Below the pieces are notes generated by a model, which saw only the letters and a program-made list of their open reading frames with translations, was not told where the DNA came from and ran no database searches. A program made the translations under genes and the position numbers. Source: an uncultured Agathobacter sp. (GTDB taxonomy: Bacteria; Bacillota; Clostridia; Lachnospirales; Lachnospiraceae). From it: a stretch of DNA of 64,000 nt. Of the stretch, positions 1-64,000 are shown in pieces. The stretch is from contig CALWLL010000052.1 in NCBI GenBank assembly GCA_944381555.1, positions 48,166-112,165 of the forward strand, read 5' to 3'. The stretch's first letter is position 1. Each line of letters opens with the position of its first letter.

Positions 1-1136
1 TTTTCGCGAATCCGTCCGGCAATGATTCCTGCAATGCTTTCATGTATATCCGGCAGATAAATCACCAGCACCTTATCTTTCTCGCAGCCATGTTCTTCGT
101 AGAAACGGACTGCCTCTTCTACACCTTCCAGTGTCAAATCCTTGCGTTCTTCATTGAGTACCACCAGTTCGTTGGCGATAACCGCTGCTTTGTCATAATC
201 TGTCTGAAAAAACAGTTCGACGGCACGTTTTGCAGTATCTAACCGTCCGCTGGCATTAATACAAGGACCTAATACAAATCCGAAATGAAAGGCATCTATC
301 TGCCCGCGCTCTAATCCGCACTGTGCAATAAGCGCCCGCATACCTGCATTCGAAGTCTTGTGAATACGTTTTATTCCTTCTTTTACCAAAATGCGGTTTT
401 CTCCTGTCAAAGACATAATATCTCCTACTGTTGCAAATGCCACATTTTCCAAAAACGCTTCCGCTTCGCAAAAAGGAATCCCAAGACTTTCATATAATAC
501 GCACACCACTTTCCATGCCACTGCTGCTCCGCACAGATTTTTATAAGGATAGGCACATTCTATCTGGTGCGGATTAACAATTGCATCGGCCTGACTTTTT
601 TTATATAACCGTTCCCCGTCCACATCCTCAAATGGAATTTCATGATGGTCTGTTACCAGTACCGTCATCCCCAATTCTTTAGCATGGGCAATTTCATTGA
701 TTGCCGCAATACCATTATCACAGGTCAGAATGGTATCTATGCCGTCTTCATACGCCTTGTCAATCAAATCCATATTCAGCCCATAGCCATCATGGATCCG
801 GTCTGGAATCTGAATACTCACAACAGCTTTACAGCGTTCTAAGGCTGTTTTTAAAATATATGTGGACATCACGCCATCAATGTCATAATCCCCGATAATG
901 CGTATCGTTTTTTTGTGATGAATTTTGTCTGTAAGGATTTCTGCCAGTTTCTCTGCATCCTTTAACAGATGCGGATTATGTAAATCCTGAATGCTCCCCT
1001 GCAAAAACACACGAATATCTTCATCCTCCACCACATCCCGGTTGCGGATAATTCTGGCAGTTACCTGATCAATATGGTACTTTTCTCCAATTGCCTTAAA
1101 ATCTGCCTTCTTATTTTGTACTAACCACTGCTGCAT
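1..1136 (-). CDS. recJ: Single-stranded-DNA-specific exonuclease RecJ (3' part cut off by window edge)
   Basis: RecJ degrades single-stranded DNA 5' to 3' in recombination and mismatch repair. I translated the minus strand from an ATG at 1136; the frame stays open to base 1, giving the first 378 residues of a protein usually near 560-600 aa. Residues 83-88 read DYDIDG, the first metal-binding motif of the DHH phosphoesterase family, and a DHH triplet follows near residue 140 (VTDHHEI). A GRLDTA stretch in the middle fits the linker to DHHA1. The start overlaps the end of truA by 26 bases in another frame, so the two are probably co-transcribed. The C-terminal DHHA1 and OB parts lie outside the window. 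Confidence 0.93.
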   Translation of the reverse strand, partial: MQQWLVQNKKADFKAIGEKYHIDQVTARIIRNRDVVEDEDIRVFLQGSIQDLHNPHLLKDAEKLAEILTDKIHHKKTIRIIGDYDIDGVMSTYILKTALERCKAVVSIQIPDRIHDGYGLNMDLIDKAYEDGIDTILTCDNGIAAINEIAHAKELGMTVLVTDHHEIPFEDVDGERLYKKSQADAIVNPHQIECAYPYKNLCGAAVAWKVVCVLYESLGIPFCEAEAFLENVAFATVGDIMSLTGENRILVKEGIKRIHKTSNAGMRALIAQCGLERGQIDAFHFGFVLGPCINASGRLDTAKRAVELFFQTDYDKAAVIANELVVLNEERKDLTLEGVEEAVRFYEEHGCEKDKVLVIYLPDIHESIAGIIAGRIRE

Positions 1137-1872
1137 AATCTACCTGCTTTAACATAAGTCCTTCCGGCGGAGCTGTATAGCCCGCTTTGCTTCTGTCTTT
1201 ACTTTCTAATATTTCTGTCACGGAATCCGCTGTTCGTGTTCCGTTTCCCACCTCAATTAAGGTTCCTGTCATAATGCGTACCATATTCTGTAAGAATCCA
1301 TCTCCCGTATACGAAATAAACATCTCGTTTTCCCGTTTTTCTATCGAAACAGAAAAAATGGTACGGACTGTAGACTTTTTCATCTTTTTATTACCGCAGA
1401 ATGCCGCAAAATCATGAGTACCTGACAAATGTTCTGCCGCGTTTTTCATTGCCTTTACATCAAGGGGGATTGTGTAAGTATACATATATTTCCTTTGAAA
1501 TACATCTGGAATACTGCTCGTATGGATACGATACACATAAGTCTTGCTCAAAGCATGGTATCTGGCATGAAAGCGCTCATCGACCTCATCTATTTTTGTA
1601 ACCGCAATATCCATTGGCAGATAATGGTTCAAATATTCCAGTATCTCTTCGTTTGAAAAATCCCCATCCATATGGAAATTTGCCACCTGTCCAACGGCAT
1701 GCACACCTGCATCTGTTCTTCCCGAGCCGATTACCTCAACAGGGTGCCCCGCCAGCTCTTCCAATACTGACTGGAGCTTTCCCTGAATTGTCATATCCGT
1801 TTGTTTCTGCACCTGCCAGCCTTTGTATCTTGTTCCGTCATATTGAACCAAAATTCTATAGTTTTTCATCAT
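1111..1872 (-). CDS. truA: tRNA pseudouridine(38-40) synthase TruA
   Basis: TruA converts uridines 38-40 of the tRNA anticodon arm to pseudouridine. The 253-aa length is normal. The diagnostic motif RTDAGVHA is at residues 52-59, with the catalytic Asp at 54, and the N-terminal YDGTRYKGWQ segment is typical. The gene lies directly upstream of recJ on the minus strand and overlaps it. About 190 bases of non-coding DNA separate it from the next upstream gene, so its promoter probably lies there. Confidence 0.96.
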   Translation of the reverse strand: MMKNYRILVQYDGTRYKGWQVQKQTDMTIQGKLQSVLEELAGHPVEVIGSGRTDAGVHAVGQVANFHMDGDFSNEEILEYLNHYLPMDIAVTKIDEVDERFHARYHALSKTYVYRIHTSSIPDVFQRKYMYTYTIPLDVKAMKNAAEHLSGTHDFAAFCGNKKMKKSTVRTIFSVSIEKRENEMFISYTGDGFLQNMVRIMTGTLIEVGNGTRTADSVTEILESKDRSKAGYTAPPEGLMLKQVDYAAVVSTK

Positions 1873-2062
1873 ACCTCTTTATTCGTTTGTCGGTTTCCTA
1901 TCAATTCGTCTTTTTCGGATTCTGCATATCTTACCATACCATTATGAGGATTCTTTAGGTAATATTCATAATATACATCTCAAATGCATTTATGCGTTCT
2001 TCTCGCTTGCGCTCATTATATCATATCCGGCTTCTATAAAAAATGAAAAAATCCATAAAAAC

Positions 2063-3370
2063 TTATTGCAGCTCTGCGATTCGTGTTACTGCTACATAAA
2101 TATTGGAAATCTCATACCATGTATTATAATCTACCACGCCTGTTACAGGCAACCCGAATACTGATTGAAAAACTTCTACCGCTTCTCTTGTCGACGGACC
2201 ATATACACCATCTGCCCGAATGGTTGGAATTGCCGGATATGCTCTGGAGATTCTTGCAAGCTGCTCCTGTAACTGCCTTACCTTATCTCCCGTTGCTCCA
2301 AGTCCCAAATTGTATCCCGGCCATGATGCAGGAATACCTGAAATTCCTTCTGCCACATTGATATACATATCGCTGCCATAGAAATACCTTAATATTTCAA
2401 TTGCAGAATAGCCTTGGTCACCAAGATATTTACTTCCCCATTGTGTCATCCAGTTTGGACAGCTAACTTTGTTTCCATCACAATACTGTGTCAAAATCGG
2501 CTGGGTAATTCCCGGACGTGACAAATAGTTTTCAAACTGCTCATCAACAATCCTTGAGATACTCTGATAGTAGTTTCTACCCGGAATAAACATATGGTCA
2601 TATGCGGTTGAAGATGTAATTGTAAACTGGTATCCTTTGCCCCTGTACCACTCTGTATACACGCGGTTTAATGTAAAAGACATAATTGCCAGAACATTTG
2701 CACGGATTGTGGCATCCGGCCATGTAGCATAGATTTCACTGGAAGCTACATTTTTAATGTAGTCCCGATAACGCACATAATAATCTCTTGCCGTATAGTC
2801 TCCCGGTGTTCCATCATGTACTACAATATATTCCGGGATAACTACCCTGCTAAGTACGATTTCCCCTGTATCAGTAACTGTTTTTACCTCTTCCTCTGGA
2901 ATCTTTGGCGGATATTCGGCGTATAACGTATGAGGTCCAATTACAATGTTATCCTCTGCCGTCCCACTTGTATCCAATGTCTCCATCTGAACCGGCTGCT
3001 CGGATATCTGCTGAGACATTAGCTCAATCCCGGAAATTTCAATCTCTTTGAACCCCTCTGCCTGAACAATAATCGAATATTCCGCATAAGGCTGTCTGTC
3101 CTGTGGCTGCATGGAATACTCCAATGGAGGTGTTCTAAGTGTAATCGGCTGCGCATTTCCTGAACTGTCTGTCGTTAATTCCCCCACAATATCCTGTGGA
3201 CCGCCCGTATACGTTACGATGATTCTTGCATTAGAAATTGGTGTTCCGTCCGACTTAGAAGCAACTCTCACACGAAGCTGTCCCTCATCAATCTGATCCT
3301 GAAGAGGGGTTACATCTTCAGCAGCACGCAGTATCGCGTTATCCTTGGTAGTCCTTCTATTTAGGTTCAT
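2063..3370 (-). CDS. SpoIID-like protein with C-terminal peptidoglycan-binding domain
   Basis: A 435-aa protein. I chose the ATG at 3370 because AGGAG sits six bases before it; an upstream ATG at 3409 lacks this. The N-terminal third carries a carboxypeptidase-regulatory-like beta sandwich (residues about 30-120). The middle contains YRDYIKNVASSEIYATWP, which resembles the SpoIID core and keeps the Glu that is catalytic in SpoIID glycosidases. The last 80 residues form a PG_binding_1 domain (LGATGDKVRQLQ, then DGVYGPSTREAV). No signal peptide is visible, odd for a wall-binding protein. Similar proteins are common in Lachnospiraceae and may act in the spore or mother cell. Its exact substrate is not known to me. 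Confidence 0.8.
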   Translation of the reverse strand: MNLNRRTTKDNAILRAAEDVTPLQDQIDEGQLRVRVASKSDGTPISNARIIVTYTGGPQDIVGELTTDSSGNAQPITLRTPPLEYSMQPQDRQPYAEYSIIVQAEGFKEIEISGIELMSQQISEQPVQMETLDTSGTAEDNIVIGPHTLYAEYPPKIPEEEVKTVTDTGEIVLSRVVIPEYIVVHDGTPGDYTARDYYVRYRDYIKNVASSEIYATWPDATIRANVLAIMSFTLNRVYTEWYRGKGYQFTITSSTAYDHMFIPGRNYYQSISRIVDEQFENYLSRPGITQPILTQYCDGNKVSCPNWMTQWGSKYLGDQGYSAIEILRYFYGSDMYINVAEGISGIPASWPGYNLGLGATGDKVRQLQEQLARISRAYPAIPTIRADGVYGPSTREAVEVFQSVFGLPVTGVVDYNTWYEISNIYVAVTRIAELQ

Positions 3371-3435
3371 AATTTCTCCTATATTTTGCTTTCCCAACAT
3401 TCTATGCATGGTCTTAAGAAGAGGTGCATAAATAA

Positions 3436-3465
3436 TTGCATAAGATTATTACAATTTGATATAAT
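3436..3465 (+). promoter_or_regulatory. Sigma-A promoter for the flavin reductase gene
   Basis: TTGCAT at 3436-3441 and a perfect TATAAT at 3460-3465, separated by 18 bases. The GAGAGG ribosome site and the ATG at 3498 follow. Confidence 0.65.
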
Positions 3466-3497
3466 ATAAAAAACATTTCAAAAGAGAGGTTCTTACT

Positions 3498-4004
3498 ATG
3501 CATACATTCCAACCATATCCAATCATACTATTAGAAATGAATCCATTTACCAAAATTGGTAAAGAATGGGCGCTTGTCACCGCAGGAAACAAGCAAAAAT
3601 GTAATACCATGACTGTATCCTGGGGCGGCTTAGGTGTCATCTGGGGAAAAGACGTGGTTTACATTTTTGTCAGGGACTCCAGATATACCAAAGAATTTCT
3701 TGATAACGGAGAGTTTTTCTCATTATCCTTTTTTGATAACTCATACCGCAAAGCACTTGCGTATTGCGGTGCAAATTCCGGGCGGGATGAAGATAAATGG
3801 AAACAGGCAGGTCTTACTCCTGCTTACCGCCACAGTATACCCTATCCTGATGAAGCCAACCTTGTAATGCTCTGCAAAAAATTGGCTGCCGTTCCAATAC
3901 CGGAAGAATCTTTTGCAGATGAAACTATTATGGAGACATGGTACAAAGACAAAGATATGCATACTATGTATATCGGTGAAATATATGAAGTGATGGCCAG
4001 ATAG
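3498..4004 (+). CDS. Flavin reductase family (flavoredoxin-like) protein
   Basis: A 168-aa cytoplasmic protein of the flavin-reductase-like split-barrel family, which binds FMN and passes electrons to partners. The segment KCNTMTVSWGGLGVIWGKDV is the typical N-terminal FMN-binding part of the small clostridial members, followed by RYTKEFLDNGEFFSLSFF. The gene is the only plus-strand gene in the first 8 kb, with its own promoter and a strong terminator overlapping its stop codon, so it is a single-gene unit. Its electron partner cannot be told from the context. Confidence 0.85.
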   Translation: MHTFQPYPIILLEMNPFTKIGKEWALVTAGNKQKCNTMTVSWGGLGVIWGKDVVYIFVRDSRYTKEFLDNGEFFSLSFFDNSYRKALAYCGANSGRDEDKWKQAGLTPAYRHSIPYPDEANLVMLCKKLAAVPIPEESFADETIMETWYKDKDMHTMYIGEIYEVMAR

Positions 4005-4024
4005 CCATCACTTCATGCTTTTTA
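3986..4024. terminator. Intrinsic terminator overlapping a stop codon
   Basis: A 12-bp perfect stem (3986-3997 with 4004-4015), loop CAGATA, then TGCTTTTTAG. The TAG stop of the flavin reductase lies in the loop. It ends plus-strand transcription and sits just past the end of ilvN from the other side. Confidence 0.85.
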
Positions 4025-4044
4025 GATATTCATTTATTCGATTT

Positions 4045-4548
4045 CTAACGATTCTTTGTACTGATTGATTCAATCGCTACTGCACCGCCGCGTACAATAT
4101 TGATACGTTTGAACCTTTTCTTAAGAAGGGCAATCAGTTCGTTGTTTTTACGCTCAATCAGTTTACATTCCAACAACACGCTGTCCACACCGATATCCAC
4201 CACATCAACCGTAAATACCTGTGCAATCTGAAACACCTCTGCTTTTTCCTCCGGTGTGATACTGTTTACTTTTACATACAGCAGTTCCTTCATGTGCGTA
4301 GGCGTATCGGTAAGGTCCATTACCTTAATGACTTCTACCATACGGTTTAGCTGTTTTTTTACCTGCTCAAAAGTAACATCATCACTGGTAACCCCAATTG
4401 TCATACGCGAAACGGTTTCATCTTCTGTCGTACCCACCGTTAAGGAATGCAGGTTGTAGGATTTTCCCGCAAAAAGCCCTGCAACCTTGGCAAGTACGCC
4501 GACTTCGTTTTCTACATACATTGCAATCCATCTATTCTTCATTGTCAT
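4045..4548 (-). CDS. ilvN: Acetolactate synthase small (regulatory) subunit
   Basis: The regulatory subunit of acetohydroxyacid synthase, the first common step of branched-chain amino acid synthesis, which confers valine feedback control. It has an N-terminal ACT domain (residues about 5-78; WIAMYVENEVGVLAKVAGLF and NLHSLTVGTTED) and the ALS small-subunit C-terminal domain. Length 167 aa is usual. It starts 12 bases after ilvB with an AGGAGG ribosome site and is the last gene of the thyA-folA-ilvB-ilvN operon. Confidence 0.95.
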   Translation of the reverse strand: MTMKNRWIAMYVENEVGVLAKVAGLFAGKSYNLHSLTVGTTEDETVSRMTIGVTSDDVTFEQVKKQLNRMVEVIKVMDLTDTPTHMKELLYVKVNSITPEEKAEVFQIAQVFTVDVVDIGVDSVLLECKLIERKNNELIALLKKRFKRINIVRGGAVAIESISTKNR

Positions 4549-4560
4549 GGCTTTTTCCTC

Positions 4561-6282
4561 CTACTTTAAAATCATTTCACTCATTGGATTTCCTCCCTTA
4601 ACCATCGGAAGGACAATTTCATCGGTGGAAATCATAAATTCGATAATGGTCGGAGCATCTTTGTGCTTTTTCGCTTCCGCAAATGCCGCGTCAATATCTT
4701 CTTCTTTTTCAACACGTATTCCGTAAGCGCCATAGCTTTCCGCCAGCTTGACAAAATCCGGCGTATACGGCGGACATGCAGGATTTGGTCCCTTGCATTC
4801 TCTCGGACAGGAGGCACGTTTTCTAAGGCAGGTAGCGCTATAGCGTTTGCCGTAGAATAACTGCTGCATTTGACGAACCATACCTAAATAATAATTATTT
4901 AATACACATACGGTTACAGCAGCTCCCTGTGTTACTGCGGTTGCCATCTCCTGAATATTCATCTGCATTCCGCCGTCACCCGAAATACATACAACATCCC
5001 TATCCGGGTTTGCAATCTTTGCACCGATAGCTGCCGGGAATCCAAATCCCATCGTTCCAAGTCCGCCGGAAGTAAGCATCTGATTATTATAACCAAGTTC
5101 AAGGTACTGTGTTGCCCACATCTGATGCTGCCCTACGTCTGTTACATAGATTCCGTCCGGGTAATTTTTATTGATATGCTCCATAATCATCTGCGGAGTC
5201 ATCCCCTTATCGCGGCGCATTTCCATCGGATTTTCCGCTTCCCATGCGGCGATTTCTTCCATCCAGCTCTTTGTTTTCTTAGGCTCTGCCCATTCGAGCA
5301 TCTTCTCAAGTGCCAGTTTTGCATCCGATACGACAGGTACATCTACCACTACATTACGGGAGATGGATGCAGTATCGATATCAATGTGAATAATCTGTGC
5401 TTTTGGCGCAAACTCATTCAAATCCCCGGTAATCCTATCGTTAAAACGGGTACCAATGGAAAACAGCACGTCGCATTCGCTGACCGCTTTATTTGCCGCA
5501 TATCTGCCATGCATACCGCAATTTCCTATGTAAAGCTCATGGGTTGTCGGAATCGCGCCCTTTCCCATAATCGTGGTTACCACAGGAACCTTCATTTTTT
5601 CTGCAAAATCCTGCAATACGTCATTTGCCTTCGCAAGGTTAATTCCTCCGCCGGCTAATATCAGAGGCTTCTTCCCTCCTTTTAAAAGTTTGAAGGCCTT
5701 TTTCAACTGTCCAACGTGAACGCTTGCATTTGGCTTGTATCCCCGGATATCTACATAGGAAGGATAGACTGCGGAACCGATTTCCGTCTGAATATTTTTA
5801 GGAATATCAATGAGTACAGGACCCGGTTTTCCCGTGCTTGCAATCTGGAATGCCATCTTGATGATTCTGCCAAGGTCTTCCCGCCTTCTGACTGTTACAC
5901 CATATTTGGTAATACTTCTGGTCATACCCACGATATCAACCTCTTGGAAAGCATCGTTTCCAATCAGGTTTAAAGGCACCTGACCGGTAAAACAGACAAG
6001 CGGAATATTATCATAATGCGCATCTGCAAGTCCAGTTATAATGTTCGTAGCACCAGGACCGCTTGTAACAAGACATACGCCCACCCTGCCTGTGGATTTT
6101 GCATACCCTTCTGCTTCATGGATTAACCCCTGCTCATGACGCGGCAGGATTACCCGAATAGAATCCTGCTTATATAATTCATCAAATAAATCGGTAACTG
6201 TTCCTCCGGGATACCCGAAGATGGTATCAACCCCTTCTTCTATCAAGGCTTTTACAAACAACTTTCTTCCTGTAATATCCAT
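4561..6282 (-). CDS. ilvB: Acetolactate synthase large (catalytic) subunit
   Basis: The catalytic subunit of acetohydroxyacid synthase, a thiamine-diphosphate enzyme that condenses pyruvate to acetolactate. I chose the ATG at 6282 (573 aa) because GAGGTG lies six bases upstream; an ATG at 6303 has no such site. The TPP-activating Glu is at residue 50 (LPRHEQG) and the TPP/Mg motif GDGGMQMN...LNN is in the C-terminal third. Odd: a cysteine-rich insertion at residues 485-503 with Cys 485, 492, 496 and 503 (C-x6-C-x3-C-x6-C) sits where many homologues have a short loop. It may bind metal or form a redox-sensitive patch. Confidence 0.96.
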   Translation of the reverse strand: MDITGRKLFVKALIEEGVDTIFGYPGGTVTDLFDELYKQDSIRVILPRHEQGLIHEAEGYAKSTGRVGVCLVTSGPGATNIITGLADAHYDNIPLVCFTGQVPLNLIGNDAFQEVDIVGMTRSITKYGVTVRRREDLGRIIKMAFQIASTGKPGPVLIDIPKNIQTEIGSAVYPSYVDIRGYKPNASVHVGQLKKAFKLLKGGKKPLILAGGGINLAKANDVLQDFAEKMKVPVVTTIMGKGAIPTTHELYIGNCGMHGRYAANKAVSECDVLFSIGTRFNDRITGDLNEFAPKAQIIHIDIDTASISRNVVVDVPVVSDAKLALEKMLEWAEPKKTKSWMEEIAAWEAENPMEMRRDKGMTPQMIMEHINKNYPDGIYVTDVGQHQMWATQYLELGYNNQMLTSGGLGTMGFGFPAAIGAKIANPDRDVVCISGDGGMQMNIQEMATAVTQGAAVTVCVLNNYYLGMVRQMQQLFYGKRYSATCLRKRASCPRECKGPNPACPPYTPDFVKLAESYGAYGIRVEKEEDIDAAFAEAKKHKDAPTIIEFMISTDEIVLPMVKGGNPMSEMILK

Positions 6283-6314
6283 GACTAACACCTCATTTTC
6301 CATATTTGCCCAGT

Positions 6315-6806
6315 TTATTTTATCTTTTCATATCTGTAGAAGAAAAACTCCAAATCAAAATAAGTCTGCTCTTCACTATCTGCAACAATCTTCCACTCCG
6401 GCTTCTCATCCAGATTTGGAAAATACGCATCTGCATCATATTCATATTCAATCTTGGTAATGTGCGCGACATCACAATCATCTACAAGTGCCTTGTAAAT
6501 CTGCTCTCCACCAATAATGTAAATATCTTCACTCTTATATTTCTTTAATTCCTCGCGCAATTCCTCCATAGAGTGAACTACGATTGCATCCTTTACCTCG
6601 TATTTTGGATTACGGCTAAGTACAATATTGGTACGGTTTTTAAGCGGAAGTCCATTCGGAAAGCTTTCTAATGTTTTTCTTCCCATTACTACCACTTTAC
6701 CCGTCGTTGTTTCCCTGAAAAATTTCTGATCCATTGGAATCCGCACCAAAAGCTGGTTGTTTTTGCCGATAGCCCAATTCTTATCTACTGCTGCGATTAA
6801 ATTCAT
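6315..6806 (-). CDS. folA: Dihydrofolate reductase
   Basis: It reduces dihydrofolate to tetrahydrofolate with NADPH, recycling the folate oxidised by thymidylate synthase. At 163 aa it is standard. MNLIAAVDKNWAIGKNNQLL is the classic N-terminus with the Trp loop, followed by the NADPH-binding VVMGRKTLESFP and IYIIGGEQIYKAL. It lies between thyA (40 bases upstream) and ilvB (about 30 bases downstream of its stop) on the minus strand. The thyA-folA pair is common; the ilvBN tail is less so. Confidence 0.96.
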   Translation of the reverse strand: MNLIAAVDKNWAIGKNNQLLVRIPMDQKFFRETTTGKVVVMGRKTLESFPNGLPLKNRTNIVLSRNPKYEVKDAIVVHSMEELREELKKYKSEDIYIIGGEQIYKALVDDCDVAHITKIEYEYDADAYFPNLDEKPEWKIVADSEEQTYFDLEFFFYRYEKIK

Positions 6807-6846
6807 GCTTTTTCCTCTCTTTAACTTATTTGCTCTCTGTTATGCA

Positions 6847-7695
6847 TCAAATAGCAATTGGAATATTTTTAATCTGTTCCCCTGTCACATAATCTATCAG
6901 CTTAATATCATCTGTCGTAAACTGATAAAAATCCTTAATCATGGGATTCATCCAGAATTTTGGCGCCGGATACTGTTCTCTTTGAATGAGTTCTTTTACG
7001 ATTGGAATATGCCGGTCGTAAATATGCGCATCTGCAATCACATGCACCAGTTCCCCTACCTGCATACCGCACACCTGTGCAAGCATATGAACCAAAACGG
7101 CATACTGACACACATTCCAGTTGTTAGCCGCAAGCACATCCTGCGAACGCTGGTTTAAGATTGCATTCAATACTAATTTATCTTCACCCGGTCTTTGCGT
7201 TACGTTAAATGTCATGCTATACGCGCATGGATACAGATGCATTTCATGTAAATCCTGATGTACATAAATATTGGTCATAATACGACGGCTGAACGGATTA
7301 TTCTTTAAGTCATAGATGACTCTGTCCACCTGATCCATCATACCTTCTTTGTACTGGTGTTTTACTCCCATCTGATACCCATAAGCCTTACCGATAGAAC
7401 CTGTTTCATCAGCCCATTCATCCCAGATATGACCTTTTAAATCATGGATATTGTTGGATTTTCTCTGCCAGATCCAAAGCAGCTCATCCACACAGGTCTT
7501 AATGGCAGTCTTGCGAAGCGTAAGCGCCGGAAATTCCTTCGACAAATCATAGCGGTTTACTACCCCGAATTTTTTGATGGTATACGCGCTTGTTCCGTCT
7601 TCCCAGACTGGACGAACCTTTTCCCCCTCTGTACTGGTTCCGTTCTCTATAATGTCTTTACACATCTCTACAAATACTTTATCCGCGTAGCTCAT
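6847..7695 (-). CDS. thyA: Thymidylate synthase
   Basis: It makes dTMP from dUMP with methylene-tetrahydrofolate as one-carbon donor and reductant. The start at 7695 (282 aa) follows AAGGAGAAGAAC; an upstream ATG at 7728 has no site. The catalytic Cys is in LYPCAYSMTFNVT. The residue after Cys is Ala rather than the His of E. coli ThyA, and the later block reads AANNWNVCQYAVL. From memory this suits the divergent phage phi3T/B. subtilis ThyA-like branch. It is the first gene of the operon, served by a near-consensus promoter at 7766-7794. Confidence 0.93.
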   Translation of the reverse strand: MSYADKVFVEMCKDIIENGTSTEGEKVRPVWEDGTSAYTIKKFGVVNRYDLSKEFPALTLRKTAIKTCVDELLWIWQRKSNNIHDLKGHIWDEWADETGSIGKAYGYQMGVKHQYKEGMMDQVDRVIYDLKNNPFSRRIMTNIYVHQDLHEMHLYPCAYSMTFNVTQRPGEDKLVLNAILNQRSQDVLAANNWNVCQYAVLVHMLAQVCGMQVGELVHVIADAHIYDRHIPIVKELIQREQYPAPKFWMNPMIKDFYQFTTDDIKLIDYVTGEQIKNIPIAI

Positions 7696-7765
7696 GTTCT
7701 TCTCCTTATCTATACCTGTTACCGCCATATTAGAATGTGGCTTATCATAGTCATCTTAACTACAT

Positions 7766-7794
7766 ATTGTACTGAAATCGAAAACTAAAATCAA
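7766..7794 (-). promoter_or_regulatory. Sigma-A promoter of the thyA-folA-ilvBN operon
   Basis: On the minus strand TTGATT (7794-7789), a 17-base spacer and TACAAT (7771-7766). The thyA start codon is about 70 bases downstream. No T-box or leader-peptide structure is seen in that short leader. Confidence 0.6.
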
Positions 7795-7847
7795 GAATAA
7801 TAAGTACTTTATCCTATATAAAATAATTATGGCAATTATAGAACAAT

Positions 7848-7880
7848 GTGTGCGCCTGACGCACACTTTCGCATTTTTTA
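7848..7880 (+). terminator. Possible plus-strand hairpin with T-rich tail
   Basis: Perfect 7-bp stem GTGTGCG/CGCACAC (7848-7854 with 7860-7866) followed by TTTCGCATTTTTT. No plus-strand gene lies immediately upstream, so its role is unclear; it could block antisense transcription out of thyA. Confidence 0.35.
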
Positions 7881-7940
7881 TATCATAGGAAAGTCATTTT
7901 CTTTTACATGTTAATGCATCACGGTCTTCCGTATGATATA

Positions 7941-7965
7941 AAAAAAAGAAACACTTCCGTGTTTC
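7941..7965 (-). terminator. Terminator after the tRNA-Gly pair
   Basis: Stem GAAACAC/GTGTTTC (7948-7954 with 7959-7965), loop of four, and a run of seven T residues on the minus strand (7947-7941). It lies directly downstream of the second tRNA gene. Confidence 0.8.
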
Positions 7966-7971
7966 TATAAG

Positions 7972-8044
7972 AGCGATAGACGGGGCTCGAACCCGCGGTC
8001 TCGACCTTGGCAAGGTCGCGCGTTACCAACTACGCCACTATCGC
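7972..8044 (-). tRNA. tRNA-Gly (GCC), copy 2
   Basis: Cloverleaf on the minus strand: acceptor GCGATAG/CTATCGC, D stem GCGT/ACGC, anticodon stem CGACC/GGTCG with loop TTGCCAA (anticodon GCC), T arm GCGGG-TTCGAGC-CCCGT, discriminator T. CCA is not encoded. The sequence is identical to the copy at 8092-8164, and the spacing suggests one transcript. Confidence 0.95.
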
Positions 8045-8091
8045 GTATATGAAATTTCAAGAACCACTTATAGTTGTCATGATTCTATGAG

Positions 8092-8164
8092 AGCGATAGA
8101 CGGGGCTCGAACCCGCGGTCTCGACCTTGGCAAGGTCGCGCGTTACCAACTACGCCACTATCGC
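8092..8164 (-). tRNA. tRNA-Gly (GCC), copy 1
   Basis: Identical in sequence to the copy 47 bases downstream. The seven-base loop TTGCCAA places the anticodon GCC. CCA is not encoded. Confidence 0.95.
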
Positions 8165-8343
8165 ATATTATATGCTTCGAAAACATCTTGATTTCGTAGG
8201 CACAGATAATATATTACCTCATCACTTTATGAATGTCAATAACTTTTTAAAATTTTCCGCTTTTTCTTACATATTTTCTCTTTCGTCCATGCATATATCT
8301 TTTGCCGAAGCATAGTATATATAAACGGGAGTGAGGTGAAATC

Positions 8344-8493
8344 ATGAGTTCTAAAACTAAGATTATTGTTATTAAATTAAAAGATATCTTGTTTTATGCA
8401 ACGGTTATCGCATTATGCATTATTGTACTTCTGCTTCTCTACATACTGTTTCAGCCGGATGCCACAACCACAGGAGCTATTATAAACGTATGA
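8344..8493 (+). CDS. Small single-pass membrane protein, unknown function
   Basis: A 49-aa open frame with a strong ribosome site (GGGAGTGAGGTG) before its ATG. The sequence is a basic N-terminus (MSSKTKIIVIKLKDI), one hydrophobic helix (about residues 16-37) and a short polar tail ending in GAIINV. Similar short Lachnospiraceae proteins with a VIKLK segment before a transmembrane helix exist to my recollection, but none has a function I can name. A hairpin follows at 8514-8545. The ribosome site and helix pattern make chance unlikely. Confidence 0.65.
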   Translation: MSSKTKIIVIKLKDILFYATVIALCIIVLLLLYILFQPDATTTGAIINV

Positions 8494-8513
8494 TATACAT
8501 TCTGGTAAATATA

Positions 8514-8545
8514 GAAAGAAGTACAGCATCTGCTATACTTCTTTC
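8514..8545. terminator. Bidirectional terminator hairpin
   Basis: Inverted repeat GAAAGAAGTA...TACTTCTTTC with an inner AGCA/TGCT pairing. It lies between the convergent small membrane genes at 8344-8493 and 8555-8857. Confidence 0.6.
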
Positions 8546-8554
8546 ATATTATTA

Positions 8555-8857
8555 TTATTCGGCATTTTCTGTAGATTCTGTCGAATCTTCTTTATCTGTA
8601 GCTTCTTCTGTTTCTGTATCCTCCGCATAAAGTTCATTCAAATAATCATCAATGCCTGCCGTTGTAGCATAAATTGTTTTTACCGGACGGTTATCAATAA
8701 CGTAGATAACTGCACTTACACCAATCCACGCAACAAGCGCTAAAGCTACAATGCTGCCGCAGACTTTTGCAATGAAACGGTTGCGTTTCTGCTTTGCCAT
8801 TGTTTCTTTACGATTTGCTTTCTCAACTTTATACTTATCAACTTTTGCCTGACTCAT
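8555..8857 (-). CDS. Small membrane protein with acidic tail, unknown
   Basis: A 100-aa protein starting at 8857, eight bases after AGGAG; an ATG two codons earlier is too close to that site. It has a lysine-rich N-terminal cytoplasmic segment, one transmembrane helix (about residues 33-53, VCGSIVALALVAWIGVSAVI), and an extracellular part ending in a Glu/Thr/Ser-rich acidic tail. I recognise no catalytic motif. It is preceded by about 75 bases of non-coding DNA before proC and seems to stand alone. Confidence 0.65.
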   Translation of the reverse strand: MSQAKVDKYKVEKANRKETMAKQKRNRFIAKVCGSIVALALVAWIGVSAVIYVIDNRPVKTIYATTAGIDDYLNELYAEDTETEEATDKEDSTESTENAE

Positions 8858-8933
8858 TTTCATCTCTCCTTAGTACTTAAATACTTAACAGATATATTCT
8901 ACATGGTTTTGCCACAAAAAGCAAGGAAAATTG

Positions 8934-9728
8934 TTACATACTGCGCGACTTATCCAGACAGGCTTTCACGGCATCCATAACCGCCGCACGCATTCCCTGC
9001 TCCTCTAATATTCGCACTGCCTGAATCGTTGTCCCTCCCGGTGAGCAAACCATATCCTTAAGCTGAGCCGGATGCAGGTTTGTTTCTAATACCATTTTAG
9101 CGCTTCCTAACACCGCCTGAGCTGCAAATGTATATGCCTGCTGTCTTGGCATACCACCCTCAACTGCGGCATCCGCCATTGCCTCAATAAACATGAATAC
9201 ATAAGCAGGCGAACTGCCGCTAACGGCGGTTACCACATCCATCAGTTCCTCTGCTACGATTTCCGTTTTGGAGAATCCGCTGCACAAGTCGCAGACCGCC
9301 TTTAACTCAGAGGCAGATACCCTTTCATTTCCGCAGATTCCCATCATGCCCTCTTTTACGCAGGACGGTGTGTTTGGCATGGCCCGAACGATTTTGCAGG
9401 ACTTGCCTGCCTTCTCTTTTATCCATGCAAAGGTTTTGCCCGGCGCAATCGAAATAAGTACCGTCTGCTCTTTGATTTCACTTCGGATTTCTGCAAGAAC
9501 CTCTTCATAATACTGCGGTTTTACTGCCAGAAATACATAATCTGCCTCACGCACAACCTCTATATTTTTCTGTGCAACAGATACCTTATATTGTCTTTCA
9601 ATTTTTTCTTTTGTATTGGCAGTCTTTACCGAAACAATAACATCTTTTTCCGATATTTTTCCCGAACCGAGCATTCCGGCAAGCATTGCCTGTCCCATAT
9701 TTCCGCAGCCGATAAATCCAACTTTCAT
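8934..9728 (-). CDS. proC: Pyrroline-5-carboxylate reductase
   Basis: The last step of proline synthesis: NAD(P)H reduction of pyrroline-5-carboxylate. At 264 aa the length is normal. The Rossmann start MKVGFIGCGNMGQAMLAG, the middle motif AVKPQYYEEVL, RAMPNTPSCVKEG, and the C-terminal SPGGTTIQAVRILEEQG signature are all present. The neighbour argJ suggests a loose grouping of glutamate-family amino acid genes. Confidence 0.96.
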   Translation of the reverse strand: MKVGFIGCGNMGQAMLAGMLGSGKISEKDVIVSVKTANTKEKIERQYKVSVAQKNIEVVREADYVFLAVKPQYYEEVLAEIRSEIKEQTVLISIAPGKTFAWIKEKAGKSCKIVRAMPNTPSCVKEGMMGICGNERVSASELKAVCDLCSGFSKTEIVAEELMDVVTAVSGSSPAYVFMFIEAMADAAVEGGMPRQQAYTFAAQAVLGSAKMVLETNLHPAQLKDMVCSPGGTTIQAVRILEEQGMRAAVMDAVKACLDKSRSM

Positions 9729-9787
9729 AATAATCCCCGTTTTTGCGCACTAATCCTTTCCTATTTGCTGAGCAATCTATAAAATAA

Positions 9788-11041
9788 TTAAGAACGGTAA
9801 TCTCCGTTTATCTTTACATATTCGTATGTCAGGTCACAGCCCCATGCTTTGGCTTTTGCCTCTCCCTGATTTAAATCAACATGAATATAGATTTCATCCG
9901 CACTCAATACTTTCTTTGCTGTTTCTTCTGAAAATTCCACGCCGGAACCGTTTCTGCATACTGCAACCGTTCCTTGCTCCGATGCCAAATCCACATCTAC
10001 CTTATTAATATCAAACTCTGCCTTTGCATAGCCTATGGCACACAAAATCCTGCCCCAGTTTGCATCTTCTCCAAACATTGCACATTTCAAAAGCGGCGAA
10101 CAAATCACACTTTTTGCCACAGTAATGGCTGTATCCAAATCCGGGGCGCCTATGCAGGAGCATTCTAACATTTTGGTTGCGCCTTCACCATCCTTCGCCA
10201 GCATCTTGGTAAGCTTCTCAAGGATCTCATATAATACGCCCTTGAATATCTCATAATCCTCATTTTCAGTTTCAATCTTTACGTTCCCTGCAAGGCCATT
10301 CGCCATAACTGCCAATGTGTCATTGGTAGAGGTATCTCCATCCACGCTGAGGCAGTTGTAGGTTATCTTTACGATTTCCGATAAGGCTTTCTGCAATAAA
10401 CCTGAATCAATTGCCACATCCGTTGTAATGAAGTTTAAGGTTGTTGCCATATTTGGGTGAATCATGCCGCTTCCCTTTGCCATACCGCCCATGATACACT
10501 CTGTCCCGCCTACGGTAAACTTTACTGCATACTGCTTTGGAATCGTATCTGTCGTCATAATCGCGTTTGTCACTCTGTCATTTCCATCCGCAGTTAATCC
10601 GGCAACAAGAGCGTGCATATGACTTTCAATTGGTTCCATCGGAAGAATCTGGCCGATAACGCCGGTAGATGCTACTATGACCTCTTCTTCTTTGACGTCA
10701 TAGCCTTGTGCTGTCAGTTCTGTGGCTGCCAGACTGCACATCTTCTGTGCTTTCTCTACTCCGTCAATGTTACAGGTATTGGCATTCTTGCTGTTTACGA
10801 TGATTACCTTTGATTTTTCTCCCGATTTTTCTAAGTTTGCCTTTGTCACAAGAATCGGTGCGCCCTTTACTTTATTTGTTGTATATACGGCAGCCGTATC
10901 GCATACAGCTTCCGATACAACCATACCCAAATCATTCTTTTCTTTATCTGGATTCAGACCACAGTTTAATCCATTTGCCTTAAAGCCTTTCGCCGCACAT
11001 ACTCCGCCTTCAATTTGCATCCACGCCTGATTTTTCACCAT
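9788..11041 (-). CDS. argJ: Bifunctional glutamate N-acetyltransferase / ornithine acetyltransferase ArgJ
   Basis: ArgJ recycles the acetyl group from acetylornithine to glutamate in arginine synthesis. At 417 aa it is a normal precursor that cleaves itself before a Thr; the cleavage segment KGSGMIHPNMATTLNF is visible, with the nucleophilic Thr after NMA. VDGDTSTNDT and the C-terminal NWGRILCAIGY also match the family. AAGGAG lies before the ATG. Whether it makes acetylglutamate de novo from acetyl-CoA cannot be read from sequence. No other arg gene is in the window. Confidence 0.96.
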   Translation of the reverse strand: MVKNQAWMQIEGGVCAAKGFKANGLNCGLNPDKEKNDLGMVVSEAVCDTAAVYTTNKVKGAPILVTKANLEKSGEKSKVIIVNSKNANTCNIDGVEKAQKMCSLAATELTAQGYDVKEEEVIVASTGVIGQILPMEPIESHMHALVAGLTADGNDRVTNAIMTTDTIPKQYAVKFTVGGTECIMGGMAKGSGMIHPNMATTLNFITTDVAIDSGLLQKALSEIVKITYNCLSVDGDTSTNDTLAVMANGLAGNVKIETENEDYEIFKGVLYEILEKLTKMLAKDGEGATKMLECSCIGAPDLDTAITVAKSVICSPLLKCAMFGEDANWGRILCAIGYAKAEFDINKVDVDLASEQGTVAVCRNGSGVEFSEETAKKVLSADEIYIHVDLNQGEAKAKAWGCDLTYEYVKINGDYRS

Positions 11042-11073
11042 ACCGGTACAACTCCTTCTAAGTATCCTGCATT

Positions 11074-12582
11074 TTAAATGTATTTATCCAATTGATGAGA
11101 CACATTCAGAATATTTGTTAATTCTAACTTTGCACTTTCAGCATTATCTAAGTTTTCAATTGTCATGTCTGCTGCCTGTGCAGAAGAAGCTGTAACCTCC
11201 TCTGTTGTCGCAGACAAGTATGTAATATTGTCAACAATCTGATTATTCGCTTCAGAAAGGCTTACAAGCATACCGTCGATATTTTCAATTTCTGTAATTA
11301 GTCCATTTACATTTTTGCTCATTTCTTCAAAGCTCATGGATACCTTTTCAATCATATCCTCCTGAACACTTGTAGCATCCATTGAGCGGCCTACCGCATT
11401 TGCAGCCTCTTGTGCATTCTGCGAAAGTTCATCAAGAATACGGGCAATATTCTCTGTCTCCTGACGGGTTTTTGCTGCTAACTGTCTGATTTCATCTGCC
11501 ACTACTGCAAATCCCCTGCCTGCCTCTCCTGCTCTTGCACTCTCGATAGAAGCGTTCAGCGCAAGAAGATTGGTCTGGTTTGAGATTGAGAAAATTGTGT
11601 CTGCAATCCCTTTTACCGCATTGGTACGTTCCTGTAATTCTTGCATAGAGCTTGCCACATCCCCGTTTGTCTGGGCAATAACTTCTGATTGCTGTTTTAA
11701 ATCTGACATAAGCTGTAAGTTCTGCCGATTCAGTTCATCCGACTGCTGCGCTACACGGACCATATTCTCAGAACTTTGGATGGTAACATTAATGGAATCC
11801 TGAATATTCTGCGTCATTGTTGTCTGTGTCTGAATATTATCCGATGTACTCTGCGTACTGCTGGAAATGTCACTCATAGCACCATTTACAATTTCCGAAG
11901 ATTCATTCAGCTTATTGATAATCTCCATTGCATTCTCTGTTCCCCGGCGAACCTCTTCTGCCACTGAGATAACATCATCCATAATCTGCTTCTGGCGCGC
12001 CTGCTCTGCTGCTGCCGCGCTGACAGAATGCTCATTAAAAAGCGTTGCGATTCTCGTCGTAAAACATGCGAGCGCCAGTAACAATATAACCGCACTTGTA
12101 ACAAACATCTCATCAATAATGAGTGTACCCTGCACACGTTTTTCAATCCCGATTTGTATAACGTTTACTAAAATGATGGTTGCCGCATAGGCGGCAGATG
12201 CACGCAAGGAAAACTTCATATCAAAGAAAAGAATATATCCAACGATTGGAAATGCCCCTATTAAACGTGCAAAATCCTGCGTATATACATAACTGATAAC
12301 CCAACTGATCAGACACAGTCCTATTAAAGAAACATATTTTAGATACGCAGTCGCCGGTCTGCGTTTAATCATTATCCATATCGAGGACAACGAAATTAAC
12401 ACTCCTATGCCAATCATTCCGCAAAATCCGGCTGAACGTTCGTTTCTTAACAAAGATGTTAAAAGCATCAGTATAATATATATATAATATACTGTGTATC
12501 CGATTGCCAGAAAACGGTTTGCACGGATCAACTGCTGCTGCTTATCTGCATATAAATACTCTTTTTTTTCCTTTACAAGCAT
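11074..12582 (-). CDS. Methyl-accepting chemotaxis protein with polytopic N-terminus
   Basis: A 502-aa receptor-type signalling protein. The N-terminal 170 residues hold about six hydrophobic helices and no large extracellular sensing domain. The rest is a long coiled coil with the MCP signalling tip ([36 protein letters not shown]), which contacts CheA and CheW. The absence of a classical ligand domain suggests sensing through the membrane segment, for example redox or energy state, but that is inference. No other chemotaxis gene lies in the window. GGAGG precedes the ATG. Confidence 0.9.
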
Positions 12583-12621
12583 TTCTATAATCCTCCTAAG
12601 TAAAACCTCATATTATCTTTT

Positions 12622-13953
12622 TTATTCCGCCTCTTCCATAACACTCATGTATGCAGGACGAATAATTTTATTCATACCAATCATTTCTTCAATGCGGTGC
12701 GCACTCCAGCCCACAATACGGGCAATTGCAAACAGCGGTGTATACAATTCCATTGGAATACCCAGCATTTCATATACAAATCCACTGTAAAAATCCACAT
12801 TAGGACTAACGCCTTTAAAAATATGTCGTTTTTCAGCAATCAGTTCCGGCGCTACCTCTTCAATCATGTTATACAGACCCATTTGTTTCTGCTGGTTCTT
12901 TGCTGCCGCCAAATCTTCTACATAAGAACGGAAAATTCTTTCACGCGGGTCAGATAAGGAATAAACTGCATGTCCCATACCGTAGATAAGACCCTTTTTA
13001 TCAAATACTTCTCCATCCAGCATTCTTCTAAGATATGCTTTTACTTCATCACGGTCGCCCCAATCCTTCACATTCTGACGGATATCTTCCATCATTTCCA
13101 TAACCTTGATGTTTGCACCGCCATGCTTTGGTCCTTTCAGGGATGACATAGCTGCTGCAATTGCAGAATATGTGTCCGTACCCGCAGACGTAACTACACG
13201 GGTAGTAAAGGTTGAGTTATTCCCGCCGCCATGCTCCATATGAAGCATCAGAGCCACATCTAAGACCTTGGCTTCCAGTTGTGTGTATTTCTTATCCGGA
13301 CGAAGCATCATTAAGAAATTCTCTGCTGCGGAAAGGCTTGGATCCGGTCTGTGAATATACATGCTTGCGTCATTTTCATAATGATTATATGCATGGTAAC
13401 CATATACGGCCAGCATCGGGAAATTTGCAATAAGCTGTAAACACTGACGAATACTATTTTCTACAGATGTATCTGCTGTCAATGCATCATAAGAAGCCAG
13501 TGTAAGGATACTTCTGGTCATTGAGTTCATAATATCCTTAGACGGAGCCTTCATGATAACATCTCTTGTAAAATTAGTCGGAAGTGTTCTGCTGTTTCCT
13601 AATATTGCCGCAAACTCACTTAATTCTTCTACGCTTGGAATTTCACCAAACAACAGCAGGTATGCTGTTTTTTCAAAACAGAACTCATCTTCTTTTAAGT
13701 CATTGATAAGTTTCTCCACACGAAAACCTCTGTACCAGAGTTCACCATCACACGGCACCTGTACCCCATCAACTTTTTTAAAAGATACAATTTTTGAAAT
13801 ATTAGTAAGACCTGTAAGAACTCCCTTACCGTTTAAATCACGAAGGCCTCTGTTTACACCGAATTTCTTAAACAGTTCTTCCGGAATTGTGTCGTTTTTT
13901 ACACACATATCTTTTTTGTTGATTGCATAAGTAGTTAAATCTTTTAATACCAT
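12622..13953 (-). CDS. Citrate synthase
   Basis: It condenses acetyl-CoA and oxaloacetate; in such anaerobes this feeds glutamate synthesis. Length 443 aa. The active-site elements are MEHGGGNNSTF, GPKHGGAN (catalytic His) and NVDFYSGFVYEMLGIP (catalytic Asp). It belongs to the citrate/2-methylcitrate synthase family, so propionyl-CoA use cannot be excluded. No aconitase or isocitrate dehydrogenase gene is adjacent, as would be usual in a citZ-citC operon; the upstream neighbour is a cNMP-domain protein. Confidence 0.92.
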   Translation of the reverse strand: MVLKDLTTYAINKKDMCVKNDTIPEELFKKFGVNRGLRDLNGKGVLTGLTNISKIVSFKKVDGVQVPCDGELWYRGFRVEKLINDLKEDEFCFEKTAYLLLFGEIPSVEELSEFAAILGNSRTLPTNFTRDVIMKAPSKDIMNSMTRSILTLASYDALTADTSVENSIRQCLQLIANFPMLAVYGYHAYNHYENDASMYIHRPDPSLSAAENFLMMLRPDKKYTQLEAKVLDVALMLHMEHGGGNNSTFTTRVVTSAGTDTYSAIAAAMSSLKGPKHGGANIKVMEMMEDIRQNVKDWGDRDEVKAYLRRMLDGEVFDKKGLIYGMGHAVYSLSDPRERIFRSYVEDLAAAKNQQKQMGLYNMIEEVAPELIAEKRHIFKGVSPNVDFYSGFVYEMLGIPMELYTPLFAIARIVGWSAHRIEEMIGMNKIIRPAYMSVMEEAE

Positions 13954-14004
13954 TCTATCACTCCACTTCCTGTATTTTATTTCCTACAAACGGGAACCGG
14001 ATGC

Positions 14005-16341
14005 CTACATTGAGTAGAAATCCATATGTGCCTGCAATTCGGCAGTCATAACACCCCCATCTGATGTATAACGGTCAAATAAGATTCTTTGTTTTTCACG
14101 TTTTCTGCTCATTACAATATCGCTCTTAATAAAGAGTTCCTTAAACATTGGGTTATCTTTCAGCTTCTTACGGACTGCTGAAGGGAACGGTACATAATCC
14201 GAGATAATCCGTCTGGATACCTTGTTCAAACGGAAACTGCCCTGTGATTCGTACTTCATCCAGCTTACATAATCTGCCACAAACACTTCTCTGTAGTTGT
14301 TCTTTGCATGAATCAGATCTGCTTTTATTTTTTCTTTTGCCGGCTGGCTTAAATCACGGTTCTTACGATAAAACTGAATATAATCGTAAAATTCTGATGT
14401 TAAGGATTTTTCCCTGATGTCATTCCATCTTACGCCCAGAATCTTACGGCAGATTTCCCAGCGGTAGCGGCCTGCCGTTTCTAACATCATCTGTGATAAA
14501 TCTCCAATTGTCATAACCGGGAAAATGAAACGGGCAGGCGTATCTCTCTTAACTCCTGACGTTTCCTGCCACATCATGGCCCTGCTTCCGATGTTTGGCA
14601 TAAGTATGACCTCAGGAAGAACTTCTTTCATGATCTCTGTCCTGTCAATTCCATGCTCCGGCGCCATAAAATATACTTCACGGTAGAAACAGGAATAATC
14701 CAGACTGCGGATTTCATCGACTGCCTCGTTAATCTTGTCCAATGTAAGAAGCATCTGATCGACGCTTCGGATGAAGTCCTTATTATGCAGTACCGGGCAG
14801 AAAGAAGTAATCCGGCCATATGTAATACGGTTATTTGTGGTAAACATATTGCGGATCTCAAACTGGACTTTTTTCAACTGGTCACGCTTTAACTCATTTT
14901 CCTGCGCACGCGTAATCATGTTGTTTTTTCGCTTTTCAAGCAATTCTCCCGCATAATCCACATCAAACTCATTCTTGGAAGGTTCCCTTTCCCCCATGTA
15001 TATCATACACAACCACTGGTAAGCAGTAAATACATGCACAAAGGCTTCATTCTCTGCCATACGTGCTTTCTGCTGCTCCTGCTGCCTGTGAATACTGTCT
15101 AATGCGGCAAGAAGCTCATCTAAATGTTCTTCTCCTGCCATCTGCAAATCAAGAATGCCAAACTGGAAGAACAATTCCATAACCGTTGAGATGCTTTTTG
15201 CCTCAAATGCCCGCAGAAATGCTTTCTCATAGATATCATAGAACATAGCTGTCAGTTCCTTGCGCACCCGCTGACAGGCACTTGTAGTATAATCCTGTGC
15301 AACAGCCACAGTCTCGTAAGATTTCAGAAGCTCTTTGCATTTTGCAATCTCTTCCTTACCAAATCCCGCATACTTCATAATATATGCAGCAAAGTCTGTT
15401 TTTAAAACCGCCTCTTTATCCATTTCTTCGGTAACTACGCCCTGCTGCATCTCTCCTCTGGATTCCTCAGCAGCATGGGTCAGCACATAGTTTTTAAAGT
15501 TCATTGAGGTATAATATTTGATACGGTTTGTAACCTCTTCCTCAGAAAATAGTCCGGTTCTTAAAAGAAAATCCTGAATCTCGAATACTTTTATCTGTGC
15601 ACTCGTGGCAGAACCGCCGCGATGCGCCATCTGCATAGAGAAATCATACCATAACTCCACCAGATCCTCATCTTCACAGATAAGAACCTCTTTTGCTTTC
15701 ATCTGGTATTCTGTCAAGACGTCCATATTAGAAAGCAGGCGGCAGATCATGTCGGAAATATTTAGGATTTCGCCCACACACAAAGCCTGATTATCTGTGT
15801 AGTAGCAACGCAGGTCTTTCTCCGGCTGTTCAGCTAACTCCTTAAAATAAGCTTTCTCCCAGCTTCTAATTGGTTCCGGCAGACAAATCTGCTGCAATTC
15901 CTCAACAGCAAACTCCTTTGGTTCCAAAAAAGCTGCGGAGCAGTCTGACTCATATTCGCTCATCTGCTTATTCACAAAATTGCAAATCTCCTCAACGGAT
16001 TTCTCCAGTTCTGTATAGTGACTATATACCGTCTTATACTGAATAACGGCTGCATGTAAAAATGCATAGATGTATTTGGGCTGCTCACTGAATATTTCAA
16101 AATAATCCTCCGGTGTTTCATATTTGTATGCAGCAACCAGGGAGTCTTCGGCCGCGACATAATCGCACATATAAGCGTCCGCCTGACAAGCTGTAAGATC
16201 TAATACGCTTCCTGTTCCCAGAGAAATCTCATTATATTCTGTTTTCAGTTTCACAGAACCTCTTAAAACGATGTAAATCGCTTTCATGGATTCGCCCTTG
16301 TGAATCAGATAATCACCTTTTTTCAATGGAATAGCTGTCAT
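14005..16341 (-). CDS. Large protein with N-terminal cyclic-nucleotide-binding (Crp-like) domain
   Basis: A 778-aa protein. Residues about 1-100 form a cNMP-binding beta roll (PLKKGDYLIHKGESMKAIYIVLRGSVKL), as in Crp/Fnr sensors, but no helix-turn-helix follows. The remaining 650 residues are largely helical with several charged coiled-coil-like stretches, and I recognise no enzyme motif. It lies 51 bases upstream of citrate synthase on the same strand, so co-transcription is likely. It could be a sensor scaffold; no function is assigned. Confidence 0.7.
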   Translation of the reverse strand: MTAIPLKKGDYLIHKGESMKAIYIVLRGSVKLKTEYNEISLGTGSVLDLTACQADAYMCDYVAAEDSLVAAYKYETPEDYFEIFSEQPKYIYAFLHAAVIQYKTVYSHYTELEKSVEEICNFVNKQMSEYESDCSAAFLEPKEFAVEELQQICLPEPIRSWEKAYFKELAEQPEKDLRCYYTDNQALCVGEILNISDMICRLLSNMDVLTEYQMKAKEVLICEDEDLVELWYDFSMQMAHRGGSATSAQIKVFEIQDFLLRTGLFSEEEVTNRIKYYTSMNFKNYVLTHAAEESRGEMQQGVVTEEMDKEAVLKTDFAAYIMKYAGFGKEEIAKCKELLKSYETVAVAQDYTTSACQRVRKELTAMFYDIYEKAFLRAFEAKSISTVMELFFQFGILDLQMAGEEHLDELLAALDSIHRQQEQQKARMAENEAFVHVFTAYQWLCMIYMGEREPSKNEFDVDYAGELLEKRKNNMITRAQENELKRDQLKKVQFEIRNMFTTNNRITYGRITSFCPVLHNKDFIRSVDQMLLTLDKINEAVDEIRSLDYSCFYREVYFMAPEHGIDRTEIMKEVLPEVILMPNIGSRAMMWQETSGVKRDTPARFIFPVMTIGDLSQMMLETAGRYRWEICRKILGVRWNDIREKSLTSEFYDYIQFYRKNRDLSQPAKEKIKADLIHAKNNYREVFVADYVSWMKYESQGSFRLNKVSRRIISDYVPFPSAVRKKLKDNPMFKELFIKSDIVMSRKREKQRILFDRYTSDGGVMTAELQAHMDFYSM

Positions 16342-16448
16342 GATATATACCTTCTTTTCTGCGTTCTATATGTCATAGAGTTATTCTTTTCCACCATGTC
16401 ATATATTTTACCACACCCCCAATCATCTGCCTACCTTTTTCTGCAAAT

Positions 16449-16487
16449 TTGAGAAAAAATAAAAGCCGGACCTCTTGCGTCCGGCTT
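16449..16487 (-). terminator. Terminator after the response regulator gene
   Basis: Perfect 9-bp stem AAGCCGGAC/GTCCGGCTT (16463-16471 with 16479-16487). On the minus strand it is followed by TTTTATTTTTTCTC. It ends the Hpt/response-regulator unit. Confidence 0.9.
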
Positions 16488-16519
16488 AACCACAGTCTTT
16501 TTTATTTCTTTGTCTGATT

Positions 16520-17539
16520 CTATCTGGCCTGATGATAAGAATAGATAATATCCCACTTGCAGCTTATCAGCAGAGTAAGAAGCTCCTCACTTACAAATCC
16601 CTCATCCTTTTTTATCTCTTTTACTGATAAATCAAATTGCTTTTCATTTTGCTCCGGGCTTTCCGAGAATATGGTATCAAACCGTTCTGTCAATCTGCAC
16701 ATCTGCGTATATATCAGATTATTTTCACCAATAATTCTGTGCGGAAATCCCGTTCCGTCATATCGCTCATGGTGATGCATGCAAATGTCTGAGCATATCT
16801 GCACAAAATAACTGCATTGCTGCGAATAATTCAATTGAATGATTGCTGCTCCCAGCATAGTGTGGCTTTGAGGAGCGCTCTCCCTCTTTGCCGCCTTTAA
16901 CGGATTCTCAGACACAGCCATTCTTCCTATGTTACAAAAATATCCTGCACTGCTGATTATCTCAATATTATTTTTATCAAGCGCCGCATCTTCTGTCATG
17001 AGGGCATACTTTTCCAGAAGTATACGCATTATATTCTGGATGCGTAAACAATGCCCGGTATCCTCTCCTTTATCATACAGATAAGTATTATATATCTGCT
17101 TCAAGTCGGATATGTACCTCTGGGTCATCTTCACATCCTCCGGGCGCAATTCGCATTCCGAGATAATCCCAAGTCTTAGCTTTATCCTTTTTAATATATC
17201 TTCCCTGTCAAATGGCTTTCTTATAAACTCAGACACATTATATTGTATTGCCCTCTGCACATTGTCTCTTGTTGCTTCTGCCGTTATCAGAAACACAGGC
17301 GGGACGCTTATCGTTTTTTCTTTGAGTATTCCCAATACTCCAAATCCATCCAGAACCGGCATGGAAACGTCTAAAAGAAGCGCATCCAGAGAGTCCTTCT
17401 CTTTAAGTATAATATCCAACCCGCTGTATCCGCTGTCTGCCTCTATTATCTCAAATTCTTCCTGCAAAATGTTTTTCAGCACAGTGCGGTCTATCTCAGA
17501 ATCATCTACAATCAATATTCTCTTGCTGTTTTTTTTCAT
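16520..17539 (-). CDS. Response regulator with degenerate HD-GYP output domain
   Basis: A 339-aa protein. Residues 1-125 form a receiver domain (ILIVDDSEID, LLLDVSMPVLDGFGVL with the phospho-acceptor Asp, and FIRKPFDREDIL). The C-terminal half resembles an HD-GYP phosphodiesterase for cyclic di-GMP: HHERYDGTGFP matches the HHE...DGxGYP block. But the metal-binding HD pair normally in HDIGK reads CN here (AGYFCNIGRMAV), and the following DvfDA block is weak. It is therefore probably non-catalytic. An Hpt gene lies 85 bases upstream on the same strand and could pass phosphate to it. Confidence 0.88.
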   Translation of the reverse strand: MKKNSKRILIVDDSEIDRTVLKNILQEEFEIIEADSGYSGLDIILKEKDSLDALLLDVSMPVLDGFGVLGILKEKTISVPPVFLITAEATRDNVQRAIQYNVSEFIRKPFDREDILKRIKLRLGIISECELRPEDVKMTQRYISDLKQIYNTYLYDKGEDTGHCLRIQNIMRILLEKYALMTEDAALDKNNIEIISSAGYFCNIGRMAVSENPLKAAKRESAPQSHTMLGAAIIQLNYSQQCSYFVQICSDICMHHHERYDGTGFPHRIIGENNLIYTQMCRLTERFDTIFSESPEQNEKQFDLSVKEIKKDEGFVSEELLTLLISCKWDIIYSYHQAR

Positions 17540-17624
17540 ATACTGTTTTCAGCCAAAACGGCCTTTCCTCCTTCTTTCGTATCATATACCATCCCAAAGC
17601 CGCTTCCCTCAGGGCAGCCGCACC

Positions 17625-17996
17625 TTAGAATGCCTCTTTTGCCTTATGCCTTCTGATACAATTTAATATGTCTGTCTGCACCGGATATATCTCTTTAAGA
17701 ACTGATCTTGCCTGTTCCGGCTGTCCCTTGCGCAATAACTGAACAATCTTGTCATATGCCTCGTAGAGAGGCGTGATAGAAAGGTTTCCTGCCGAGCCCT
17801 TAATCGTATGCGCCTTCTCCAATACCTCCGGGCTTTCATTATCATCAAAATCAGGCGTTATCAACAGTGTTCCCATAATATCGTCAAATTTGAACAGCAT
17901 TCTCTCGTAGAGTGAAGTGTTGCCCATCAATCGGTCAGTTCCTTCATCAACATCTACATCTAATTTACGCAGTTCCTCCAGCAAACTTAGACTCAT
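17625..17996 (-). CDS. Histidine-containing phosphotransfer (Hpt) protein
   Basis: A 123-aa stand-alone Hpt protein carrying AHTIKGSAGNLSI, where His is the phospho-acceptor, within a helical bundle. It would relay phosphate from a hybrid kinase to a receiver domain. The start at 17996 follows AGGAG; an upstream Met at 18023 lacks a site. The response regulator gene immediately downstream is the obvious partner. The kinase is not in the window. Confidence 0.9.
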   Translation of the reverse strand: MSLSLLEELRKLDVDVDEGTDRLMGNTSLYERMLFKFDDIMGTLLITPDFDDNESPEVLEKAHTIKGSAGNLSITPLYEAYDKIVQLLRKGQPEQARSVLKEIYPVQTDILNCIRRHKAKEAF

Positions 17997-18123
17997 ACCG
18001 CAACTCCTCTCTTTTGTGAACATCTTAATTCTATAATACCATCCTCTTTTTTTATGTCAAGATTCCCATTCCAGTCCATGCTTTTTGCATTAGCCGGATT
18101 ACCTAAATACTTTTTGCGTCTAA

Positions 18124-19833
18124 CTATTCCCTTAAAACCTGAAATGCCTGATACACGTCTAGCTTACCATATCCCCACTCCGGATTCGGATAAACCAGAT
18201 TGGAATCCCGTTTGCAGCCTCTTATAAGCAGATTTTTTACCTCTGATGAATTCATGGTAGACGCATTTCCTCTTAGTATTCCCCATTCTAACACCTGTGC
18301 CGCTACTCCTGCCGTGATTGCTGCCGCTGCGCTGGTTCCTGTGTAGGTGATATAATTATTTCTAAGCCCTGCTCCCGATACATTCACGGAAGGCGCACAA
18401 AAATCCGGTTTCACACGTCCTATTGGGTCAAATCCCCGTCCCGATTCTAAATATCTGGCACCTGTTAATCCGTCATATCCGCCTACTGTAATTGGAATAT
18501 TTGCTGCGGAGGGCGTCGTAATGGTTGTATCCGGCTCCGGCTGTATGAAGGAAGTGCGCGACATAATTGGCAGCCATACATGAAAAGCACCTGTAATAGC
18601 ATTTACCGGATACACCAACAGCGTCCATATTCCGGCTGCGGGCCGGGAAAAACGGAAGAATACCAGTAAATCCCTGCGGCCTCTGCCTGCAATTCCATAG
18701 TCTATTACCACTGTGGTGTTCTCAAATATAAAGTTGGTGGTCTGCGTATCCTCCGATATTGGAAATCCATACTGACTCTGCTGCCCTGTCGGTGACTGCA
18801 TCACAACCCTTACCTGTTCCGGCGCATAAGACCACAACTCCATGCAAAAACCATCTACTCCTTCTTCTATATTGATTTCGGCTTTTACCGGATTTAGAAC
18901 ACTTTTTGCCTCTCCATAAAAATGATGCTGTGCCGCAGCCTCATTCCCTGCTGCCACAACAACTACTCTGCCTGTATAGCCCCCAACAGTATCCATGTAT
19001 GCTGACAACGGATCTGAACCTACATGACTGCCGAAGTTGCTCCCAAGACCAATTAATATTACAATGGGTTTTTCCTCTCTTATTGCGATTGATTCCAGAT
19101 AAGCAATTCCTGCCATAATATCATTTTCCTGATATAACGGTTCATTTTGGGGCAAATAGAAGAACTCTCTTAGGTTTTGCTTTGCTTCCTTTAGTTTCAC
19201 AACTACAAGCTCACTCATCGGTGCAGCACCGGTAAAATCATTTTCCCTATCCGTGCTTCCTGCTGCTACGCTGGCAAGAAATGTACCATGTCCGTTTTCA
19301 TCCAAGACAGGTACTACCTGCCTTGGATTTTCAGATGTAAGCGCCTGATTGATTTGCTCTCTTGTATATTCTGCCCCATACAGGAAGCCCTGGGGCGGCG
19401 AAGCAGCGGCGATATTTGCAGAATCCTCTGTCATATCCCGTCCAGATACTGCCGTCTGATCCCATATAGAAAGAATCCGCGTGTACCCTCCACCGTCCTG
19501 AAAAAGCGGATTTGTGTAATCAATCCCGGTATCAATAACTCCTACCAGCACACCTTCTCCTTTTAATGCTAACCCAGGCTGGTTTTGCAGGGATAAAACA
19601 CCGCTGACATCCAAACTTGTACTATCCATTAAAAAGAAGCATTTCGGAATATAGCTATGGGAATAATACCCAATAGACAAGGGCGGTAACTTCATTCTGT
19701 CATAGTAAACTACGGAATAATCTTCATTGATCGTTTGGATTGCTAAAGGGTCTAACCGCAGATTTCTTAACTCATCTCTTGTTACAATAAAATCATAGGT
19801 ATCGTTAGATTGAATAATATCAGAAACAGACAT
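18124..19833 (-). CDS. Subtilisin-like (S8) serine protease, CspBA-like
   Basis: A 569-aa S8 peptidase with an intact triad: Asp in GVIDTGIDY, His in NGHGTFLASVAAG, Ser in YTGTSAAAAITAGVAA. No signal peptide is seen. A long insertion between His and Ser (about 200 residues, with a jelly-roll-like part) matches the clostridial Csp/CspBA-type proteases. In Clostridium perfringens and C. difficile, Csp proteins activate the cortex hydrolase SleC during germination; no sleC is nearby, so that role is only suggested. The start at 19833 follows GGAG. Confidence 0.88.
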   Translation of the reverse strand: MSVSDIIQSNDTYDFIVTRDELRNLRLDPLAIQTINEDYSVVYYDRMKLPPLSIGYYSHSYIPKCFFLMDSTSLDVSGVLSLQNQPGLALKGEGVLVGVIDTGIDYTNPLFQDGGGYTRILSIWDQTAVSGRDMTEDSANIAAASPPQGFLYGAEYTREQINQALTSENPRQVVPVLDENGHGTFLASVAAGSTDRENDFTGAAPMSELVVVKLKEAKQNLREFFYLPQNEPLYQENDIMAGIAYLESIAIREEKPIVILIGLGSNFGSHVGSDPLSAYMDTVGGYTGRVVVVAAGNEAAAQHHFYGEAKSVLNPVKAEINIEEGVDGFCMELWSYAPEQVRVVMQSPTGQQSQYGFPISEDTQTTNFIFENTTVVIDYGIAGRGRRDLLVFFRFSRPAAGIWTLLVYPVNAITGAFHVWLPIMSRTSFIQPEPDTTITTPSAANIPITVGGYDGLTGARYLESGRGFDPIGRVKPDFCAPSVNVSGAGLRNNYITYTGTSAAAAITAGVAAQVLEWGILRGNASTMNSSEVKNLLIRGCKRDSNLVYPNPEWGYGKLDVYQAFQVLRE

Positions 19834-19948
19834 AAAAATACTCCAGCACACACTTGGTTTAGTATATGCCGGAGATTTTATATTGCTATTTCTATTTCAG
19901 ATATTTAATATCCTCACACTTATCCATAATACAAAAGCACCCTTAAAG

Positions 19949-22342
19949 CTATACCGGACTTCTGCTGTGGTGACAGGTAAAATAGATTACCTGATATTCT
20001 TCTGCAACAGACAGCAACAGCCGGTTTCCACATTCTACTTTTTCCTGATCCAGATTCACAAACGGGTCATCTAAAATTAAGAATGGTTTTTCTTCCTTGT
20101 ACATAGCGTCTACCAAAGCCAGCCTCATGCAGATACCTGTCAAATCCTGATAACCCGCAGAAAGCCATTTTGTATCACGCAGCTCGCCATACTCGCGAAC
20201 CTTGAGGTTGATATTTGCATCTATCATCCATTCTCCTCTGCCATCTCCCGTAAGCATCTGATAGTACTTAGAAAAGCCTTTTGTAATTGGCTCCATGTAG
20301 CGGGCTGTCAGTTGTTCCTTGGCTTTCTGAAGAAAGCTATGCGCAGCACTCACCAGATTATATGTACGAAGATCATCCTCCTGAAGATTTCGCTGCCGCA
20401 AAAGTTCTGCGGCTTTTTCATCCCGCAGGTCTAATTGTTCTTTCAGTTCTTCTGCCTGCTTACTGTATTGTGCCCGTGCAGTTTTCAGTTCATCAAGACT
20501 TCTGTCAGCCTCTTCGATCATATGATTTAGCTCCGTTACTGTATATGGGCAGCGCATTTCTCTGCTCCAGAAGGATTTATCCTGACGCTTCTGAAAGTTT
20601 TCCTTCTTGTTGAGGCTGTCCTGATATGCATTGGCTGCCATCTTGTATTCGGTTGCCTTATTCTGCAAAGTGTTCAAACCTGCTGTTAAATCATCTCCCA
20701 GTACAAATCCATATTCCTCAGCAAAGGTCATGATTTCTGTACGAAGGCGCTCACTGCTTTCTTCTTCCTGTATAAGCACATTCTGTCTGGCTTTTAGACG
20801 CTCATACTCACGAATCTGGCTCTTTAGTTCGTAAAGACGTGACGGATACTCTTTTACATCACAATATATGCGATAATTTCCAAGAAACTCCCGAATTGCA
20901 GCATTTACTGTCCGGATGTTTTCTTTCATTGCCGCAATGGTATCTGACAGCAAATGATGCTGCTCTTCTAATTCACGATGTTCTGCTTCCGCTGCATCTA
21001 TCCATGCTTTTTTTGATTTTTGGGTTTTATAGCGAAGGAAGATTCCAATGCCGCACAGTACCAGCCCTAATCCAACCGCAATCACCACCGCGCCTGTAAG
21101 AATCACAGCATTACTATTTTCCAGCAGCTTAAAATAAAACGCTGCATATGCTGCAATTCCCATCAGGAGCATTCCAATACCAATATAGATAAACAGCTTA
21201 TAGCCGCTGCCAAAACGAGGAATCTCTGCTTCCCGTTCCAAGTCCACCTCATACATGGACACCGTTGCTTCCTGTCTTGCAATTTCTTCCTTCTGCTTAT
21301 CCACCTCGGACAACATCTGAATTGCTGCGTCAATACGTTCATCTGTCGGCTTTTCCATTGCAAACATATCCCTCAGCTTGTTCCATGTATCCTTTTCTGC
21401 CGGAGTAAATGCTTGATTGCGTACGGCCGCTTTCGCCTCTTCCATAAGGCGTACATTCTTCATCTGAACCTCAAATTCCTTTTGTGTTGGAATGCCCGAT
21501 GGAAAAACACTCTGGAAAACAGCCATTTTCTTTTCTCTGTCTGCCACCTCTTCACATAAAGCGTCATACTGCGCATACAGCTCTTTACGACGCGCGTCTT
21601 CACTTGCAATTACAAGAGCCGCTGCGTAATCCTTTCGGATATTCTGCATTTCATCGATCCGTTCCTGCACTTTCGATTCCATGACTTCTACGCCGTTTAA
21701 GCCTTCCTGCGCTGCCTCAAGAGCGTGAATTTCCTGCTCAAGCTGTGTAATCAGCCCTTTACGTCTTTTTATGCTTCCCGTAACACGGTCCGGCGTAAGC
21801 TGGAGCAGCAATGCTTTCATACGACTGCTGGCAGCCTCAAAATTATTGATATCATCCGTATTTTCTGCCAGGTTGCCAAGTTTTGCATTGATACTGTCCG
21901 ACGCCGCGCTTGCACAATCATTCTGTGCGATATAAATGCTTCTCTTAAAAGATGCGCTGTCTAATTCAAACAATTCTACACCAATGTTTTCCGAATAATC
22001 CTGACTTTCTAAATTAGTAGCCAGATCATACAGATGAAACTCATCACTCTTCTCTGTCCGTCCAAAACTACGGCTGATACGGTATCTCTTTCCATTTATT
22101 TCAAAATCTAATTCTCCTCCGAAGGAGCCGCCCTGCCAGGGGCGGTAAATATTACGCTCTTTGTCAAAGGCTTTCGGCTCTTTCTTTGCATCCAAACCGT
22201 AAAACATAGCTTTCAAAAAAGCCGCTAAGGTACTCTTTCCCCATGCGTTTGACTCATTAATCACATTAATTCCGTCCGAAAATTCTACAGAAAGGTCCGA
22301 TAACTTACCAAAATTTTCAATATGACACGCTAACAATTTCAT
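19949..22342 (-). CDS. AAA/SMC-like ATPase, YhaN/SbcC-type, with central membrane segment
   Basis: A 797-aa Rad50/SbcC-type ATPase. It has an N-terminal Walker A (NAWGKSTLAAFL), long coiled coils, and a C-terminal Walker B (FLILDDPFVNLD). Two hydrophobic helices in the middle (about residues 375-430) suggest a membrane anchor, as in YhaN-type proteins. Its start overlaps the stop of the upstream nuclease gene by four bases (ATGA), so the two are co-translated and probably form an SbcCD-like nuclease complex acting on DNA ends or hairpins. Confidence 0.85.
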   Translation of the reverse strand: MKLLACHIENFGKLSDLSVEFSDGINVINESNAWGKSTLAAFLKAMFYGLDAKKEPKAFDKERNIYRPWQGGSFGGELDFEINGKRYRISRSFGRTEKSDEFHLYDLATNLESQDYSENIGVELFELDSASFKRSIYIAQNDCASAASDSINAKLGNLAENTDDINNFEAASSRMKALLLQLTPDRVTGSIKRRKGLITQLEQEIHALEAAQEGLNGVEVMESKVQERIDEMQNIRKDYAAALVIASEDARRKELYAQYDALCEEVADREKKMAVFQSVFPSGIPTQKEFEVQMKNVRLMEEAKAAVRNQAFTPAEKDTWNKLRDMFAMEKPTDERIDAAIQMLSEVDKQKEEIARQEATVSMYEVDLEREAEIPRFGSGYKLFIYIGIGMLLMGIAAYAAFYFKLLENSNAVILTGAVVIAVGLGLVLCGIGIFLRYKTQKSKKAWIDAAEAEHRELEEQHHLLSDTIAAMKENIRTVNAAIREFLGNYRIYCDVKEYPSRLYELKSQIREYERLKARQNVLIQEEESSERLRTEIMTFAEEYGFVLGDDLTAGLNTLQNKATEYKMAANAYQDSLNKKENFQKRQDKSFWSREMRCPYTVTELNHMIEEADRSLDELKTARAQYSKQAEELKEQLDLRDEKAAELLRQRNLQEDDLRTYNLVSAAHSFLQKAKEQLTARYMEPITKGFSKYYQMLTGDGRGEWMIDANINLKVREYGELRDTKWLSAGYQDLTGICMRLALVDAMYKEEKPFLILDDPFVNLDQEKVECGNRLLLSVAEEYQVIYFTCHHSRSPV

Positions 22343-23433
22343 AAGCTGATCTCCTCTCCCTGTAAAGCCTGGATTCCCGTGCGGATAACCAGAGATTTTT
22401 CCTCCTCCGAAAGGTCTGACGCATAAACCAGACGAATAAATTCACCCTTTAAAGATATGTCGTTGGCATAATCTTCATAATTTACCATAAGTTTTGTTTG
22501 ATTCTCCACTTTGATAAAATAGAAATATTCTGCAAACTGCTCTTCTAAAAATTCTGTGTTTAACTCGCATTCAACATCCACTTTACCTTGCAGCAGAAAC
22601 TTTACCAGACTTTTGGATGAAACTCCCGCTCCGGCAATCGCCGCCTCCATTCGTTCTGCTCCCTCCTGTGTTGTATGAATACCTGTCAAATCCACCGGAA
22701 TAGTATACAAGGTGCGTGCCGCAATGGAAACAAACTCTGTCGTTGCAGTCCGTGTCTTCGGATCAATATCAAGCACTACAAAGCCTTTGGGACCGCATTC
22801 ATCAAAGCCGCGTCCCTCCAGACAGCCGGAATAGCAATACACGCCTCTGTTATCTAATTGCTCCATCTGGAAGGTGTGTATGTGTCCTAATGCAAGATAA
22901 TCAATGTTTTTATTTTTTAAATCATCCAGACTGATAACCTCTGCATTGTCCTTGCTCTTGTACCCGGCTAACTGTCCATGCATGGTTACGATATTAAACT
23001 TCTCATGGTCAAGCACCAGGGAATTGTATGCCGTAAGTGCATTCTCCGCATCCAGTTCTATTCCTGTGACTGTAATCTTTTCGTAGCTGTAAGTTACCCA
23101 TTTATTTGTAAAAAGGCACAGGTTGTCCGGTATTTCCTCCAGTTTGCATAAAAAGTTGTCTGTATCATGATTTCCTCTTAAATATAAAAAATCGATATCC
23201 GGGTTTTTCCAAATAATATCCCGGACTGCATTGCGTACATTTACAGATACATTTCTGGTATCAAACATATCTCCCGCAATCAGAATTGCAGTCACATTGT
23301 TTTTTTGGGCGTATTCCACCATTTTGCTAAATGTACGCAAAATTTCTGCTTTGCGCTCTCTTGCCTGATCTTTTGACAGGTTTGCTGTCATCTTTGAGTC
23401 TAAATGTAAATCCGCACAATGTATCATTCTCAT
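22339..23433 (-). CDS. SbcD/YhaO-like metallophosphoesterase (DNA repair nuclease)
   Basis: A 364-aa calcineurin-type phosphoesterase with the Mre11/SbcD motif set: HCADLHLDS, AGDMFD, LRGNHD, MHGQ and LGHIH. It would be the nuclease partner of the ATPase encoded directly downstream with a four-base overlap. About 40 bases separate it from clpX upstream. Confidence 0.9.
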   Translation of the reverse strand: MRMIHCADLHLDSKMTANLSKDQARERKAEILRTFSKMVEYAQKNNVTAILIAGDMFDTRNVSVNVRNAVRDIIWKNPDIDFLYLRGNHDTDNFLCKLEEIPDNLCLFTNKWVTYSYEKITVTGIELDAENALTAYNSLVLDHEKFNIVTMHGQLAGYKSKDNAEVISLDDLKNKNIDYLALGHIHTFQMEQLDNRGVYCYSGCLEGRGFDECGPKGFVVLDIDPKTRTATTEFVSIAARTLYTIPVDLTGIHTTQEGAERMEAAIAGAGVSSKSLVKFLLQGKVDVECELNTEFLEEQFAEYFYFIKVENQTKLMVNYEDYANDISLKGEFIRLVYASDLSEEEKSLVIRTGIQALQGEEISL

Positions 23434-23473
23434 AGTATCTTACGCCCCCAAATTTATATTATTAATTCAAGAT

Positions 23474-24970
23474 TTAACTTTGAACACTTCTGTCTTCTAT
23501 CTCCGGACATCCTCTCATCTGAATAAGCGGACCTCCTTTTTTCTCAATGTAGTCCTTTGTGATGGTTACCATACCGATATTTTCATCCTTTGGAATCTCG
23601 TACATGATATCCAGCATAAATTCCTCGATAATAGCACGAAGCGCCCGTGCGCCTACTTTTTTCTCTTTTGCACGCTTTGCAATAGTATGAAGCGCTTCTT
23701 CCTCAAAATCAAGCTTTACTTCATCCATAAGAAGCAGCTTCTGGTACTGCTTGATAATTGCATTTTTCGGCTCTGTCAAAATAGATACCAGCATATCTTC
23801 TGTCAGTGCTTCTAAAGTGAAAATCATCGGAAGGCGTCCGATAAATTCCGGAATCATACCAAATTTACGAATATCTTCTACCGTTACCTGGCTAAGAAGG
23901 TTTTCCTCATTGTCATATTTGTCCTTAAGGTCTGCCTTAAAACCAATGGAAGCGGCTTTATTCAGTCGTTCTTTGATAATATCCTCCAATCCCGGAAATG
24001 CCCCGCCGCAGATAAACAGGATATTCTTGGTATTTACCATCGTCATCGGTACCATAGCATTCTTGCTGCTCGCCCCAACCGGCACTTCAATTTCAGCCCC
24101 CTCTAAGAGCTTTAACATGCCCTGCTGGACAGATTCTCCGCTCACATCCCGCTGATTGGCATTTTTCTTTTTTGCAATCTTGTCAATTTCGTCAATAAAG
24201 ATAATTCCATGTTCTGCGCGTTCTACATCATTGTCAGCAGCCGCAAGCAGTTTACTTACCACGCTTTCAATATCATCACCGATATAACCTGCTTCTGTAA
24301 GCGTTGTGGCATCCGTAATGGCAAGCGGTACATCCAGAAGCTTTGCCAGAGTCTTAACCAGATATGTCTTCCCGGAGCCTGTTGGCCCAATCATAAGCAT
24401 ATTCGTTTTTTCAATTTCCACACCGTCATCCTCAACCTTAGACATGACGCGTTTATAGTGGTTATAAACAGCCACAGACATTACCTTCTTCGCATGGTCC
24501 TGTCCCACTACATATTCATCTAACATTGCTTTAATCTTATGCGGAGCCGGAATAGAGTTAATATCAAGGGCAGGTCTTGGCTTCTTTTCTTTGTTTTTTT
24601 GTTTCTTTAAACGCTGGCTGTTTGGAATTCCGCCTGTCATTCCATCCGTATTTGCGTTAGCGCCTGACATTCCCCCAAGCAGACCTGTCAGCTCCGACAA
24701 ATCAATCATGCTGATGTTCGGCATCTTTCCGCCGCTCATCATATCATTCATATTCATATTGTTCATAGAGTCAAAGGTTCTCTGCATACAGTCATTGCAG
24801 ATTTTGATGCCGCCCTGAATACGGATCATCTTACCCGCAATATGCTCCGGCCGACGGCAGATATAACAGATATCTTCATATTCATTGCTGTCTTGATTAT
24901 CGTTATTATCTATGTTTTTATTCTGCTCCAGTTCTTCTGGAGCTGTCAGTTTTTCTTTTTCGTCTATCAT
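23474..24970 (-). CDS. clpX: ClpX-type AAA+ unfoldase with enlarged linker
   Basis: A 498-aa ClpX, longer than the usual 410-430 aa. It has an N-terminal zinc finger with two CxxC pairs (CYIC, CNDC), Walker A GPTGSGKT, Walker B IIFIDEIDKI, sensor regions, and an IGF tripeptide (AASIGFKAD) that in ClpX docks to ClpP. The extra length is a Met/Asn/Gly-rich linker between zinc finger and AAA module (residues about 65-130). No clpP or lon is adjacent, so this may be a second clpX copy. GAGAGGTG precedes the ATG. Confidence 0.88.
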   Translation of the reverse strand: MIDEKEKLTAPEELEQNKNIDNNDNQDSNEYEDICYICRRPEHIAGKMIRIQGGIKICNDCMQRTFDSMNNMNMNDMMSGGKMPNISMIDLSELTGLLGGMSGANANTDGMTGGIPNSQRLKKQKNKEKKPRPALDINSIPAPHKIKAMLDEYVVGQDHAKKVMSVAVYNHYKRVMSKVEDDGVEIEKTNMLMIGPTGSGKTYLVKTLAKLLDVPLAITDATTLTEAGYIGDDIESVVSKLLAAADNDVERAEHGIIFIDEIDKIAKKKNANQRDVSGESVQQGMLKLLEGAEIEVPVGASSKNAMVPMTMVNTKNILFICGGAFPGLEDIIKERLNKAASIGFKADLKDKYDNEENLLSQVTVEDIRKFGMIPEFIGRLPMIFTLEALTEDMLVSILTEPKNAIIKQYQKLLLMDEVKLDFEEEALHTIAKRAKEKKVGARALRAIIEEFMLDIMYEIPKDENIGMVTITKDYIEKKGGPLIQMRGCPEIEDRSVQS

Positions 24971-25017
24971 ATTTCTTACACCTCTCTAAAAGCCTATACG
25001 AATGTATTATACACGAA

Positions 25018-25043
25018 AAGAAACCCTATTTCTAGGGTTTCTT
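25018..25043 (-). terminator. Terminator after the GH27 gene
   Basis: Perfect 11-bp inverted repeat (25018-25028 with 25033-25043), loop of four. The minus strand continues TTTCTTTTCG. It separates the glycoside hydrolase unit from clpX. Confidence 0.8.
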
Positions 25044-25065
25044 AGGAGAGAGTATAAAAAAGAAA

Positions 25066-26382
25066 TTAAAAGCGGTAAAATAGCCCTGCACCATGCGGTG
25101 AAAGCTCGCTTTTTACGGATTTTACATTGGATTTACAGGATTTTTTTGACCAGATTTCTGTCATATTCTTACAATCTGACGGAAAAATACCCTCTTTATA
25201 CATAGAGGCGCATTCTTCCATTGTTACCTCGACCACCTGTGATTTTTCGGTCAAATTAAACAGCGCCACATAACTTTCCTGTGTATTCGGATTCACAGAA
25301 CACCATACACATTTGTCTTTATCCCTAAATACTTGTCTGGAAATAAAATCTCCATTTAACAAATTCAGCAATTCCTTGTTTGTCAAAAGGGAAAGCGTCC
25401 AATCATCTAAAAGCGTCATTTCTGCTCCCAGCATAAGCGGAGAGCCAAAGATGCACCATAAGGTCATCATGGTCTTTTGTTCCTCTTTGGTAAATAAACA
25501 ATCTCTGTCTGCACCAAAATGCTTTCCTACCCTGCCAAGAGGAAGCATATCGCAATCTGGATAGCAGCCGCAGGATACATGATTCTGCCATTTCTCACAA
25601 CGGTCGAACATATAGCTTAAGGTATCCCAGTTATCCCAAAAATCATCTGTAATACGCCACATATTCGCATATTTTTCATAATGCCATGCTTCTTCTATGA
25701 GCGCCGGTCCCGGAGACAGACTAAGCACGATAGGTCTTTTGCACTTTTCGATTGCCCTGTGAAGCATTTCTATTTCATGACGTGCAGAATATGGACGTTC
25801 CTTATAAATATTCGTATTGCAGATATCGTCGCATTTGATATAATCCACACCCCATGACGCATAAAGTTCCAGCAGCGAATCATAATACTTCTGCCCTGCT
25901 TCTGTATTCCTTACGCCATACATATCCGGATTCCAGCCGCAGATAGAAGACGGGTCTGCCACCATATCTGCCGTAATATCACTTCCTAAAACCGGCAGAT
26001 GTCTCTCCGCCGCACTTCTTGGGATTCCTCTCATAATGTGTATACCAAATTTTAGTCCCATATCATGGATTTTGTCTGCCAACGGCTTAAATCCTGCGCC
26101 ATTTACGGATGACGGAAACTTATCCGGACATGGAAGCAGACGTCCATATGCATCCATTTCATTCTTTCCGAATGGGATATACTGGAATTTATCCCGCATA
26201 CTGGCAGTATGATAGGCATACCACTGAATATCCACAACGATATATTCCCATCCGTATTCTTTTAAATTCTTTGCCATATATTCCGCATTTGCCAGCACAT
26301 CTTTCTCTGTTACATTTGTGTCATAATAATCATAGCTGTTCCATCCCATTGGAGGATGGGTTGCAAACATATTCTTATTCAT
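25066..26382 (-). CDS. Glycoside hydrolase family 27 (alpha-galactosidase or beta-L-arabinopyranosidase)
   Basis: A 438-aa cytoplasmic GH27 enzyme without signal peptide. Family marks are MGWNSYD near the start, DYIKCDDI with the nucleophile Asp, and WRITDDFWDNW with the acid/base Asp. In alpha-galactosidases two adjacent Asp residues after beta-strand 2 (as in NIDDCW) bind the sugar; here the segment reads VVDIQWY, so the second Asp is Ile. This, and its place in an arabinan locus, points to beta-L-arabinopyranoside rather than alpha-galactoside as substrate (inference). Its ATG overlaps the stop of the upstream GH43 gene by four bases. Confidence 0.85.
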   Translation of the reverse strand: MNKNMFATHPPMGWNSYDYYDTNVTEKDVLANAEYMAKNLKEYGWEYIVVDIQWYAYHTASMRDKFQYIPFGKNEMDAYGRLLPCPDKFPSSVNGAGFKPLADKIHDMGLKFGIHIMRGIPRSAAERHLPVLGSDITADMVADPSSICGWNPDMYGVRNTEAGQKYYDSLLELYASWGVDYIKCDDICNTNIYKERPYSARHEIEMLHRAIEKCKRPIVLSLSPGPALIEEAWHYEKYANMWRITDDFWDNWDTLSYMFDRCEKWQNHVSCGCYPDCDMLPLGRVGKHFGADRDCLFTKEEQKTMMTLWCIFGSPLMLGAEMTLLDDWTLSLLTNKELLNLLNGDFISRQVFRDKDKCVWCSVNPNTQESYVALFNLTEKSQVVEVTMEECASMYKEGIFPSDCKNMTEIWSKKSCKSNVKSVKSELSPHGAGLFYRF

Positions 26383-27845
26383 CTGCCATCTTCTCCCTGA
26401 TATTTAACCGCCCAGATGCTCTGGTTATTCCCAACGCCGGTAATACACATGGTCGGATTGCCAACCTCATCATTCAACTGAATAATGACACCATCATAAG
26501 TAACCTCGTCTGTCGAAACAATGATCCTGCTATCGTTCTCCAGACGGTAAGTACCCATCAATTTGTTCAGCAATGCCATGTCGGTACTCTTTGGATTCTG
26601 ATTCTTATACTTTATGATTCTTCCATCTCTGGTAAACTCTACTTTTACCGGATGATGCATTTCATTCGAAATATCAAGCCCATGCTCGATCAGATAATAG
26701 GTTCCGCACACCTCGGCTTCATGATAATTCTTCGGACAAAGCATCTCGCCTTCTGTTGCAAACGGACATACGGTCAGCCATCCGTTTGCAGTTCGAAACA
26801 ACTGATGCACGCGTGGTTCATGCATTTCTGACGGAATATCAAAACGCTGATGATATACCACATACATTTTACCGTCCGCATCCTTAAACGCGGAATTGTG
26901 TCCGGGAGATTTATATCCATATTCCATACTCGGAAAATAATAATTGCCCAGCAGTTTCAGCCCATACGGCTCGTGATGGTTTACTCTTCGGAAAGTCTTT
27001 CCATACATATCTACATAAGGTCCGTCTACTTTCTTCGAACGGAATAAGCGAATCTGGTATCCGCCGTCCCTGCTTAACCAGCCAAAGGATACAAATAAAT
27101 AATAATAATCCGACACATCATCATATAAGATAAATGGTCCTTCGATGGATTTGTGTCCGCCGCCCAGCAGTTTCTTTCCAAAATATGGGTCGGTCTGGCT
27201 CTTTTTATCTTCTTTTGGATGAATCGGATATCCGGTTTTTTCATCGATTTCTAACAGAAAGATGCCTCCGGACCATGAACCATATACCATCCAGAGTCTT
27301 CCCTCTCTGTCACGGACCAGATTAGGGTCAATACAGTTTGGCCAGCTTAAATTATTGTAATTGCCATTTTTCTTTAGATAGCGGGTAATGTCAGCATCCT
27401 TGCCCAATATATCATATAGATTGGTTTTATCTGCATTATCAGCATCAAAACCAGAACTGATAATGGTATCTACATATGTATATGGTCCTTTTGCCTCGTC
27501 TGCAACTGCCATACAGATGCTCGACTTAATATAAGAGCCTGAAGTACAAAAATACATTACATATTTATTCAAATAAGCATTGAATGACACGTCCGGAGCC
27601 CAGACAGCATACTCTTTGCCATTGAACTTGCCGCAGAACTCAAATGCCTTTTTGTTCCCTTCAAACAAATTGCAAAACAATGGATTCTTTGCATCCACGC
27701 CCTCAGCAAACATATCCCAATACCGCAAATCCTTAGAGGTTGCTGCTGCCATATGTGTTCCGAAAATATAATAGCTTCCATCTTTATCCACAAACACAGC
27801 CGGATCATGTACCGGCGTCCGGCTGTGGAACCCACCTTTTTTCAT
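26379..27845 (-). CDS. GH43 endo-alpha-1,5-L-arabinanase, cytoplasmic
   Basis: A 488-aa GH43 protein. The ATG at 27845 follows AGAGG; the longer frame upstream is AT-rich leader. The GH43 residues are visible: Asp in TPVHDPAVF, Asp in CIDPNLVRD and Glu in HKSIEGPFI. The C-terminal 130 residues form the beta domain seen in two-domain arabinanases. It has no signal peptide, while its close relative at 47222-48829 is a lipoprotein, so the two would work inside and outside the cell. It is transcribed away from the ArsR-like regulator, with a candidate operator at its promoter. Confidence 0.9.
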   Translation of the reverse strand: MKKGGFHSRTPVHDPAVFVDKDGSYYIFGTHMAAATSKDLRYWDMFAEGVDAKNPLFCNLFEGNKKAFEFCGKFNGKEYAVWAPDVSFNAYLNKYVMYFCTSGSYIKSSICMAVADEAKGPYTYVDTIISSGFDADNADKTNLYDILGKDADITRYLKKNGNYNNLSWPNCIDPNLVRDREGRLWMVYGSWSGGIFLLEIDEKTGYPIHPKEDKKSQTDPYFGKKLLGGGHKSIEGPFILYDDVSDYYYLFVSFGWLSRDGGYQIRLFRSKKVDGPYVDMYGKTFRRVNHHEPYGLKLLGNYYFPSMEYGYKSPGHNSAFKDADGKMYVVYHQRFDIPSEMHEPRVHQLFRTANGWLTVCPFATEGEMLCPKNYHEAEVCGTYYLIEHGLDISNEMHHPVKVEFTRDGRIIKYKNQNPKSTDMALLNKLMGTYRLENDSRIIVSTDEVTYDGVIIQLNDEVGNPTMCITGVGNNQSIWAVKYQGEDGR

Positions 27846-27878
27846 AAGTTTGACCTCTTTATTATATGTCATATTTAT

Positions 27879-27917
27879 ATTATAATAAATTATTTTATAT
27901 TTATTTAAATTATAACT
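27879..27917 (-). promoter_or_regulatory. GH43 promoter with candidate operator
   Basis: Minus-strand TATAAT at 27884-27879. The 20-bp imperfect palindrome AGTTAT-N8-TAAATA at 27917-27898 covers the -35 position. It resembles three other 6-8-6 palindromes in the locus, with more mismatches than the rest. Confidence 0.45.
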
Positions 27918-28003
27918 ATTATTGTAGACATATGCAATATTTTTCTGCTTGAAAATATATGATTTTATCTGAGAAAAAAACAACTCTTATTCGCTTAGTT
28001 TGG

Positions 28004-28032
28004 TTGACTATCTCTAAAATATTTTTTATAAT
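28004..28032 (+). promoter_or_regulatory. Promoter of the ArsR-like regulator gene
   Basis: TTGACT at 28004-28009, 17-base spacer, TATAAT at 28027-28032. The expected transcription start falls at the operator-like palindrome just downstream. Confidence 0.75.
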
Positions 28033-28039
28033 GTTAAGT

Positions 28040-28059
28040 AGTTTAAAAAAGTATAAACT
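28040..28059 (+). promoter_or_regulatory. Candidate operator (AGTTTA-N8-TAAACT)
   Basis: A perfect 6-8-6 inverted repeat located just after the -10 element of the regulator gene, a position that would allow self-repression. Nearly the same palindrome occurs at 48918-48937 upstream of the lipoprotein GH43 gene. Confidence 0.55.
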
Positions 28060-28081
28060 AAAACCAAGGGGGTTCGACACA

Positions 28082-29008
28082 ATGTTACACATTACGTCTC
28101 TTGCAGAGGGACTTGAGATATTTAAAGCGCTAGGTTCTGAGGTTCGTATTGAAATCATCAATATTCTGCTTGAAAACAACAATATCAGTATGAATGAGCT
28201 GGCCTCCCGCCTGAATATTACCAACGGGGCACTTACCAGCCATATCAAAAAATTAGAAAGCAGCGGACTAATCACCACTTCCAGTGAATCTGCCGGACAT
28301 GGCAATCAAAAGATTTGCTCCGTTCATTTGGATAAGATTCTTATCGATTTAGAAAAAGAAGAGGATTATGCAAATGTTTACAATACAGAATTGTCAGTAG
28401 GACATTATGCGAACTACAGCATCTGCCCTACCTGCGGTCTTGCTTCTGCAAAACACTTAATCGGTGAAGTAGACGATCCACGTTATTTTGAACATCCGGA
28501 CCGCTATAACGCAGAAATTCTATGGTTTACCAAAGGGTATGTGGAATATGTCATTCCGAACTTCATTCCTTCTTCCCAGAAAATCACGCAGATTACCATT
28601 TCCGCAGAGTTAAGCTCTGAGGCTCCGGGCGTCAACAATGTATGGCCGTCAGATATCAGCTTTTATATCAACGATACCTGTATCGGCATATGGACGTCTC
28701 CGGGCGACTTCGGTGATGTAAAAGGGCTCTTTACTCCTGATTGGTGGTATCCGAACTGGAACCAGTACGGGTTATTAAAACTTCTGGTTATCAACCAGAA
28801 AGGAACCTTTATTGATGGCCTGAAAATATCTGACGTTACGATTGACAGCTTTAAATTAGATTATCGCAGTGGTATCCGCTTTAAAATGTCCGTTGATGAC
28901 GATGCTGCCCATGTTGGCGGACTTACTATCTTCGGTAAATCCTTCGGCAACTATGGACAGGATATCAAGGTAAGCATCAATTATGCGCCAATTGAAGATG
29001 TACAATAA
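28082..29008 (+). CDS. ArsR-like winged-helix transcriptional regulator with large C-terminal sensor domain
   Basis: A 308-aa protein starting at 28082 after AAGGGGG. Residues about 8-85 form a winged helix of ArsR type (FKALGSEVRIEIINILLE, MNELASRLNITNGALTSHIKKLESSGLI). The rest is a beta-rich domain with a CPTC motif (residues about 118-121) and many aromatic residues, reminiscent of a carbohydrate-binding fold. It is the only regulator within the arabinan locus and is divergent from the cytoplasmic arabinanase gene. It most likely senses an arabino-oligosaccharide; the ligand is inferred from context. Confidence 0.82.
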   Translation: MLHITSLAEGLEIFKALGSEVRIEIINILLENNNISMNELASRLNITNGALTSHIKKLESSGLITTSSESAGHGNQKICSVHLDKILIDLEKEEDYANVYNTELSVGHYANYSICPTCGLASAKHLIGEVDDPRYFEHPDRYNAEILWFTKGYVEYVIPNFIPSSQKITQITISAELSSEAPGVNNVWPSDISFYINDTCIGIWTSPGDFGDVKGLFTPDWWYPNWNQYGLLKLLVINQKGTFIDGLKISDVTIDSFKLDYRSGIRFKMSVDDDAAHVGGLTIFGKSFGNYGQDIKVSINYAPIEDVQ

Positions 29009-29017
29009 GTTCTTTTA

Positions 29018-29049
29018 AAAATGGCCCGGTATTAACCGAGCCATTTTTT
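29018..29049. terminator. Bidirectional terminator between convergent genes
   Basis: Stem AAAATGGC/GCCATTTT (29018-29025 with 29040-29047) with inner CGGT/ACCG pairs, followed by T residues on both strands. The end of the 29032-29280 gene lies inside it. Confidence 0.8.
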
Positions 29050-29280
29050 GTACGGACACTGCCCTGCGGCTGCGGCTGCGCGAAGCTCCACATAGCAACC
29101 GCAGGCACCGCAGGTTCCTGCATTTAGCAAATCACACGTCTTACAGATTGCAAGCCGACGTTCATATTCCTCTTCTGACACTCTGTCTTCTGATTTGATG
29201 GCATCCCGATACTTTTGTATCTGCATATAGTCCGCCTCTGCCATATCACGAATCAGACATTTTTTACATATGCGTTCCAT
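29032..29280 (-). CDS. Small cysteine-rich protein, DUF6171-like
   Basis: An 82-aa protein with eight Cys residues: CKKC near the N-terminus, CKTC, CGACGC and a late CPYKKW. The pattern suits one or two zinc or iron-sulfur sites. I match it to the DUF6171 family from memory; no function is known. It lies 25 bases after the GH51 gene on the same strand, so it may be co-transcribed, though it is probably not part of sugar metabolism. Confidence 0.75.
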   Translation of the reverse strand: MERICKKCLIRDMAEADYMQIQKYRDAIKSEDRVSEEEYERRLAICKTCDLLNAGTCGACGCYVELRAAAAAGQCPYKKWLG

Positions 29281-29305
29281 AGCCGGTTCTCCAAACCCAC
29301 AATTC

Positions 29306-30814
29306 TTATCTTGCCAAACGAATTTCTACAACACTGTTTTTTGGCATCGTAACGGTAAGTCCGTGTTCTGTTACTTTGTAATCCATAAATTCTTTTTCCA
29401 TAACTACCTCAGGATTATCAAATGTGTTGTGTGAATGCATATCTGATTCTGTCACTACTCTTGCTTCTACTACCTTATATCCTTTTTCGTGAAGCGTTAC
29501 TTCAACTTCTTCTACAGAATCAATAGAAAGATTATTCATTGTAATGGTAACTACACCATCTGCATCCATAGATACGGATTCTGTAAGTTTTGGTACTTTC
29601 CATTCCTCTGCGCCTATGGTTTCTACACCCGTTAAAGCGGAATCTAGAAGTTCTGCTCCCTGATGATGACGATACATATGCATGACATGATAGGTTGGCG
29701 TCTTAATCATCTTCTCTCCTTCCGTAAGAAGTACAGATTGAAGAACATTTACCATCTGCGCTAATGCCGCCATTTTTACACGGTCGCAGTGCTTATTGAA
29801 AATATTTAACGTGATACCCGCAATAAGCGCATCACGCACCGTATTCTGCTGATATAAAAATCCCGGATTTGTTCCCGGCTCACTGGTATACCAGGCTCCC
29901 CATTCATCTACGCACATACCGATTTTTTTCTCCGGATCATATCGATCCATAATAGCTCCATGACGCGTAATCAGTTCATCCATATAGAGCGCTTTATTTA
30001 AGGTCTTATACCACACTTGTTCATTAAAGTCGGTAGAACTTCCCTTAATATCCCATCCTTCCGGATGTACATAATAATGAAGAGATAAATAATCCATAAA
30101 ACCATGTAAAAAGTCTGGCGCATGATCAAAGCAGGTTTCCATAACCCCTTCCGTCCAGAAGTAATCTGCTACATTCGCACCACAGCATACTTTCTTAATT
30201 GGTTTCTCACTATTATAATTTCTTACATAGGTCTGATAACGACGATATTCATTCGCATAGTGTTGTGGCGTCATATTGCCGCCGCAGCCCCAGTTTTCAT
30301 TGCCAACACCGAAATAATCCACTGTCCAAGGCTTTTCATGTCCGTTTCTGGCACGAAGATCTGCCATTGGCGATACCCCGTTAAAAGTCATGTATTCTAC
30401 CCATTCCGACATCTCCTGTACCGTGCCGCTGCCAAGATTTCCGTTAATATATGTTTTACAGCCAATCTGACGGCAAAGTTCCATAAATTCATGGGTTCCA
30501 AAGCTGTTATCTTCTACCACTCCGCCCCAGTGCGTGTTAATCATTTTCTTTCTTGTTTCCTTTGGTCCGATACCATCTTTCCAATGATACTCATCCGCAA
30601 AACAGCCCCCCGGCCAGCGGAGTACCGGCACCTTCAGTTCCTTTAATGCTTCTACAACATCTGTCCGCATGCCGTTTACATTTGGAATATCTGAATTTTC
30701 TCCAACATAAATCCCTTCATAGATACATCTGCCGAGATGTTCCGAAAAATGGCCGTATATCTCCGGCTCGATTCTTCCCTTTCTATTAAATTCATTGATA
30801 ACCAGTTTTGCCAT
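29306..30814 (-). CDS. abfA: GH51 alpha-L-arabinofuranosidase
   Basis: A 502-aa cytoplasmic GH51 exo-enzyme that removes arabinofuranose from arabinan and arabinoxylan oligosaccharides. The start at 30814 follows GAGGAAG. The acid/base Glu is in [11 protein letters not shown] and the nucleophile Glu in CVDEWGAWY; the N-terminal [20 protein letters not shown] is typical. It has no signal peptide, so it acts on imported oligosaccharides. It follows the GH43 gene after a terminator hairpin at 30845-30870. Confidence 0.95.
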
Positions 30815-30844
30815 ATCTTCCTCCATTTTGCCTCTTCTCATAAA

Positions 30845-30870
30845 AAGCCACGCAGGGTAATTCGTGGCTT
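30845..30870 (-). terminator. Terminator between GH43 and GH51 genes
   Basis: Stem AAGCCACG/CGTGGCTT (30845-30852 with 30863-30870) followed on the minus strand by TTTTTATG. It is probably a partial terminator inside the operon, lowering GH51 expression relative to upstream genes. Confidence 0.7.
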
Positions 30871-30885
30871 AATTGATTCTTATAA

Positions 30886-31851
30886 TTAGTTATAATAAGA
30901 AAATACCGGTCTGTCATTTTCATCCCATTTTATTTTCATCAGCATCGCATGGCGATTTGGATTATAAAGCGGGTTACCTTCAATAACAGCTTCTTTCCTT
31001 GCATGATATACCATAATGTCATTTCCAGCCTCATCCTTGGTAAATGAGTTATGTCCCGGTCCATAGATTTCTAAAGATTCATCCGTTTTGAGTACCGGAT
31101 AGCGCTCCTTTGTCCATGATTTCGGGTCTAGCAGGTCGCTGTTCTCATCTGCGGTAAGCATACCGACACAATAATCTACACCCGTTTCACTTGCAGAATA
31201 GGTAAGATAGAGTTTTCCATTGCGGCGAACAACTCCCGGCCCCTCGTTTACCCAGAAGCCGATTCTCTCCCAGTCATAATCCGGCGTGGTAAGAAGTACC
31301 TGAACCGTTTTTAATGTGTAGCCGTTTTCCATTTTCGCAATATAGAGGTTGGAAATCTGTTTGCCAACGCCTACCTTTTCTGCCCAAACGTAGTACCATT
31401 CCCCACGAACTTCAAAAACAGTTGCATCTAAGGAAAATGCTTCAAAAGAGAACTCATCTCCCCCGGCACGTCTCATCTTGCCCATTTCTACCCATGTATC
31501 TGTCATCGGGTCTTCCCCCTGACATTCCAAAACATACGGACGGATATTCCAAACATCTTCCTTTTCTCCGCCGGCAAAATAGATATACCATTTCCCAAAT
31601 AAGTAATGAATTTCCGGCGCCCAGATATGTTCACTCATCGGGCCGTTTTCATGTTTTCTCCAGATAATTACTTCTTCGGCGTCCGGAAGTTCTGCCAAAG
31701 ATTTTGCTCTTCTAAGAGCAATACAGTCATATGTAGGAATTGATGCGGTAAAGTAATACCATCCGTCTGTGTGAAGATACACATACGGATCCGCTCGCTG
31801 TAATATCCAAGGTTCATTAAATTTAAGCTGTTTATCCTGCTGCATTTTCAT
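30886..31851 (-). CDS. GH43 arabinosidase, cytoplasmic single-domain
   Basis: A 321-aa GH43 enzyme. The start at 31851 follows AAAGGAGG. Catalytic residues by pattern: Asp in RADPYVYLH, Asp in SLDATVFEV and Glu in WVNEGPGVV, with the five-bladed fold implied by repeats such as HIWAPEIHYLFGKWYIYFAGG. It looks like the exo-acting arabinofuranosidase or alpha-1,5-arabinosidase branch; the subfamily is not certain. It has no signal peptide. Its 5' leader can fold into two competing hairpins, one of which lies just before the ribosome site. Confidence 0.88.
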   Translation of the reverse strand: MKMQQDKQLKFNEPWILQRADPYVYLHTDGWYYFTASIPTYDCIALRRAKSLAELPDAEEVIIWRKHENGPMSEHIWAPEIHYLFGKWYIYFAGGEKEDVWNIRPYVLECQGEDPMTDTWVEMGKMRRAGGDEFSFEAFSLDATVFEVRGEWYYVWAEKVGVGKQISNLYIAKMENGYTLKTVQVLLTTPDYDWERIGFWVNEGPGVVRRNGKLYLTYSASETGVDYCVGMLTADENSDLLDPKSWTKERYPVLKTDESLEIYGPGHNSFTKDEAGNDIMVYHARKEAVIEGNPLYNPNRHAMLMKIKWDENDRPVFSYYN

Positions 31852-31864
31852 AAGCCTCCTTTTT

Positions 31865-31940
31865 CTCCATTGCTTTTTGAAAGACAAATCCATGTTTGCA
31901 TTTCAAAAAGCAATGGAGCAGCCATAGCGCTGCTCCATTG
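31865..31940 (-). promoter_or_regulatory. Competing hairpins between LamG lipoprotein and GH43 genes
   Basis: On the minus-strand transcript the first hairpin pairs 31940-31929 with 31922-31911 (12 bp, loop of six) and is followed by CTTTTTG, a terminator shape. The second pairs 31918-31901 with 31882-31865 (18 bp) and ends about four bases before AAAGGAGG. The two share bases 31911-31918 and exclude each other, so this is either an attenuator or an mRNA-processing and stability element. Confidence 0.6.
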
Positions 31941-31966
31941 GCGTAAAAATCAGTTCAGGTATGTAA

Positions 31967-33544
31967 TTATTTAACTTCTACGATGTCGATACAAGCTTTT
32001 TCCACTGTTAAGCAGAAGTAAAGCGGTCCGTCAATTGCAACGTCCTTGTATGACTGCGTATAAGTAGCGCCCTCCTGAGTTGTAACATTAAATACAACAT
32101 CTGCTGTTGAACCGTTGTTTGTAACGGTAAGTACAATTGTTGCACCATGTGTATCATCTTTGAAGGTATCCCAGTTCCATGTAGATTCTGTTGTACAGAG
32201 TCCATGTCCTTCTGTACCGGTATTTACATCACCCTTCCAAGCGAAGTTATCCAGACGTGCAACTAAGTATTCTGCATAACCTGCCGCATAGTTTGCATCT
32301 GTTTCAACACCAGAATGTCCGGTTGGAGTATTCTGTAAAACAACTGCGCTGTTGAAGTAGTTCTGATAATTCAGATCTGTATGGTAGTTCTTGTATGTAA
32401 CAGTCTTTGTTTCGCCTTCTTTTACTTCCCAGATGTCAGACCATGTTGACCACCATCCCTGAGAATAGTCGTTCTTGCCGACACCATTCTGAAGAAGCGG
32501 CTTTGCATTGTCCTGTGGACCTGAAGTATCATCTGTTCTATCCGGATTCGGAGTTACCGTTGCATCACCTGCCGCATAGAGTGCTTTTACATCATCTGCT
32601 GAAATTGCCTGGTCAAATACATAGAAATCATCTACGCATCCTTTGAAAATAAGATCCCAGTAGTTGATACCGAAGTAAGCTTCAAATGTCTGGCCTTCTG
32701 CCGGTTTCATAAGACCAGGTGCTAATGTTGCATCCCATGTATATTCAAAGTATGTACCATTATTAAAGTTATCTGCTGAATCGTATTTTAATTCTCCGTT
32801 TACATAGAGCTGTGCGCCTGTATATGTTGCGCCGTTTGCACCTGTATATGTTTCACCGCTGTCTACAACCGTTACCATAACCCACTGTCCGACAAGCTGC
32901 TGTCCGTCGAATGCATACATCCAAGGCCAGCATGTGTTTGCAGTATCTAAGTTATAGTTTTCGTTTCTGGACCAGATAAGTGGGAAGTCGTTTGTTCCAT
33001 CCCAGGAAGCCTGTGTTATGTTTAACCATGAAACACCGCTTCCATCAGCCATACCGATATTGCTTCCCATCTGAAGTGTTGGTCCAAAGTCAACCATTCT
33101 GTCTGCATACACCCAGAATGATACGGAGTATGCATCTGTGTTAGTAGCTTCAAAGTTAAGGTCAAGCGCATTGCTTCCATTCAAATATACACATTTGCCA
33201 ACTGCGCCGTCAATAATCTGAATATCATCTTTGCTGCCGTCAACAATACCTCTGGTACCTGTTGTAAGAGAAATATCATATGCATTGTTTGCTGCTTTTG
33301 CAGAGTCTGCTACTACCACCTTCCAATTCTCATCTGCGGAATCAAATGTGTAGTGAACAACCGGGTCAACACTGAGTACTGCATCTTCCCCGCCGCTTGA
33401 ATCCGTTTCTGTTTCGGATTCTGTTTCCTTTTGCGTACTTTCCTTTTCGCTTTCTGAGTTCTCAGTTTGTGCATCGCCACAGCCTACAAGTAAAGTAGCA
33501 GTCATTACCGCACATAAAAGTGCTGCTAAAACTCTTTTTTTCAT
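31967..33544 (-). CDS. LamG-domain lipoprotein, probable carbohydrate-binding or arabinan-acting surface protein
   Basis: A 525-aa lipoprotein: signal peptide with lipobox LLVGC (Cys near residue 22), a Glu/Ser/Thr-rich linker, a concanavalin-like LamG domain (about residues 60-330; YSVSFWVYADRM, FKGCVDDFYVFDQAI), then a C-terminal beta domain rich in Trp and Tyr (about 355-525). No catalytic motif is recognised. The start at 33544 follows AGGAG. It sits between the solute-binding protein and GH43 genes, so it probably helps capture arabinan at the surface. A similar LamG module ends the GGDEF-EAL protein at 49048. Confidence 0.78.
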   Translation of the reverse strand: MKKRVLAALLCAVMTATLLVGCGDAQTENSESEKESTQKETESETETDSSGGEDAVLSVDPVVHYTFDSADENWKVVVADSAKAANNAYDISLTTGTRGIVDGSKDDIQIIDGAVGKCVYLNGSNALDLNFEATNTDAYSVSFWVYADRMVDFGPTLQMGSNIGMADGSGVSWLNITQASWDGTNDFPLIWSRNENYNLDTANTCWPWMYAFDGQQLVGQWVMVTVVDSGETYTGANGATYTGAQLYVNGELKYDSADNFNNGTYFEYTWDATLAPGLMKPAEGQTFEAYFGINYWDLIFKGCVDDFYVFDQAISADDVKALYAAGDATVTPNPDRTDDTSGPQDNAKPLLQNGVGKNDYSQGWWSTWSDIWEVKEGETKTVTYKNYHTDLNYQNYFNSAVVLQNTPTGHSGVETDANYAAGYAEYLVARLDNFAWKGDVNTGTEGHGLCTTESTWNWDTFKDDTHGATIVLTVTNNGSTADVVFNVTTQEGATYTQSYKDVAIDGPLYFCLTVEKACIDIVEVK

Positions 33545-33604
33545 AGTTTTTCCTCTCCTTCTTATAATTGAAGTATATCTCAAGCGCCATGAAACGCTTA
33601 AAAA

Positions 33605-35191
33605 CTATTGTTCTGTTGTGGTTGTATCTCCACCGTTTTCCGCTTTCATATTTTCATAGAAAGCAAGGTCTTCTTCTGATAATACGTCATATCCGTCCGG
33701 TCCGAAGTAGTCAATCATAGCTGTCGCATGATACCAGTTTGCTTTAATGGTTGCTTCCTCTACGAAATCGGCCGCTTTACGGCTTCCGCTGTCTACCAGA
33801 TCATGAATGCCGATTGTATTAAAGTATTCCGCACAATAGTTCCAGTAACCTGCAATAGACGTCCATCCGAACGGAATCGGCTGCATACAGCTTGCAAAAT
33901 AATTCTCCCAAAGCTGCTTGTGTTCATCATCCATACCTGCACAATACATATCAATGTAAGCATCCCATACTTCTTCATCTTTTGTGATCGGAGCAGGCAT
34001 TACATCATATTTAAGTGCAAGACCGTTTGCATTTACAATGGATTCATCATTGTAAGCCTGAATTCTTGTTTTCCATCCATCTACACCGAAGCTCATGAAT
34101 TTTAATAATTCATACGCTTCTCTCTGATATGTACAGGAAGTTGTCACGCCACCGAAGTCAATCGTTGCGATTGAGTGGTGGTCAGTGGAGGCATCTTCTT
34201 CTGATACAGCCGGAATTACATATGGTACGATGTCAAGGTTGTACTGGTCAAAAGCTTCGGTTGCCCATGTTCCCTGATATGTCCAGAATGCCTCTGAGAA
34301 CATTGCTACATGTCCGGTTGCACCGCACCATGCATTGATATCGCCCTGCCACTGTTCCATTTCGATTGTTCCTGTTGAAGGAGCCACGAAACCGGAGTTC
34401 TTAAGGTCAGCAAACTGCTGTTCACCAATTGCCCATGCAGATAAGTCAAATTCCGTTCCGTTGAAACCAAATTCGCCTACTACATCCTGTGAAGATGCGA
34501 TTCCATAGTAAGAGTCTAATCTGTTGTAGTATCCTAATCCGTAGTAAATTCCGTTTGGATGATCATATACGGTACAATTTCTGATTAACTGAATCATTTC
34601 ATCCCATGTCCAATTCTGTGTTGGCTCCGGATAGTTTAAAGTTTTTAAAACGTTTCTGTCAACGAACATGATGCCCGGGAAGAATTTTACCGGAACTGCC
34701 CATCTTGCATCGGTTCCATAGCATCCGATTCCTGCTGAATTGATCGTGTCTGCAAGATTCTTTGTCTCGTTATCTGAATCCCAGAAACTTGAAATATCAG
34801 CCACTAAGAAGTTTGATAATGCGAAGTCACAGTCGGAGAACATAATTACGTCCGGCGTTTCGTTATTATCTACTAATGCATTTAATGTATCGTTGTAGGT
34901 TCCTACATTCTCGTATACATTATTTACTGTAATATTTGGATAGATTTCCTCAAATCTTCTAGCCAGATATTCCACTGTTTCATCCTGGTCAAAATGGAAG
35001 TAGGTCAATGTAATCTCATCTGTTGTAAGGTCTAATGCCTTATTGTAAGTAATTCCATCGATAACTACTTCTTCTGTTTCATTTGAAACTTCTGTTGTTG
35101 TGGAACCGCCCGAAGTAGTTCCAGGACCACAAGCTGTAAGTCCCACTACCATAACAAGGGCGAGTACGCCTGCCACGATTCTCTTTTTCAT
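33605..35191 (-). CDS. Sugar ABC transporter substrate-binding lipoprotein
   Basis: A 528-aa extracellular solute-binding protein of family 1, with lipobox LTAC (Cys near 21) and a typical two-lobed pattern (ITLTYFHFDQDETVEYLARRFEEIYPNITVN; WTWDEMIQLIRN). It would deliver oligosaccharide to the permease pair encoded just upstream (35411-37430). It has its own promoter region at 35246-35303 and a hairpin between it and the permeases, as expected for a component needed in excess. No ATPase gene is in the window; CUT1 systems in Firmicutes commonly share an MsmX-type ATPase. Confidence 0.93.
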   Translation of the reverse strand: MKKRIVAGVLALVMVVGLTACGPGTTSGGSTTTEVSNETEEVVIDGITYNKALDLTTDEITLTYFHFDQDETVEYLARRFEEIYPNITVNNVYENVGTYNDTLNALVDNNETPDVIMFSDCDFALSNFLVADISSFWDSDNETKNLADTINSAGIGCYGTDARWAVPVKFFPGIMFVDRNVLKTLNYPEPTQNWTWDEMIQLIRNCTVYDHPNGIYYGLGYYNRLDSYYGIASSQDVVGEFGFNGTEFDLSAWAIGEQQFADLKNSGFVAPSTGTIEMEQWQGDINAWCGATGHVAMFSEAFWTYQGTWATEAFDQYNLDIVPYVIPAVSEEDASTDHHSIATIDFGGVTTSCTYQREAYELLKFMSFGVDGWKTRIQAYNDESIVNANGLALKYDVMPAPITKDEEVWDAYIDMYCAGMDDEHKQLWENYFASCMQPIPFGWTSIAGYWNYCAEYFNTIGIHDLVDSGSRKAADFVEEATIKANWYHATAMIDYFGPDGYDVLSEEDLAFYENMKAENGGDTTTTEQ

Positions 35192-35245
35192 ATAGATTTA
35201 CCCTCCTTATATTCCTATGGGTTTTACCCCTTTTGAGTTATGCTT

Positions 35246-35303
35246 ATTATAACATATCATCTCGATTTTTTGTATACCTTTTTGTGAAATAATATACCTT
35301 TTT
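35246..35303 (-). promoter_or_regulatory. Promoter region of the binding-protein gene with 20-bp-spaced direct repeats
   Basis: Minus-strand TATAAT at 35251-35246 with a weak -35 (TACAAA, 17-base spacer). The 11-mer AAAAAGGTATA occurs twice (35303-35293 and 35283-35273), exactly 20 bp apart, the nearer copy touching the -35. Two helical turns of spacing fits a protein dimer acting as activator. Confidence 0.5.
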
Positions 35304-35334
35304 TTAAAATATATGCGTTTTTAACAATAATAAT

Positions 35335-35385
35335 GCCCTAGGCAATAGCTGACACATTACTTTGTTTGTGCATTTTGCCTAGGGC
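35335..35385 (-). terminator. Long-loop hairpin after the permease genes
   Basis: Perfect 11-bp stem GCCCTAGGCAA/TTGCCTAGGGC (35335-35345 with 35375-35385) with a 29-base loop. The tail on the minus strand is only moderately T-rich, so it may protect the permease mRNA end as much as stop transcription. Confidence 0.5.
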
Positions 35386-35410
35386 TTTTAAGATTTCGTA
35401 AAATTTCGAT

Positions 35411-36418
35411 TTATTCTCCGGTAATACCGGTACGGTCAATACTTTCTACGAAATATCTCTGGAGTATGAAATACATCAGAAGAAGCGGTAAGATACTAAG
35501 CATTGTACCTGCCATGCTGATAGATTCGTTTAAGTTTGTTGCCATACTGCCGCTTGTCTGTGCATATTCAGAATAGTTTGCAGCAAACTTATCTAACTGG
35601 ATAACCAGTGTGGTCCATCCCGACTCCTTCATAACACCGTGTACATACATTTCTGTCAGATAAGATTCATTCCAGTACCATACAAAGGAGAATAAGGATA
35701 CTGTAATCAGCGCCGGTGCGGCAGATGGAAGCGAAATCTTTAAGAAGGATTTCAAATATCCCGCACCGTCGATCTGGGCTGCTTCAATCAGAACCTTCGG
35801 TACCTGTCTGAAGAACTGGTAGAATATCAGAATATAAATCGGACCGTTAATGCCTACCGCCAGAATAGATGGAAGAATAAACGCCCACAGTGTTCCCAGA
35901 ATCCCCATATCTGAGTAAAGAACATAGGTAGGAATCATTGTAATCTGGCTAGGTAATACAAAACTAAAGATGATAATTCCAAGGACTATCTTCTTGCCCG
36001 GAAATTCAAATCTTGCAAGTCCGTATCCGACTAAAGCACAAGATGCCACATTGCACAGTGTCGGAACACCGGCAATAATGATGCTCTGGAGAAGTGATTT
36101 CCAGAAATCCATGCTCTTTGCAGCCTGTATGTAGTTATCCAGATTTAATGTGCTTGGAATCCAGTTGATAGAGGAATCCAGCAGATCATCTAATGTCATA
36201 AAACTACTTGATATCATATAAATAATCGGATATAAGTAGATGAAACCGATACAAATTAAAAGTGCATAGATGCAGAATACCTTCAAAAAGCCTTCTTTAT
36301 CTTTTGAGCCCATCAAGAACTTGCGCACTTTATCTTTGTTCCACTTTTTAGTAATCGCCTGAGCCATCATAGGTTTTGTAACTGCGTTTGTGTCTTGCAC
36401 GTTCGATTTTCTTGGCAT
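35411..36418 (-). CDS. Carbohydrate ABC permease, MalG-type
   Basis: A 335-aa inner-membrane subunit of a CUT1 importer with about six helices and the EAA loop EAAQIDGAGYLKSFLKISLP, which contacts the ATPase. The start is uncertain: an ATG at 36418 or a GTG three codons earlier, both after AAAGGAG. Either way the gene overlaps the 3' end of the partner permease by about 70 bases, implying translational coupling. Confidence 0.92.
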   Translation of the reverse strand: MPRKSNVQDTNAVTKPMMAQAITKKWNKDKVRKFLMGSKDKEGFLKVFCIYALLICIGFIYLYPIIYMISSSFMTLDDLLDSSINWIPSTLNLDNYIQAAKSMDFWKSLLQSIIIAGVPTLCNVASCALVGYGLARFEFPGKKIVLGIIIFSFVLPSQITMIPTYVLYSDMGILGTLWAFILPSILAVGINGPIYILIFYQFFRQVPKVLIEAAQIDGAGYLKSFLKISLPSAAPALITVSLFSFVWYWNESYLTEMYVHGVMKESGWTTLVIQLDKFAANYSEYAQTSGSMATNLNESISMAGTMLSILPLLLMYFILQRYFVESIDRTGITGE

Positions 36419-37430
36419 TTCTTGCACTTCTCCTTTCTATCTTTTTCTCTAATCTGCGTTCTTTCTTCATCGCCTTCTTCGCTTTTGCAACCTGTTTTGC
36501 ATAGACATCCTTTTTAGCCATAAACAGTACCGCGAAAAGACCTACAATTATAAGAACCACTAAGGAATACAGCCACGCCATAGCGGAAGCATATCCATAT
36601 CCTTTTTCCTTTGTTCCTGAGAACATAGACGACTTAATCAATTCAATAATCGGATTCTGGTCATTGTTGGAAATGAATACCACCGTATAAACACAGTTTA
36701 AAAGAATCAACGGTTTAATGGTTGGAAGCGTAATCTTCCAGAAGCATTCCCAGCCTGAACCACCGTCAATTTTTGCAGCCTCGTAAACTGAACGGTCAAT
36801 CTTCTGCAATCCGGAAAGGAAAATCAGAATCTGAACACCGGAATACCAAAGAATCGTAATCATGTTGCTAAACAATTCTGAGATTGGTTCTGCAAGCTGC
36901 GACGGAAGCACATTGGATATTGCCGTTGTTATTGCCTGCATATCAATTGCTGTGATACTGCCCGCTCCCTGTTCGGAAAGCATTCCAAGAATCGGACCGC
37001 TTACGATAATAACCGGAAGGAAGAATATCAGACGGAAAACACCTTTTCCTTTAATATTCTGGTTTAACATCATAGCAATAATCAATGCGAACACTACTAT
37101 AATCGGTACCGATAAAATCGTAGACGTCACATAGGAAATAAGCTGCGGCAGAAATTCTACGTCTCCAGTAATAATCTGTGTAAAGTTGCCTATGCCAAGG
37201 AAGGTAAATCTCTTTCCAAGGGGCGTAATCCGGATATTATGTAACGCATACCAAAAAGAAGTTGCCAGTGGATACATGAGGAAAATAAGTGCACCCGCAA
37301 TCCATGGAGAAACAAACAAAAGTCCTGCTATTGCTTCTCTTTTTGCCAAACGTCCCGGTTTTATGCGCTTTTTGATTTTTTTCAATTCTTTTCTGCTTAA
37401 TTTAGGACTTTCCATTGCCATTTCACTCAT
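36348..37430 (-). CDS. Sugar ABC permease, MalF/LplB-type
   Basis: A 360-aa permease with about six transmembrane helices and the EAA loop EAAKIDGGSGWECFWKITLP. The C-terminal 50 residues are an unusually Lys/Arg-rich tail (KKAMKKERRLEKKIERRSAR) in the cytoplasm. It partners the permease encoded immediately downstream. Its start shares one base with the stop of the DUF5696 gene (TAATG), so the two are translated in step. Confidence 0.93.
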   Translation of the reverse strand: MSEMAMESPKLSRKELKKIKKRIKPGRLAKREAIAGLLFVSPWIAGALIFLMYPLATSFWYALHNIRITPLGKRFTFLGIGNFTQIITGDVEFLPQLISYVTSTILSVPIIVVFALIIAMMLNQNIKGKGVFRLIFFLPVIIVSGPILGMLSEQGAGSITAIDMQAITTAISNVLPSQLAEPISELFSNMITILWYSGVQILIFLSGLQKIDRSVYEAAKIDGGSGWECFWKITLPTIKPLILLNCVYTVVFISNNDQNPIIELIKSSMFSGTKEKGYGYASAMAWLYSLVVLIIVGLFAVLFMAKKDVYAKQVAKAKKAMKKERRLEKKIERRSARNAKKIERARHKRSYKTYDGSGDY

Positions 37431-39712
37431 TATACTTCACCAACCTTATAAGACAGTGCGTCGATTGTTATACCATCAACTGCTGCACTATTTTCTGAAT
37501 AGTTTACATAAATAACAACGCCGTTGTCATAAGTTACTTTTGTTACACCATTATCCATTCTTACATGGTCAATGATAAACGCACCCTCCACCTGTTCTGC
37601 AATAGCACGAAGCGCAGCATCATATTCAATAACGATATCCTTATAGATGTCAAACTGTGTGCTAAACAAATCGGATGAATTGGTATAGATCAATGCAGAT
37701 GAATTCTCGTGTGTTAAGTAGAAGGAAGGATATACCCCTGATTCCACCAACTGTAAGAAGAACTCTGTCTTATCTGCTTCAAAGTTTACATAATCCGAAT
37801 ACATTGGAAGTATTCCTTTTAATACCAAAGAAAGGAATGGTACTTCTTCATCCACATACATATATTCTGAGGAGCCAAGAGGCATATCCAAAAAACTGTC
37901 TGTATGATTCCACAAATATGCAAATGGCTGTTCTAACACCAGATTGACACTTTCATCAATGGATGAAACCGCATCTGCATAAATGTCTGCCGTATCATAT
38001 CTGTCATAATAAACGCCTCTTGAACTGTAAGAAAAGATACTGTTTGAAATACCGGCAAGCGCGATATTATCTGCTCCCTTCTTTGTGTAACTCTTTATAA
38101 ATTTTTCTAACTTCTCCTGGGTAACACCCGGCATCAGGTAATAGAATGTATCATATACCTGCTCATTTACCTCTTCTTCAAAGGTTCTCTTGTTGACCAT
38201 TTTCATTGCATCGAAGGTTGTGAGATTTGTTCTTGCATTGATGCGCAACGCGTCATTGTAAAGATAAATATTGTAACCGTTCTCTGCCGATTCGTTAATG
38301 AGCTTTGTCAAAGCATTGGTTCCGCCGATAGTGCTGTCTGCTTTATAAGAGTTAATCGGAAGCTCGTATAATCCTCCGCTCTGCCAGCCTTTGTAAATGG
38401 TCAGAAGGTTTTTCACTCCTGCTTTCTGAAGGGTTTTATACATTTCTTCAATCTGCTCTACCGTTGTCATGGTAACTGCCGTTGTTCCCATAAGAAATTC
38501 TTCCCTGTCTGTTCCAAGAAAGTCTACTCTTGTGTTATAAGAAGTATCTTTTATTGAAACCAGCTTATTATCCAGAAGATATTCGCGATACGCAACTGCC
38601 ATGCCGGAATAATCTGCATCATCACCGCTTAAAAGCATATAGCGGACGGTAAGGTCACTATGCATACGGTCTGTTTCTACTGATTTTACAGTACCGGAGT
38701 TCGACTGGTTCAATGGCTGAACATATACGGTACGAAGCACAAAACGTGCAAAACAGCGGTTGTAATTAACCAGCGCGCCATTCGGCTGTGCTTCAATATA
38801 CGCCCTCTTCTCACCGTCTTCTACTACTGCAAGGTATGCCAGTTCATCTTCTGTATGCGCCATACCAAAGATTGGTGCGATTACTTTATTCGCATCAACA
38901 ACCGTATCGTATTCTCCCCATAGGTAGGACTGCGTTGTTTTTTCGGCAAAGCCAGCGTCGTTTCCATAAATCATCTGTGAAAACCCGGTAGGATACCTGC
39001 CTTCCTTGTTATCCAGATAAATAAGCGCGCCGTTTCCGTCCGGAACTAACATATAGCCTTCCTGTTCATCCATATAGGTATACCCCATAAACGGATAGAG
39101 GGAAATCGTTCCGATATAGTTATTTGCTTTGTACTCAACAATGGATTCTTCCGGTACATTTACCACAAATTCATCCCCGTCTAAATATGCTTCTACGGTT
39201 AAGCCAAACTCATATTCCGTGAAATAAATCTTTGCAGAAAAACCATTGTCTGTGTATGTCACTTCTTTCGTGTGTTCACAGGTTAACAGGTCCACCTGAA
39301 AGGTATCGTTTGTTCCAACAATCGCGGTAAGAACAACGCCCGACTTCATATACCCCTGCCATGTGGCATTGTTTGTTCCGTCATCTTTTGCATCGCTAAG
39401 TGTCGTTTCAAGCAATTTTCCTGTCTGTTTGTTTTCTAAGATAACAGAAAGTCTTGGCTCGTAAAAGTACATCCTGTAAGTATCACTTTCAGCAATTACC
39501 TTGTAATCTGCCATTGTTACAGGCTCTTCTGTTGCTGCTGTGCCTGCATTTTCCGTATCTGTCGGCTTTGGAGGCTGCGTATCCTTGTTCTGCGTATCTT
39601 CTGTCTGTGTTCCTTCCGTGCCTGTTGCAAAGAAGGATGTAGCAGGAATCGCTGTAATCACTACTGCGGCAGCCAAAACGAATGCTATAATTTTCTTTTT
39701 TCTAGAATCCAA
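37430..39712 (-). CDS. DUF5696 family secreted/membrane-anchored protein
   Basis: A 760-aa protein. It has an N-terminal hydrophobic segment (IIAFVLAAAVVITAIPATSFF) acting as signal or anchor, a Thr/Glu/Pro-rich linker, then a large extracellular region. The start of that region is beta-rich (YRMYFYEPRLSVILENKQTGKLLETT); the later part resembles a TIM-barrel-like arrangement (MYKTLQKAGVKNLLTIYKGWQSGG). I match it to DUF5696 by recollection. The family is repeatedly found between CUT1 permease genes, as here, and its role is unknown. Confidence 0.8.
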   Translation of the reverse strand: MDSRKKKIIAFVLAAAVVITAIPATSFFATGTEGTQTEDTQNKDTQPPKPTDTENAGTAATEEPVTMADYKVIAESDTYRMYFYEPRLSVILENKQTGKLLETTLSDAKDDGTNNATWQGYMKSGVVLTAIVGTNDTFQVDLLTCEHTKEVTYTDNGFSAKIYFTEYEFGLTVEAYLDGDEFVVNVPEESIVEYKANNYIGTISLYPFMGYTYMDEQEGYMLVPDGNGALIYLDNKEGRYPTGFSQMIYGNDAGFAEKTTQSYLWGEYDTVVDANKVIAPIFGMAHTEDELAYLAVVEDGEKRAYIEAQPNGALVNYNRCFARFVLRTVYVQPLNQSNSGTVKSVETDRMHSDLTVRYMLLSGDDADYSGMAVAYREYLLDNKLVSIKDTSYNTRVDFLGTDREEFLMGTTAVTMTTVEQIEEMYKTLQKAGVKNLLTIYKGWQSGGLYELPINSYKADSTIGGTNALTKLINESAENGYNIYLYNDALRINARTNLTTFDAMKMVNKRTFEEEVNEQVYDTFYYLMPGVTQEKLEKFIKSYTKKGADNIALAGISNSIFSYSSRGVYYDRYDTADIYADAVSSIDESVNLVLEQPFAYLWNHTDSFLDMPLGSSEYMYVDEEVPFLSLVLKGILPMYSDYVNFEADKTEFFLQLVESGVYPSFYLTHENSSALIYTNSSDLFSTQFDIYKDIVIEYDAALRAIAEQVEGAFIIDHVRMDNGVTKVTYDNGVVIYVNYSENSAAVDGITIDALSYKVGEV

Positions 39713-41771
39713 GACGATACACCACCTCTCCGACTACAGCACTGATAAATTCAAATACCTGCGCCCATAATACATAGATAATAAAGATAAGCAGCGCCAT
39801 AATCAATATTGCAAAAAATGTTAAACCGATTATCTTAAACGTTTCATTTGCAGTATAGTTGTTGACTTCTTTTATGGCAAGAACGGCAAGAACCACTACC
39901 CATGTAATCATAATGATTTGTGTTAATGTGATTAAAAACTGTTCATTATCTGTTACTACATGTGATAATACAAAAATCACAGGGTTTAAGATAATGTATG
40001 GCATTAAGCTGTAACAGAAATAGGTATAAATCTTCTTAACCGTACCTTCACCTTCGTTAATGGTGCATACTAAGTAGTTGCATGCCGTTAAAGCAGCTAT
40101 AACGATAACCACAGTTCCGATATCGGATAAAATCTCATATCTGCCTTCGCGTATACCCATCTGAAGCTTCTGAAGGAAACCGCAGAGATATTTACTGATA
40201 ACATATTCAACCGTAAAAATACCAAGAATGATACTTGGCGCTGCCCATGAGGCGCGTCCTTCTCTTGCAATTCCATAAGAGCCATCAATTGGATGCTTCA
40301 TAAAATAGCCTGCATAACACAGATTTGATACCACTGTATTTTCTTTTGCACGAGCAACTGCATTGCGTACACCGTTAAAAATGCCTTTTTTCTTATCAAG
40401 AGTTTTCAGAACCTTAACCATGATGTATAGAGCAACTGCAACAATCAGCACCGTCACAAGATTTCTCTTTAACCATTCGTTTCGAATTTCCCAGTAGGAT
40501 TCCGAATACCCTTCATAATCTTTTGCAAGTTTTGCATAATGAAGCGCCATCTCATAATTTTCTTCCTGGAAGTATGCTCTGCCCATAGCCTTATTTGCAT
40601 AGTCAAACATACTGTTCATCTTAAGAACCTCTGTCAGCGGCTCTTTACTTTCAGTATAACGGCCGGTTGAGTAGAGATTCAATGCTTCATGAAGAAGATT
40701 GGTAAACTCTGTCGGCTCATATACCTGAATCTGGTTCTTATCCGCATCTAATACATAAATTCTGTCGCTGGTATCTGTCTGGATGCTTGCAGCAATCGTA
40801 GAAAGACCTACCCGCTGTGAACCATCATCAGGACCTCCGAATACGAAAAGAAGCTCCCCTTCGTTATTGTATTCATAAATATACCCCTGCTGGTCCACAA
40901 CAAAGATATTGTCATGTCCCCCTGAGCATACCGCCGCCGGAATATCCGCATATCCCGGACAGCTTTCAATCAAATTTTTACCGGCGATATTTAATCGCTT
41001 TAACGTAGTTTCTTTTTCACCTCGCGTAACTGTAAGGATGAGGCCCTTATCGTCAATCGCTAAATTGTCCGGTGTTGCAGGAATATTGCTTACCATTTTT
41101 GCCCTCTGTGCATCTGTTGCTATAGCACGCCGGAAAATGGTCCACAGGTCAGCGGAAGCAAAGTTCGTGCCAAAGTATCCTAAGAACGTTCCCCCTTCTG
41201 TCGGAGAAATCTCTACAATACCATTGGTATTGGATTCGCAGATAATATACATAATTCCCGCATCGTTTACCACAATTTTGATTGGCAGGAAGCTCGTTGT
41301 TTCACCATACAGCGGACTGGTCGGCTTTGTGTACTTATTTAACAAATTACCGCTTTCATCAAATTCAAATACGGCTTCTGCATCTCTGTCAGCTACATAA
41401 ACGTGTTTATTGTCTGTAACATATACGCCTCTTGGTGATACTAAAGTTCCTTCGCCGATGGTTTTAATCAGTTCCCCTTCGAGAGTTCCTACAATAATAC
41501 GGGCATTTTTTGTATCAGCCACATATATTTCACCATCTTCTGTCACACACATATCGTTAGCGCCGCTCCATGCCAAATCGCCAAATTTTGTGAGTGTGGC
41601 ATAGGCTTCATACGCCGTCTGTGTTTCCTGAATATAACCATATCCGTCTACCATATAAGTTTTATATGGCGTTTCTGCATATACCGTCATGGTATCTAAC
41701 CCTGTAATCAGGGTAACTGCGACCAGAAAGACAGCAGAAACTTTTAACATAATACTTTTGATATTTTTCAT
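39702..41771 (-). CDS. NHL-repeat/TPR protein with C-terminal Yip1-like membrane domain
   Basis: A 689-aa membrane protein. A signal-like N-terminus is followed by an extracellular NHL/beta-propeller part (GDLAWSGANDMCVTEDGEIYVADTKNARIIV; SPRGVYVTDNKHVYVADRDAEAV; DRIYVLDADKNQIQVYEP), a short TPR pair (LNLYSTGRYTESKEPLTEVL, AMGRAYFQEENYEMAL), one helix, and then about five helices of Yip1 type to the C-terminus. The stop overlaps the DUF5696 start by 11 bases. Its place between two permease pairs suggests a structural or sensing role for the importer, not established. Confidence 0.8.
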   Translation of the reverse strand: MKNIKSIMLKVSAVFLVAVTLITGLDTMTVYAETPYKTYMVDGYGYIQETQTAYEAYATLTKFGDLAWSGANDMCVTEDGEIYVADTKNARIIVGTLEGELIKTIGEGTLVSPRGVYVTDNKHVYVADRDAEAVFEFDESGNLLNKYTKPTSPLYGETTSFLPIKIVVNDAGIMYIICESNTNGIVEISPTEGGTFLGYFGTNFASADLWTIFRRAIATDAQRAKMVSNIPATPDNLAIDDKGLILTVTRGEKETTLKRLNIAGKNLIESCPGYADIPAAVCSGGHDNIFVVDQQGYIYEYNNEGELLFVFGGPDDGSQRVGLSTIAASIQTDTSDRIYVLDADKNQIQVYEPTEFTNLLHEALNLYSTGRYTESKEPLTEVLKMNSMFDYANKAMGRAYFQEENYEMALHYAKLAKDYEGYSESYWEIRNEWLKRNLVTVLIVAVALYIMVKVLKTLDKKKGIFNGVRNAVARAKENTVVSNLCYAGYFMKHPIDGSYGIAREGRASWAAPSIILGIFTVEYVISKYLCGFLQKLQMGIREGRYEILSDIGTVVIVIAALTACNYLVCTINEGEGTVKKIYTYFCYSLMPYIILNPVIFVLSHVVTDNEQFLITLTQIIMITWVVVLAVLAIKEVNNYTANETFKIIGLTFFAILIMALLIFIIYVLWAQVFEFISAVVGEVVYRLGF

Positions 41772-41788
41772 GTTTTCTGCCCTCTTTC

Positions 41789-42658
41789 TTATTTGATACC
41801 TGAATTAGCCATTGTATTCATAACCTTATTCTGTAAGATTACAAACAGAATCAGGTTCGGCAGGAACATAATCAGGGATGCGGCTGCCGCCATACCCTGA
41901 CCTGCTACTGCATTATTGGCATTTACAAGTGTATTCATATAGAACGTCAGTGTCTTTAATCCTTCATCCTCTACGAAGTAGTTTGAAGTTTCCATATTCG
42001 TCCATACCTGCTGGAAAACAAGGATTGCTGCTGTCGCAATCGCAGGTTTAATCATCGGAATGATAACCTTTCTATATACCTGAAAATCTGTCGCGCCATC
42101 GATGTAAGCAGCTTCGATCAAAGAATCAGGCACCTGGTCTACGAACTGTTTTACAAGGAACAATGCAACTGGTAATGCAACCAGAGGAAGAATATGCGCT
42201 AACATGGTATTATTGATACCAAAGAAACAGATAACCAGATATCTTGGGATTAACACTGCCGTTGCAACGAACATAATGGCAATCTGGTTAATCTGCAGCA
42301 TCATGCTTCTGCCTTTAAACTTTAATTTGGAAAGCGCAAAGGCTGTTAATGTCGTCAATAACAGGGAAAGTCCGACTGTAAGACCTGTTACAACAATACT
42401 GTTAAAGATGTAACGCGTCAGCGGGATACTCGCTGTGTCACTAAATTTTCCTAACTTCACAAAATTATCCAAGGTAGGATTATTTACAAAGAAAGTTGGC
42501 GGGAAAGCGAAAAGCTCTTCCATTGGCTTAAATGCGTGATTGATAATAAATACGATCGGCATCGCCATGAAAATTACCAGAGGAAGAATGATTGCAATGA
42601 TCTTTAACTGGCTTTTTTCAAATTTCTGTGGGTTAATTCTTTTTCCTTTATATGCCAT
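41789..42658 (-). CDS. Carbohydrate ABC permease, MalG-type (importer 1)
   Basis: A 289-aa permease with about six helices and EAA loop EAAYIDGATDFQVYRKVIIP. It forms the channel with the permease encoded 17 bases upstream and receives substrate from the 991-aa binding protein. It is separated from the NHL/Yip1 gene by only 17 bases, so all these genes are one operon read from the promoter near 46690. Confidence 0.93.
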   Translation of the reverse strand: MAYKGKRINPQKFEKSQLKIIAIILPLVIFMAMPIVFIINHAFKPMEELFAFPPTFFVNNPTLDNFVKLGKFSDTASIPLTRYIFNSIVVTGLTVGLSLLLTTLTAFALSKLKFKGRSMMLQINQIAIMFVATAVLIPRYLVICFFGINNTMLAHILPLVALPVALFLVKQFVDQVPDSLIEAAYIDGATDFQVYRKVIIPMIKPAIATAAILVFQQVWTNMETSNYFVEDEGLKTLTFYMNTLVNANNAVAGQGMAAAASLIMFLPNLILFVILQNKVMNTMANSGIK

Positions 42659-42674
42659 GCTTACCTCCTCCTTT

Positions 42675-43646
42675 CTAATCTTTTTCTACAAGCAATGCAT
42701 TTGCTGCTTTAGAGAAAATCTGTACAATGAGAAGCAGTGCTACGGAAACCGCTGCTGCATAGCCCATTTCATAACGTAAGAAACCATAGTCCTCAATGTG
42801 GTTTACAATCAACTGTGATGCATAGCCCGGTGAAGGGTTGCCTACCAGCAATGCGGAAATCGTACCGTTCTGGAATGCATTTACGATTGCCATAACTGCC
42901 GCAAAGAGCATCTGCGGCTTCATCTGTGGAATGGTTACATAAATCATTTCCTGAAAACGATTCTTAACACCGTCGATAGCCGCCGCTTCGTACAGCGATT
43001 CGTCCGAGTTTAAGATACCCGCAATCATGGAAAGGAAGCCGATACCCATAGAAGACCATAACCCGATGATAATAACGATAGGAAGAACGTAATCCGCACT
43101 TACCAGCCAGATAATCGGTTCTGTAATAATACCAAGGCTCATTAACCAACTGTTTAACAAACCTGTCTGGTCGCCTGAGAAGATAACCTTCCAGAGTACC
43201 GTCATCGCAACACCGGTTGTCAGACTTGGCGAGTAAAGAATCAACGCAAAAATAGTTCTTGGCACTTTGGATAAGTTACATAATGCCCATGCAAGGATGA
43301 AGGATAATACATATCCTCCTACACCAACTACAACCGCATATACAACTGTATTCGGCAATACATACTGCATGAATACCTCGTCATTGGTAAGAAGGGTAAT
43401 GTAATTTAAAAATCCCACGAAATCCGGCCACTCCAATGCATTGAAGTTGGTAAAAGAAAGAACTACCGCCAGCACTACCGGAATCAGAATAAAAATTGTA
43501 AAAATCAATGCATACGGTAAGACAAACAGATAGCCGTTTACATTGTTTTCTCTTTTTGCAATTTTATTACGCTTTTTCTTTGCCGGCTTTACATCCGGCT
43601 TTGTTTCTACAACCTGAGGCGCATTATCTTTTAAATTTTCACTCAT
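42675..43646 (-). CDS. Sugar ABC permease, MalF-type (importer 1)
   Basis: A 323-aa permease with six or so helices after a lysine-rich N-terminal tail, and EAA loop [21 protein letters not shown]. It partners the permease just downstream. The stop of the binding-protein gene lies 14 bases upstream. Confidence 0.93.
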
Positions 43647-43660
43647 AATCTGTCACCTCA

Positions 43661-46636
43661 CTAATCTTCCCGCCCAAGGATTTCCTTGACGCTTTCGATA
43701 GTCGGAATCTTATACTCTTTGAGTACATTGCCCTCACTGTCGATATAGCCGAATTCCTCAAGCTTTCTGTCAAACTCCCGGTTGATTGTTTTTACAGCCT
43801 CGTCAATACGCGTCTGTTCATTATCACCGTTAACTACAATATCATTAAATGCATTACTCATTTCGCGCTCTAAAAGATAGGTACCTGGAACACGCGCAAC
43901 GTCAACCACGTTCTTGGCAAATTCCATAATTACTTCTTTATCATCCGTATCCCAAGGGAGCTGTGCAAACGCTTCCATGTTTGCGGTCGGCCACATATAT
44001 TCATCGCCATATGTAATCTGAAGCGTCTGACCAAACTCAGCCTGTACGTCTGTGGATGACCACCATTTTACAAATTCCCATGCTTTTTGTTCTCTTTCCG
44101 AGTCGCTCTTAAAAATTACAGTTCCTTCTGCACAGCCGCAGGTACTGCTGTTAATGGTGCCATCTTCATTTAATGTTCCCGGTGCTACTGCAATCTCCCA
44201 TGAACTAGAGAGCTCCGGAGCTGCGTTTGTCAAAAGGTTATATACAGAGTAGTCTGCAATACCGATTGGCATATCACCGTTTCTGAAGTGCTGATAGAAG
44301 TTATCAATATTGACCGGCATATCATAAACCGTAAAAAGGTCTGTCAGTGCAGTAAATCCTGCCACCGCCTCTTCTTCCCCAAGTGCCGTGCCTTTATCTG
44401 CCGTATCATAATAAAGGGAGCCGCCGTTTTGTACGATAAGCGGCGTTGTCCCGTGAAAGTTTCTCATAAGAAGCATACCGGATGCCGGATAATAGAAATC
44501 CAGTCCCCTCATCTGCAATTCCGGAAGCATATCAATTACCTCATCCATTGTCTTAGGAACTTCCAATCCTAATTTTTCCAATGTATCCGTACGGTAATAT
44601 AGTACCCAGAAGTTCATGGTTTCCGGCATGGAATATACACTGTCGCCAATCGTTCCCGTTAAAAAGAACCCCGGTTCGTAAGGCGCTGCAACCTCTTTAA
44701 AATCCTCAAACTGTGTCATATCTACAAGCGCGCCCCGAATGGCAAGCTCATATGGAACCGTGTAGTTGATACCCGTTGCAATATCCGGTGCGTTGCCGGA
44801 TGAGTTCGCAAGTACCAGTTTGTACTGGTCAGGCATGATGCTGATGTCTACTTCAATTCCCGTTTGAGGGGTAAACTGTTCATCAATCATTTTCTGCATA
44901 ATCTGTACATACTGGCTGGAGCGGCTTACCCATACCTGTAAGTGTTCGGGATCGGTATTGCTTGTTGAATATGCCTGATCCGTGAAGGATGCAATGAAGC
45001 GTAAAATATTCATCCAAATTGAGTGGAAAAATCCAGGGGCCTTTGGAAGCTCTGCATCCTCCTGATAAATATAAATACGATCGATGGAAATATTGTTTTT
45101 AATTAAATTATCGATTGTATTAGCCAGATGTCTGTTTACCGAATTGGCGCTTGTAGAAAGTTCTCCAATACGATAAGGAATCTCGTCCGGATTGTCTGCA
45201 AGACTGATTAACTGTTCTGCGGCAATAATCATAGAAGACATAACAGCTACATTCTTATCGCTGTTGCTGTAAATAAGCATACTTTCTTCTAATTCAAACA
45301 ATTTCTCCGCATAACCATACAGTTTTTCCTCAAGATCCGGAATGTATTTTGATAATTTTAAGTCTCTGTACTTATCCGAGTTTGTACCTGCAACCTTTGT
45401 AATTTCAAGTGCAAGGTCATTAACGCCGGACATAATTTCATCAATTCCCTCCATTACTTCACGGATAGCATCCATGCTGATGGTAAAGGAAATGGTATGT
45501 ACGCCTTCTTCCAGATATACGCTTAAATTGTTTCCGTCACTATCCGTGAGTGTTTGGGTCTTGTACTTCGTACTATAATTCATTCCATAAGATTCAAAAG
45601 CGGCATTCGGAATCTTTCCATCAATTCTTACATCAAAAAATACTCTAAAGTCCGTCTTGTCAGACTGCTTGTAGTTCATTCCTATATAATAGTAACCGGC
45701 CTTTTCTACCTTAAACTGATAGCTGACAGTCTGTCCTGCCGTATCAAAGGAAGTAGAATCTAATGTATTTAGTCTGGTATCTACTGTTTCATATGGATAA
45801 ACACTTGTATCAAATTCTGCAATTCCGTGAATGGATGAGCTGTTTGCCTCAAAAATGTCCTCGCCCTGAATTGTGATAATTTCATTACCCTCAGCAGCTT
45901 CAGAGCCTTTGTACGCTTCTGTTTCAAACGGAGCGCAAAGTGTAAGGTTTCCTAATAAGAAGTTGCCTTCGTTTACAGTCAATGAGAACACATGCGTTCC
46001 TGCTTTCAGTTCAACCGCAAGCGGTGCGGAATGTCTGTAACTGGAATCCATCAGATATTTTTCTTCCCAGCGGATTATCTTGTTCGGAACCGTAACAAGT
46101 TCGTTGCCGTATCTGTCATAAGAAGGTTCTTCGTCCGGCGCCCAGTAGGTTTCAAATTCCAAATTCCTGCATTCATAGAACAGATATTCTCCGTCAACCT
46201 GCATGGCCATCTCAATCGGGAGAATGGATTCATCATAGGACAGATAATCAAACAGCACAAAATACTGTCCATCCTCCGGCACAGTTACAGCAATGCTTAC
46301 TGTATCATCCAGTTCCATGTCCAGTACTTTATCTGCTCCACCGTATTCCCTGGTTTCATCGGTAAGCTCCGCAGTTCCTATATCTGAAATACTTTGTTCA
46401 AGATGAACAACAACGTCCTCACCCTGATACTGCGGCAGGGTGTATTCAGAACTTATCTGCGTATAGTTGCTGGAAAGTCTCTCGCTGCTGTACTCCCCTG
46501 TGTAGCCAGAGTTGTCTGAACCTGTTGTCTGCTCTGCCTTCACTGGCGCAACACGAAAGCTTGTCAGACCAACGCATACCACAAGTCCAAACGCAACTAT
46601 TTTCGGGATAGCTTTTTTTATTCCTTTACGTCCCAT
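43661..46636 (-). CDS. Very large sugar-binding protein of an ABC importer with N-terminal carbohydrate-binding-like domains
   Basis: A 991-aa secreted protein, about twice the usual size. A signal peptide (ending near VKAEQ) has no lipobox Cys. The N-terminal half shows two CBM-like beta domains (GTHVFSLTVNEGNFLLGNLTL; GEDIF...EGVHTISFTI) and a helical segment with DLALEITKVAG. From about residue 560 a standard family-1 binding domain follows (LQVWVSRSSQYVQIMQKMIDEQF; IGDSVYSMPETMNFWVLYYRTD). It is the first gene of the long importer operon. How it stays on the cell is unclear; the DUF5696 or NHL/Yip1 proteins could hold it (inference). Confidence 0.88.
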   Translation of the reverse strand: MGRKGIKKAIPKIVAFGLVVCVGLTSFRVAPVKAEQTTGSDNSGYTGEYSSERLSSNYTQISSEYTLPQYQGEDVVVHLEQSISDIGTAELTDETREYGGADKVLDMELDDTVSIAVTVPEDGQYFVLFDYLSYDESILPIEMAMQVDGEYLFYECRNLEFETYWAPDEEPSYDRYGNELVTVPNKIIRWEEKYLMDSSYRHSAPLAVELKAGTHVFSLTVNEGNFLLGNLTLCAPFETEAYKGSEAAEGNEIITIQGEDIFEANSSSIHGIAEFDTSVYPYETVDTRLNTLDSTSFDTAGQTVSYQFKVEKAGYYYIGMNYKQSDKTDFRVFFDVRIDGKIPNAAFESYGMNYSTKYKTQTLTDSDGNNLSVYLEEGVHTISFTISMDAIREVMEGIDEIMSGVNDLALEITKVAGTNSDKYRDLKLSKYIPDLEEKLYGYAEKLFELEESMLIYSNSDKNVAVMSSMIIAAEQLISLADNPDEIPYRIGELSTSANSVNRHLANTIDNLIKNNISIDRIYIYQEDAELPKAPGFFHSIWMNILRFIASFTDQAYSTSNTDPEHLQVWVSRSSQYVQIMQKMIDEQFTPQTGIEVDISIMPDQYKLVLANSSGNAPDIATGINYTVPYELAIRGALVDMTQFEDFKEVAAPYEPGFFLTGTIGDSVYSMPETMNFWVLYYRTDTLEKLGLEVPKTMDEVIDMLPELQMRGLDFYYPASGMLLMRNFHGTTPLIVQNGGSLYYDTADKGTALGEEEAVAGFTALTDLFTVYDMPVNIDNFYQHFRNGDMPIGIADYSVYNLLTNAAPELSSSWEIAVAPGTLNEDGTINSSTCGCAEGTVIFKSDSEREQKAWEFVKWWSSTDVQAEFGQTLQITYGDEYMWPTANMEAFAQLPWDTDDKEVIMEFAKNVVDVARVPGTYLLEREMSNAFNDIVVNGDNEQTRIDEAVKTINREFDRKLEEFGYIDSEGNVLKEYKIPTIESVKEILGRED

Positions 46637-46683
46637 AATTTCCTCCTTACTATTCCTTTTCCGTTTGGCAAAATAGTTAAATT

Positions 46684-46711
46684 ATTATAGCAATTTAATT
46701 TTTTTTAAATT
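46684..46711 (-). promoter_or_regulatory. Promoter and candidate operator of the large importer operon
   Basis: Extended -10 (TGCTATAAT; TATAAT at 46689-46684). The perfect palindrome AATTTA-N8-TAAATT (46711-46692) covers the -35 position, so binding there should block RNA polymerase. Its 6-8-6 layout matches the palindromes at 28040 and 48918. Confidence 0.55.
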
Positions 46712-46944
46712 ACTTTAGTTTTTTATATAATACTATGATAAGTAACAAAAGTCAATGCTATCCTTAGCCTTCTGTTTATGCTTTTGAACGAAGAAAATAC
46801 GCAAAAAACCATATAATTCTTAAATATTGCACAATTTTACCCCGTTTCATTTCGTATATTTTGCACAGTGTTTTAACTTGTTTTGTGCATATACGACAAA
46901 AACAAAGTTTCTTTTTGTTAATCAAGTCCAAAAACAAAATAGAA

Positions 46945-46970
46945 GGTGTCAATAAACCGTCTTTGACACC
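46945..46970 (-). terminator. Terminator after the small membrane protein gene
   Basis: Stem GGTGTCAA/TTGACACC (46945-46952 with 46963-46970), followed on the minus strand by TTCTATTTTGTTTTT. The 347-base gap 46637-46983 holds this terminator and the importer promoter; I see no gene in it. Confidence 0.7.
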
Positions 46971-46983
46971 CTCTACATATTTT

Positions 46984-47229
46984 TTATTTAAATTTTCGGT
47001 AAATCAATATCCCCGCATAAACCACTGATGTGATGATCGTCAGAATAATTCCATACCGGAGAATTTCTTCAAAGGAAGTGTGCCAGATATTCATAAGAAA
47101 GATGGATGCAAGAAGCAGCACAAACATCCAATACAGGAATGCGCACACTGTTACCACTGCCCACATCATGATATTTCTTACGACATCATATACCTTTTCC
47201 CTTACAACACTGTTACCCTGCTTACTCAT
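46984..47229 (-). CDS. Small two-helix membrane protein, unknown
   Basis: An 81-aa protein with two predicted transmembrane helices (about residues 20-46 and 55-76) and charged ends. Its ATG overlaps the last codons of the lipoprotein arabinanase gene by eight bases, so its synthesis is coupled to that gene. I recognise no family. Confidence 0.7.
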   Translation of the reverse strand: MSKQGNSVVREKVYDVVRNIMMWAVVTVCAFLYWMFVLLLASIFLMNIWHTSFEEILRYGIILTIITSVVYAGILIYRKFK

Positions 47230-48829
47230 AATACTTTACGCCCCATACGGTTGTGTTATCTCCCACCGCAGAGAAGGTCATTACCTCCGTACCGCCTTCG
47301 TCCTTCTGCTTGCAGAACACACCACTATACTCTTTTCCATCAACTGTAATCTTCATGAAATACTTGCCATCCATCATGCTCCAATTACCTTCTACACCAT
47401 CACCGTATACACCGCCGCCCGGTGTAAGCTCTAGCATAACCGGCTGCGCAATCTGCGCGTTTACATATTTACCCTGACTTACAAAATAGTACACTCCGGA
47501 AACTTCCTCCCGTGAGTATCCTGTTTCTGAAATTGTTTCTCCATTCGTCGCATATGGCAGCATACACGGCCAGCCTTCTTCGTTTAAGAAAAACTGTTTT
47601 ACACGAGGAGAATGGTTTTCTGTGCCATTATCAAATCTGGTGTGATATACCACATACATCTTTTGGTCGTTTTTATCAATAAATGCCGAATTATGTCCTG
47701 TCGCCATATATGCATATTTCAAACTTGGGAGCATATAATTGCCAGACATCTTAAGACCATATGTAATGTGGTTTCCACCATCCGGTTTTTCTCCATCCAT
47801 ATCTACATATTCGCCATCCACTGTCTCAGACCGAAATACACGAATCTGATATCCTCCTTCTCTGACCAAAGAACCGTAAGATACAAATAAATAATAATAT
47901 CCGCTTACTTCATCATATAAGATATATGGACCTTCAATAGACTTATGTCCGCCACCAAGTAATTTCTTTCCGTAATATGGATCTACGTTATTCGCTGCGT
48001 CCGCCTCCGGATGGATTACTTTTCCTGTCTGCGGGTCTAACTCGAGCAGGAAAATTCCGCCTGACCAAGAGCCGTATACCATCCACCATCTTCCATCTTC
48101 ATCAAAGAAGATACTTGGGTCAATTGCGTTTGGCCATTCTTGTGAATTGTATCCGCCTGACTGTAAATATGTGCTTACTGCATAGTCTTTGCTTACATAA
48201 TCCAAAACATCCGTAGCCTCAATTGTAGACGAATTAAATCCGGAATAAAGAAGCGCTCCCTGCCATTCATAAGGACCTTCTACCGTCTCTGATGTAGCAT
48301 AACACAGGTTTGATGCATTCCATGTTGAAGTCGTACAATAATACAAATAGTAAAGACCTGTTGTTGGATTATAGCATACATCCGGAGCCCACACATGCGT
48401 TCCCAGATCATCCGTAGGAATCAGACTGGTCTTATCGCCCGCATAGGCAAATACGTTTTTTGTGCTGTCCCACAGATTTCCATAAATGGAATTGTTGGTG
48501 GTGTAACCATTTCCAAGTTTACTCCATGTACGGAGGTTATCCGTTTTAGCACCCACCATATGGGAGCCGAAAATGTAATACTGGTCATCCACCTGGATAA
48601 TCGAAGGGTCGTGAACAGATACCCTTGCATTTACAATACCTGTTTTAATCCCCTCGTAACTAACCGTCCAATCGGTTACCGTTGCTCCGGTATCCTCCGG
48701 TATTTCAACATTTCCGCTGCCTGTATCACTTGTATTGCTGCCGGTGGTGCTGCCTGTATTTGCACAGCCGGACAAAAGTGTTACTGTCGCGCAGACACCA
48801 AGCAGCGCCGCCAAAACTCTTCTTCTCAT
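47222..48829 (-). CDS. GH43 endo-alpha-1,5-L-arabinanase lipoprotein
   Basis: A 535-aa surface enzyme with lipobox LLSGC (Cys at 22) and a Ser/Thr/Gly linker. The GH43 residues are Asp in RVSVHDPSII, Asp in AIDPSIFFD and Glu in HKSIEGPYI. The C-terminal beta domain matches two-domain arabinanases. It is closely similar to the cytoplasmic enzyme at 26379-27845 (both contain MVYGSWSGGIFLLE and GKKLLGGGHKSIEGP). It would cut arabinan outside the cell before import. Its promoter at 48884-48912 has a candidate operator just upstream. Confidence 0.93.
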   Translation of the reverse strand: MRRRVLAALLGVCATVTLLSGCANTGSTTGSNTSDTGSGNVEIPEDTGATVTDWTVSYEGIKTGIVNARVSVHDPSIIQVDDQYYIFGSHMVGAKTDNLRTWSKLGNGYTTNNSIYGNLWDSTKNVFAYAGDKTSLIPTDDLGTHVWAPDVCYNPTTGLYYLYYCTTSTWNASNLCYATSETVEGPYEWQGALLYSGFNSSTIEATDVLDYVSKDYAVSTYLQSGGYNSQEWPNAIDPSIFFDEDGRWWMVYGSWSGGIFLLELDPQTGKVIHPEADAANNVDPYYGKKLLGGGHKSIEGPYILYDEVSGYYYLFVSYGSLVREGGYQIRVFRSETVDGEYVDMDGEKPDGGNHITYGLKMSGNYMLPSLKYAYMATGHNSAFIDKNDQKMYVVYHTRFDNGTENHSPRVKQFFLNEEGWPCMLPYATNGETISETGYSREEVSGVYYFVSQGKYVNAQIAQPVMLELTPGGGVYGDGVEGNWSMMDGKYFMKITVDGKEYSGVFCKQKDEGGTEVMTFSAVGDNTTVWGVKYYE

Positions 48830-48883
48830 AGTCGTTCTCCTTTCCCTTAATCGACTTTATTAAAAGCCTGTTCCCCTTTTTTT

Positions 48884-48937
48884 ACTATAACAAAGCCTCT
48901 GGCAAAAGGCAACTTTTTGTTTATATAATTTTAAACT
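48884..48937 (-). promoter_or_regulatory. Promoter of the lipoprotein arabinanase with upstream candidate operator
   Basis: Minus strand TTGCCT (48912-48907), 17-base spacer, TATAGT (48889-48884). The palindrome AGTTTA-N8-TAAACA (48937-48918) ends six bases before the -35, a place that suits an activator rather than a blocker. Confidence 0.6.
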
Positions 48938-49047
48938 ATTTTAAATTTTAGTATATTTTCGTCCCATCTTCTATTTTCATTCTTACGCAAAAGTGCTATA
49001 CTGTAAAGGGTTTTATCAATATAGACACGATTATTTGAAGGGTTTTC

Positions 49048-50676
49048 ATGGAAAGTATTCAGAATAATCAAAATCTGGCATCCTTAGACTATCTGACAGG
49101 TTTAGTAAACCGTCGTGGTATCTACGAATACTATGCCTCTTTAGACAAGAAAAGTCTGATTCATGCCATGTTTATTGACATTGACAACTTCAAACGGGTA
49201 AATGATATCTATGGTCATAGCATTGGAGACAAGCTCCTTATATGCATCAGCCAGCTCATCTCTGAAAATACAAGGAGTTTTGCTGCGCGTATGGGCGGTG
49301 ATGAATATGTGGTGCTGTTTGATGCCTCCTGTTCTGAGGAAAGCATTATTGATATATCCGAAAGAATGCTTACCGGTATGCAGACTCTGGATTTTCGAAA
49401 GGACATCCTTTCTTTAGTTTCGCTGAGTATCGGCATTGTTATGAACCAGTCTGTCTCACAGCAGTTAGACGATATTCTGGCAAAATGCGATGCTGCCATG
49501 TATCAGGCAAAATACGATGGCAAAAACCGCTATACGATATATAAGGAATTTGAGAAAACGATTGAGATTAACCGCAACATTGAGCTGGAAATGGAGGATG
49601 CACTGGCAAACGGCGAATTTGAAGTATATTTTCAGCCAAAGGTCAACATGATTACCACAGATTTGTATGGAGCAGAAGCTCTCTCCCGCTGGATACATCC
49701 GGCAGATGGCATTCGCCCGCCAGACACCTATATCCCTCTTTTTGAGAAAAATGGCTTTATTTCAAAGCTGGATATGTATATCTATGAGGAAGTATGCCGT
49801 ATCAAATCCACATGGAGCGGAAACGCATACGCCCATATCCCGGTTTCTGTCAATATGTCCAGACTGCATCTGTATGACCGCCAGTTTCCGGATAAATTGA
49901 TTACAATTGCGAATAAATATAACATTTCCCCAACAGAATTAGAAATAGAGATTACAGAAAGTATCTTCATAAAGGACAGCTCTGAGATGATTTGTATGGT
50001 AAACAGGCTAAGAGCTCAAGGATTTTTAGTATCCATTGATGACTTTGGCTCCGGTTTCTCAGCATTGAACTTACTAAAGGACCTCCCTGTCGATACGATT
50101 AAACTGGATAAAGAATTTTTGCATGAATCCGCAAATATCTCTCGTGGCAAAAAAGTAATCCGCAACGTTATCTCTATGTGCAGGGATTTAAAAATGAATG
50201 TTGTTACAGAAGGTATTGAGACGAAGGAACAGATTGACTTTATCACAAGCTGCGGCTGTCCAATCGCACAGGGCTTTTACTATGCCCCGCCATTGCCGCC
50301 GGACGGCTTTGCGAAATTTGCCCAGGAATATTCAAAGAACTCTCACCAAAGCCACAGTTTCAGCTTAAACGGCAGCCTTCTTTCTTCTGATGGGCTACTT
50401 AAGGGAGAATTTCACGGCAAAGGCTTTGCATTTCAACAGGGTATTTTTAAAGATTCTCTGTCTTTATACTTTCCGGGTGGTTCTTATGAGGAAAATACCG
50501 TTCTCATTCCGGAATCCACACTGTTCAACGACAGCTATACGATATCTATGTGGATTAAACCAAAGGTATTGCATTCCTGGTCATGTGCCGCTTATATTAA
50601 ACTGGTTTTTTTGCAATTATTCCACAGGCCTGGGAAGGTGTGTCTGACTGCCGCATTCGTGATTCCCGGAATGTGA
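49048..50676 (+). CDS. GGDEF-EAL cyclic-di-GMP enzyme with truncated LamG tail (frameshifted)
   Basis: As read this is 542 aa. Residues about 10-165 are a GGDEF domain (DYLTGLVNRRG, IDIDNFKRVNDIYGH, ARMGGDEYVV). Residues about 180-430 are an EAL domain with ligands present (YGAEALSRW, EIEITES, IDDFGSGFSALN, KLDKEF, EGIET). No membrane segment or sensor precedes them. The tail begins a LamG domain (NDSYTISMWIKPK), which runs out of frame near the T7 tract at 50606-50612; the other half continues in a second frame to 50978. Adding one T restores a 643-aa protein. The enzyme domains are intact, so activity is likely either way. No inhibitory RxxD site is seen. Confidence 0.88.
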   Translation: MESIQNNQNLASLDYLTGLVNRRGIYEYYASLDKKSLIHAMFIDIDNFKRVNDIYGHSIGDKLLICISQLISENTRSFAARMGGDEYVVLFDASCSEESIIDISERMLTGMQTLDFRKDILSLVSLSIGIVMNQSVSQQLDDILAKCDAAMYQAKYDGKNRYTIYKEFEKTIEINRNIELEMEDALANGEFEVYFQPKVNMITTDLYGAEALSRWIHPADGIRPPDTYIPLFEKNGFISKLDMYIYEEVCRIKSTWSGNAYAHIPVSVNMSRLHLYDRQFPDKLITIANKYNISPTELEIEITESIFIKDSSEMICMVNRLRAQGFLVSIDDFGSGFSALNLLKDLPVDTIKLDKEFLHESANISRGKKVIRNVISMCRDLKMNVVTEGIETKEQIDFITSCGCPIAQGFYYAPPLPPDGFAKFAQEYSKNSHQSHSFSLNGSLLSSDGLLKGEFHGKGFAFQQGIFKDSLSLYFPGGSYEENTVLIPESTLFNDSYTISMWIKPKVLHSWSCAAYIKLVFLQLFHRPGKVCLTAAFVIPGM

Positions 50677-50978
50677 ACGGCTGGTATGACGCCAGCGGCG
50701 CCCCATTGCAGAAAGACACATGGTATCACTATGCAGCTACCTATAATGCCAAAACAGAAACCTTAGTTGCTTTTATCAACGGAGAGGTCGTCAGAATCGT
50801 TGAAAATGTTCCAGCGAATGGTTACGCGAAGTTAATCATGCTGGGCGGCGATCCGTACCAGCCTTCTTTTCAGGGCAACATCTGTGAGCTTGTCATATAT
50901 AATGAGCCAAAGGATTATGATTTTGTAAGAGAATTGCATCTGGAATATACAAAGCGCGATGGGTTTGTTGGATTTTAA
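50613..50978 (+). pseudogene. Out-of-frame second half of the LamG domain of the GGDEF-EAL gene
   Basis: From 50613 the frame reads AIIPQAWEGVSD...NGWYDASGAPLQKDTWYHYAATYNAKT...GNICELVIYN, which is the continuation of the LamG domain (strands and the W-H-Y-A block). It lacks its own ribosome site or sensible start, so it belongs to the upstream gene through a one-base frameshift. Confidence 0.8.
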
Positions 50979-51033
50979 CATCTGTATGTTGTCATTGAAA
51001 GTATATTGTCATTGAAAACGCGGAAAATGAGTA

Positions 51034-51504
51034 TCATAATCCGACAAACCCTAAATGGCGAAGCAAGTCTTCACAGCCTGCGGTCACATCCCGGTAGGTT
51101 TCGTCAAAATCTCCTGTATACCAAGGATCTGCTACATCCTGAGCTTTGGCTGCCGGATTTGCAAATGACAGCATTTTATAAATTTTTCCATCCGGGTCAC
51201 CGCCTGCAATACGCTGCATATTGCGGATATTGGCAGTGTCCATACCAATCAGATAATCATAATAGTCATAATCTGCCTTGGTCATCTGTACCGCACGATG
51301 CGGAATTACCGGAATTCCCACCTCACGCAATTTATTTACCGTCCCATAATGCGGGCCGTTGCCTATCTCCTCGCGGCTGGTCGCCGCAGAGTTGATTTCA
51401 AACAGGTGGTCTATATGACGGGTTTTTACCATGTGGGTGAAAACGGATTCTGCCATAGTGGAACGGCAGATGTTTCCATGGCAGATAAAAAGTACCTTTA
51501 TCAT
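51034..51504 (-). CDS. Low-molecular-weight protein tyrosine phosphatase
   Basis: A 156-aa phosphatase. The N-terminal P-loop is VLFICHGNICRS (CxxxxxR with catalytic Cys and Arg), and the general-acid region is VADPWYTGDFDETY. ATG at 51504 follows AAAGGAG. Such enzymes remove phosphate from Tyr or Arg of proteins. It is the last clearly chromosomal gene before the integrase module. Confidence 0.92.
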   Translation of the reverse strand: MIKVLFICHGNICRSTMAESVFTHMVKTRHIDHLFEINSAATSREEIGNGPHYGTVNKLREVGIPVIPHRAVQMTKADYDYYDYLIGMDTANIRNMQRIAGGDPDGKIYKMLSFANPAAKAQDVADPWYTGDFDETYRDVTAGCEDLLRHLGFVGL

Positions 51505-51580
51505 TGCTATCAAACTCCTTTATTTTCAAGGTTTTCCCGTAAAATCAACATTTCTAGCACATAACAGAAAATACGTATTT

Positions 51581-51610
51581 TCTCATATTTTCTCATATCT
51601 TCTCATATTT
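51581..51610. repeat. Three tandem 10-bp repeats next to the integrase gene
   Basis: TCTCATATTT, TCTCATATCT, TCTCATATTT back to back, with a fourth partial copy TCTTGT. They lie between the phosphatase start and the integrase stop, where an attachment site or integrase arm-binding sites are expected. Confidence 0.5.
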
Positions 51611-51666
51611 TCTTGTGCAAAAGGTGTAAAAATCGGTGTAAATTCCTCTCGCGTACACCGACACTT

Positions 51667-52866
51667 TTAAGCACTTACAACACGCTTCATTTCACTCTGT
51701 GCATCCTCAAAACTAATGTGCGTATATGTATTTAAGGTAACACTAATATCTGAATGTCCCATAATATACTGTAAAGTCTTTGGATTCATGCCCGATTTCG
51801 CCATCTTTGAACAAAATGTATGTCTACATACATGTGGCGTAATCTTTGGCATCTGCACTCTATAAATACTATTGTACTTTTCTCGAATGTGCTGCATATA
51901 CTTTTCCCAATGCAACGCTACCATCGGCTTATCATTCTTATCCAAACACAAGAAGCCTGTATACCCATCTATCATTAGCTCGATATCCGGCTTTGGACGA
52001 TTTTGAATAATAGTACGAAAACATTCACTTACCTCTTTTGTCATCGGAACATATCTAACGCCACTTTCCGTTTTTGTGTCTTCAATAACATATTCCATTT
52101 TGCGAGTTCTTTGTAATTGATGGTCAACTTTAATCTTCATATTCTTAAAGTCAATGTCTTTCATCGTAAGACCGCAAAATTCTGAGATACGAAGTCCCGT
52201 ATTGAACAATATATAAATTGCCTCATAGTACTTGCAGAAATGTGCATCTTCTTTTACAAATTTTAGATATTCTCTTTCTTGCTTCCTCGTGATTGCTTCT
52301 CTTGTTACACTATCGTTTACAACCACTGTTGCAAGCTCAAATGCAAATGGATTCTTACGAATCAAATCATCATCAACTGCCATTTGAAATGCAGGTCTTA
52401 CCACTCCTCTAATGGAATGAATTGAACTATATCCTCTTCCATCCACCTTTTGTAGTTTAATCAGCCATGCCTTTGCATCCGATAATTTCACCTTATCAAT
52501 TCGCTTTTTACCAAATGACTCTTTCTTAATAATGTTAATGACAAATCTATAGTTTGCCTCTGTATTATGTCGGACTCCAGTCTTTAGCGAAACGTATTTT
52601 TCCACCAATTCCAGAACTGTAAAATTTCCACCATTGGAGACAATATTATCAAACAAATCCAACTCAATCTGCTTCTCCTTCTCCCTAAGGGACAAATCTC
52701 TTTTCTTCCCTTTGGGCGTAGGGTCATTTCTATCCAATCTCCAACTATAGACATATCGCTCATTGCCACTATTATCAAGATACTTAAACTGGTATCTTCC
52801 ATCTGCTCTCTGGGTCTCTCCGCCATGAAGAATTCTATTTTTATTATCTCTTCTTTTTTCGCTCAT
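51667..52866 (-). CDS. int: Tyrosine recombinase, Tn916-type integrase
   Basis: A 399-aa site-specific recombinase. The N-terminal 75 residues are the Tn916-type arm-binding domain (RILHGGETQRADGRYQFKYLD), followed by a SAM-like core-binding domain and the catalytic domain with Arg in NTGLRISEFCGL, His/Arg in TPHVCRHTFCSK, His in GHSDISVT and Tyr in LNTYTHIS. It is paired with an excisionase gene upstream. It marks the left end of an integrated element; I cannot identify conjugation genes in the window. Confidence 0.93.
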   Translation of the reverse strand: MSEKRRDNKNRILHGGETQRADGRYQFKYLDNSGNERYVYSWRLDRNDPTPKGKKRDLSLREKEKQIELDLFDNIVSNGGNFTVLELVEKYVSLKTGVRHNTEANYRFVINIIKKESFGKKRIDKVKLSDAKAWLIKLQKVDGRGYSSIHSIRGVVRPAFQMAVDDDLIRKNPFAFELATVVVNDSVTREAITRKQEREYLKFVKEDAHFCKYYEAIYILFNTGLRISEFCGLTMKDIDFKNMKIKVDHQLQRTRKMEYVIEDTKTESGVRYVPMTKEVSECFRTIIQNRPKPDIELMIDGYTGFLCLDKNDKPMVALHWEKYMQHIREKYNSIYRVQMPKITPHVCRHTFCSKMAKSGMNPKTLQYIMGHSDISVTLNTYTHISFEDAQSEMKRVVSA

Positions 52867-52953
52867 CTTTCTCTCCTTTCAAAAAGAGAGCCCAGATTCG
52901 TAGCATTATCATACCACAAATTCGGCTCTCTTGCATTATCTTTTACGAATCAT

Positions 52954-53172
52954 TTATATAACAGATGCATCATCCAAAAAAGTTTCAAATTTCTCTTTCT
53001 TTATCAGAGCTCTGTTTCCGTTCATAACAATAAAGTCACTATCATAATGTTCCTCCACAATTCTCCTCAGTTTTCCTTCCCCGATATGGTAATACTCTGC
53101 CGCTTCTGTTATTGTCAGCAAATATCTTCTCCATATAGGAATCAACTGCATTTCTTTACCTTCATCGTTCAT
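52954..53172 (-). CDS. xis: Excisionase, Tn916-type
   Basis: A 72-aa winged-helix DNA-bending protein. The segment IPIWRRYLLTITEAAEYYHIGEGKLRRIVEE is typical of Tn916 Xis, which steers the integrase towards excision. It lies 87 bases upstream of the integrase gene and three bases downstream of the MazF-like gene. Confidence 0.9.
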   Translation of the reverse strand: MNDEGKEMQLIPIWRRYLLTITEAAEYYHIGEGKLRRIVEEHYDSDFIVMNGNRALIKKEKFETFLDDASVI

Positions 53173-53175
53173 CCA

Positions 53176-53541
53176 TTAATCCTCTATATCCAATTGTCGA
53201 GTGATTGCATTATTTAATCTATGCATTGCCTCACTCTCTTTCTCAACGTGTCCCACCTTACAAAGCACCTGTTTTTTATCTATCGTACGGATTTGTTCCG
53301 CAAGGAAAATAGTTGGCTTTCCTAAATATCCACTTATATCTCTTGGCATTAGTTTCTGATGAACTGGAAGATCATCCTCGTTTTGCTTTGTTGTACCCGG
53401 AAGCACATTATAAGTATTCGATGATTGATTTGCCTTATCTGTACTAATAACTACACATGGTCTACGCCCTGACTGCAAATGTACCCCTGGATGTTCACCT
53501 AAATCTGCCCATATAACATCACCACGAACAATCTTATCCAT
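53176..53541 (-). CDS. MazF/PemK-type endoribonuclease toxin
   Basis: A 121-aa protein of the MazF/PemK fold: N-terminal RGDVIWADLGEHPGVHLQSGRRPCVVIS, then a central NTYNVLPGTTK and the C-terminal CKVGHVE. MazF toxins cut mRNA. No MazE-like antitoxin is adjacent. Its start overlaps, by eight bases, the stop of a resolvase-like gene, and a xis gene follows three bases later, so all are one unit. The resolvase-like or XRE neighbour may take the antitoxin role (inference). Confidence 0.85.
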   Translation of the reverse strand: MDKIVRGDVIWADLGEHPGVHLQSGRRPCVVISTDKANQSSNTYNVLPGTTKQNEDDLPVHQKLMPRDISGYLGKPTIFLAEQIRTIDKKQVLCKVGHVEKESEAMHRLNNAITRQLDIED

Positions 53542-53965
53542 AACTTACTTCCTCCGCACTTGTATTAATCGTCTGTTGATACAGATTTAAACCAAGTTCC
53601 CCTTCATCGACAGAAAACACTCTATATCCATGTTCCTTTACAATGCCAACTCTCATATATGCATCTGCAATTCCATAAGATATAGCTTCCATATTTGCAA
53701 CAAGTATTGCTTCAGCAACACCTTTTTCCAATAATTTAATAGCATTTCCAAGGAGCGCTCTTTTTCCACTTGCACCTAACATTCCCTTGCGAAGTATTTT
53801 CATTGGAATTAGGTTGTTCGCTTTTGCATACTCCTCGATATATCTAAGCTGCTTATTCTCCTTTTTCTCAACATAATCAATTCTCTCCTGCGGTTCTACA
53901 GACAAAAGGATAATACATCGAACTGGATATTTTGATACTTTCTTCTTTTTTCTATTTCTTCTCAT
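53534..53965 (-). CDS. Serine-recombinase N-terminal-like small protein lacking the catalytic Ser
   Basis: A 143-aa protein starting at 53965, one base after the stop of the XRE gene. KQLRYIEEYAKANNL...GKRALLGNAIKLLEKGVAEAILVANMEAISYG...VGIVKEHGYRVFSV follows the layout of a resolvase catalytic domain. The early YxRvSt motif with the nucleophile Ser is replaced by VRCIILLSV, and the DRLSR loop reads NMEAISYG. No DNA-binding domain follows. It probably lacks recombinase activity and could be a regulatory or structural partner of the overlapping MazF-like gene. Confidence 0.65.
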   Translation of the reverse strand: MRRNRKKKKVSKYPVRCIILLSVEPQERIDYVEKKENKQLRYIEEYAKANNLIPMKILRKGMLGASGKRALLGNAIKLLEKGVAEAILVANMEAISYGIADAYMRVGIVKEHGYRVFSVDEGELGLNLYQQTINTSAEEVSYG

Positions 53966-53966
53966 C

Positions 53967-54341
53967 TTATCTAACCATACTTTCTTTTCTTGCAGAAAAA
54001 CCATCTAACATTAATTTACAAGAATTAAGAAACTGCTCTCGTTGTTTAGGCTCAAGTCCATCTATCTTATCTTGAATCCCCGAAAACAGCTTCGCATTTC
54101 TTTCTTCCTCTGTTTCCCTAATGCCTAAAACCGTATTCGCATCCACCTGAAATAATGTCATTATGCGAAAGAGCAAATCCACACTCATTTTATGACGTCC
54201 TTGCTCAATTTGAGAGCAATGCGTAAAACTTATATCTAATTTCTCTGCTAGTTCCATTTGTGTCATATGATGTGCTTTTCTTAACTCACGAATGGAGTCG
54301 CCAATTATCATATTGTTATATTCCATATGCACTGTTACCAT
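53967..54341 (-). CDS. XRE-family transcriptional regulator
   Basis: A 124-aa protein with a Cro/CI helix-turn-helix at about residues 14-68 (SIRELRKAHHMTQMELAEKLDISFTHCSQIEQGR). A short helical tail follows. Its ATG overlaps the stop of the upstream gene (ATGGTAA), so it is translationally coupled. It likely controls this small operon. Confidence 0.85.
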   Translation of the reverse strand: MVTVHMEYNNMIIGDSIRELRKAHHMTQMELAEKLDISFTHCSQIEQGRHKMSVDLLFRIMTLFQVDANTVLGIRETEEERNAKLFSGIQDKIDGLEPKQREQFLNSCKLMLDGFSARKESMVR

Positions 54342-54745
54342 TTTCTGAAGAACTCAAAAAAGAGCATCTCTGTCACATTTACATATCTTCTATACTGCAT
54401 AGAGGAAAGTTCAAACACTTTTACCCCTGCATATGCAGCATCATCCAAGAATGTCTCTAAATCATAAATATCCGTTGTAATATCTGTTAGCTTATCGACT
54501 ACCACAACCTTATATCCACGTCTTAAAACCAATGAAATCAATGCATTGATAGCAGGTCTATCAATATCCCTATTCGGTCCTTTGCTAACCACAATATCAT
54601 TTCCTACATTGATACCACGAAAGACGCACTTCTCTCTTACTTTTTCCACCTTTTTGCTAATATTACGCCCTGATTTATTCGAGTTCATGAACATAATTGC
54701 AGATGGCATATTTTCTCTAAATAACAAACTTTCTAAATAACACAT
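54335..54745 (-). CDS. Second resolvase-like small protein, probably non-catalytic
   Basis: A 136-aa protein. The stretch GPNRDIDRPAINALISLVLRRGYKVVVVDKLTDITTDIYDLETFLDDAAYAGVKVFELSS resembles a serine-recombinase fold, where RPAINALISL matches the RPxLxxML block and VVVDKLTDITTD the DRLsR loop. The catalytic Ser region is not recognisable. It is the first gene of the five-gene minus-strand unit that runs to xis. It and the 53534-53965 protein flank the XRE gene, which looks like an old duplication. Confidence 0.55.
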   Translation of the reverse strand: MCYLESLLFRENMPSAIMFMNSNKSGRNISKKVEKVREKCVFRGINVGNDIVVSKGPNRDIDRPAINALISLVLRRGYKVVVVDKLTDITTDIYDLETFLDDAAYAGVKVFELSSMQYRRYVNVTEMLFFEFFRKW

Positions 54746-54872
54746 ATCATGTACCTACACTTTCTTTTATTTATTGAAGGATTTTGCCGGCTGTGTCTCT
54801 CAAGCACGTTTTCATAATACGACACAAGCATGAATCTTTTTACGTCATAGAATGGCAGGTAGCACGACACGA

Positions 54873-54920
54873 TTTGGTAACTCTCATGAAACTGAATGAT
54901 AATCGGATATTATCTATTAC
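54873..54920 (+). promoter_or_regulatory. Proposed promoter of the ATP-grasp gene with upstream TTTGGTAACT motif
   Basis: CTGAAT at 54892-54897, 17-base spacer, TATTAC at 54915-54920 form a weak promoter. TTTGGTAACT at 54873-54882 ends ten bases before the -35, the same placing as at 57582-57591 before the peptide gene. Between 54746 and 54940 there is no gene. Confidence 0.4.
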
Positions 54921-54940
54921 TAATGAAGTGGGGGATATAT

Positions 54941-55948
54941 ATGTTTGAAAAAAATAAGGAAATGATTTTAGAACTTATTTCTCTTTGTCAAGAACATCAA
55001 GAAAATACACATGTTATCACTGTATTTGATGACCCATACAATACAGAAGCCTTATCAGGTATGATTTTTCCGAAAGAAATTTCAGATGTAGAAGCTGGTT
55101 TTTCATATGCATCTACATATTATACCGGCTATAATGCTTTTTGGAAATTTAAAAAAGATGTAGAAGACGGTAAATTTTCAAATCCAAATATGAAATATTT
55201 AGTTTATAGTACATCACAATTGGGAACCGACGTTGATAGACGATCACATGTTCCGATTTTATGCAAAGAAAATAGATTAACATTATTAACTTGTGATGCC
55301 TATCGGTTAGGATTACTTATGGACAAATCTCATTATTTTTCCCTACTAAAAGACTTTTCCCATATTCCACATACGATAACATATTATGGACAGAAGAACT
55401 TTAAGAATACAATAAAATCTCCATATATAATTCTGAAACCGGCATTAGAATGTGCTGCTGTTGGGGTTACTAAGGTTAAAAATGGTAATATATTGCCACT
55501 TTTAAAAGATATGCAAGATAAGTTCAATCAAAAAATATTGGCACAAGAATATATTGAAGGATATGAAGTTTCTGTTCCGGTTCTTGAAAGAGACGGACAC
55601 TACATTTCGACACCCCCTGTTTGGGTTAAGTTTGAAGGGGATATTTTAGATTACAACAAAGTGGACAATGTTCAATATTCATTTTCGGTTATTCCAAATG
55701 AAGAATTTCCATATAATGATGTAATTCCAAGTATCTGCAAACATGCAGAACAGATAATGCAGTTCATAGGTGCAAAAGGTCTTTCTCGAGTCGACTATAG
55801 AATTAGAAACGAAAAAGACTTCTACGTTTTTGATATTGCTGCATTACCCGTTCTTGCTGATACAGGAACATGTGCCCATTCGTTTAAAGCGCTATTGGGC
55901 AATAGTGAAAGCATGTATGAAGCTATTATTGGCTCATGCCTTTGCTAA
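54941..55948 (+). CDS. ATP-grasp family protein
   Basis: A 335-aa cytoplasmic protein starting at 54941 after GGGGGA. The ATP-grasp pattern is visible: IILKPALECAAVGVTKVKN (nucleotide-binding loop), LAQEYIEGYEVSVPVL, and LSRVDYRIRNEKDFYVFDIAALPVL. It resembles D-Ala-D-Ala ligase relatives, which join a carboxylate to an amine. Odd: the last metal-binding motif, usually E-x-N, reads D-I-A. It may couple an amino acid or peptide; the substrate is unknown. Its 3' end overlaps that of the RRNPP-like receptor gene by four bases. Confidence 0.8.
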   Translation: MFEKNKEMILELISLCQEHQENTHVITVFDDPYNTEALSGMIFPKEISDVEAGFSYASTYYTGYNAFWKFKKDVEDGKFSNPNMKYLVYSTSQLGTDVDRRSHVPILCKENRLTLLTCDAYRLGLLMDKSHYFSLLKDFSHIPHTITYYGQKNFKNTIKSPYIILKPALECAAVGVTKVKNGNILPLLKDMQDKFNQKILAQEYIEGYEVSVPVLERDGHYISTPPVWVKFEGDILDYNKVDNVQYSFSVIPNEEFPYNDVIPSICKHAEQIMQFIGAKGLSRVDYRIRNEKDFYVFDIAALPVLADTGTCAHSFKALLGNSESMYEAIIGSCLC

Positions 55949-57318
55949 TCTGCCCAATAATTGATATCCGAAAAAAGAAGGGGTCTATAATAATTATCAG
56001 AACAATACCCTGTAGACAATGTTTGCTGTACACTTAGTGGTACTAAAACATTGTCTATCTTTTTATTATGAGAATACATATTTGTAATAATTTTAGAACG
56101 TTTTTTTATGAATGCCGGTGAAAATGTTGGTACAAGTTTTTGGTCAATTAAATCTTTACAATATTTCTCCAATTCTAAAGCTTTTTCTACGTCGCCCATC
56201 AGATATTTTATCATCCCTAGGTTTGTAGATAATAAGTACTCATTATAATAATTCCAATCAGCTTTCTTTTCAGCTAACGTTTTTTCAAGAAGATTATTCG
56301 CATCTTCATAATTACCTATTGTAGCAAGCAGAATTGCATAATTCGAATTACAAATTGCGGTCTCATGCATTTTTAATCTTACTTCAGGGCAATTCCATAT
56401 TTTTTCAGTATATTCTTGAAATAAGTCTCGCGGAGAACTTGAGTTTTTTCCATATAATCTAGAAAAAATATGCATTTGATAAATTATTCCCCAATACTGG
56501 AACCACTTCTTCTTTTCTATAAATTGAATAGCATTTTGTAGAATATTTGTGCTTATTCCAAATTGATCACGCCACATATAATCACCAGCTAAATTACAAG
56601 CTGCTTTTAAATATTTGACAGGATGGCTCTCTTTCTTGCTATCGAGTATTTGATATCCTTTTTCCAATATATGAAGTTTATCTAACAAATCAGCTACTAT
56701 GTTAGCCTTCATCAAAAAGGATGCATAACGAATTTGCCATTTTTCGCGAGTCCTTAGATCACTCTCTCTAATATATAATTGATAATTATTAGAGATTTCA
56801 AAATATTCGTTATATATCTCTTTTTGCACTTTTCTAGATTGCGTAGATAAATATGTTTTTAATAGTAATTTCTGCTCTTTTAATCTTTGTATTAATTCAC
56901 TATTAACAGTCGTACATTTTATTATTTCAATTGAGTATTCTAACAATCTTTGATGATTGCTTATTACCTCTTCATCCATATTAGGCAAGCGACCTATACA
57001 CATTCCTCTAACATATAACATCTCAAATATAAATTCTGGAATATATACTGAAAAAAAGACAGTATCCTTTTCAATAAAATGATTTTGAAACATAAAACCA
57101 TTTACTAATTCATAGCATTTTTCATAATCATTTGTATTGTAAAATCGATATGCTTTACTCAAAACTATATATAATTCTCTATAAGATGAATCAAGCAAAG
57201 ATCTGTTAAATGATTCATATTCTTCATTTGAACACATTGCCTCACCTCGTGCTATTGAGCAATATGCTAAAATTGCATTTGCATATGCATTTTCTATATT
57301 TTCTGCTTTATTGTACAA
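55945..57318 (-). pseudogene. Helical-repeat (TPR-like) part of a split RRNPP-type regulator
   Basis: About 457 residues of alpha-helical repeats (AYRFYNTNDYEKCYELVNGF; ILLATIGNYEDANNLLEKTLAEK; STNLGMIKYLMGDVEKALELEKYCKDLI), the pattern of the TPR peptide-binding domain of PlcR/Rgg-type regulators. As it stands the frame has only a TTG start at 57318, without a ribosome site. Its frame remains open upstream through WLYNKAEN and joins the HTH gene if one T is added near 57336. The two halves are therefore one gene, about 540 aa, carrying a one-base deletion. If real, the receptor is broken, or remade as two chains. Confidence 0.75.
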
Positions 57319-57326
57319 CCAATATT

Positions 57327-57566
57327 TTAAAACATATGCGTTTCAATATCGTGGTGTTGTAACATTATGGCATAACTATCATATAGGTTCACACCGAGTT
57401 TTGCAGAAAGAGCATTGATAATAAAAAGTGTTGGTATATTTTGATGCGTTTCTAGTTGGCTAATATATTTTCTAGAACATATTCCTTCTGCAAGTTCATC
57501 TTGGGAAAGTCCTTTTTCCATTCGATAATGTTTTATTATGTCGCCAATCTTAATAAATAAATCCAT
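57327..57566 (-). CDS. XRE-type HTH domain, N-terminal part of the split RRNPP-type regulator
   Basis: 79 residues with a clean Cro/CI helix-turn-helix (IIKHYRMEKGLSQDELAEGICSRKYISQLETHQNIPTLFIINALSAKLGVNLYD). This is the usual N-terminal layout of PlcR/Rgg/ComR-type regulators, where the helical-repeat domain follows. It ends early at TAA after ETHMF; the next 15 bases in another frame lead into the repeat domain. GGAG precedes the ATG at 57566. It is divergent from a small peptide gene at 57662, as in known RRNPP pairs. Confidence 0.8.
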   Translation of the reverse strand: MDLFIKIGDIIKHYRMEKGLSQDELAEGICSRKYISQLETHQNIPTLFIINALSAKLGVNLYDSYAIMLQHHDIETHMF

Positions 57567-57581
57567 ATATTTTGTCTCCGT

Positions 57582-57630
57582 TTTGGTAACTATAGTTCTC
57601 TTTACTGTGCGAAGAAAGTGAACATATAAT
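57582..57630 (+). promoter_or_regulatory. Promoter of the peptide gene with upstream motif and palindrome
   Basis: TTTACT at 57601-57606, 18-base spacer, TATAAT at 57625-57630. TTTGGTAACT (57582-57591) runs into the palindrome AACTATAGTT (57588-57597), ending just before the -35. The spot also lies about 20 bases upstream of the regulator start on the other strand, so one bound protein could control both. Confidence 0.5.
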
Positions 57631-57661
57631 TATTATAACAAATGAAGGAGGCTTACGAAAG

Positions 57662-57805
57662 ATGAAAAAAGCAAAAGAATTACTAGCCATAATGATGGTG
57701 TGCATTATTTTGTGTGGTGTAAATACCGGAATTGAAACATGTGGTCAAGATGGAAAAGACATTATGGGCGTACTAAATTATTCTAAAACTGTTACTGAGT
57801 ATTAA
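57662..57805 (+). CDS. Small secreted peptide precursor, candidate pheromone
   Basis: A 47-aa frame with a strong ribosome site (GAAGGAGG). It has a basic start (MKKAKE), a hydrophobic core (LLAIMMVCIILCGV) and a polar tail ending in GVLNYSKTVTEY. That is the build of RRNPP-type signalling peptides (PapR, Phr, NprX), which are exported, trimmed and re-imported to bind the regulator. It is divergent from the HTH/TPR gene pair. The mature signal would be a C-terminal fragment; which one cannot be told. Confidence 0.65.
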   Translation: MKKAKELLAIMMVCIILCGVNTGIETCGQDGKDIMGVLNYSKTVTEY

Positions 57806-57961
57806 GTCTTTATTGAAATAAATTTATTTGATAAAGCAAGTTTTCAAAATCAGATTTATATAAAGGAGGATGTTAATCTGAAGAACAAATGAAATATTGT
57901 TACTTTTTTGCATTTAGAAAAGTAATTATAAAATGATTATAGAAAGACGAGGAAAAAGATT

Positions 57962-59071
57962 ATGAAGAGAATTTTTTATGTTATACTTACAGCCATTATG
58001 TTGATCACGAGCTTACCAACTCGTATCATGGCCGCACCTAAAGATGATGCAATATTATCAAATTATAATATTGTTTATTATGATGATATGTCTTTAATGA
58101 AAAGCAGATCTTCAAATTCTACCATAATTGTTCTAAATGAAGAGCAGCTAATTAAGTTAGGTGAAGAAGTTGCAGATTTGTTTAGTAGTGCTGATATGAT
58201 TTATATTGTAACAGATAAGGACAGTAATTATATACAAGAGTTATGTGATATGCCAGCATTGATGAAATATGAAGCAGCGAGCGATTCCAAATTTGCAACA
58301 GCTATTACCAAAGATGAAAATGGGTATTATGTATATTGTGATGTTTCAGCAATCTATGAGAAAGACGGCAAAACCGCACGATCAGCAAATAGTTCGTTTG
58401 TTCTTTCTGAAACGCAAAAGGTTAACGACGGATTGGTCGCTGTATTGAGAAATTCTAAAGAACCCTCCAACTCAGGTTCAAAATCTGCGAGGTTACAAAG
58501 CGCAGGTTTTGATGCATATGGAAAAGATAGTGCTGTTGTATATAAATCTTCCGGAAAACGTATTGGTACTATGGGATATACTATGTATACCTACAAAATT
58601 ATGAAATCTGGAGACATGAGAATTTTTGATGTAATTACTGTAGCAACTTTTGCTCCAGATGCAGGATATTGTTGTGGAAAGATGAGTGTATACTTAGGAA
58701 CTTCTCAAGAAAGTCATGAAGTATTAGAAGCCGCTAATATTGTATCAAGTGGTTCTTCAACAACTCACAGTTTATCATTAAGTGCAGCAAAGGCAGGTAT
58801 TTCTGGAGGTGGTTCAACCAGTTGGTCATACACAGTTGATGCACAAACAGTTACAAAATCGTTTGATATGACAACCAACGATCGCACATGGACATTTAAA
58901 CCAAAAAATCCTGGAGCAGGAGATGCATGGATTGAAGAACCTGGCGTACGTATATGTGCAACCCAAGAAAAAATATTTACAACGGTAAAACTTTCATGTC
59001 CATATACATTTTTGGGAATTGATTTATATTCAAATAATCTTGCAAAAACCTGGTACACTTATTACTATTAA
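57962..59071 (+). CDS. Secreted protein of unknown function
   Basis: A 369-aa protein with a signal peptide (MKRIFYVILTAIMLITSLPTRIMA, cleavage likely after IMA). The mature N-terminal half is mixed helix and strand. The C-terminal half (from about residue 205) is rich in Ser, Thr, Gly and aromatic residues in alternating pattern (TSWSYTVDAQTVTKSFDMTT), suggesting a beta sandwich or barrel, and ends in TWYTYYY. No family is recognised. Paired Cys (CCGK) may form disulfides. GAGGAAAAA precedes the ATG. It follows the peptide gene and precedes a hydrophobic-peptide gene, so it may be the output of the peptide-sensing system. Confidence 0.75.
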   Translation: MKRIFYVILTAIMLITSLPTRIMAAPKDDAILSNYNIVYYDDMSLMKSRSSNSTIIVLNEEQLIKLGEEVADLFSSADMIYIVTDKDSNYIQELCDMPALMKYEAASDSKFATAITKDENGYYVYCDVSAIYEKDGKTARSANSSFVLSETQKVNDGLVAVLRNSKEPSNSGSKSARLQSAGFDAYGKDSAVVYKSSGKRIGTMGYTMYTYKIMKSGDMRIFDVITVATFAPDAGYCCGKMSVYLGTSQESHEVLEAANIVSSGSSTTHSLSLSAAKAGISGGGSTSWSYTVDAQTVTKSFDMTTNDRTWTFKPKNPGAGDAWIEEPGVRICATQEKIFTTVKLSCPYTFLGIDLYSNNLAKTWYTYYY

Positions 59072-59094
59072 AATTGTTATTATGGAGGTGGAAT

Positions 59095-59235
59095 ATGTTT
59101 GCAGATAAAGATTTATTAGGAAAAGTATTAATAGCAATAGCAATAGTAATTGGTGCTTTAATAATTCGCGAGGCAATTATAGAGGCCGCAGGCATAATTG
59201 GTAGCCAAATTGCATCAGCAATAGCAATTCAATAG
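59095..59235 (+). CDS. 46-aa hydrophobic peptide, bacteriocin- or toxin-like
   Basis: A short frame with a good ribosome site (ATGGAGGTGG), 23 bases after the secreted-protein gene. After FADKDLLGK almost all residues are hydrophobic or small (AIAIVIGALIIREAIIEAAG...IASAIAIQ), with one charged patch (REAIIE). No leader, double-glycine or lipobox site is seen. It could be a membrane-active peptide, leaderless bacteriocin or small membrane partner of the secreted protein. Function unknown. Confidence 0.6.
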   Translation: MFADKDLLGKVLIAIAIVIGALIIREAIIEAAGIIGSQIASAIAIQ

Positions 59236-59295
59236 CATATATATTCAGCTATGGTAGATTATGGTTAGGACTATAATCTACCCCCTGAAAATGCA

Positions 59296-59352
59296 AAATC
59301 CGAACAACGTCGTCAGATGATGAAGTTGTTCGGATTTTTTTCTGAACCTTTT
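59296..59352 (+). terminator. Strong terminator ending the peptide/secreted-protein unit
   Basis: Perfect 13-bp stem AAATCCGAACAAC/GTTGTTCGGATTT (59296-59308 with 59335-59347) and a run of T. A smaller hairpin (GGTAGATTAT/ATAATCTACC) precedes it at about 59250-59280. The gap 59236-59507 holds nothing else I can see. Confidence 0.85.
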
Positions 59353-59507
59353 CTTCTTTTCACATATTTTACAATATATTTTCATACTACCATATTGAGT
59401 AGCACTTCTAACATGACTAGCAAAACCCTCAGCTTACGGTACGGAGTTCTCTACGAATCTGGGCTCTGTATTATGTCTATACAAGAATATCCTAATTCCT
59501 TTCTTTT

Positions 59508-60062
59508 TTACTCTATCTTCAACAACAACGGAAGTAGACCAATCCCCACCTCTACCCCTTTATCAGCAATCCATTTAATAATCTCATTCAATTTCTCCCA
59601 TTTTTTAGATTTATTCTCATTCGATAGGACAATCTTTTCTATCTGCTCTATCTTTGATATAATTTCTTCTTTCTCTATGGAAGATAGCGCAGTCATATTC
59701 TCAATGCTATTCTTCGCCTGTTCAAAGGAGACCGACATACTTAAATTATTTGAATTGTTATTAACAATCTGAAAGTTTGAACTATTATCTGTCCATTCAT
59801 AGTTTTTATATCCCATAGCCTTAAATAATTCTAATTTTTCTTTAAGCGTTATTAGATTTCTTTTATATGCTCGCGCATCTTTATTTGAAATCATTCCATC
59901 TCCAAATCCCTGAATAAATGAGTTGTATTTGCTCTTGATTCTAACATATAGTTCAAAGAATGTCGGATCATATGCATCATTAGGTCCTATATTTATCATG
60001 CTTGCAATCCTGGAAATATCTTCATCCATTATTTTTTTCACTTCATCGGTTATAATAGTCAT
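59508..60062 (-). CDS. Hypothetical protein with coiled-coil and hydrophobic C-terminal tail
   Basis: A 184-aa protein with AAGGAG before its ATG. The N-terminal two thirds are helical and charged; an Asn/Ser-rich hinge (about 115-125) leads to an amphipathic coiled coil (SIENMTALSSIEKEEIISKIEQIEKIV). The end, WIADKGVEVGIGLLPLLLKIE, is a hydrophobic tail that could touch a membrane. No known domain is recognised. It lies 100 bases after a truncated gene on the same strand. Confidence 0.6.
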   Translation of the reverse strand: MTIITDEVKKIMDEDISRIASMINIGPNDAYDPTFFELYVRIKSKYNSFIQGFGDGMISNKDARAYKRNLITLKEKLELFKAMGYKNYEWTDNSSNFQIVNNNSNNLSMSVSFEQAKNSIENMTALSSIEKEEIISKIEQIEKIVLSNENKSKKWEKLNEIIKWIADKGVEVGIGLLPLLLKIE

Positions 60063-60162
60063 ACTTTTTTTCTCCTTGTATTTTATTGGTTACAAAATAG
60101 AATATCTCTTATTAAGAATATATTTTCACCTGCCATCTTCTCTTTCTAATTTTGTTCATATA

Positions 60163-60555
60163 CTAATATACGCTCTGTAGTTCTCCGTCTACAATTTCAT
60201 AGATTCCCATCAACTTTACATCGTCTGCTTCTTTTTCCACATAATAAAAGAAACTTGCCTCCCTATCTGTGCCTACATCATAAACAATCGTAACTCCAGA
60301 CAACTTACATCCTGCAACCTCAAAGAAATACTCGTAGCTTTGTTGTATCAACGAATATTGATAATATGGAATACTATTTTCTCTTATTTTTTCAAGCAGA
60401 ACTCTACTCTTGATTTTTTTACCATTCAAAACGTCTAGATTCACTAACGGAAAAACCAATTCGTCATTTCTTTTCGAAACATAAAATTCAATAGCCGGAT
60501 CACAATACTCAATTGTTTTAGAAATCGCATTATTCTTATAATCAATAGCTGATAA
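60163..60555 (-). pseudogene. 5'-truncated hypothetical gene
   Basis: The open frame runs from about 60555 (just after a TAG) to 60163, about 130 residues, with no ATG or GTG in its first third; the only usable start is a TTG at 60459 without a ribosome site. The upstream part reads as natural protein (AIDYKNNAISKTIEYCDPAIEFYVSKRNDEL), so the gene seems to have lost its start. No family is recognised. The break lies at the same spot where the divergent methyltransferase frame also begins. Confidence 0.55.
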
Positions 60556-60628
60556 CTAAAATTTTCCGCTTTGCCACAATATCTTTCTATATAAGTGCGT
60601 TAAATGTAATGGGGAACTAAATCCGCAG

Positions 60629-61414
60629 ATGTGTTGTAAAGTATGTAACAAGAACTATTCTGTAGATGAGAATGGTGTATTTTCTATGGTGTTATCATTA
60701 ACCACAGAAAAGAAAAAAATAATTGATTTATACGATTTGTTATCTGTGGAAAAGAGTAAGAATCCCTATGCGAGATTTTCTACATATTTAAATTATGGAT
60801 TATTAAGTAAAGGACAGAATTATGAAGGAAATCAAAAAGCTTCCATGAACCTGATTGAAAGCATTTGTGAAAAAATTGATTTTACCAATAAAATGGTTAT
60901 TGATGTTGGTTGTGGAAGAGGCGGTAATTTGTTTTATATAAATAGTCATTTTGAAGCGGAATATTTAGTCGGAGTGGATTTATCATATGAGAATGTTTTG
61001 TTTTGTGGTTCGAAAGGTGCACAAATAGATTTCGTGCAGGCGGACGCAGAGAATTTGCCTTTTGCAAAAAAAATATTCGACATTGTTATAAATATTGAAT
61101 CTGCGCTACATTATCCAAATATCGATAAATTTTACTGGGAGGTGGAACGAGTATTAAAAGATGGTGGAATATTTATATATGTAGATATAATAGAAAATGG
61201 AGAATATGAAAAAAGAAAAGAGTTGTTATTGAATAGTGATTTTTATTTTGTACAGGAGTGCGACTATACTAAATGTGTTTTAGAGGCGATGAAGGCAGCT
61301 GGACTTGATAGATTGGATGATATGATAACTTTGTTTAGCCATTCAAAAATGTACAAGGATTTGTGTGAAAAAAGAAAGAAATATATTTTATGGATTATGA
61401 AGAAAGGAAAATAA
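60629..61414 (+). CDS. SAM-dependent methyltransferase, probably 5'-truncated
   Basis: 261 aa from the first ATG. A class I methyltransferase: KMVIDVGCGRGGNLFYI (motif I), YLVGVDLS, FVQADAENLPFAKKIFDIVINIESALHY and LKDGGIFIYVDI. The ATG lies inside a probable zinc ribbon: CKVC follows it, but its partner KCVKC is encoded just before it in the same open frame, which stays open back to about 60560 with no ATG. The natural start is thus missing or non-standard. The substrate is unknown; small molecules or natural products are common in this family. Confidence 0.75.
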   Translation: MCCKVCNKNYSVDENGVFSMVLSLTTEKKKIIDLYDLLSVEKSKNPYARFSTYLNYGLLSKGQNYEGNQKASMNLIESICEKIDFTNKMVIDVGCGRGGNLFYINSHFEAEYLVGVDLSYENVLFCGSKGAQIDFVQADAENLPFAKKIFDIVINIESALHYPNIDKFYWEVERVLKDGGIFIYVDIIENGEYEKRKELLLNSDFYFVQECDYTKCVLEAMKAAGLDRLDDMITLFSHSKMYKDLCEKRKKYILWIMKKGK

Positions 61415-61469
61415 TGAAATTAATATGCCTTAGTTATCAGTTGAGCCATTTTATTCCGATTATTGATGA

Positions 61470-61579
61470 TTCTTGCAACATCCGGACAGCATTCCTGTAA
61501 CACGCGGACAACCGTTCCTACAACATCCGGACAAACATTCTTAAAACATACGGACATTCATTCCTGAATTATCCGGACA
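61470..61579 (+). repeat. Terminal multiple repeats of the IS21 element
   Basis: Five related 19-mers, consensus TTCYTRNAACATCCGGACA, start at 61470, 61492, 61515, 61538 and 61561, a period of 22-23 bases. IS21 elements carry such repeats at their ends as transposase binding sites. Confidence 0.85.
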
Positions 61580-61639
61580 AGTGACATCTTATATCACCTG
61601 ACTTAGAATGTATGTAATACATTCTAAGGAGGAACCGAA

Positions 61640-63202
61640 ATGAGGTGTCTTGAATCAATGATTATTACTGAAATCCTTCGCTTGAAGGAAATGAATTTTA
61701 CTCTTCGTGAAATAGCCGATGCCACCAAGTGCTCTAAAACAACAGCCGGAGAAATTCTGGCACGCTGCAAAGAATGTGGCCTTACCTATGAGGATGCAAT
61801 AAAACTTCCTTCGGAAAGAATTCACGAACTTATATATCCTGACTCTTTTGGCCGTAAGCAGGTCAAAGATGAGCCGGATTGGAATGCGATACATCAGCGT
61901 CTGCTTTCCAGCAGACGTATCAATCTGCAGTACATTTGGCAGGAGGAGTACCGTAAAGAGAATCCGGAGGGTTACAGTTATAGCCGTTTTTGTGCCAAGT
62001 ACAATGCTTGGAAAAATGAAAACGGCAAAAATGTAGTTCTTCCCCAAGAGCGTGAGCCGGGAAAAGAATTATTTATTGACTGGATAGGTGATACACTTCC
62101 GTGTGTTATTGACTACTCAACCGGCGAAATACATGATGCACATTTCTTTGTTACCACGCTGGGAGACAGTTCCTATCCGTTTGTAGAAGCATTTCCGGAT
62201 GAAACACAGTTAAACTGGAATCAAGGGCATATCGATGCCTTTGAGTGGTATGGTGGTCTTCCAAGAATCTTAGTTCCTGATAACTGTAAAACCGCGGTGC
62301 TGCACACCAGTCTGTATGAGCCACAGTTGAATCATGCTTACCGTGACCTTGCAAGGCATTATCAGGTTGCTATTATTCCGGCACGTGTCCGCAAACCAAA
62401 AGATAAAGCTTCGGTAGAATCCGGAGTGGGCTGGCTTGAGACCTGGCTCTTAGAATGGCTCAAGAATAAGATTTATTACAGCTTTGAAGCTTTAAACCAT
62501 GATATAAAGGAACGTCTTCTTGAACTGGTTGATGTGAATTTCAAGCATCGTCCGGGGTCCAGAAAGAGTAACTTCCTTGCTTTGGATAAACCGGCATTAC
62601 GTCGCCTTCCGAAGGATGGATTTGAGTCCTTTGAAACGATTCCTGTAAGCAAAGTGCAGAACAACTATCATGTTGCTTACGATGGTTTTTATTATTCTGT
62701 TCCGTACTGCTATTACAACCGGAGCGTTATCATTCATGCCTATGCTAAGAAGCTTGAAGTATACGATACCATGGGTAATAGGATTGCCTTCCACATCAGA
62801 CATTTCTCCGGGAAGCGTTATGTCACCGTAACGGAGCACATGCCGGAAAATCACAAGGCAGTCATGGAATTCCATAACTTCGATGCTTCCTATTACCGCC
62901 AGAAATCTGCACGGATTGGCGATAATGCACATAAGTTCGTTTGTGAACTTCTGACATTGGCTGATTTTGAAGAACAGGCATATAAATCCTGTATGGCTGT
63001 CATCAACTTCAGCAGAAACTATGGTTGTAATCGGGTGGACAGAGCCTGCGAAAAAGCTCTCGCTCTGAAATCCGTTAATTATACAACACTTAAAAATATC
63101 CTGAAGAATGGTCAGGATAAGCAGCCTATTAACCCTGATGTCTCTGATGCGGAAACTCCAACTCCATACCATGAAAATCTCCGTGTCGGAGAATGGATGT
63201 AA
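61640..63202 (+). CDS. istA: IS21-family transposase IstA
   Basis: A 520-aa DDE transposase. It has an N-terminal helix-turn-helix (LRLKEMNFTLREIADATKCSKTTAGEIL) and the catalytic residues Asp in FIDWIGDTLP, Asp in LVPDNCKTAV and Glu in KASVESGVGWLE. AAGGAGG precedes its ATG. The frame is intact, so the element may still be active. It is followed 14 bases later by istB. Confidence 0.96.
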   Translation: MRCLESMIITEILRLKEMNFTLREIADATKCSKTTAGEILARCKECGLTYEDAIKLPSERIHELIYPDSFGRKQVKDEPDWNAIHQRLLSSRRINLQYIWQEEYRKENPEGYSYSRFCAKYNAWKNENGKNVVLPQEREPGKELFIDWIGDTLPCVIDYSTGEIHDAHFFVTTLGDSSYPFVEAFPDETQLNWNQGHIDAFEWYGGLPRILVPDNCKTAVLHTSLYEPQLNHAYRDLARHYQVAIIPARVRKPKDKASVESGVGWLETWLLEWLKNKIYYSFEALNHDIKERLLELVDVNFKHRPGSRKSNFLALDKPALRRLPKDGFESFETIPVSKVQNNYHVAYDGFYYSVPYCYYNRSVIIHAYAKKLEVYDTMGNRIAFHIRHFSGKRYVTVTEHMPENHKAVMEFHNFDASYYRQKSARIGDNAHKFVCELLTLADFEEQAYKSCMAVINFSRNYGCNRVDRACEKALALKSVNYTTLKNILKNGQDKQPINPDVSDAETPTPYHENLRVGEWM

Positions 63203-63216
63203 GGAGGAAAAACATC

Positions 63217-64000
63217 ATGAACTATCAAACAGCAGAACAGTTAACAGAGTTAAAACTGAATGCCATGCGTCTGGAGTACGCCCGTCAGGACGAACTGCCG
63301 GCATCCGAGGAACTGCCCTTTGATGACCGTTTTGGCATGCTTGTGCTTGCGCAGTACAATGCAAGGCAGAAAGCAAAAATCAACCGTCTGATTAAAGCGG
63401 CAGAGCTTAGAGAGCCGACAGCTGCACTCTCGAACATTGACTTCGATCCGGTACGGAAACTTAAGAAGTCAGATGTTGCCAGACTATCGGACTGCCAGTG
63501 GATTCAAAATGGAAATAATCTTATCATTACTGGAGCCACCGGTGTTGGTAAAACCTATCTGATGTCAGCATACGGAAGGGAAGCCTGCCTGCATGGTTAC
63601 TCCGTCAAGTGCTTCCGCGTAACACGGTTACTCACGGATTTAAACATTGGCAAAGGGGACGGCTCTTATAATAAGCTGATGCGTGACCTCATCAAGCCGG
63701 ATCTGCTTATTCTGGATGATTTTGGAATGAAACAGATGGATCTTGGTATGACACAGGACTTCCTGGAAGTCATTGAGGAACGTTACCACCATAAGCGAGC
63801 TGTTGCCTTGTCCGCACAGTTACCCGTGAAAGAATGGCCATCCGTATTCAAAGATGCCACCATTGCCGATGCCGTGCTTGACCGTATTGTGCGTAATGCT
63901 TATCGGTTTGATTTGAAAGGGCCATCCCGGAGACAAACCGTAGAACATATGCCGACTGACGTCGGTGATGACAAAACCGACTCTGTCGAGTATAATGAAA
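63217..64000 (+). CDS. istB: IS21-family helper ATPase IstB (3' end outside window)
   Basis: The frame is open from 63217 to the window end (261 codons), close to full length for IstB. Walker A is ITGATGVGKTYLM, Walker B LLILDDFGM. IstB assembles on DNA and activates IstA for transposition. The ribosome site AAGGAGG overlaps the stop of istA. Confidence 0.95.
   Translation, partial: MNYQTAEQLTELKLNAMRLEYARQDELPASEELPFDDRFGMLVLAQYNARQKAKINRLIKAAELREPTAALSNIDFDPVRKLKKSDVARLSDCQWIQNGNNLIITGATGVGKTYLMSAYGREACLHGYSVKCFRVTRLLTDLNIGKGDGSYNKLMRDLIKPDLLILDDFGMKQMDLGMTQDFLEVIEERYHHKRAVALSAQLPVKEWPSVFKDATIADAVLDRIVRNAYRFDLKGPSRRQTVEHMPTDVGDDKTDSVEYNE

Follow-up and report, generated by a model that had tools for sequence, protein, structure and literature searches.

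The locus described here lies in the window, by which is meant the whole 64,000-nucleotide stretch analysed, from an uncultured Agathobacter sp. The preliminary description had placed here an XRE HTH, a repeat region, a divergent short gene, genes for a 369-aa and a 46-aa product and a strong terminator, and all of them are present at those positions. These features, together with the adjoining integrase and excisionase genes, are as follows:

51667–52866, minus strand: Tn916-type integrase (Integrase_DNA 106 bits, Phage_integrase 117 bits)
52954–53172, minus strand: excisionase (Tn916-Xis 71.8 bits)
55945–57318, minus strand: frame of helical, TPR-like repeats, 457 aa, in a frame different from that of the HTH
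57327–57566, minus strand: XRE-type HTH, 79 aa, the first module of a PlcR-like receptor; the frame ends just beyond the module edge
57582–57606, plus strand: candidate operator, 25 nt, identical in the window cassette and in a second cassette on contig C62
57601–57630, plus strand: promoter-like site of the peptide gene, TTTACT-18-TATAAT
57662–57805, plus strand: candidate pheromone precursor, 47 aa, divergent from the HTH gene
57962–59071, plus strand: 369-aa protein with a signal-peptide-like start
59095–59235, plus strand: hydrophobic peptide, 46 aa, with one predicted membrane stretch, nested in a 53-aa TTG frame
59253–59282, plus strand: perfect 13-bp hairpin with a 4-nt loop, directly before the terminator hairpin
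59295–59338, plus strand: intrinsic terminator, 14-bp stem and U tract (z −8.4; 0 of 200 shuffles equally stable)

The terminator is present as a single copy in the genome and matches itself in reverse, and no other copy of the hairpin that precedes it was found in the genome. A 7-nt Shine–Dalgarno match precedes only three of the 205 ATG frames of 40–60 aa in the window, among them the 47-aa and 46-aa genes, each with a score of 7. Taken as a class, promoter-like sites do not exceed chance in the window (23 found, 21.8 expected). Rfam gave no match, and no description of this cassette was found among the titles and abstract openings listed in searches of open PMC papers.

The Tn916-type integrase and excisionase adjoin the low-GC region of the cassette, where GC content is 0.29–0.36 (0.29–0.35 in the cassette genes), against 0.417 and 0.437 in two genes to the left. 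This low GC content and these neighbours make it probable that an integrative element carries the cassette as cargo. Between the excisionase and the cassette, within 53176–54745 (minus strand), are a gene for a PemK-like toxin and two fragments that match the N-terminal part of resolvases (53534–54004 and 54335–54745). A gene for an ATP-grasp protein (54896–55948, plus strand; Dala_Dala_lig_C 57.9 bits) is convergent with the repeat frame and touches its end. Beyond the terminator are genes for a methyltransferase (60629–61414, plus strand), which has a partial PADLOC mad2 match of 57.3 bits and lipid methyltransferases as its best NCBIfam matches, and for a transposase (61640–63202, plus strand; Mu-transpos_C_2 and rve matches), presumably IS21-like, close to the end of the contig, which coincides with the end of the window.

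The HTH matches Pfam HTH_3 at 41.7 bits (cut-off 23). The best PDB match of the HTH is PlcR (2qfc, 5e-7); the Pfam model RNPP_C (PF18768) has no match in the entire genome at E <= 0.001. Sites resembling the PlcR box are not above background (one site with two mismatches near the start, compared with 24 over the last 14 kb). Within the window, the two promoter regions are not significantly alike (129 of 1000 shuffles). The 457-aa repeats reach 24.9 bits with TPR_12 (E 2.4e-5), below the curated cut-off of 30.1. Their predicted model is all-helical with a mean pLDDT of 50 and has no Foldseek match at E <= 0.001; VIA-align scores for NprR (11.3), Rgg3 (11.0) and Rap (10.9) are tied with those for the unrelated TPR proteins kinesin light chain and LGN. 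A match of the repeats to a family outside RRNPP, which would have told against the original proposal, did not emerge, with no specific family of that kind reaching a curated cut-off. Among 145 relatives, the repeat frame has matches in its own genome only; ten of 348 family genomes were matched at E <= 0.01, at ten non-own places, and none of the nine that were read is an HTH-TPR protein, the tenth (L039, with five stops in frame) being left out. Plasmids, phages, and viral or genome contigs contain no match to the frame.

The HTH and repeat frames are both open across 57327–57342, over short T and A runs. A separate start of the repeat frame is possible at ATG 57237, which would give 430 aa and is preceded by a 7-nt Shine–Dalgarno match (GAGGTGA), the best among the 23 possible starts of this frame. 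Rather than the single polypeptide of about 250–500 aa that defines a receptor of this family, the window has two separate frames that are not in register, one of 79 aa and one of 457 aa.

Searching with the window HTH led to a second such cassette elsewhere in this genome, on a 6.3-kb contig (C62; L058). Its HTH is 88% identical to that of the window, and it encodes:

C62 receptor: 306 aa, unbroken and of PlcR size
C62 peptide: 44 aa, divergent from the receptor and 61% identical to the 47-aa peptide of the window
C62 secreted protein: 192 aa, different from the secreted protein of the window
C62 597-aa protein: one N-terminal hydrophobic stretch
C62 ABC-FtsX protein: 737 aa, ABC and FtsX-like permease fused

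The best PDB relative of the C62 receptor is PlcR (1.5e-5), close to it in length at 293 aa; its TPR match is sub-threshold only and RNPP_C is unmatched at E <= 1. In both the size of its receptor and the adjoining small precursor, this cassette agrees with the family criteria as given in the available portion of the source (PMC10075063). No NCBIfam match at E <= 1 and no bacteriocin model was found for the 192-aa protein, and no immunity model matched the 597-aa protein. The ABC component has TIGR03608 (L_ocin_972_ABC) as the best of 208 NCBIfam families at 194.1 bits, short of the cut-off of 254.85. By tblastn, nothing in the window corresponds to the C62 sensor, to the C62 secreted protein or to the other genes of that contig. 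The window repeats are not convincingly related to PlcR-like sensors (hhalign probability of 2.3 with E 0.02), and a BLASTP match (E 0.002) is shifted in register.

The two cassettes share one BLASTN match, 440 nt at 77.5% identity (window 57337–57775), which comprises the HTH, the divergent promoter and intergenic region, and the peptide up to MGVL. This block ends at the boundary of HTH and sensor on one side and before the last nine residues of the peptide on the other, and the frame break in the window sits exactly at its edge (57337). Differences between the loci at the three codon positions number 6, 3 and 31 in the HTH (69/77 residues identical, dN 0.059, dS 1.45, dN/dS about 0.04) and 13, 8 and 19 in the peptide (dN 0.29, dS 1.06, dN/dS about 0.27); these ratios average over both lineages and are rough because the dS values are near saturation. 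This pattern of substitution shows strong purifying selection on the HTH, and the peptide gene, too, bears a signature of selection across its codon positions. In the peptide gene, nucleotide identity is 14/27 over the last nine codons and 78/105 over the rest, and conservation is higher in the middle of the peptide (QDGKDxMGVL) than at its C-terminus. Thus at two loci of one genome the HTH, the operator and the signal are kept, while the sensor repeats, the last residues of the signal and the cargo differ. Because the window sensor is unrelated to that of its twin and, where the block ends, falls out of frame with the HTH, the window receptor is split, chimeric or broken.

Within the aligned intergenic region, no identical run is longer than the 25-nt element, a length that 3 of 20,000 column shuffles reach. 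With up to three mismatches allowed it occurs at two places in the entire genome, one in each cassette and both exact (control 0). It contains the palindrome AACTATAGTT (57588–57597) and the −35-like TTTACT, and the TTTACT-18-TATAAT site, with 10 of 12 consensus positions, aligns with the same place in C62. On this conservation the element is a candidate operator. A 19-nt match to it in one viral contig was taken as chance; the contig reads as what we presume to be an RNA-phage genome.

The 47-aa gene lies 95 bp from the HTH start and is of the size (10–100 aa) and in the adjacent position of a small precursor. Its product has a hydropathy of 2.33 over 17 residues, and the 44-aa peptide of C62 has the positively charged start and hydrophobic stretch of a signal-like sequence (score 3.3). 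The 47-aa peptide scores 15.7 bits with Phr_nterm, under the cut-off of 25 and at E-values like those at which control signal peptides match other families; the C62 peptide does not match this model. Receptor relatives were collected at E <= 1e-8 with the window HTH (155 genomes, matches in six, own included) and the C62 receptor (166 genomes, matches in nine, own included), giving 14 non-own receptors. Under a rule set after a first look (25–70 aa, Shine–Dalgarno match of at least 4, signal-like start of at least 2.0, within 400 nt), seven of the 14 have a candidate exported peptide beside them (L051, L076, L077, L078, L079, L080 and L081), against 4/73 control genes (4/25 in the same loci and 0/48 in two further stretches and the window); some of these control hits may be the same peptides met from the other side. 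Fisher's test gives p 1.4e-4 for the enrichment and 8.7e-4 when the weak L078 is left out. The peptide is divergent, as in the window, in L051, L077, L080 and L081, and convergent in L076, L078 and L079. The relatives are one-piece HTH-TPR proteins, and the last three named are double receptors, HTH-TPR-HTH-TPR in one protein of 612–654 aa (the second HTH read by eye):

L076, 3504–5417, minus strand: double receptor with a convergent candidate exported peptide
L078, 2641–4605, plus strand: double receptor with a convergent, weak candidate exported peptide
L079, 3745–5583, plus strand: double receptor with a convergent candidate exported peptide

Receptor homologues lacking an adjacent exported peptide had been named in advance as evidence against a pheromone system, and here the outcome is mixed: seven of the 14 have none, although three of those (L054, L055 and L057) have 1.5 kb of flank or less; L075 has a candidate under the threshold. 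RRNPPA receptors without a pheromone are, however, reported to be common, as stated in the available part of the source (PMC9765709).

The secreted products have few detectable relatives. The 369-aa protein has no NCBIfam match at E <= 1, only a sub-threshold Pfam match (Inhibitor_I42) and no bacteriocin model; its predicted model has a pLDDT of 34. It was found in its own genome only among 98 relatives, and not at all in plasmids, phages, or viral or genome contigs; matches in 19 of 391 class genomes (E <= 0.1; best non-own 4.6e-4) were put down to chance after re-aligning or reading. Its C-terminal module (about 213–336) has one real partial relative, a 151-aa frame in genome G671 (1.3e-11; two of 397 family genomes, own included), with no HTH-TPR gene in the 12 kb covered and, beside it, a short piece that we take to be BlaR1-like. 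A two-row profile (A1) matched four non-own genomes of 295, all of which share TSWHYTVD..., presumably an amidase-like motif; this likeness of 15 residues was likewise taken as chance. The segment encoded at 58819–58890, TSWSYTVDAQTVTKSF, resembles the amidase-like motif TSWHYTVDAENVWQSF without its histidine. Neither the A1 profile nor the G671 protein found anything in viral contigs. The C-terminus of the 369-aa protein also bears a weak likeness to the C62 192-aa protein (z 3.9, 3/500 shuffles) and to a 131-aa protein of L077 (z 3.4, 0/500 shuffles). These are two out of ten pairs tested in addition to the true pair with G671, and G671 shows neither likeness (z 0.1 and 0.7). The L077 protein (6880–7275, plus strand) is secreted and encoded about 2.2 kb past the peptide of its PlcR-like receptor locus. 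The 46-aa peptide has a best 17-residue hydropathy of 2.79 and is unmatched in plasmids and phages.

Collectively, these results suggest, with somewhat better than even confidence in the explanation as a whole, a pheromone switch of the PlcR-like type that sits on a mobile island of low GC content and drives secreted, probably antagonistic cargo. That the cassette is a pheromone cassette of the PlcR-like kind is a good deal firmer, and likely. The RRNPP receptor and peptide layout of the preliminary description stands insofar as PlcR is the best PDB relative, the C62 cassette is unbroken and peptides adjoin relatives more often than controls, but not as a single working PlcR-type receptor in the window, where the frames differ, the repeats are not detectably related to those of the twin and RNPP_C is unmatched in the genome. 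In such a switch, the short exported peptide (47 aa; 44 aa in C62) would be cut down extracellularly to its C-terminal signal, which would be re-imported to act on the cytoplasmic receptor, and the conservation of the common 25-nt element suggests that the receptor HTH binds it beside the peptide promoter. The receptor would be an activator, overlapping the −35 box, on the palindrome, which sits about 44 bases ahead of where transcription is expected to start. This place fits an activator and makes positive feedback on the peptide gene likely, together with read-through into, or co-activation of, the cargo. The cargo would be the secreted 192-aa protein and the ABC transporter in C62, and the 369-aa protein and the 46-aa peptide, membrane-active in appearance, in the window. 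Use of this cargo against neighbouring bacteria is put at slightly short of an even chance, and is favoured by analogy, from the nearness of the C62 ABC protein to lactococcin-972 exporters and from the published ComR-type regulator beside a lactococcin-972-like locus discussed below. As to the toxin or surface role that the preliminary description proposed for the outputs, the C62 ABC transporter hints at cargo of a bacteriocin-like kind.

Whether the window copy senses today is more doubtful, and we lean against it. It may be, with a probability appreciable though well below even, a decayed or recombined relic, in which the block of HTH, promoter and peptide was joined to a foreign TPR gene in another frame; the HTH-only protein might then repress or do nothing, and the cargo would no longer be under density control. 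The frame break exactly at the block edge, the lack of any trace of the C62 sensor in the window and the surrounding DNA, which is mobile and low in GC and includes two resolvase fragments and an IS21-like transposase, all agree with decay, but the repeat frame stays open for 457 codons, selection on the HTH is strong (averaged over both lineages) and the promoter, peptide and Shine–Dalgarno sites are all intact. The long open frame and the 7-nt Shine–Dalgarno match before ATG 57237 could also mean that HTH (79 aa) and sensor (430 aa) cooperate as two proteins from one transcript. This is quite improbable, since relatives are one-piece HTH-TPR proteins, no other example was found and a lone Shine–Dalgarno match within a reading frame may be chance. 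Alternatively, the frame difference may be a sequencing or assembly error that hides one chimeric receptor of about 540 aa, its sensor unrelated to that of the twin. A single-base difference within the overlap at 57327–57342, over its T and A runs, would suffice, but these runs are just four bases long and 540 aa exceeds the 285–473 aa of the validated receptors in the accessible part of PMC10075063, so that we consider an error unlikely. Under any of these readings the C62 receptor, having the same HTH, could act on the window promoter.

It is similarly unlikely that there is no pheromone at all, and that an ordinary HTH-TPR regulator controls a secreted protein while the 47-aa product, small and membrane- or lipoprotein-like, has another job. 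Half of the PlcR-like relatives have no adjacent peptide detected, and function could lie in the better conserved middle of the peptide; against this, the divergent peptide is conserved at two loci with a dN/dS of about 0.27, and exported peptides are enriched beside relatives. Returning to the pheromone switch, the window copy, lacking a receptor in one polypeptide, is not counted among RRNPP(A) members, yet probably functions as they do. A far-reaching form of the idea, in which HTH, operator and precursor move as a block in a modular quorum-sensing cassette, sensor, signal C-terminus and cargo are swapped, and the window sensor is a separate 430-aa protein, is a long shot. Two cassettes of one genome that agree in DNA-binding module and operator and differ in sensor, signal end and secreted products would show module exchange as a route by which peptide signalling diversifies, and a truly two-piece receptor in the window would change the definition of an RRNPP receptor. 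The shared HTH and operator also raise the question of crosstalk, as both HTHs should bind both promoters, and the secreted proteins, nearly without detectable relatives, would be candidates for new antagonism proteins.

Among known systems, lactococcin-972 clusters resemble the C62 cassette in the transporter, through the TIGR03608 match below cut-off, but the secreted proteins here are unmatched and ABC and FtsX-like permease are fused in 737 aa. In pneumococcus, TprA/PhrA, a PlcR-like TPR regulator with a Phr-type peptide, controls secreted peptides; cargo and peptide sequence differ here, and the Phr_nterm match is below cut-off. The scb locus of pneumococcus, according to the portion of the report available, has a ComR-type RRNPP regulator (ScbR/ScbS) beside a lactococcin-972-like locus, streptococcin B, with a Sec-secreted product and predicted immunity and transport genes, and its variants exchange signal and cargo content (PMC11796350). 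C62 resembles what is described there in its order of receptor, peptide, secreted protein, membrane-anchored protein and ABC transporter, whereas neither secreted protein here matches a bacteriocin model, no immunity model was matched by the 597-aa protein of C62 and the window copy is without a transporter. From PlcR-PapR of the Bacillus cereus group the cassettes differ in that the peptide gene is divergent and has its promoter region in common with the receptor gene, in the lack of an RNPP_C match and of a PlcR box above background, and, in the window, in a sensor that is unrelated and out of frame. They resemble it in the XRE HTH, with PlcR as best PDB match, in the size of the C62 receptor (306 aa, against 293 for PlcR) and in the exported precursor of 44–47 aa that adjoins it, and PlcR-PapR, too, has secreted outputs.
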